A stretch of DNA of 23,146 bases, from positions 1 through 23,146 of IMG/VR virus record IMGVR_UViG_3300037852_000027, one strand, 5' to 3'. Origin of the DNA: a virus. A model generated the notes under the pieces. The model worked only from the letters and a program-made list of their open reading frames with translations, made no database searches and was not told the DNA's origin. The position numbers were made by a program, and so were the translations under genes. How positions within the stretch are numbered: position 1 is the first letter of the stretch; every line of letters starts with the position of its first letter. Below are positions 1-23,146 of this stretch, in pieces.

Positions 1-42
1 GCCGATGATCCCGCCGACTACGCCCAGGACCATCTGGCCCAT
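1..42 (-). CDS. Tail tip / host-specificity protein, N-terminal fragment
   Basis: Only the first 14 codons lie in the window (MGQMVLGVVGGIIG); the gene continues past base 1. The ATG at 42-40 directly follows the TAA of the NlpC/P60 gene. A short hydrophobic Gly/Val-rich start right after the NlpC/P60 gene is typical of the large tail-tip or central-fibre protein (lambda J-like position) in siphoviruses with a DUF2460-DUF2163-NlpC series. The identification rests on position and this N-terminus, so it is moderate at best. Confidence 0.5.
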   Translation of the reverse strand, partial: MGQMVLGVVGGIIG

Positions 43-465
43 TTACTCGACTCCGGGGAAGCGGTATGCGATCTTGATGCGCCTGAACCACGCATCGTCA
101 ATGCGATGCTCGCAGACCTTCTTGCAGGAAGCGTGCGCGTGAACTACGGCCAGTTCGCCGCCGATCGACGTGACGATGCCCATGTGATGCGGCTCGCGGT
201 CCCAGGTCATCAGGATTACGTCGCCCGGCGCGATCAGCGTCTTGTCGATCCGCGTCATGTGCCGATCGCAGATCGTCTCCATTGTCCTGCGGTGCGGCGT
301 GTGGCCGTAGGGCGGCACGTCAGGCACAATGCCGAACACCTCTCGACCTACGCCGATGACCAGACCGGCGCAATCGCAGGCGACACCCTTCAGGCTGGCC
401 TGATGTTGCCATCTCGTCCCGATCCACGTCCGCGCGCACTCGACCACTTGCGCGCGGGTCGGCAT
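43..465 (-). CDS. NlpC/P60-family tail-tip peptidase
   Basis: This 140-aa protein looks like an NlpC/P60 papain-like hydrolase. Family members cleave peptidoglycan peptides, and in phage tails they help the tip cross the cell wall. The catalytic Cys is C32 in DCAGL, the likely His is H94 in HHMGIV, and H109 in VVHAHA fits the third polar residue. I start it at the ATG at 465, which overlaps the stop of the DUF2163 gene as TGATG; an upstream extension of the open frame is antisense-like noise. It corresponds to the peptidase half of lambda K, without the JAB domain. Its place between DUF2163 and the tip protein is the usual one. Confidence 0.87.
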   Translation of the reverse strand: MPTRAQVVECARTWIGTRWQHQASLKGVACDCAGLVIGVGREVFGIVPDVPPYGHTPHRRTMETICDRHMTRIDKTLIAPGDVILMTWDREPHHMGIVTSIGGELAVVHAHASCKKVCEHRIDDAWFRRIKIAYRFPGVE

Positions 466-1313
466 CAGACCCCCGCCGGCCGGATGATCTTGTCGATGCC
501 GGGCACATCCTTGAAGCCGCCGAAGTTGATCCCGTTGGAGAACTTCGCGACGCAATCGAGCGCAAAGCGCTTCAGGCACCCGGCGGTGATGTTGAACGTA
601 TCGCCGATCACGATGGCGTCGATCATCGGCAGTTGCATCAGCACGGTGCCGCTGGCGAAGCCCTGCACGTCCATCGACACGCCGGCATTGTTGCCTGTAA
701 CCCACTTCATGGTGCCATTGGTGAAATAGCCGGCCGCCTGCGTCAGAGCGGTCGCGGCGAATTCCTGAGTCGAGGCAACCGATGTGACAGCGACGCCGCT
801 GGACGTGTAGGTCGCAAGGTTCACCGTGCAGCGTGAGTCGCCCAGCTTGAAGCGGCATGTCGGCGTGACCAGATCACAGACTACGTTCTGGACCGCTTGG
901 GACAGGCCGCGGATCTCGGCCGAGTACTTGCCAGGCGCCTGGATCTTGACCTGGCCGGTCCAGCCGTACCGCATCTCATAGGTGCCGTTGCCAATGTTGT
1001 TCCGGTTGACCATGAAGATGCGCGTCAGGGCGTAGTCCCACTTGCCCATCGCAACGTCGGACTCAGTGATCGCGGGCGAGTCCAGGAACCCGACGATCTC
1101 CATGTTATCGACGGAGAAGTCCGATTTGCCCTGATTCGCGCTCGGCGCATAGCCGTCGATCGGCGTGTACGTGTGCGCGCCGACGGTCAGCGGCTCGTCG
1201 CAGTCGGTCCACGCGAACACGGTCGAGTCGGTGCGCTGGATCAGCACGCAGGTATTCATGGTGAGCACTTCGGCGGCAATGTCAACCAGCGTGCCGGCGC
1301 TCAGATTCTTCAT
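465..1313 (-). CDS. DUF2163 / phage BR0599-type tail hub protein
   Basis: This 282-aa protein matches the DUF2163 plus C-terminal BR0599 type of baseplate hub protein. The N-terminal part carries the family's VLIQRTDSTVFAWTDCD-like opening and a YTP..GY..S segment. The C-terminal part is cysteine-rich: VVCDLVTPTCRFKLGDSRC, then CLKRFALDC followed by NGINFGGFKDVPG. Such cysteines bind a metal or Fe-S cluster in related tail-tip proteins such as lambda gpL; that is inference here. I prefer the ATG at 1313, which overlaps the stop of the upstream gene as ATGA, over an earlier ATG at 1346. It probably forms the tail hub with the DUF2460 protein. Confidence 0.87.
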   Translation of the reverse strand: MKNLSAGTLVDIAAEVLTMNTCVLIQRTDSTVFAWTDCDEPLTVGAHTYTPIDGYAPSANQGKSDFSVDNMEIVGFLDSPAITESDVAMGKWDYALTRIFMVNRNNIGNGTYEMRYGWTGQVKIQAPGKYSAEIRGLSQAVQNVVCDLVTPTCRFKLGDSRCTVNLATYTSSGVAVTSVASTQEFAATALTQAAGYFTNGTMKWVTGNNAGVSMDVQGFASGTVLMQLPMIDAIVIGDTFNITAGCLKRFALDCVAKFSNGINFGGFKDVPGIDKIIRPAGV

Positions 1314-1933
1314 ACGCGAATCTCGATCAGCGGGATCGATTTCCATTCGAGCAGCAGATCCCCGCCGCTCTGCTTGTCCACGATTTCAATCTTGAGCTCG
1401 TCCGTGTCGAATCGGCATGGCACGTCGAACTGGCCGGTCCAGGTCAGAACGTGCGCGGTAATTGGCGGTGAGCCGAACGTCGCGATGCCCGTCGTGTAAT
1501 CGACGGTAGGAGTTACCGGCGTCCCGTTGTCGAAGAACGCACACGTCCCTGATATCGGCTTGCGGATCGCGCGCTGATCAGTGTGCGAGCCAGCCGTGTA
1601 ATTCTTGTACATCTGGAAGGCGACCGTCACGCTGTCGCCCAGGCCCGTCAGGCCGAGCACTCCCGTACCGCCATCGGTGAAGTCGGCAAAATCCTTGAAC
1701 CGAAAGCCATCCCGCTTGCCGCCGACCGCTCGAAAGAAGGCGACAAGCGCCTGATAGTTCGTCAGCGTGTCGACCACGTTACCCACGTCCCACGAGCCGC
1801 GCGCGAACTGCCACAGGCTCAGCCGCTGCTCGAAGCCGGACGAGACCATCGCGACCTGGGTCGAATAGCCGGGACCGCCGAGCGCGTGAAAGGCGACGGT
1901 CAGCGGAAAGCGGGGCGATTCTAGGAAGGCCAT
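1310..1933 (-). CDS. DUF2460 distal tail protein
   Basis: This 207-aa protein belongs to the DUF2460 family, thought to form the distal tail ring joining the tail tube to the tip hub. Family signatures visible are the N-terminal FP..VAFHALGGPGYST segment, RGSWDVGNVVDT, and FF.A.GGKRDGFRFKDFADF in the middle. The C-terminal half has TWTGQFDVPCRFDTDEL. Its ATG at 1933 overlaps the tape-measure stop (TGATG), and its own stop overlaps the DUF2163 start (ATGA), so the three genes are probably translationally coupled. Confidence 0.92.
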   Translation of the reverse strand: MAFLESPRFPLTVAFHALGGPGYSTQVAMVSSGFEQRLSLWQFARGSWDVGNVVDTLTNYQALVAFFRAVGGKRDGFRFKDFADFTDGGTGVLGLTGLGDSVTVAFQMYKNYTAGSHTDQRAIRKPISGTCAFFDNGTPVTPTVDYTTGIATFGSPPITAHVLTWTGQFDVPCRFDTDELKIEIVDKQSGGDLLLEWKSIPLIEIRV

Positions 1934-4416
1934 CAGTTATTGCGCCGGTGCGCGATGCCTATCTGCCTTGCAGCCAGAGCCCCGACCATCGTCGCCGATT
2001 CACGCGTGATCGGCACGCCGGCCGGCATATGCACGTTGACGGTGGTCGAATTGCCGTACCGTGCGCCCGGGATGATCGTTCCGCTGCTGCCAGGCGCAAA
2101 CAGTTCCGGCCCGCGCTCGCCGACCAGGTACGCGCTGCCCGAGCTCACCGGGCCGCCCGACTGCTTACCGAAGATGCCAGCGACTGACGCCAGCAGCGAC
2201 GCGAAGCCGCTTTGCTGTACCGGGCCGACGCCGCCCGCAGGCTGGTTGCCGCCCTGGAAAAAGCTGCCGATCGCGCCGAACAGTCCTGTGCCAGCGCCTC
2301 CCGATCCGCCGAATATCTGTTTCGCGATGTCCTGGGACGCGATCTTCGAAAGCTCGGTAATGATCCCAGTCGCCATGTTCGCGAAGGCCTGACGGATGCC
2401 CTCGGTGCCCTGTATGACCTTCTGAAACTGATCCGTGAACGCCGTCTCGAATACGTCCTGGAATTTCTGCGCCAGCGGATCGGCCACGGCTTTCAGTTGG
2501 TCCAGTTTCAGGCGAAGCTGATCGGCTGCCAGCTGCGCCTCTTTCGTCCCGGATGCGGCCGCGAGTGCTTCGTACTCGGTGACGAGCTTTTCCAGGTCCG
2601 CGATTTCCTGGCGGCGAGCTTCGCCGAGCTTTTGCAACCCCTCGAGCTGCCCGATCGATCCGGTCTGCTCTTGCAAGGCGATGCGCTGCTCGACGATGCT
2701 CGCCTGACCTTCCAGAATGCTGATGTCACGCTGCTTGGAGGCGATCAGGTCATTGTTCTGCTTGATAGCGGTAATGGCTGATGCCTGCACGTCTCCGGCC
2801 GTCCCCGGTTCGTGACGCGCGATTTGCGTACGCGATAGCGCAGCCTGCGCGTTTGCCGCCGCTTCCAGATTCCCGGTCAGCCTCAAAATCTCGATATTCA
2901 GGCCCTCAATCGAGTCGCGCTGCTTCAGCGCCGCCTGCTGCCCGTCCAGAGCATTGTTGATCAGGGCGAGGCTGGCCGCGCTCGCTGCCTTCGCGCTCTT
3001 GTCCTGAAGCTCGAGCACCTTCTCCTGTGCGGTAATGCGCTCGGCCGCTAGCCTCGCCTCCTCTGGGCCACCCGTAGGCGCCTTCTTCTGAGCGTCGGCC
3101 AACTGCCTGACAAAAAGCTGCGCCGCCGCAATTTCCTTCGCGTAGTTGGCCTGGACCGTCTGCAGGTTGTCCTGAATGGCGCTCGCGCGCTTGGCGAAGT
3201 AATCTTCAAGCGTGATCTGATCCTGACTGTAATAGCGCGTCAGGAATTGCTCGCGCTGCGACAGGATCGCGTTCTCGCTGGCAATGGAGCGGTCCAGATC
3301 CTTGATCGCGGCGTCGCGCGCGGCCTTTTCTTCGGCGCCGAGCGATCCGGTCTTGCCAGACTTGATATCGATGACCGGCTTTACCTTCGGCGCCTGCTTC
3401 CGCGTGACCTGGTCGCTGTAGTCCTCGGCGCCAGCGAGCGCGGTCGCCCGCTGCTGTGCGAGCAGGCCGGCTAGCGCGGCTTTCGCAACGTTGGCCTCCT
3501 TCACCATCTCCTTGAAGCCGGGCCACGCCTGCACGCGCGGATCAGCTATCTGATCCTGCAGCTGCTTCACCTTCTCGCGCGCCGAGTCGATCCGATCCTG
3601 AATCGAGGTGTCGGTGATCGCGGCCCACAGGTTTTGCGATGGGATCGTGATCAGCGTCTGCAGCAGCCCGGCGCCAGCCCTCTGCGCCGCAAGCATGTTC
3701 TCTGACAGTGCCGAGAGCGCCGGCAGGAACTGCTGTACGACGGCGTTCGCATTCTCGTGAAACGTGACGCTCAGCCGGGCAAGATTCTTCTCGAATTCCT
3801 CGGCCTGTTTGGCCTGCTCGGCCGTGACGCGCGACTGAATCTCGCCGCCGTCGGCCAGATCGTGCAGCAGCGGCAGCAGGTTCGCGCCCGATTTGCCCAT
3901 CAGCAACTGGGCTGCGGCGACCTTCTCGGCGCCGTCCTGATATTCGTTCAGACGCTGTGCGACCAGACGGAACGCTTCGTCCGGCTTCAGATTGACGAGG
4001 TCTTTCGTCGACAGTCCAATCGCGGCAAATGCGGCCGAGGTCTTCACGCCACCGTTCGCGGCATCGACCATCGACTTAGACAGCTTCTGCAGCCCCTGCG
4101 CAAGCTGATCGTTATCGGTGTTCGAGAGGCGAGCCGTTGCTGCCAGATTCGCCAGACCTTCGACGGTTGCGCCCGTACGCTGGCTTAGTATCTCCAGGCC
4201 CGCGGCCGCTTCAATTGCTCCAGTGATTGAGTCCTTGAGTAAATTAAAGCTCTCGATCGCGGCCGTAACAATGACTAAGCCCTTGATGTTACGGAAGGCG
4301 TCATCGATGCGCTTGGCGGTGCTCTCGGCCGTCTGCGCGACGACCGCCATATCCGTCGAGAACTTGGCAACATTGGCAGAAATGTCAACGACGAGGGAAC
4401 CGAGCGAGGCAGCCAT
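1933..4416 (-). CDS. Tail tape measure protein
   Basis: This 827-aa protein sets tail length and is loaded with chaperone before tube polymerisation. It starts MAASLGSLVVDISANVAKF, the usual tape-measure N-terminus, followed by long Ala/Gln/Glu/Lys-rich stretches likely to be helical. The segment around residues 30-95 is more hydrophobic. The C-terminus has a Gly-rich stretch, then GGPVSSGSAYLVGERGPELF, the common tape-measure tail motif. A strong Shine-Dalgarno (GGAGG, 7 nt spacing) precedes the ATG at 4416, and the TAG of the preceding small gene directly abuts it. At about 0.15 nm per residue the tail would be near 120 nm. Confidence 0.94.
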   Translation of the reverse strand: MAASLGSLVVDISANVAKFSTDMAVVAQTAESTAKRIDDAFRNIKGLVIVTAAIESFNLLKDSITGAIEAAAGLEILSQRTGATVEGLANLAATARLSNTDNDQLAQGLQKLSKSMVDAANGGVKTSAAFAAIGLSTKDLVNLKPDEAFRLVAQRLNEYQDGAEKVAAAQLLMGKSGANLLPLLHDLADGGEIQSRVTAEQAKQAEEFEKNLARLSVTFHENANAVVQQFLPALSALSENMLAAQRAGAGLLQTLITIPSQNLWAAITDTSIQDRIDSAREKVKQLQDQIADPRVQAWPGFKEMVKEANVAKAALAGLLAQQRATALAGAEDYSDQVTRKQAPKVKPVIDIKSGKTGSLGAEEKAARDAAIKDLDRSIASENAILSQREQFLTRYYSQDQITLEDYFAKRASAIQDNLQTVQANYAKEIAAAQLFVRQLADAQKKAPTGGPEEARLAAERITAQEKVLELQDKSAKAASAASLALINNALDGQQAALKQRDSIEGLNIEILRLTGNLEAAANAQAALSRTQIARHEPGTAGDVQASAITAIKQNNDLIASKQRDISILEGQASIVEQRIALQEQTGSIGQLEGLQKLGEARRQEIADLEKLVTEYEALAAASGTKEAQLAADQLRLKLDQLKAVADPLAQKFQDVFETAFTDQFQKVIQGTEGIRQAFANMATGIITELSKIASQDIAKQIFGGSGGAGTGLFGAIGSFFQGGNQPAGGVGPVQQSGFASLLASVAGIFGKQSGGPVSSGSAYLVGERGPELFAPGSSGTIIPGARYGNSTTVNVHMPAGVPITRESATMVGALAARQIGIAHRRNN

Positions 4417-4602
4417 CTAGCGCCTCCTGAACCACGCGGTTAAACGGTCAAGCCACGAAAATGTGATGTCCCCGCAATAAGCCGTATGTCCTGTCGCCAC
4501 GATCGCCGCTTGCTTCACCTCCTGCTCCATCTGCTCCGCTGGCGCAGGCGCTCTTACCGGAATGGGCGGCGCGGTAGGAACGAGGCCGCCGAGATTGTCC
4601 AT
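4417..4602 (-). CDS. Small protein between tail chaperone and tape measure
   Basis: This 61-aa protein is not recognised. The N-terminal half is Pro/Ala-rich (VPTAPPIPVRAPAPAEQ) and the C-terminal half ends GDITFSWLDRLTAWFRRR, an amphipathic basic end. There is no clear signal peptide or membrane segment. Its ATG overlaps the stop of the T frame (TGATG at 4604-4600), and its TAG touches the tape-measure start codon, so it is an integral member of the tail operon. Its place between chaperone and tape measure suggests a role in tail assembly, but that is only position. Confidence 0.65.
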   Translation of the reverse strand: MDNLGGLVPTAPPIPVRAPAPAEQMEQEVKQAAIVATGHTAYCGDITFSWLDRLTAWFRRR

Positions 4603-5302
4603 CAGGCGTCCTTCACTCCGAATACCGACCGCTTAATCAGCCTGGCCTGCTCTTCCGGATCGTCGAGCAGAATGCCGTCGTCACGCTGACGCTTGTCCTC
4701 GAACAGCATGTAGTCGGACGGACGGCGCTGCTCCCTTGGCGGGGCGAACGAATGGTTAGCGGTGACCGCCGCAATGATCCCGGTCCGAAGGTCAGCGCGC
4801 TGCTCGCCGAACGGATCTATAGCGTCGAACGCCATCCATTCGGTGAACTCGGCGCTGCTGATGCGCGCCAGCAAGTCGCCCACCGTCATCCCCAGCGCTA
4901 GGGCGAGACGGAAGGCGAAGCGCCGTTCAGGCCGGGCGCGGAGTTTTTTATCGCATCTGCTACGTTCTCGGGAGCCAGACCGTTCATGCGCTGCGCCACC
5001 ACGAACAAGCGCTCTATCGCGGCAGCGGACTTTTTCGCTAGATCGTCGATCTCGTCTGGCCCGAACAGTGGCCGACCCTGCTCATCGACCGCGCACATGG
5101 CGACCAGCTTCGAGCGCATGTTGGTTAGGTTCGCCTCGTGCCGGCCATCGGCGCGCACGGTCGTAAGCGAATTCTCGAATCGATCGCGGTCCGCTCCGGA
5201 CATCGCCCGAATAATCACCCCGCCTTGCCACTCGGGCACCTCGACGGTTTCGGTCTCGATGTCCTGCGCCGCGACGATGTCCTGTCGCGTCAGGATTCGC
5301 AT
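4602..5302 (-). CDS. Tail assembly chaperone GT fusion made by -1 frameshift
   Basis: Reading G from 5302 and slipping -1 at A AAA AAC (4949-4943) gives G residues 1-120 joined to 113 further residues, 233 aa in all, ending at 4602. After the slip the frame reads LRARPERRFAFRLALALG and then MTVGDLLARISS with EFTEWMAFDAIDPFGEQRADL, the normal T-type sequence. The open T frame and its conserved residues extend well upstream of the ATG at 4889, so that ATG is probably not a separate gene start. In lambda, G and GT bind the tape measure and recruit tail tube subunits. The arrangement G, GT, tape measure is conserved; the product itself is inferred. Confidence 0.82.
4898..5302 (-). CDS. Tail assembly chaperone (G-like)
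   Basis: This 134-aa protein is the unshifted chaperone. It shows the typical VEVPEWQGGVIIRAMSGADR opening, an FENS..T helix, and A.IERLFVVAQRMNGL near the C-terminus. The final 14 residues after the slippery codons (Ser/Pro/Gly-rich) are unique to this form. It should be made in excess over the GT form, as in other long-tailed phages. The ATG at 5302 lies 3 nt after the tail tube gene's stop, so tube and chaperone are co-expressed. Identification rests on sequence pattern, position, and the frameshift architecture. Confidence 0.85.
   Translation of the reverse strand: MRILTRQDIVAAQDIETETVEVPEWQGGVIIRAMSGADRDRFENSLTTVRADGRHEANLTNMRSKLVAMCAVDEQGRPLFGPDEIDDLAKKSAAAIERLFVVAQRMNGLAPENVADAIKNSAPGLNGASPSVSP
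4943..4949 (-). promoter_or_regulatory. Programmed -1 ribosomal frameshift site A AAA AAC
   Basis: In the G frame the codons are ATA AAA AAC, so the heptamer is exactly X XXY YYZ in phase at codons 118-120. Slipping back one base opens the T frame. Just downstream, GCGCC and GGCGC could pair (5 bp, 10-nt loop) starting 3 nt after the heptamer. A competing short GGCG/CGCC hairpin follows. Either could stimulate pausing; neither is proven. Confidence 0.85.
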
Positions 5303-5305
5303 GGT

Positions 5306-5956
5306 CTACGCCCAGGTGACCGTGCCGGTGATCCGACAGTCGATGCTGCGTCGCGCTATCGCATCGATGCCACCCGTGAGCGAGAACTTCTTGATAAACG
5401 CGTTGAACGACGCGGTCGGAGTCGTGCCGGACGGAAGGATCACCTTCATGCCGACGACCGTGCCAGCGGTGTAGTGCGACAGCACCGCCGCCTGCCCAGC
5501 ATCCCCGTTGTCGTGGTCGGCTTCGAATGTGAACTGGCCAAAATCCACCAAGCCGAGTGCGATCTCCTTGGCGCTGCTGGCGAGATTGGTCTTGTCCAGC
5601 TCCGTCGCGGATCCATCCAGCCCGGTGAAGGTGCGCGCGTTGCCGACCGTCGTATAGGAGGTCGCGGTCGCGTGTGCCGTGCCGGTCGTGATGGTCAGGC
5701 CGGTTGTGTCGATGGCGACCGCGTAGGTGTTCGTGGTCTTATAGATCACCGTTGCGGTCTTGCCGTTCAGGTGCGAGGCATCCGCCCCAGAGAAGTTCGA
5801 ATCGAACGTGATCGCGTCGCCGTTATTGAAGCCGTGCGCGGTCGATGCGATCACGGTCGGGTTTCCAACTGTGACGCCGGTCACGGCAACAGCACTACCG
5901 GTACCGGTTGCAATCTGAATCTGCGTGCCTTGTGCGCTGATTGCGGTGCTGGTCAT
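5306..5956 (-). CDS. Major tail tube protein with inserted FCCH/Ig-like domain
   Basis: This 216-aa protein lies just upstream of the tail chaperones, where the tube subunit belongs. The flanking parts look like a tube protein: TQIQIATGTG at the start, then LDKTNLASSAKEIALGLVDF and FEADHDNGD..Q in the middle, and F.AFIKKFSLTGGIDAI toward the end. Residues about 27-98 (VIASTAHGFNNGDAITFD, LNGK, NTYAV) match the small HGF..GD-type module often inserted in phage structural proteins and annotated as FCCH-like. It probably projects from the tube surface. A Shine-Dalgarno GGGGA lies upstream, after three 10-bp repeats. Confidence 0.87.
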   Translation of the reverse strand: MTSTAISAQGTQIQIATGTGSAVAVTGVTVGNPTVIASTAHGFNNGDAITFDSNFSGADASHLNGKTATVIYKTTNTYAVAIDTTGLTITTGTAHATATSYTTVGNARTFTGLDGSATELDKTNLASSAKEIALGLVDFGQFTFEADHDNGDAGQAAVLSHYTAGTVVGMKVILPSGTTPTASFNAFIKKFSLTGGIDAIARRSIDCRITGTVTWA

Positions 5957-5972
5957 TTCAACTTCCCCTTTC

Positions 5973-6002
5973 TGGTAGAGCGTGGTCTAGCGTGGTATAG
6001 CC
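5973..6002. repeat. Three tandem 10-bp repeats before the tail tube gene
   Basis: On the plus strand the units read TGGTAGAGCG, TGGTCTAGCG and TGGTATAGCC, consensus TGGTNNAGCG. They fill the short gap between the stop of the 86-aa gene and the Shine-Dalgarno of the tail tube gene. They could be slippage products or a small binding site; no function is known. Confidence 0.7.
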
Positions 6003-6263
6003 TCAAAAGAAGTCCTGCCGTGTGATCGCGCGCCGAATGCACATCATGCCGATCTGCAGATGCGTGCGGCCGATGGTGAGCCAGCCAGCGTCAACCGCGT
6101 CGCCGTCCGCGCCGTGCTCTTGAACGAACCTGAGCAAGTGCCGCATATTGTTTTCCGCCGTCTGGCAGTGGGCCAGCTTTTCTGCCTGGTCGACGCTCAG
6201 CTGCTTGCGCTTCGCCTCGACCGCGAGCGAGGCCGGCGCGCCGTGGGTGTCTGCGCTGCTCAT
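6003..6263 (-). CDS. Acb2/Tad1-hairpin-like small protein, candidate anti-CBASS sponge
   Basis: This 86-aa protein has two probable helices (about 20-50 and 60-84) after a polar N-terminus. The second, GWLTIGRTHLQIGMMCIRRA, resembles the C-terminal helix of the Acb2/Tad1 hairpin family (W..I.RT.LQ.GFM...RA). Acb2 proteins are small phage sponges that bind cyclic nucleotides and block CBASS and related immunity. The first helix lacks the lysine/tyrosine-rich opening I associate with characterised Acb2, so assignment to the family is tentative and activity unknown. It lies between the DUF3168 and tail tube genes, with a Shine-Dalgarno GGAAGG. It could instead be a tail or unknown protein sharing the hairpin fold. 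Confidence 0.45.
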   Translation of the reverse strand: MSSADTHGAPASLAVEAKRKQLSVDQAEKLAHCQTAENNMRHLLRFVQEHGADGDAVDAGWLTIGRTHLQIGMMCIRRAITRQDFF

Positions 6264-6272
6264 CCTGCCTTC

Positions 6273-6629
6273 CTAGTCATAGTGCCAAATAGAGTAGTCC
6301 ATCATCACGCGATGCAGCCGCGTGTCCGATTCGTAAAAATCCTGTTCGCCCTGGCTGATGTTCTGGACGTTCCATCCAAGCATTGCCGATCGGACGGACG
6401 CAGCGGTCGCCTGCACGCTCGCATACGACTGCGACCAAACGTCGATCTGGATGCGCGAGTTATTGATCGGCGGGTTCCCGTTGCCGGCCAGGATATTCTC
6501 GACCTGCGAAATCAGTCGCTGATAGACGATGTACGGCAGCGCGCTGCCCTGCATTGCGATGTTCGGGTAGACCGGCACCGCCGGCAGCGCCGTCGTCAGC
6601 ATCGATTTCAGGTCTTCCTGAATCATCAT
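6273..6629 (-). CDS. Tail terminator / completion protein (DUF3168)
   Basis: This 118-aa protein fits DUF3168, related to the lambda gpU-type tail terminators that cap the tube and dock it to the head. Signatures are the short N-terminal helix with LKSMLTTALPAVPVYPNIA, LPYIVYQRL, INNSRIQIDVWSQSYA in the middle, and a C-terminal LHRVMMDYSIWHYD strand. Its ATG at 6629 overlaps the stop of the gp10-like gene (ATGA). Gene order gp10-like, DUF3168, tail tube is standard. Confidence 0.88.
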   Translation of the reverse strand: MMIQEDLKSMLTTALPAVPVYPNIAMQGSALPYIVYQRLISQVENILAGNGNPPINNSRIQIDVWSQSYASVQATAASVRSAMLGWNVQNISQGEQDFYESDTRLHRVMMDYSIWHYD

Positions 6630-7108
6630 CCAGCCTTGTCGAGTTCCCGCGGAATCCGCTCAGCCATATAGGCACGCATTGCCTCGATCGCTGCATCTTT
6701 TTTCGCCTCGAACGCCGGCCGAACGAACGGGCGCGCGTCCATCTTGGAGGTTCCGAACTCGACAAAGCGCCCGTAGAACGCGTCCAGGTTCACGATACTC
6801 TTGCCGCGCTTGACCGCCTGCTGCTTCTTGCCCTGCCGCACTCCGACGTAAAAGGTCTGCCGAATCGCGCTCGAAAGCTCCGCGATCTGCTTCTGATATA
6901 CGGCTTTCTTCAGCGTGCCTGGCGGCGGATGACCCGCGGCGACGGATCCTGTGTAAAGCGGCGCGCGCGATACGACCTCTTTGCGGATGACCGTCGCGCC
7001 AGCGTTCACCGCGCCGCGCAGCACATTACGGCCCACCCGCCCAGGCAGCTGTGCTAACTGCCGCTTGAATTCCTCGAAGCCGACAAGCGAGGTCGTTATC
7101 TCACTCAA
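6626..7108 (-). CDS. HK97 gp10-like tail-completion protein
   Basis: This 160-aa protein matches the HK97 gp10 family, which sits at the head-tail interface. The family pattern includes VGFEEFKRQLAQLPGRVGRNVLR, AGATVIRKEV..RAP.YTG, an HPPPGTLKKAV segment, and VEFGTSKMDARPFVRPAFE near the end. The start at 7108 is TTG; it is supported by a good Shine-Dalgarno (GAGGGG, 7 nt spacing) located in the end of the preceding gene, with an 8-nt overlap. The strength of this start is the only uncertainty. Confidence 0.9.
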   Translation of the reverse strand: MSEITTSLVGFEEFKRQLAQLPGRVGRNVLRGAVNAGATVIRKEVVSRAPLYTGSVAAGHPPPGTLKKAVYQKQIAELSSAIRQTFYVGVRQGKKQQAVKRGKSIVNLDAFYGRFVEFGTSKMDARPFVRPAFEAKKDAAIEAMRAYMAERIPRELDKAG

Positions 7109-7442
7109 TGTTCATCCCCTCGCCGGCCATGAGCGTGATTTCCTGGTTGCGCTCATCGACGTTCATGCTCGCGTGTATATTGAAAAGCCGCGTCCCGAAA
7201 CGCACGCGGTAAGCCGCCATTACGCGCGGATCGGCGAAGGCGGACTGATAGCGGATGTTGATCTGATGCGAGATATCGACGTTGATCGCCTGCGCGGCTT
7301 CCTTCTCGCGGCCCGTAAGCGGCTGTATATCGGCATAGACCGTCTTGACCGTCGACCACGTCTCGGGCAGGCCACCGAAGCTATCCTGCGTCACCGAGCG
7401 CTGCTCGATCACGATCTGATGGCGAAGGTTGCCGGCGCGCAT
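7101..7442 (-). CDS. Head closure / stopper protein (SPP1 gp16-like)
   Basis: This 113-aa protein fits the phage head-tail joining family. It starts MRAGNLRHQIVIEQRS and contains GGLPETWSTV.TVYADIQPL, then REKEAAQAINVDISHQI and a late VRFGTRLFNIHASMNVDERNQE. The family is a small beta barrel that seals the capsid below the connector once DNA is packaged. It follows the connector gene by 4 nt and overlaps the gp10-like gene, in the usual order. Confidence 0.9.
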   Translation of the reverse strand: MRAGNLRHQIVIEQRSVTQDSFGGLPETWSTVKTVYADIQPLTGREKEAAQAINVDISHQINIRYQSAFADPRVMAAYRVRFGTRLFNIHASMNVDERNQEITLMAGEGMNIE

Positions 7443-7446
7443 GGCG

Positions 7447-8355
7447 TCAGAAGCTCAGCACGCGGAACGGGTCGAGCAGCCGGTCGACGTACGGCAGCAG
7501 TTCCAGCTTGCCGCGGTTCAGGATCGCGACCTCTTCGCGGCTCTCGTAGAGCGTGCCGATCCGCACCTTCATCCAGCGCTTGATGCCTTCCGGGACTACG
7601 CCGATGAAGATCTGCCCGGTCCCGGCCGTCGTCAGGTCGATTGCCATGCCTCCCGAAGTCAGCGAAAGCGTGTAGACGCCGCCGGCCGCCACGGACTGGA
7701 CGAAATAGTCCGTCATTGCGGCCAGCGGGGCCGGCAGAACGCCGTCGCTGTAGCAGGACAGGCGCGCCTGGTCGCCCACGGCGAGCGGCGTCCACATCGG
7801 GGCGGTGATCGTATTCGCGGTCGCATCGGCCGTTGCCGGAGCCGCGTACCCGGCCGTGAATTTGATCTGCACCGCGGCTTTGCGCATCTGAGTTTCCGGC
7901 CAGACCGTCCCGAACGCCGGCGTGATGCAGCACGGCGTCGAAAAGACCGTCAGATACTGGCTCGGGTCCAGCGTCTGCGGCGCGCCGGTCGGGTCGATGT
8001 AGGTGATTGATTCCACGATCAAAGTCGGCGGCAGCGGCAGGTAAATCTCGTATCCGGTCGCGCCGTCCGGACTCAGCACGGTCAGCGGGCCTGGATTCAC
8101 TCCCCATTGCGGGCCATACCAGTTCGCCGAGCCGACATTGAAGCCGGGGCGCGGAAATTGATCCATCAAGTAGGTCCAGCGCTGCGCGACCAGGGCGCGG
8201 CGCGTGATCGTCTCGGCGTCCTGCCGCGCGCCGGTGATCAGGCCCGATATCAGGTTATCGTCGAATGTCTCCAGCTGGCGAACCTGTTGCCTGGCCTCGG
8301 AAACCTGGATAGGCTCCGCGTTGGCGTCGGTGCGCTGGATCAGGTACTCGCGCAT
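7447..8355 (-). CDS. Head-tail connector (gp6-like) with inserted module
   Basis: This 302-aa protein is an adaptor that docks to the portal. N-terminal ISGLITGARQDAETITRRAL (residues about 36-55), LPLPP..VESITYID, and LDPSQYL are family features. Related proteins are roughly 190-230 aa. Here, between AGY (168-170) and VPEGIKRWMKVRIGTLYESRE (from 254), there is an extra module of about 80 residues with LAVGDQARL, LPAPLAAMTDYFV and TLSLTSGG. Such GD/LP-type modules are common surface insertions in phage structural proteins. A Shine-Dalgarno GGAAG precedes the ATG; the start overlaps the upstream gene by 16 nt. Confidence 0.87.
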   Translation of the reverse strand: MREYLIQRTDANAEPIQVSEARQQVRQLETFDDNLISGLITGARQDAETITRRALVAQRWTYLMDQFPRPGFNVGSANWYGPQWGVNPGPLTVLSPDGATGYEIYLPLPPTLIVESITYIDPTGAPQTLDPSQYLTVFSTPCCITPAFGTVWPETQMRKAAVQIKFTAGYAAPATADATANTITAPMWTPLAVGDQARLSCYSDGVLPAPLAAMTDYFVQSVAAGGVYTLSLTSGGMAIDLTTAGTGQIFIGVVPEGIKRWMKVRIGTLYESREEVAILNRGKLELLPYVDRLLDPFRVLSF

Positions 8356-9074
8356 GCGTGCACTTCCCGCATCAGCCCGTTCGGGTGCGCGCTATGGTCG
8401 TATGCCGCCTCGACCGCTTCCGCCGTCGGCACGCGACCGTGCTCCTTCATCCTGACGGCGGTAACGGCTCGCCCAGCGCTGTCCCACTGGATATCCACAT
8501 CGACGAAGTCGTACCCGTACAGGCGCTGCGCGGGCGGATACATGGCATCCATCAGCGTCGTCTCTTTCGGCATCGCCAGCACGATCCCGCGGGAGGCTGC
8601 CACGCCGAGCCAGAACTCGACGCAGGCGCGCCCCTTCTCGGCGTCGTGCGCGTCCGGATAGGTGAAGTCCATCCCGAAAAGGCTGATCTTCGTCGCGCCC
8701 CGGATGATCGCGTAGGCCACGGCGTAAGCCGCAGTCGAATTGAAGTAGCCGCCCGGTACCGCCTTCAGGGCCTCTTCGAGCGGAAACTCGACCAGCCCCG
8801 GAAAGTCCGGATGCGCGATGCTCGTCATGATCGGCCCCGGATGCACCTTCAGCCATGCGAGCATCGCCGCGATATGCGAATCCGGATCCGCCGCGGCCCG
8901 GATCTGCTGCGTGCGAACGTCGTCCATGTGGAATATCAGATCGTTCTCCAGGATCGAGCCGAACGCGTTGATCACCCAGGTCTGATCGCAGTACTTGTGC
9001 CGGCCGCCCAGCCCACGGCAAAAGTCCATGTACCGAACCGCGGTTGGCCCAAGGCCGACGATCGAAACGTGCAT
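8340..9074 (-). CDS. Rossmann-like protein, possibly MptE/DUF115-like
   Basis: This 244-aa protein is not structural in appearance. The N-terminus HVSIVGLGPTAVRYMDFC resembles a nucleotide-binding Rossmann loop, with later D-containing strands (DQTWVINAF, DLIFHMDDVR). Further on are GYFNSTAAYAVAYAI, ISLFGMDFTYP, KGRACVEFWLG, RGIVLAMPKET and LYGYDFVD. These features recall DUF115/MptE-like proteins, some of which work in glycan modification; this is uncertain and no catalytic role is shown. It has a Shine-Dalgarno GGAGC and lies between the decoration-like gene and the connector, preceded by a stable hairpin. Confidence 0.55.
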   Translation of the reverse strand: MHVSIVGLGPTAVRYMDFCRGLGGRHKYCDQTWVINAFGSILENDLIFHMDDVRTQQIRAAADPDSHIAAMLAWLKVHPGPIMTSIAHPDFPGLVEFPLEEALKAVPGGYFNSTAAYAVAYAIIRGATKISLFGMDFTYPDAHDAEKGRACVEFWLGVAASRGIVLAMPKETTLMDAMYPPAQRLYGYDFVDVDIQWDSAGRAVTAVRMKEHGRVPTAEAVEAAYDHSAHPNGLMREVHACAST

Positions 9075-9089
9075 GCGTGCTCCAGAAAT

Positions 9090-9116
9090 CCCCGAGCCGT
9101 TCCACGCGGCCCGGGG
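9090..9116 (-). terminator. Stable hairpin after the decoration gene, possible partial terminator
   Basis: On the minus-strand RNA, CCCCGGGCCG and CGGCUCGGGG pair over 10 bp with a 7-nt loop, followed by AUUUCU. One pair is G-U on this RNA but would be a mismatch on the plus-strand RNA, which points to a minus-strand RNA role. The U tract is weak, so partial termination or mRNA 3'-end protection is as likely as full termination. It sits 9 nt after the stop of the 145-aa gene. Confidence 0.55.
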
Positions 9117-9125
9117 TCGTGCAAG

Positions 9126-9563
9126 TTACGGGTTCGGCGTCGGGGCCACGTTAGGGCTATGAAGCAGCGCCATCACCGCAATCGGCGTCCCCGCCGTGAC
9201 GGTCGAGCTCACGTTCATCTGCACGTAGCGCTTCGCGCCCGTGTAGCCGAGCCGCTTGGTCACGTTCTTTGACACGCCGGACGTGCGCGTGGCCGCCGCC
9301 GCCAGACCGGCGAGCAGCGTCGTGCCCTCCAGGTCGCCGGCAGCGACCGTCGTCAGAGTGCCGGTCACTGCGCCCTCGAGGCACGTTACGGTAAACACCG
9401 CGTTGGTCGCCGTGACCGTGCCATAGGCGAGCAGAAACTCGACGCCACCGTACCCCTGCGTGTCGATGATCTTGCCGGTTTTGCCGGTGCCGGTGGTGCC
9501 GACTGCGACCGGCGCGATCACCTCGGCGGTGCGAACTACCGAATGTAGGTCTCTCGTAGTCAT
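9126..9563 (-). CDS. Probable capsid decoration / head structural protein
   Basis: This 145-aa protein directly follows the major capsid gene. It has a beta-rich profile (GTGKTGKIIDTQGYGGVEF, VFTVTCLEGAVTG, T..AAGDLEG) and the segment KRLGYTGAKRYVQMNVSST, a pattern shared by a common family found downstream of HK97-type capsid genes. I infer a virion surface or decoration role. The Shine-Dalgarno AAGGA is well placed before the ATG at 9563. A strong hairpin follows its stop, which could set the level of capsid and decoration mRNA relative to later genes. Confidence 0.7.
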   Translation of the reverse strand: MTTRDLHSVVRTAEVIAPVAVGTTGTGKTGKIIDTQGYGGVEFLLAYGTVTATNAVFTVTCLEGAVTGTLTTVAAGDLEGTTLLAGLAAAATRTSGVSKNVTKRLGYTGAKRYVQMNVSSTVTAGTPIAVMALLHSPNVAPTPNP

Positions 9564-9589
9564 GTGGATGTCCTTTCCGCGCGCGCCGA

Positions 9590-10864
9590 TCAGATGAACT
9601 TCAGGAACTTGATCGCTTCGGAGTTCGTGACCGCCCCGCCTTCGCGTTTGGTCGTATAGAACCCGATATACGGCTTGTTCGAGAACGGGTCACGGATCAC
9701 GCGCGTACCGACGCGGTCCACGATCAGATATCCGCGCTTGAAGTTGCCGAAGGCGATCGCCAGCGCACTTGCGGTCGTGTAATCCGGCATGTCCTCGGCT
9801 TCGACCACCGGGTAGCCCAGGATCGTGTCCTCGATGCCGGGGGCGGTGGTCGGGTTGAAGATGTACCGCCCGACCGAGTCCTTCATCGCCATCACGGCGA
9901 ACAAAGTGTTCTTGTTCATCACCCAGGAACAGCCGTCGCGATAGCCCTTCTTCATCAAGCCGACCAGCGTGATCAGGTCGTCGGTCGGGTTCACCGTCGA
10001 GCTGGTCGGCTTGAAGGCGCCCGATGAGCCGGTTCCCGTGTACTCCAGCGAACCGAAAGCACGGGTTGCATCGTGCGTGGCCACCGTCGTGTAGGTCGTG
10101 AAGCCGCGCGGCTGTTGAACGCCGGTGCCATTGCAGAACGCGGCGCCCTCCGCGCGGGCGAATTCGAGCGATATCTCGTCGGCCAGCCACGACTCGGCGT
10201 TGAAAAACACGTCGTCCAGCATCGTCTGCGTGGCCTGCGGGAAGGCGTACAGCTCGCCCATCGGCGGGTTGATGTCTTCGAGCGTCGGCGTGTTGGTGCT
10301 CGTGCGCGCCTGCTTCTCACCGACCCACCCGGACGAGGCGCCGTGGATGTTGATCAGCTTGTGGAAATCAGTCGTCGAGATCTGCTGCACCGAGGCGAGC
10401 TGACGGATCGGCGAGATATTGACGATGGTCATGTCGATCAGCGCGTCGATCACCTTCGGCACGGCAAAGCCGCCGTCCGGGCCGGAGCTGACGGAAAGGG
10501 CCTTCATCTCGATCTCGGCGTTGGGGTACTGCGTGCCCTTGCGCACATACCCGGTGAACAGCTTTCGGTGCTCGGCGTGCGTCTCGTCCTCGACGTACCC
10601 CTTGATCTCGCGGCCGCCGACGAAGACCGCGCCGCGCTCCATCACGAGCTGCGGACGCTTCAGTTTCGCCTCCAGTTGCTCGATAAGTTTTTTCTGCTCG
10701 CCGAAATCCTTGGTGACGGCGTCGATTTTGACCTGCAGTTCGGTCGATGGGACGCCGCTTTTCTTCAGTTCTGCGATCTGGGCGTCATTTACTTTCTTGA
10801 AGTCCTCGAACGCGCGATTGCTCGCGTCGATCGCGGCTGTCAGTTCGGATAGATCGGATGGCAT
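9590..10864 (-). CDS. Major capsid protein (HK97 fold)
   Basis: This 424-aa protein forms the icosahedral shell. Residues about 1-70 are a charged helical scaffold-like (delta) domain predicted to be coiled coil. The mature capsid part begins near residue 120, where KALSVSSGPDGGFAVPKVI gives the classical start of the fold; cleavage by the protease is probably near there. Later segments SSGWVGEKQARTST, GELYAFPQATQTML and EGAAFCNGTGVQQPRGF are family hallmarks. I start it at the ATG at 10864 (Shine-Dalgarno AAAGG); an upstream extension to 10966 reads into the protease gene and is unlikely. Confidence 0.96.
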   Translation of the reverse strand: MPSDLSELTAAIDASNRAFEDFKKVNDAQIAELKKSGVPSTELQVKIDAVTKDFGEQKKLIEQLEAKLKRPQLVMERGAVFVGGREIKGYVEDETHAEHRKLFTGYVRKGTQYPNAEIEMKALSVSSGPDGGFAVPKVIDALIDMTIVNISPIRQLASVQQISTTDFHKLINIHGASSGWVGEKQARTSTNTPTLEDINPPMGELYAFPQATQTMLDDVFFNAESWLADEISLEFARAEGAAFCNGTGVQQPRGFTTYTTVATHDATRAFGSLEYTGTGSSGAFKPTSSTVNPTDDLITLVGLMKKGYRDGCSWVMNKNTLFAVMAMKDSVGRYIFNPTTAPGIEDTILGYPVVEAEDMPDYTTASALAIAFGNFKRGYLIVDRVGTRVIRDPFSNKPYIGFYTTKREGGAVTNSEAIKFLKFI

Positions 10865-10904
10865 TTTGCGTACCTTTCGGTGGAATTGGGGTTGACGCGT
10901 GCGG

Positions 10905-11645
10905 TCAGGTCCCCCGCAGCAGGATCGCCCTGCGCTGGAGTGCCGCAACTGCCTGCTTGACTTCACCGTCGGTCGCAGAATCGCTCTGCCCGAACGACAT
11001 CACCCGCGAGATAAACGCGGTTGCCTCGGAGCGCGAGAAGCCTGCAGCATCGCGCAGCAGCTTCTCGGCGCTCTTTAAATCCGCAAAGTCGATTGATTTC
11101 ACCGACGAAACCGTGGCCATCGCGTTGGCCGGGAACGTCACCGGGGATACCTCGAGCAGTTTCACGGCATTCAGGGTCCGGCGCGGCTCGTTTTCCTTGG
11201 TGCCGCGGACGAATTCCTTGGCTTGGAAGCCGATCGAAAGGCCGTCCATCGCGTTTTCCTTCATCGCGCCGTAGATCGTTTTACCCTTCTCGGTGTCCAG
11301 GTTGATCAGGCGCCCCTTCGCGTGCAGGCCGTGGCTGTCCTCGTTCATCGAGGTCCACTTGCCAATCGGCAGCATGTCCTCGGGCGACGGCGACGAGAAG
11401 AAGCTGCCCATACCGCCGTGATTGAGCAGCATCTTGGGCATCGTGCCGGCCTTGTCGTGGTCCGCGAGCGTCTGCTTGAACGCGCCCGGCATCATCATGT
11501 CGCCGTAATCGTCCTCGTTGTTAAAGACGCTGGCGTACCCCTCGAAGCTGCCTTTCGCGGCCGATCCGACCTCGGCGAAGCGGTATTCGAAGCGCGCGCC
11601 CTTGAATTCGAGTTCCGACTCGCTGCTTTTCTGCTTGACGCCCAT
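10905..11645 (-). CDS. HK97-type prohead protease (U35)
   Basis: This 246-aa protein is the maturation serine protease that cleaves the capsid delta domain. GSFEGYASVFNNEDDYGD and PGAFKQTL open the domain. The likely catalytic His is H76 in LLNH, the Ser is S137 in LSIGF, and the third residue lies near E165 in LLEVSPVTFPAN. The C-terminal part (about 185-246) is charged and helical and may be an autocleaved scaffold-like tail. A Shine-Dalgarno AAGG precedes the ATG at 11645. The capsid gene follows by 40 nt. Immediately upstream is the long repeat protein rather than the portal, which is unusual. Confidence 0.93.
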   Translation of the reverse strand: MGVKQKSSESELEFKGARFEYRFAEVGSAAKGSFEGYASVFNNEDDYGDMMMPGAFKQTLADHDKAGTMPKMLLNHGGMGSFFSSPSPEDMLPIGKWTSMNEDSHGLHAKGRLINLDTEKGKTIYGAMKENAMDGLSIGFQAKEFVRGTKENEPRRTLNAVKLLEVSPVTFPANAMATVSSVKSIDFADLKSAEKLLRDAAGFSRSEATAFISRVMSFGQSDSATDGEVKQAVAALQRRAILLRGT

Positions 11646-11651
11646 CGCGGA

Positions 11652-14504
11652 TCACCTTTTCGTCAGAGTGCTGAGCAGGGTGGCCAGGATGGCGCCCCGC
11701 TTGCGGTTGGTGGGAATGCGATTGTCGATTTGCGCGAAAGCGATGGCCTCTGAGGCGCGCGTCTCGCCGCTGGCCTGACCCGTGACGGGCAGGATCTCGA
11801 CTGTGCCGACGCCGTAGGCGCTCTGCGGGGCATTGGAGCTCGAAGATTGACCGGTGACATCGTAAACCTCGTCTAAGTACTCGGCTAGTCTCGGTTTTGG
11901 CTCAACGGCCGGCTTCGGCCGGAAGTAGCTCGGGAAGTACCGGCCGCCTCCGCCCCCCAATATCTGGGCGACGCGATGCGCTACGGCCCCAAGGGTTGCG
12001 ACCGAGGCCTGGACGGCGGCGAGCGCCATCTGATGCGTTTCGACCGCCGCCGTGGCCACAGAAGCCGCCGCAGTCGAGGCGACCGTTACCAGGCGGCCGG
12101 CCGATTTGCCGATCTGTGCGCTGGCGCTCACGGTCGCGGACCGAGCCGCGCCGATGACCCGCAGGACGGTCGAGGTCGCCGCAGCAACCGCGGATTGGGC
12201 CGACGCGACCGCCTTGGACAGCGAGATCACCGAGCCGATCGAGGCGACCAGCGTCATCAGGTGCGGAGTCTGTTCCGCCAGCGTGGCAATCACGCCCTGT
12301 GTAACCGACCGCACAAAGGCGACAGCGTTTGCCAGCGTGGCGGCCGTGGTCTGCCCTACGACTTTGGTCGTAATCGCAACCTTGGACGCCGTTGCGGAGA
12401 TTGCCTGCGTAATGGTACGTGCCGTGTTTACGGTAGATTGCAACGTCGAAACCTGCGTGGCCGCCAAGGAAAACTGACGCTCAGCAATCCTGGACAAAGC
12501 GCCGGCCGTGCCCTGGACGATGGTAAGCGCACGCTGCGCCGTCGCTGTTCGGACTGCGACGGTAGCCTGCGCTGCAGTTCGAGCTATCTGGACGGCCCGG
12601 GCCAGCGTCGATGAGGCCGCGACCGAAGCGACCAGCGTGAGCAGTTCGGCTTTGATCGCCGCGAGCGCGGCCGAGGTTGCCTGACTCGCACTGCGCACCC
12701 AGCCGGTCAGTTTCCCGACCACTGCGCTGGAGGCTTGCCCAGCCGAACGAACCGCACCGACCAGCCGCGGCAAGGTCGCGGCCGTGCCCACCATCACGGC
12801 CAGGTGAACGAACGCGCTGTGGAAGCTCTGAAGGCTCGCTGCGGTCGTCTGAGCGACGCTTGCGAGCCGGGCAGCAATTTTACCGACAGTGGCCGCGGTT
12901 GTCTGTGCGGCGGACCGCGTCGTCGATACCGCCCGCCTCAAGCTGATTCCGGATCCCTGCGCGATCTGGAACGCCGAGCGCGCCGTGACCCTCTGAACGG
13001 TCAGCGCGCCGGCCTGGGCGGCGCTGCGGACCGCCCCGATCAGCCGGGAGGGGAGTGTAGCGACCGTGGCCTGTGTGATGGACTTGGCGACCAGCACAGA
13101 ACGCGCCAAGGCGCTGCTTGACGCTGCTGTCGCGGTCAGCGTGCGCAGAGCGGCCCGTATTCGCGCCAGCGTAACCGTCGAGCCTTGCGAGACAGTCCGG
13201 ATCGCCTGCACCGATCGCGGCAGGCTCAGCGACTCGGCCTGACCTGCCGACATGATGCGCTCGCCCATCTTCACCAGAATCGACGCACTCGCCTGGCTGA
13301 CCGACCTGGACGCGAGCGCCGACTTGATGACCGCGCCTGCAGATGCCTGCGACAGCGACAGCGGATGGCCGACGAGCTTCTGAATCAGCGCGCTTGATGC
13401 CTGCGTTGCCGATCTGGCCGCCGACACCGCGCGGGCAATCGAGGTCGCGGTCGCCTGACTGACTGATCGGATTGCACCTACCACGCGGCCTGGCAGCGTG
13501 GCGACCGTTGCCTGCGTTGTGCTATAGGTTCTCGGAAGAGACCTAAAAAGCGTTGCCGCGCTGGACTGCGATACGGCCGACAGGGCGCTGCTTACTACGG
13601 TCTTGATCGCCGTCGCAATCGACGGCTGAGCGATCGATTTCGTAACCGCGGCAGCGCGCGGCAGGGACAGCGCTTCGGATTGCGTCACCGAGCGGATTGC
13701 GCCGACATTCGTCTGGCCCATCGCCGCGGCGGAAGCCTGAGAAGCGCTCAAAGGTTGCGTGTACTGAACACCGGAAACGGAAATAAACCCGAGCGGCCTG
13801 GCGAATCTCTCCCCGTAGAACGGATGCGTTCGAAGGGCTTTGGGCGGAACGGCCGGTATCTGCTGATCGCCCGCGACACGGCCATATCCGGCTGGCGCTA
13901 GCAGCAGCGCCACGTCGAAACAAGGACGGCCGGTACCAATCGTGAACGCGTCTTGAATCGTGGCAACGGTTACGTTGTCTTGAGACTGGGCTGACCACCC
14001 AACGGCGCTGCCGCTATTTCGTAGGGTCCACCCTGTTCCGGCTGTCCATGAGTTACCCAGGCCAGATGAGGCCTGCTCCATGATCGCGAGCGCATCGCAC
14101 CCAGTAATCGATGGCCGCAGGAATGACAGCGTTTGCGAGGTCGTTGCTCCTCCAGAAGTTGAAGTTATGAAATCCACGGGCGATACAGAGCGCCCGCTAA
14201 ACCCGATGAACAACGTACCACCAAGAGAGGTGTTACCGACTGTGACCGTAGCCGTCATACTAGTTGTGACGGTCGGATTGTTACAGACGAACACGTATAT
14301 AAAACTGTTGGTGGTGTGCTGGACCAACATGAGTTGGTACACATTACCACTGCTGTCGCTACACTTGAGTGAATTGGGAGTTACGTTCAAACCCAAGCCA
14401 ACGATGACCAAGCAGTTCGCATTGCCAGTCTGCATATCAACCGCAGCGGTCGTCTGGGATGCCGCTCCGGTTGTGGTTACTGCTGCGGAATTGACGTATG
14501 CCAT
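11652..14504 (-). CDS. Large Ala/Ser/Thr-rich 18-residue-repeat protein
   Basis: This 950-aa protein is not recognised as a whole. Residues about 1-205 are a beta-rich domain (CLVIVGLGLNVTP, DSSGNVYQL, GTLFIGFSG) like modules often seen in phage structural proteins. Residues about 253-847 are 30 or more repeats of about 18 residues built on S-x-x-Q-A-x-x-A-x-L-x-R. This part carries dozens of Arg/Lys, only a few Glu, and no Asp that I can see. The last 103 residues follow a GGGGG hinge and are Pro/Ser-rich. An 18-residue period equals five alpha-helical turns, so a long rod is plausible. It could be a head fibre or a DNA-contacting internal head protein; I cannot decide. Confidence 0.8.
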   Translation of the reverse strand: MAYVNSAAVTTTGAASQTTAAVDMQTGNANCLVIVGLGLNVTPNSLKCSDSSGNVYQLMLVQHTTNSFIYVFVCNNPTVTTSMTATVTVGNTSLGGTLFIGFSGRSVSPVDFITSTSGGATTSQTLSFLRPSITGCDALAIMEQASSGLGNSWTAGTGWTLRNSGSAVGWSAQSQDNVTVATIQDAFTIGTGRPCFDVALLLAPAGYGRVAGDQQIPAVPPKALRTHPFYGERFARPLGFISVSGVQYTQPLSASQASAAAMGQTNVGAIRSVTQSEALSLPRAAAVTKSIAQPSIATAIKTVVSSALSAVSQSSAATLFRSLPRTYSTTQATVATLPGRVVGAIRSVSQATATSIARAVSAARSATQASSALIQKLVGHPLSLSQASAGAVIKSALASRSVSQASASILVKMGERIMSAGQAESLSLPRSVQAIRTVSQGSTVTLARIRAALRTLTATAASSSALARSVLVAKSITQATVATLPSRLIGAVRSAAQAGALTVQRVTARSAFQIAQGSGISLRRAVSTTRSAAQTTAATVGKIAARLASVAQTTAASLQSFHSAFVHLAVMVGTAATLPRLVGAVRSAGQASSAVVGKLTGWVRSASQATSAALAAIKAELLTLVASVAASSTLARAVQIARTAAQATVAVRTATAQRALTIVQGTAGALSRIAERQFSLAATQVSTLQSTVNTARTITQAISATASKVAITTKVVGQTTAATLANAVAFVRSVTQGVIATLAEQTPHLMTLVASIGSVISLSKAVASAQSAVAAATSTVLRVIGAARSATVSASAQIGKSAGRLVTVASTAAASVATAAVETHQMALAAVQASVATLGAVAHRVAQILGGGGGRYFPSYFRPKPAVEPKPRLAEYLDEVYDVTGQSSSSNAPQSAYGVGTVEILPVTGQASGETRASEAIAFAQIDNRIPTNRKRGAILATLLSTLTKR
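11964..13748 (-). repeat. 54-bp (18-codon) degenerate repeat array
   Basis: The array encodes residues about 253-847 of the 950-aa protein. The spacing between successive conserved Gln codons is mostly 18, occasionally 19 or 20, across about 32 units. Units are diverged at DNA level, with protein-level conservation of Gln, Ala and one or two Arg/Lys per unit. This suggests an old expansion under selection for the protein pattern. Confidence 0.8.
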
Positions 14505-14511
14505 GCGATCA

Positions 14512-14532
14512 GCCTTTCATCTTGAGAAAGGC
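14512..14532 (-). promoter_or_regulatory. Hairpin occluding the Shine-Dalgarno of the repeat-protein gene
   Basis: On the minus-strand RNA, GCCUUUC pairs with GAAAGGC (7 bp, loop UCAAGAU). The GAAAGG half is the only good Shine-Dalgarno for the ATG at 14504, 8 nt away. Initiation of the long repeat gene is therefore probably reduced unless ribosomes from the 181-aa gene open the stem. Confidence 0.5.
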
Positions 14533-14551
14533 GCGCATCTCATGCGCTCGC

Positions 14552-15097
14552 TCAGTTGAGCGATTCGAGCAGGTATTGATGAAGCGTGATCGTGTTGCCG
14601 GCCGTGTTGATTGACCAAGTGACCTGAAGATCAACGGTCGCGGCAGCCGCCGAGTTGAAACCTGTGCCGACTGCTGGCGCCGTGGCCGGGATCATGTTGT
14701 TCAAGTTGGTGGCCGATACCAGCGAACTGACAAAGTTGCCGGTGTGTATGAAGTCGGCCGCCGTTCCGTCTCCTACCGCACGAAGCGTCAGCAGCCAATC
14801 AAGCATCCAGGTCAGGTTGGTCTGAGATGCTATGCCGACGAAGGTAGGACTCGCAGCAACATTGACCGCGCCGATTACGAAGTTGAACGTGATATTGTTC
14901 GTGCCGGTGGTGGTGCTGATGCGGCCGGAAGCTTTCAGGCGCAGCATCTGCCCCGGATAGATGAAGAAGCCGCCCGGCATCGCCCACTTGCCGGTCGCTG
15001 CGGTTGAGGTCAGCAGCGAGGTCGGCGTCGTGGTCGCAGCAACCGCCGTGCCATCGCCAGCCGCCCACGCAAGAGGGCCTACGTATGGGGAGAGCAT
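14552..15097 (-). CDS. Beta-rich phage structural protein
   Basis: This 181-aa protein is unrecognised by function. It shows the pattern GDGTAVAATTTPTSLL at the start, MPGGFFIYPGQMLRLKASGRIS with TTTGTNNITFNFVIG in the middle, and a late VDLQVTWSINTAGNTITLHQ. This matches a jelly-roll-like beta sandwich profile found in many tailed-phage virion proteins. No signal peptide or membrane segment is seen. It lies between the 212-aa structural-type gene and the long repeat protein. I infer a virion accessory or fibre subunit. The Shine-Dalgarno is weak, so coupling to the upstream gene is likely. Confidence 0.65.
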   Translation of the reverse strand: MLSPYVGPLAWAAGDGTAVAATTTPTSLLTSTAATGKWAMPGGFFIYPGQMLRLKASGRISTTTGTNNITFNFVIGAVNVAASPTFVGIASQTNLTWMLDWLLTLRAVGDGTAADFIHTGNFVSSLVSATNLNNMIPATAPAVGTGFNSAAAATVDLQVTWSINTAGNTITLHQYLLESLN

Positions 15098-15106
15098 CGG
15101 CGCGGC

Positions 15107-15745
15107 TTACGTGAACTGTATTTTCGCGGTGAACTGGATGGAATCGCTTGTATTCAAATTGATAACCGCGAAGTCCGCATGCACGAACATCGAGCCGCCC
15201 GTGGTGGCCGTCGTTCCCGGAATGTTGCCCGGCGTGACCACGTCCGCGGCGGCAATGGTGGCAATTGCACTCGATCCGTTAGCACCGCGCACCACGGTCA
15301 GCGCGGTCGTTCCGCTGCCGGCCGTGACTTGCATGACCTCGGTGCGGATCTGGATGTAATTATTGCCCGGCGTGAAGGTCGCCGCCGTGTTCAGCGTCGT
15401 TGAGACCGCCGAACCGACGACTCCGCCTGCCGCAACTGCTGCGACCGACGGCTGCGTGGTGGAATCAAACGCTCCAAATTCTGTAATCGCTCGGCTTCCT
15501 GCTGCCGTAATCGTTCCAACAACTTGGTACGTGTCATTTGGGTTGGTGGTGGTGACTTGAGAAGAGGTGCCGGTGACGCGCGCCTCGCTCGACTCGTCGA
15601 ACATGGCAACGTCTGTTGCGGCAGCGGTGAGGCCCGCGGGGTTCAGTCCCCACGTGACGACCTTCGGCTCGGCCTGCGTCGGGGTCGATCCGATCAATCG
15701 GCCTGAGAGAATGTCCTTGCCTTTCCGCGTTACGACCGTGGCCAT
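15107..15745 (-). CDS. Phage structural / fibre-like protein with inserted module
   Basis: This 212-aa protein opens TRKGKDILSGRLIG and has PKVVTWGLNP, NDTYQVVGTITAAG and AITEFGAFDSTTQP, a pattern seen in phage fibre or head accessory proteins. Residues about 127-172 contain NNYIQIRTEVMQVTAGSGTT and LTVVRGANGSS, a small repeat-type module common in phage structural proteins that appears inserted before the final strands (HADFAVINLNTSDSIQFTAKI). The Shine-Dalgarno AAGGA precedes the ATG. The role is inferred only from this similarity and from neighbours. Confidence 0.65.
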   Translation of the reverse strand: MATVVTRKGKDILSGRLIGSTPTQAEPKVVTWGLNPAGLTAAATDVAMFDESSEARVTGTSSQVTTTNPNDTYQVVGTITAAGSRAITEFGAFDSTTQPSVAAVAAGGVVGSAVSTTLNTAATFTPGNNYIQIRTEVMQVTAGSGTTALTVVRGANGSSAIATIAAADVVTPGNIPGTTATTGGSMFVHADFAVINLNTSDSIQFTAKIQFT

Positions 15746-15749
15746 TGCG

Positions 15750-15926
15750 TTATTCCTTCACAGGATGGAAGCGGCCCCGAATGCCTCGGGCTAAGCGCGC
15801 CCACAGTCGGCGCAGCGGATTGCGGTGCCAGTAGGCGACCGTGCCCAATTCCTCGCGGCTGCCGTCGGCGCGGATGATCGTGGCTTCGAGGCGCATCGAC
15901 TGGACCTGGCGCGCGTGCTGCTCCAT
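15750..15926 (-). CDS. Small basic protein, unknown
   Basis: This 58-aa protein is unrecognised. The core RLEATIIRADGSREELGTVA is beta-like, and the C-terminus HRNPLRRLWARLARGIRGRF is a basic amphipathic helix. I start it at the ATG at 15926, which follows the upstream stop by 5 nt and has a Shine-Dalgarno (GAGGT, about 8 nt). An upstream ATG at 16016 would give 88 aa, but it would overlap the four-cysteine gene over most of its added length. The basic helix might bind membranes or nucleic acid; this is not shown. Confidence 0.6.
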   Translation of the reverse strand: MEQHARQVQSMRLEATIIRADGSREELGTVAYWHRNPLRRLWARLARGIRGRFHPVKE

Positions 15927-15931
15927 CGAGC

Positions 15932-16165
15932 TTACCTCAGGATGACGGCGGCGGATTTGCCCGCGCCGTTGGCGGCGATCTGCTGCGGATCGATCTCGTG
16001 TTCGCCGCACCACCAATCGGACCGCACGGGCGGAAACGACGCGACCGGGGCCGGCGCGCCGCTGCCTTTCGGATCCGGGATAGCGACGTAGATGGTCGGG
16101 GCGCGGCGGCGGCAGGCGACCTGCAGCGCGGAGAAGAATCGGCAGGTCTGGCAGGTCCCGGTCAT
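15932..16165 (-). CDS. Four-cysteine small protein, putative metal-binding
   Basis: This 77-aa protein has C5 and C8 (CQTC), C18, and C53 in DWWCGEHE. The order C-x2-C-x9-C, a long spacer and then a PPV..DWWCGEHE end is a family pattern seen in short phage proteins. Four cysteines fit one zinc or Fe-S site. The ATG at 16165 overlaps the stop of the secreted 121-aa gene (TGATG). No function is known; it belongs to the accessory block between portal and protease. Confidence 0.65.
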   Translation of the reverse strand: MTGTCQTCRFFSALQVACRRRAPTIYVAIPDPKGSGAPAPVASFPPVRSDWWCGEHEIDPQQIAANGAGKSAAVILR

Positions 16166-16530
16166 CAGTTCACGCTCAAGTCGCCGGATTTCGGGTCAAG
16201 GTGGCACGTGTAGCCCCTGCCGCCGCTGTGCAAGACTTCCCAATCCTGCGCGTAGGCGGCCGTTGCAGTGCCGGCCGTCAATGTGCCGGTCATCGCCCAG
16301 CCAAAGAAGTAAGAGCCGTACGGACCTTGAGCGTTGATGATCTTGGTCGTGACCGGGCCGCTGAACGTCATCCCGTTCACGACAGCCTTGATCACGGGAG
16401 AAGAGAACGAGCACGCATTGCCGACGTAGGAGATCGTTACGACGACGGCCGCGTTCGGCAGCGGATAGTCGGTCGCCGCGGATGCGGTGCTCAGCATCAG
16501 GGTGAGGAGGAGCAGCGAAGGGATTTTCAT
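16165..16530 (-). CDS. Secreted small protein with Sec signal peptide
   Basis: This 121-aa protein starts MKIPSLLLLTLMLSTASA, a clear Sec signal peptide with likely cleavage after ASA. The mature part, about 103 aa, is beta-rich with two cysteines (GNACSF and YTCHLD) that could form a disulphide in the periplasm. I start it at 16530, which has an upstream GGAGG, rather than at 16626; the longer form adds an Arg-rich stretch inconsistent with a signal peptide. A secreted protein among head genes suggests a host-facing job such as superinfection exclusion or lysogenic conversion, but nothing proves this. Confidence 0.7.
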   Translation of the reverse strand: MKIPSLLLLTLMLSTASAATDYPLPNAAVVVTISYVGNACSFSSPVIKAVVNGMTFSGPVTTKIINAQGPYGSYFFGWAMTGTLTAGTATAAYAQDWEVLHSGGRGYTCHLDPKSGDLSVN

Positions 16531-16555
16531 TTGGGCGGCCCTCCGCGGTTCGGAC

Positions 16556-16702
16556 TCAGAGCTTTTTGGCGATCTTGCTGGCCTCGTCGACGATCGCGGA
16601 TTGAATCGCCGGATGCGCCTTGCCATACATCAGCGCTAGCACTCCGACTATGCCGTGGGAAATGAGCAGCGCCACGACGATCGCAACGATTGACCAGGAC
16701 AT
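16556..16702 (-). CDS. 48-aa single-pass membrane peptide
   Basis: A small open frame encodes MSWSIVAIVVALLISHG followed by IVGVLALMYGKAHPAI and a charged end QSAIVDEASKIAKKL. Residues about 4-25 form one membrane segment and residues 30-48 an amphipathic helix. It sits 25 nt before the secreted gene and 55 nt after the 136-aa gene. No strong Shine-Dalgarno is visible, which lowers confidence. Holin-like or exclusion roles are possible but unsupported. Confidence 0.5.
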   Translation of the reverse strand: MSWSIVAIVVALLISHGIVGVLALMYGKAHPAIQSAIVDEASKIAKKL

Positions 16703-16757
16703 GGGGGCGCACGGTACGCGCAAAGGTCAATGCTGGCAAGGGGTTAGCGCGCATCCG

Positions 16758-17168
16758 TCACGCCTTGGGGACAACGTGAACGAAGCGCGAGACGGTCACC
16801 AGAGCGCCGGCTGCGATCTCGCACGTGCTAAGAGACAGGTTCGGAGCGGCGCTTTCCTGATCGGCCGTGCCGTCGAACACGGGCGTCTTCTGGTCGGCGC
16901 GATAGGTCCGAAACCAGGCCGCAGTGCCGGTCGCCTTGGCCTGGGCCGACGCAATGGCGTGAAACTTCACGACGCCGTCGGCTGCCGCATCGGCCGCGGG
17001 AGTTCCGAAGCGCAGCAGCGCGAGCGCCTTCTGGGAGTCGAGAGGCGCATCGGCGCTGGCCGGCTGCGCACCGCTGTAGATGCACAGGAAGCCGCCGTTC
17101 AAAAGAGCGGCAAGCGCATCGGCCTGCGCGTTGATCGCCGCACTACCCAGCTGTGTGTTCTTCGGCAT
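16758..17168 (-). CDS. Small virion-accessory-type protein
   Basis: This 136-aa protein begins MPKNTQLGSAAINAQADALA, then NGGFLCIYSGAQPASADAP, LLRFGTPAADAAADGV and GTAAWFRTYRADQ. This set of motifs defines a widespread small phage family of unknown function, usually among structural genes. It overlaps the portal gene by 26 nt and has no membrane or signal segment. I infer a virion accessory role from context only. Confidence 0.7.
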   Translation of the reverse strand: MPKNTQLGSAAINAQADALAALLNGGFLCIYSGAQPASADAPLDSQKALALLRFGTPAADAAADGVVKFHAIASAQAKATGTAAWFRTYRADQKTPVFDGTADQESAAPNLSLSTCEIAAGALVTVSRFVHVVPKA

Positions 17169-18642
17169 CGACGAACTCGGCTCCGATGACTTCTTTGTTC
17201 TCGTCGAACAGAAATTGGACGCGGCGCGGCTCGGCCTTGTCTATTTCCTTGGTCACGTGAATGGTGACGGGCGCGGGCTCAATGTTCACGCTCGGCCCGG
17301 ACGAGCTGTGAACGAGAGATAGGCGCCGCTCCATCGTCTGCATCGCGTCGGTGAGCTTGGCAACCGCCTCGTTCGGCTTTTCTTCGGGTGGGGGCGCCGC
17401 GGGCTCGGCGGCAGGCGCGGGCGTCTCGGGCTCCTTGCCGACCTCGATCATGTTCAACGGCATCAGCGGTTCATCCAGGTCGTCGATCGGATTCAGAACG
17501 ATGCCCAGGTTAGACTCGATCGAGCGCGCCTCATTGCGCGTGAGCCAGCCGTCCATGATGCCGTTGTGATAATAGGTTGAGCGCGCCGCCGCGTCGCCCC
17601 GCAGCATCATCGACACGTCGAACGCGGGATTCAGGTCCTTGCGTTCCGAGCGGACGATCAGGTCACGCCGGATCGCCTGCTCGATGCGCGTGAACCACGG
17701 CATCAGGCACGAGGTCACGAACTGCAACCCCAGTTGCTCTATGTTCGAGAACGTCGCCTTCTCAAGATCGTTGACCAGATGCGCCGGCACTCGGAAGACC
17801 GCGGCGATCTCGCTGCGCTGCATCTTGCGCGTCTCGAGGAATTGAGCGTCCTCCGGCGCGATCGAGATCTTGTTGAACTTGACGCCCTCCTCCAGTACGG
17901 CCGTCTCGTGCGAGTGCTCTCCCGAGGTCGAGCGGTCGAACGATTCCTTCAGTCGCTTGTAGGCCTCGTCACTCATCCTGGCCGGGTGCTCCAGCACGCC
18001 GCCCATCTTGGCGCCGTTGCGGAATAGCTGTCCGCCGAACTTCTCCGCTGCCAGGGCCAGGCCGATCGACTCGCGCGCGTAGGCGATCGGCGAGATGCCG
18101 AGCCAGCCGTTCAGCGACAGCCCGCGCACGTGGAAGATCTCGCCCGGGGCCATGTCCTTGAAACTGCCGTCCGGCATCGTGACCTGGTAGTTCAGCCGGA
18201 AGCCCGGCTGCATTGTCACGTTGATCATGTCCGGATGCAGCGGCAGCAACTCGGCTACATCGCCCGAGCGTGTGCGGTTGATCCACGCGTAGCCGTTGCC
18301 GCGCAGGCACAGGGATGCGACGATCATTTCCCAGAAATCGACCGCGCTTTGCCAGTCGTTCGGCTGCCAGCGCAGGATCTCGAACAGCGGGTGATCGGTC
18401 GCCGGGATCTGATTGCGGCCCTGCCAGCGATACAGCACGCACGGCAGCATTGCGATCGACTCGGCCAGCACCTTCACGCAGGCGTAGACGGTGGCCTGCT
18501 GCATCGCAGTCTGGGGATTGACGACGATTCCAGCCGACGACGCTCCGCCGCCGAAAGCCCACGCCAGATACCGCTCGAGCGTGCCCCAGTCCGGGGCCGT
18601 GCTCTTGGTCAGCCACCGCACCATGCGGTCGCGCAAGCCCAT
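17143..18642 (-). CDS. Portal protein (HK97 type)
   Basis: This 499-aa protein forms the DNA-entry ring at one capsid vertex. Signatures are TAMQQATVYACVKVLAESIAM near the N-terminus, GNGYAWINRTRSGDV, IFHVRGLSLNGWLGISPI, and EDAQFLETRKMQRSEIAAVF with FRVPAHLVNDLEKATFSNIEQ. I prefer the ATG at 18642, which overlaps the preceding stop as TGATG and has an upstream AGGTGG; a GTG at 18651 would add three residues. The C-terminal 100 residues are Pro/Glu/Ala-rich and poorly conserved. Normally the protease follows directly; here 5.5 kb of other genes intervene. Confidence 0.95.
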   Translation of the reverse strand: MGLRDRMVRWLTKSTAPDWGTLERYLAWAFGGGASSAGIVVNPQTAMQQATVYACVKVLAESIAMLPCVLYRWQGRNQIPATDHPLFEILRWQPNDWQSAVDFWEMIVASLCLRGNGYAWINRTRSGDVAELLPLHPDMINVTMQPGFRLNYQVTMPDGSFKDMAPGEIFHVRGLSLNGWLGISPIAYARESIGLALAAEKFGGQLFRNGAKMGGVLEHPARMSDEAYKRLKESFDRSTSGEHSHETAVLEEGVKFNKISIAPEDAQFLETRKMQRSEIAAVFRVPAHLVNDLEKATFSNIEQLGLQFVTSCLMPWFTRIEQAIRRDLIVRSERKDLNPAFDVSMMLRGDAAARSTYYHNGIMDGWLTRNEARSIESNLGIVLNPIDDLDEPLMPLNMIEVGKEPETPAPAAEPAAPPPEEKPNEAVAKLTDAMQTMERRLSLVHSSSGPSVNIEPAPVTIHVTKEIDKAEPRRVQFLFDENKEVIGAEFVDAEEHTAG

Positions 18643-19145
18643 CAGGCCCACCTGCGCGCGCGCACGGTACCGTAGGCGCCCAGCGTCGATATCGAGAAGG
18701 TCCCCTCGGCGTTAAGGTAGATCGTCGCGGGCGCAGCCAGGTTGAATCGCACCGTCGGCAACGCGCCTTCCAGGTTATTGGCGCCCAGCACGACGCCAGC
18801 AGCGGCCCACAGGCGCGTGTAGCCGTTGCCCGAGTCGATCTCGGCGGTGGTCGAGCTCAGGCTGGCCTGCACCGCCGTCAGGTTGGTGGTGGCGCCCGGC
18901 ACGAAGCCGACGTAGCCGGACACGTCCCAGTCTCCGGCCGACAGCGCGAGCGAGGCGACCTGCGAGGCCGCGCCCGTGCTGAGCGCGACGGGCGAGGCTG
19001 CCGCGACCACGGTCTGCTGGTATTCGCCGATCGAGCCGGCCTGCTCGCCGGCCATCGCGAACTTGCAGCCCGGCGTGCCGACGCCAAGCAGCGCCTCGAG
19101 CTGCTGCTTCTGCTGCGCGCGGATGCCTGCGTCTTCAGTGCCCAT
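18642..19145 (-). CDS. Beta-rich accessory virion-type protein
   Basis: This 167-aa protein lies between the large terminase and portal genes, an unusual place for a structural accessory. Residues 1-25 are polar and helical. From about residue 45 the sequence (VVAAASPVALSTGAASQVAS, LALSAGDWDVSGYVGF, TNLTAVQASLSSTT) matches a beta-sandwich profile found in fibre and decoration proteins (LtaGdWdVsg pattern). The Shine-Dalgarno AGGAGG, 5 nt before the ATG, is among the strongest in the window. Its stop overlaps the portal start, so the two are coupled. Confidence 0.68.
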   Translation of the reverse strand: MGTEDAGIRAQQKQQLEALLGVGTPGCKFAMAGEQAGSIGEYQQTVVAAASPVALSTGAASQVASLALSAGDWDVSGYVGFVPGATTNLTAVQASLSSTTAEIDSGNGYTRLWAAAGVVLGANNLEGALPTVRFNLAAPATIYLNAEGTFSISTLGAYGTVRARRWA

Positions 19146-19154
19146 TCGCTCCTC

Positions 19155-20741
19155 CTACACGGTTCGGATCCCGCGCTCCTCGTACACGCTCGGCCCGGTG
19201 GCCACGGCGCCCTTCGCCGCGCGCACTGCCGCCCCGATCGCCATCGCCACGGCCTGCAGCCCGTCGATGCGGCCGGTCGATTTGGCCTTGTCGAGCTTGC
19301 GATTGCCGGCCGGATCCTTCACCGCAATCGCGTTGGCCGCGCACCAGGTCAGCACCGGATGGGCGCCGTGCCGGAACTTCTTGTTCGCCAGGGCCGACTC
19401 GAGCGCGTCCAGCGCCGGCGACATGTCTCGGAAGCCCTGCCCGAATTCCACGAGCGGCAATTCGCGCCCCAGGCGCTTCAGCGCAGCCTTCAAAACGTCG
19501 ATGCGCCAGCGGTCGAAGGCGATGGCGACCACGTTCCAGTCGTCGCACAGCGCGCACAGCCGCTCGGCCACGAGGTCGTAGTCGACCGAGGCGCCCGGGG
19601 TGGCCGTGATGTGGCCAGCTTTGGCCCACACGTCGTAGGGCGCGCGGTCGCGGTGCGAGCGGTCCTCGATGCCGTGCAGCGGGGCAAAAAACTCGCAGTG
19701 CGCGTGCCAGACCGCCTCCGGATCCTGGGCGAGCGCCGCCAGCGCGGTCAGGTCGCTGCGTGCGGACAGATCGACCGCCAGGTACACCGCCGCACCGCCG
19801 TAGAACGGGTCCAGGTCGACCTCGCCCGAGCAGTCGGCCCAGATCTGGCGCGGAATGAAGGGCGAAACCTGCGAGCGGCGCTGATTCAGGATCAGGTTGC
19901 GGTAGGAGGCCTCGCGCGACGGCATCCGGCGCGCCTGCTCGGCCTGCCGGCGCACCTCGGCGGCGTTCAGGAAGTCCCCGAAGGCCGGATTGGCGGCCCG
20001 CTGCGCTTTTTCGGAGAACGGATCGAGCGATTCGTCCGCCGTGAACAGGAAAAGTTTGGTCTGCGGGTCCTCGCCGCGCCGCGCGTCGTCGATCAGCACC
20101 GACAGCAGGTCCGCGTCCGAGGGCGATTGGGTCGAAATGATCACGGAAAGAGGGGCATCGTGCGCCCCGGCAGCGGTCTCGAGCGCGTCGAACAGCTCCG
20201 AAGTGGGCCCGCGCACCTGTCCGAGTTCGTCATGGACAACGAACGCCGTCGAAAGCCCCAGGTTCGTGCTCGCATCGGCCGACAACGCGCGGTAAGAGGT
20301 GCCCAAGTCGCGGCAGGACAACGTTTTTGCCGTGTCTCCGATGCTCACGAAGGGCGACAGGGTCGCCGACAGCCGCACGCACTTGGCGGCCAGCTTGAAC
20401 AGGACAGCGGCCTGGTCGCGCGACTGCGCCGCCGAGTACAGCTGCGAGTTGGCCTGCGCCTCCGGGCCTACCAGATGCAGCAGCAGCAGGAACGCCGCTA
20501 GCGTGGTCTTGGCGTTTTTGCGCCCGAACGAGATGATCGCGGTGCGCGTGGGCGTGTCGTAGATGCCGTGGATGATCTTTCGCTGCCAGTCGCGCAGTTT
20601 CACCGCCTGGCCGACAAACTTGCCCTCCGGGATCCGGCAGTATTCCTCGATCCACAGCGCATTGCGCTCGCCGCGGGTCGGCTTCGCCGGCTTGGCGGTG
20701 GTTTCACGTGAAACGGCGGCATTCACCCCTTTGCTGCCCAC
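19155..20741 (-). CDS. terL: Terminase large subunit (TerL)
   Basis: This 528-aa protein is the packaging ATPase and nuclease. Q53 lies in DWQRKII, the Walker A-like loop GRKNAKTT is at 73-80, Walker B with catalytic glutamate is VVHDE at 168-172, and the coupling motif STQSP is at 203-207. The RNase-H-type nuclease has D324 and D330 in AVDLSARSD, D410 in AIAFD, and D493 in GRIDGLQAVAMA. The start is a GTG at 20741, overlapping TerS by 19 nt; a second in-frame GTG at 20726 overlaps the TerS stop as GTGA and is possible. Residues 10-14 (VSRET) are encoded by a parS-like palindrome. Confidence 0.96.
   Translation of the reverse strand: MGSKGVNAAVSRETTAKPAKPTRGERNALWIEEYCRIPEGKFVGQAVKLRDWQRKIIHGIYDTPTRTAIISFGRKNAKTTLAAFLLLLHLVGPEAQANSQLYSAAQSRDQAAVLFKLAAKCVRLSATLSPFVSIGDTAKTLSCRDLGTSYRALSADASTNLGLSTAFVVHDELGQVRGPTSELFDALETAAGAHDAPLSVIISTQSPSDADLLSVLIDDARRGEDPQTKLFLFTADESLDPFSEKAQRAANPAFGDFLNAAEVRRQAEQARRMPSREASYRNLILNQRRSQVSPFIPRQIWADCSGEVDLDPFYGGAAVYLAVDLSARSDLTALAALAQDPEAVWHAHCEFFAPLHGIEDRSHRDRAPYDVWAKAGHITATPGASVDYDLVAERLCALCDDWNVVAIAFDRWRIDVLKAALKRLGRELPLVEFGQGFRDMSPALDALESALANKKFRHGAHPVLTWCAANAIAVKDPAGNRKLDKAKSTGRIDGLQAVAMAIGAAVRAAKGAVATGPSVYEERGIRTV
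20701..20714. other. Perfect parS-like palindrome inside terL
   Basis: GTTTCACGTGAAAC is a 14-bp perfect palindrome and equals the core of the bacterial chromosomal parS site bound by ParB/Spo0J. The outermost canonical T/A pair is absent (G and G here). It encodes VSRET of TerL using GTT, TCA, CGT and GAA, all less GC-rich than the codons around them, which suggests constraint on the DNA. Binding by a host ParB is untested. Confidence 0.6.
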
Positions 20742-21127
20742 GGATTGGCGCTCGAATCGCCCGGACGGGTCGCCGCGCCAGCCTTGCGCCGGTCAATGCG
20801 CGCCTGCGGGGCCAGCCGGAGCGCCATCGCAAGCGAAATCTGCTGCCTAGAGGCTCTTTGAAACACCGTCAGCCACGGGGAAATCTTGCCCCGGCCGTTC
20901 ACTGCCCCCTTTTTGGCGAGCTGGGCCTGCGCCTGCTCGACCAGAGCAACCGTTTCGACGTAGCGCCGCAGCAATGGCTCGTCGGACGCATGGAAATGGC
21001 CCGGCGGCAGCGATTCGACCACGCTGCGCCATAGCGCAGCCTTGCCCTCGTCCAGATCGACGGTTGGTTCGACCCTGAAACCGTCCGTGGGAACGATCGC
21101 CAAAGCCGCCGCGCTTTGTCGGCTCAT
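20723..21127 (-). CDS. terS: Terminase small subunit (P27-like)
   Basis: This 134-aa protein fits the P27-type small terminase, the DNA-recognition part of the packaging motor. The pattern AALWRSVVESLPPGHFHASDEP, LLRRYVETVALVEQAQAQLAK, SPWLTVFQRASRQQISLAMALRL and APQARIDRR is the standard helical layout. The ATG at 21127 has no strong Shine-Dalgarno, but an 11-codon upstream frame ends overlapping it as ATGA and may deliver ribosomes. TerL follows with a 19-nt overlap. Confidence 0.92.
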   Translation of the reverse strand: MSRQSAAALAIVPTDGFRVEPTVDLDEGKAALWRSVVESLPPGHFHASDEPLLRRYVETVALVEQAQAQLAKKGAVNGRGKISPWLTVFQRASRQQISLAMALRLAPQARIDRRKAGAATRPGDSSANPWAAKG

Positions 21128-21204
21128 AACTTTGCGTAACCGTTTGTGTTTGAAGACATTTTAGGTTTTTGGTGGTTCGCAAGCGGTTTCCCGGTCGTCG
21201 CGAT

Positions 21205-21549
21205 CTAGCGATTTACCACCCCTACCCCTTCTTGCCCTTCCGGCGCGTCAGATCGCGTCAGGATCGACGCGCGCCATGGGTGGCTACTGGACAGCGGCAG
21301 TCCGGTTTCGTCGCAGCCTGACTTGATGCAGCCACGTTCCGCAAGCGATTTGGCGTGGTGGCAGTCGTCGCACAGGTTCTGGCGGTTCTCTTCGCTGTCG
21401 GCGCCGCCAAGGAATAGCGGGACGATGTGATCGACCTGGGTGGCAGCGCGGATATTGCCGAACTCAAGGCACGACACGCACAGGGGCTCGGCGGACAGTC
21501 GGCGATGTCGGATGCGCTGCAGTTTGCGGCCGCGGATGCGTTGGGCCAT
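21205..21549 (-). CDS. HNH endonuclease next to terminase
   Basis: This 114-aa protein is an HNH nuclease. Zinc ligands are C24 and C27 (CVSC), and C60 and C63 (CDDCH). Catalytic residues are D40-H41 in VDHIVPL, N55 in ENRQNL, and H64. HNH proteins placed beside the terminase genes are known in several cohesive-end phages to be needed for cleavage at cos, so cos-type packaging is a reasonable inference. The C-terminal 40 residues are variable. The start at 21549 lies 3 nt after a 20-codon acidic frame. Confidence 0.93.
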   Translation of the reverse strand: MAQRIRGRKLQRIRHRRLSAEPLCVSCLEFGNIRAATQVDHIVPLFLGGADSEENRQNLCDDCHHAKSLAERGCIKSGCDETGLPLSSSHPWRASILTRSDAPEGQEGVGVVNR

Positions 21550-21552
21550 CGG

Positions 21553-21615
21553 TTACGCCAGGTCGTCCTCGTCGGGATCCGGATCATCTTCCGGAACAGG
21601 ATCAACGGTTTGCAT
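21553..21615 (-). CDS. Possible 20-aa acidic leader peptide
   Basis: The ATG at 21615 opens MQTVDPVPEDDPDPDEDDLA and the TAA ends 3 nt before the HNH start. Nearly half of the residues are Asp or Glu. There is no good Shine-Dalgarno. It may be a translated leader, a remnant of a gene end, or noise. Confidence 0.25.
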   Translation of the reverse strand: MQTVDPVPEDDPDPDEDDLA

Positions 21616-21706
21616 TGGACGCGATTATTTGCGCAAAGCGCCAGACGGTCAATCCATGCCGAAGGCCGTGCGTTGGCGAAATTGCAGCGTCGCGAATGGT
21701 AGGGTG

Positions 21707-21982
21707 CTACTTGGACTCAGCTTGCACAGAAAAATCGCTGCTTGCTCTGTCTCCCCGCTTGGAAATGGCATCCTGGGACAGACGCTCACTTACCCAGAAC
21801 CCGCGCGAATTCCTTGCCATGCTTTTTGCTTCCATTTCCGGAACCGTCAAACAACGTCTGGCCGGCGGCTCGAATGTGCCGGTCCTATGGAAATCGAAGG
21901 CATAGTTCGAATTGAAAAGCTGCCCGCAGCCAGGGCATTCGTTACGCTCGCCGCTCAGCTTAACGCTCGGATTTCTGGTCAT
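21707..21982 (-). CDS. Small zinc-finger-like protein B
   Basis: This 91-aa protein carries C16-P-G-C19, then F29, H32, G35 and C44 (NYAFDFHRTG and RRC), followed by LTVPEMEAKSM and RGFWVSE. It is a paralogue of the gene just upstream: both share CxGC, AFxxHxTG, a further C, an EM/QM helix, and a Trp strand. The ligands fit one zinc site of C-x2-C-x12-H-x11-C type. I start it at 21982, where ATG overlaps the upstream stop as TGATG with Shine-Dalgarno AGGAGA; an ATG at 22084 is too far upstream. Related phage proteins have no known function. Confidence 0.72.
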   Translation of the reverse strand: MTRNPSVKLSGERNECPGCGQLFNSNYAFDFHRTGTFEPPARRCLTVPEMEAKSMARNSRGFWVSERLSQDAISKRGDRASSDFSVQAESK

Positions 21983-22191
21983 CACGGTTGTCTCCTTTTC
22001 GCCTGCGTTGGCCTGACATACCACGTACGGCTGCCGCGGATTTTGCCCATGCCAAGCGCGCGCATTTGCTCGAGGGTGCGGCATTTGCGGACCATGAACG
22101 GCTTGGGATGCTCGCTGCCGGTGGCGTGCAATTCGAAGGCCTCGTCGCTGGCGAACTGTTCGGAGCAGCCGGCGCAGAAGCGTGGAAACAC
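21982..22191 (-). CDS. Small zinc-finger-like protein A
   Basis: This 69-aa protein starts with GTG (MFPRFCAGC) and has C6, C9, H22 and C37 in CAGCSEQFASDEAFELHATG then VRKC. It continues TLEQMRALGMGKIRGSRTWYV. The layout matches the zinc-finger-like paralogue directly downstream, which suggests a local duplication. The additional H28 in GSEH could replace C37 as a C2H2 ligand. The GTG start has only weak ribosome-binding context, 2 nt after the upstream stop, so coupling is likely. Confidence 0.68.
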   Translation of the reverse strand: MFPRFCAGCSEQFASDEAFELHATGSEHPKPFMVRKCRTLEQMRALGMGKIRGSRTWYVRPTQAKRRQP

Positions 22192-22192
22192 G

Positions 22193-22450
22193 TCACACCG
22201 TCACGACCTGGTCGAGCAGCTGGTTGACCTTGTCGCCAAGGTGTTCGAGGAGCCACTTCTCGCCCTCGGCCGGCTGGCGATCGATCATGTTGGCGACCCA
22301 CTCATCGACGTATCGGTGATAGTACGTCGTGGTTTTACCGTTGACGATCTTGTAGAAGCACGGGTGCGCGTGCTGGATGCGCAGGTCGAAGTCGTCGCGC
22401 GCCTTGTAGTCGGCGGCGAAGTCCTTGATGAGCAGGATTTTGATCTGCAC
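22193..22450 (-). CDS. Unrecognised 85-aa protein
   Basis: The GTG-started frame gives MQIKILLIKDFAADYKARDD at the N-terminus, HPCFYKIVNGKTTTYYHRYV in the middle, and a helical EKWLLEHLGDKVNQLLDQV end. I recognise no family. It has a good protein-like composition and sits between the nuclease and the zinc-finger pair in the same direction. The start lacks a clear Shine-Dalgarno and remains uncertain. Confidence 0.55.
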   Translation of the reverse strand: MQIKILLIKDFAADYKARDDFDLRIQHAHPCFYKIVNGKTTTYYHRYVDEWVANMIDRQPAEGEKWLLEHLGDKVNQLLDQVVTV

Positions 22451-22469
22451 GGGGGCGGATCATAGCGGG

Positions 22470-22733
22470 TCATCGCGGCAGGGCGAGCACGTCGTCCGCG
22501 TTGCGCACCACGTACACCGGGGCGTTCCAAGTTTTCGCGAAGTCGGACTGGCTCTCGCGCAGCTCGCCGCGGTCCGATTTGCACTCGATCAGCAGGTTCT
22601 GCTTCGCTCTGGCCGCGATCAAATCCGGGCAGCCGTTGCCCATTTTCGTCAGCGATAGCACCGAGTAGCCGATGCGGCGCAGGGCGGCGATGATCTCGGC
22701 CTGGTTGGAGTCGACGCGGTGCAGGTGTCTCAT
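22470..22733 (-). CDS. PD-(D/E)XK nuclease, VRR-NUC/Hjc-like
   Basis: This 87-aa protein shows a compact nuclease core: N10-Q11 with E13, then GNGCPDLIAAR with D37, then LLIECKSD with E50 and K52, then Q62 in ESQSDFAKTW, and a final VYVVRNADDVLAL strand and helix. This is the order of VRR-NUC and Holliday-junction-resolvase-like enzymes. Such enzymes process branched DNA and could clear structures before packaging. Its ATG overlaps the upstream stop as ATGA. The motif is well preserved, so I expect activity, but substrate is unknown. Confidence 0.82.
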   Translation of the reverse strand: MRHLHRVDSNQAEIIAALRRIGYSVLSLTKMGNGCPDLIAARAKQNLLIECKSDRGELRESQSDFAKTWNAPVYVVRNADDVLALPR

Positions 22734-22891
22734 GACGTCTTGGTGTCGGTGCGGAAAAGGTCTGGGGCGTCGTGTGTTTTGACCACTTCGCCTGTGCGCA
22801 TAAAGTCGAGTGCGGCTTTCAGGTCGATCCGTTTATTCGGTTTAGGGCGACCGTTCCATTTGGAGTTTTTCGCATATTTGCGTGGCTTCAT
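22730..22891 (-). CDS. Small basic protein at head of operon
   Basis: This 53-aa frame reads MKPRKYAKNSKWNGRPKPNK, then RIDLKAALDFMRTGEVVKTHD. It is very basic at its start with one helix after. I choose the ATG at 22891, which has GGGGA 5 nt upstream; longer forms start at 22903 or at a GTG at 22942, inside a strong hairpin. A basic lead gene followed by the nuclease with ATGA overlap suggests a DNA-binding helper, but no family is recognised. Confidence 0.55.
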   Translation of the reverse strand: MKPRKYAKNSKWNGRPKPNKRIDLKAALDFMRTGEVVKTHDAPDLFRTDTKTS

Positions 22892-22930
22892 ATCTGTCCC
22901 CATCAAACGAAACAGCGCTCGCCTAAACCC

Positions 22931-22973
22931 CGGAACACGCACTCTTCCCTACGGGAAGAAGAGTGCTGTTCCG
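22931..22973. other. Long hairpin (18-bp stem) upstream of the first gene
   Basis: On the plus strand, arms CGGAACA(c)GCACTCTTCCC and GGGAAG(aag)AGTGCTGTTCCG pair over 18 bp with only two bulges and a TAC loop. No T tract follows on either strand, so it is not a standard terminator. It lies about 40 nt upstream of the first start codon, in the probable leader RNA. Confidence 0.75.
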
Positions 22974-22987
22974 ATAGGGTGCGTAAC

Positions 22988-23001
22988 ACGTGTTTCGAAA
23001 C
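22988..23001. promoter_or_regulatory. Palindrome repeat copy 1 (ACGTGTTTCGAAAC)
   Basis: The 14-bp sequence ACGTGTTTCGAAAC contains the 12-bp palindrome TGTTTCGAAACA in context and is preceded by the 10-bp palindrome AACACGTGTT. The same 14 bp recur 68 bp to the right. It probably binds a dimeric regulator or replication protein; the protein is not in the window. Confidence 0.55.
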
Positions 23002-23023
23002 ATGTTACTGCATTGATTACAAA

Positions 23024-23029
23024 TGTATA
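23024..23029 (-). promoter_or_regulatory. Candidate extended -10 for the leftward operon
   Basis: On the minus strand, TGATATACA resembles an extended -10 (TGnTATAAT, 4 of 6 in the hexamer). No good -35 lies 17 bp upstream. It falls between the two copies of the palindrome repeat, where operators would be expected. Weak candidate only. Confidence 0.25.
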
Positions 23030-23036
23030 TCAGCAC

Positions 23037-23045
23037 TTATCCACA
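23037..23045 (+). promoter_or_regulatory. Perfect DnaA box
   Basis: TTATCCACA equals the strongest consensus DnaA box. It lies between two copies of a palindromic repeat. One box alone does not make an origin, but together with the repeats a replication or DnaA-controlled region is possible. Confidence 0.55.
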
Positions 23046-23052
23046 ATCGACA

Positions 23053-23076
23053 GAAACGTGTTTCGAAACGTGTTTC
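23053..23076. promoter_or_regulatory. Tandem 12-bp GAAACGTGTTTC repeat (operator-like)
   Basis: GAAACGTGTTTC occurs twice head to tail (23053-23064 and 23065-23076); the junction recreates GTTTCGAAAC and the full 14-bp repeat found at 22988. A further GAAAC half-site lies at 23092. Repeated half-sites like these are typical of binding sites for a cooperative DNA-binding protein. Confidence 0.6.
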
Positions 23077-23146
23077 GCCGGAACACAAATCGAAACATTG
23101 CATAAGCAGGCTTTTTGGCCTCTCTTTCGCCCGGCGAGGTCAAGCT

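Follow-up and report, generated by a model that had tools for sequence, protein, structure and literature searches.

A small open reading frame lying between two tail genes of a siphophage raises the question whether its product is a part of the tail or, as an initial annotation had proposed from the sequence of one helix, a sponge for cyclic nucleotides related to Acb2 and Tad1. We compared the 86-aa protein with known families and structures, and the position of its gene with that in related phages.

An 86-codon gene in the tail operon

The ORF, taken from the ORF list and its translation, starts with ATG and reads from 6263 to 6003 on the minus strand of a 23 kb viral record, the full 23,146 nucleotides of which are termed the window. 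This record carries HK97-type packaging, head and tail operons on the minus strand, and the ORF is co-directional with the structural genes, in the order head closure, Neck1, tail terminator, Acb2-like ORF, major tail protein, tail assembly chaperone, tail protein and tape measure. Its assignment to the tail operon was thus correct. The relevant features are:

6003..6263, minus strand: Acb2-like gene, 86 codons plus stop (PF24729, E=9e-6; PHROG 717, E=1e-6; family HMM, E=6.8e-14)
6268..6273, minus strand: putative Shine-Dalgarno-like, purine-rich GGAAGG, read from the sequence, overlapping the tail terminator stop codon just 5' of the ATG
6114..6233, minus strand: residues 11–50, predicted short N-terminal helix (11–16) and first long helix (24–50), divergent (AlphaFold2 model, residue tally)
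6006..6089, minus strand: residues 59–86, predicted second long helix followed by the tail (..GWLTIGRTHLQIGMMCIRRAITRQDFF); this part is conserved as in Acb2
6273..6629, minus strand: tail terminator (Tail_completion_gp17), upstream neighbour (PF11367, E=2.3e-15; phrog_347)
5306..5956, minus strand: major tail (tube) protein, downstream neighbour (PF16460, E=7.9e-8; phrog_158)

A search for a promoter or terminator belonging to the Acb2-like gene itself found none, suggesting that it is expressed together with the structural genes and hence late in infection.

The ORF is a real gene under purifying selection, because a 98% identical copy (L002) occupies the same place between the same neighbours, tail terminator and major tail protein, and because of its dN/dS values, which are about 0.05 in the comparison with L002 and about 0.2 in those with the more distant relatives L003 and L010. 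Synonymous change exceeded amino-acid change in every comparison; for residues 60–86, dN relative to L003 is 0, though synonymous sites have changed. The window protein forms a branch with L002, L003/L004 (71% identity) and L010 (65%), carried by only three distinct phages. Two additional viral scans did not yield further members, and in the search for a host no relative was found by a genome scan with the clade or by one with the terminase.

Several other ORFs of the window stand out. About 5.5 kb of unusual genes lie between portal and prohead protease (10905–18651), among them that of a 950-aa repetitive protein (11652–14504) without a PHROG match. A tail-fibre-like ORF (18642–19145; phrog_11393, E=2.2e-12) is located between terminase and portal, and a 244-aa ORF between the major head protein and connector genes (8340–9074) matched nothing in Pfam, PHROG or PADLOC.

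Homology to Acb2 and predicted fold

The profile search against the Acb2/Tad1 hairpin family that had been suggested for this protein gave hits. PF24729 aligned over its positions 6–58 of 58, with a score of 26.2 bits which narrowly misses the curation threshold, being 0.8 bit short of the gathering cut-off of 27.0. PHROG 717, the second matching profile, is the family that holds T4 Vs.4/Acb2 and homologues (PMC10097602). An HMM built from 30 Acb2 relatives, without any member of the protein's own branch, scored the protein at 46.5 bits as its sole hit among the 415 stop-to-stop frames of the window, while the maximum reached by about 1,900 shuffles of the protein was 12.9 bits. Profile-profile comparison with the Acb2 family gave a probability of 98.8 over 64 columns (permuted-column controls, ≤11).

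Judged by these scores, the resemblance to Acb2 lies in the second helix. Residues 55–86 alone obtained 40.7 bits with the family HMM, whereas the N-terminal half obtained 1–3 bits, the level of the controls. This region includes the helix on which the proposal had been built (GWLTIGRTHLQIGMMCIRRA, residues 60–79), and its likeness to the Acb2/Tad1 helix is borne out. When sequences of the PDB were searched with the protein, Acb2 p26 came out on top (E=0.0014, residues 55–86), and the clade profile likewise placed Acb2 first (E=1.1e-4). Ankyrin hits in the former search are considered a designed-repeat look-alike around EHGAD, as they were not reproduced with the clade profile. A CARD domain hit (E=0.042, below the cut-off) is put down to chance similarity of helices; with the clade profile, CARD chains appeared only at E>1. 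Searches of PADLOC and NCBIfam gave no match.

The first helix had been described as divergent, perhaps marking a new branch, and this description holds: the N-terminal part lacks the GY motif, and in the tree the branch has 100/100 support and its stem is very long, at 5.4 changes per column, the deeper forks not being settled by this tree.

AlphaFold2 modelling with 35 family sequences predicted helices at residues 11–16, 24–50 and 59–81 (mean pLDDT 82), and a search of the PDB with this model returned Acb2 as the best match (probability 1.00, TM 0.66), followed by Vs.4. Since this prediction could have been steered by the canonical relatives, a second model was built with the four clade sequences as its sole input. 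It showed helices 11–19, 24–50 and 59–81 (pLDDT 80) and again retrieved Acb2 first (probability 1.00, TM about 0.64) and Vs.4 next, non-Acb2 chains scoring at most 0.41. For both models the Foldseek E-values of the Acb2 matches are weak (0.02–0.08) because the 86-aa chain is short and helical. Both models are of monomers, and as monomers they find their best PDB matches in the solved Acb2 chains. The published Acb2 protomer consists of one short N-terminal helix and two long antiparallel helices (PMC10419184; PMC12043709), a plan which the models of the 86-aa protein reproduce. Of the two-helix hairpin originally predicted, the hairpin itself is retained, but the fold is better described with an additional short N-terminal helix. 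Profile hits and an Acb2-like predicted structure, the two points on which the initial annotation had staked its proposal, were thus both obtained.

The closest solved structure by sequence and fold is Acb2 of the Pseudomonas phages PaMx33/PaP2 (p26; PDB 8h2j, 8h2x, 8ixz), which shares with the window protein the helix order, the second-helix pattern WLxIGxTxxQxGMMxIxRAI.. and the final Phe. The window branch differs from it in lacking the KIKGYR motif and in having Gln in place of the Pro of the tail. With T4 Vs.4 (PDB 7uq2) the protein has in common the membership in PHROG 717, the equivalents of T68 and R79, and small residues at the positions of A66 and A73. Tad1 resembles it in the two-helix hairpin domain (PF24729) but has an N-terminal beta-sheet domain (PMC12043709); membership in Tad1 was rejected, as the window protein has 86 aa and no beta domain, and no strands occur in either model. 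By homology the protein belongs to the PHROG 717 / Acb2-Tad1 hairpin superfamily, and it is almost certainly a divergent Acb2 homologue. Since two near-invariant ligand residues of the family are absent, it should not be named Acb2 in a functional sense.

The hairpin also occurs in a larger protein. ORF062 of Pseudomonas phage KPP23 (L009:2679–3578) codes for 300 aa and ends in an Acb2/Tad1 hairpin (PF24729, E=2.4e-9); the N-terminal part to which this hairpin is fused has no match in Pfam.

Position of the gene in related phages

In the window and in L002 the gene is packed closely between those of tail terminator and major tail protein, which would suit a tail protein with a structural or assembly role that shares the fold by chance. 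Conserved presence at this site was, however, not found. In six related contigs (L099–L103 and L105; tail terminator 64–79% identical) the tail terminator directly precedes the major tail protein with a gap of 41–63 nt. The site is also empty (44 nt gap) in G001, a 42 kb relative which contains L010 and whose tail tube and tail operon are 69% and 69–82% identical, respectively, to those of the window; its 65% identical copy of the gene is located at 41.5 kb, about 27 kb from the tail operon, and adjoins a gene homologous to the HNH gene that the window itself carries. The L003 copy sits between the portal/MuF gene and the prohead protease, so that L003/L004 carry their 71% identical version among head genes; the L003/L004 fragments showed no match to the tail tube of the window. 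The gene is therefore absent from phages with the same tail operon and present elsewhere in others, and a structural role in the tail, which we consider highly improbable, was rejected. The Acb2-like gene is an accessory insertion between two tail genes. Because the tail site of G001 is empty with a copy elsewhere, and because the L003 copy lies among head genes, the gene has moved, and its product has no fixed link to tails.

A position within structural operons is also common among known relatives. Acb2 homologues of Pseudomonas phage JBD67, Vibrio R19R, RcapMu and Leptolyngbya Lsp-JY19 are located inside head/tail operons, as are those of RcWaterboi, Vibrio 1.087.A, Shewanella 1/41 and Thiohalocapsa LS06-2018-MD04, while those of PaMx33 (in a replication cluster), T4 (in the vs region), B8b and HK639 are found elsewhere; these are the genome records examined, not a random sample. 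Copies on viral contigs have mixed neighbours, namely terminase, protease, head proteins, DNA polymerase and exonuclease. The special significance that had been attached to the tail position is thus not upheld. The occurrence of the same small gene at tail, head and pre-terminase sites indicates that exchangeable accessory genes of this type reside in structural operons. A sponge produced late is nevertheless plausible, since a mutation of the major capsid protein is reported to help an acb2-deleted phage to escape CBASS (PMC10419184).

Relatives of this tail operon carry other small ORFs in a further slot, located between the genes of Neck1 and the tail terminator, at L099:2426–2916, L103:2428–2682 and L105:2643–2894 (MSKMSVYDYMPLPEQ...), the ORF in L099 being accompanied by a diverged tandem copy. 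For the two L099 ORFs neither Pfam nor PADLOC gave a match, and PHROGs gave none for the first of them. These ORFs are candidate accessory genes.

Ligand residues and possible function

Residues were compared in an alignment of 76 sequences at positions which, according to PMC10097602, contact cGAMP in Vs.4 or take part in hexamer contacts. The cGAMP contacts of Vs.4 include Y8, H11, K23, F82 and R79 (PMC10097602); the first four are not conserved in the window protein. The positions of H11 and F82 are variable in the family as a whole and have no diagnostic value. The stacking Tyr (Y8 of Vs.4, Tyr11 of PaMx33), present in 68 of 70 other sequences and replaced by His in two (L011, L016), is K/Q/R in the branch; since the N-terminal alignment rests on weak similarity, this replacement is best read as the lack of a GY motif in the N-terminal part, which is directly visible in all four branch sequences. 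The homologues of JBD67, R19R, RcapMu and Lsp-JY19, by contrast, keep the canonical GY motif. The Lys of Vs.4 K23 (PaMx33 Lys26) is found in 66/70 others; the window protein has Q, L003 has K and L010 has D. The Arg preceding the Trp (PaMx33 Arg67), which may have a role in ligand binding, is conserved in 70/72 others and is G/G/A in the branch. Kept, on the other hand, are the Thr at the position of Vs.4 Thr68 (72/72 others), the cGAMP-contacting Arg (72/72; R78 of the window protein), small residues at the hexamer contacts (G65 and G72; G or A in all others) and the C-terminal aromatic residue.

The loss of Tyr, Lys and the Arg that precedes the Trp, together with the retention of Thr, the cGAMP-contacting Arg and the small interface residues, suggests that the branch probably prefers a ligand other than the dinucleotides to which Acb2 and Vs.4 bind. 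The idea of a simple cyclic-dinucleotide sponge is hence not sustained, as the near-invariant dinucleotide contacts of the family are missing from the branch. Published Acb2 homologues do differ in their binding spectrum (PMC12043709).

We favour, with moderate confidence, the interpretation that the gene is an accessory anti-defence cassette coding for a divergent Acb2 homologue that acts as an oligomeric signal sponge with an altered ligand. The 86-aa protein would most likely fold as an Acb2 protomer, its conserved second helix would build the oligomer, and the divergent N-terminal part would form a different pocket. Made late in infection, such a sponge could hold a nucleotide immune signal away from its effector, and CBASS-like or related effectors would consequently not be switched on. 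Several points speak against this interpretation. The N-terminal half, which contributes to the dinucleotide pocket, shows no detectable family similarity on its own, and the lost residues include the equivalent of Y8, mutation of which abolishes the cGAMP-dependent activity of Vs.4 (PMC10097602). The small number of phages with the branch, the Pfam score under the gathering cut-off and the weak Foldseek E-values count against it as well.

Two other interpretations of the protein were weighed. The protein might be an ordinary Acb2 which still binds cyclic dinucleotides, other residues having taken over the roles of Tyr and Lys. The same predicted fold, the retained R79 equivalent and C-terminal aromatic residue, and the Lys of L003 at the K23 position are compatible with this, but the near-invariance of Tyr and Lys in the rest of the family, set against K/Q/R and Q/K/D in the branch, and the effect of Y8A in Vs.4 make it quite improbable. 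We give a similarly low probability to an Acb2 derivative without nucleotide binding, which would instead act as an adaptor for proteins or enter other oligomers as a partner. In its favour, three near-invariant residues are lost on a long stem branch, and yet there is strong constraint on the second helix, from which the oligomer contacts are made; the equivalents of Thr68 and Arg79 remain, however, and no partner is known.

As to what may have driven an alteration of the ligand in the favoured oligomeric sponge, Panoptes punishes dinucleotide sponges, and tuning of specificity has been discussed as a way around it (PMC12657218). Panoptes as a reason for the residue change of the branch is speculation. 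The more specific proposal that an Acb2-fold branch without the dinucleotide pocket sequesters a signal not known for Acb2, and leaves the Panoptes-guarded dinucleotide pool unemptied, is tentative and in our estimate rather unlikely. Sponges are recognised by few ligand residues. A natural branch which keeps the scaffold while its near-invariant dinucleotide contacts are replaced puts directly to the test whether an Acb2 hexamer is adaptable to immune signals of other kinds, and whether phages retune sponges to escape guards such as Panoptes. As this branch falls under standard annotation thresholds, phage genomes may contain comparable branches that go unnoticed.

Another deviation from the canonical Acb2 pocket was observed in L011, L012 and L016: the Acb2-like proteins encoded there read PGHKVL where others have the GYR motif, with His in the place of the stacking Tyr.
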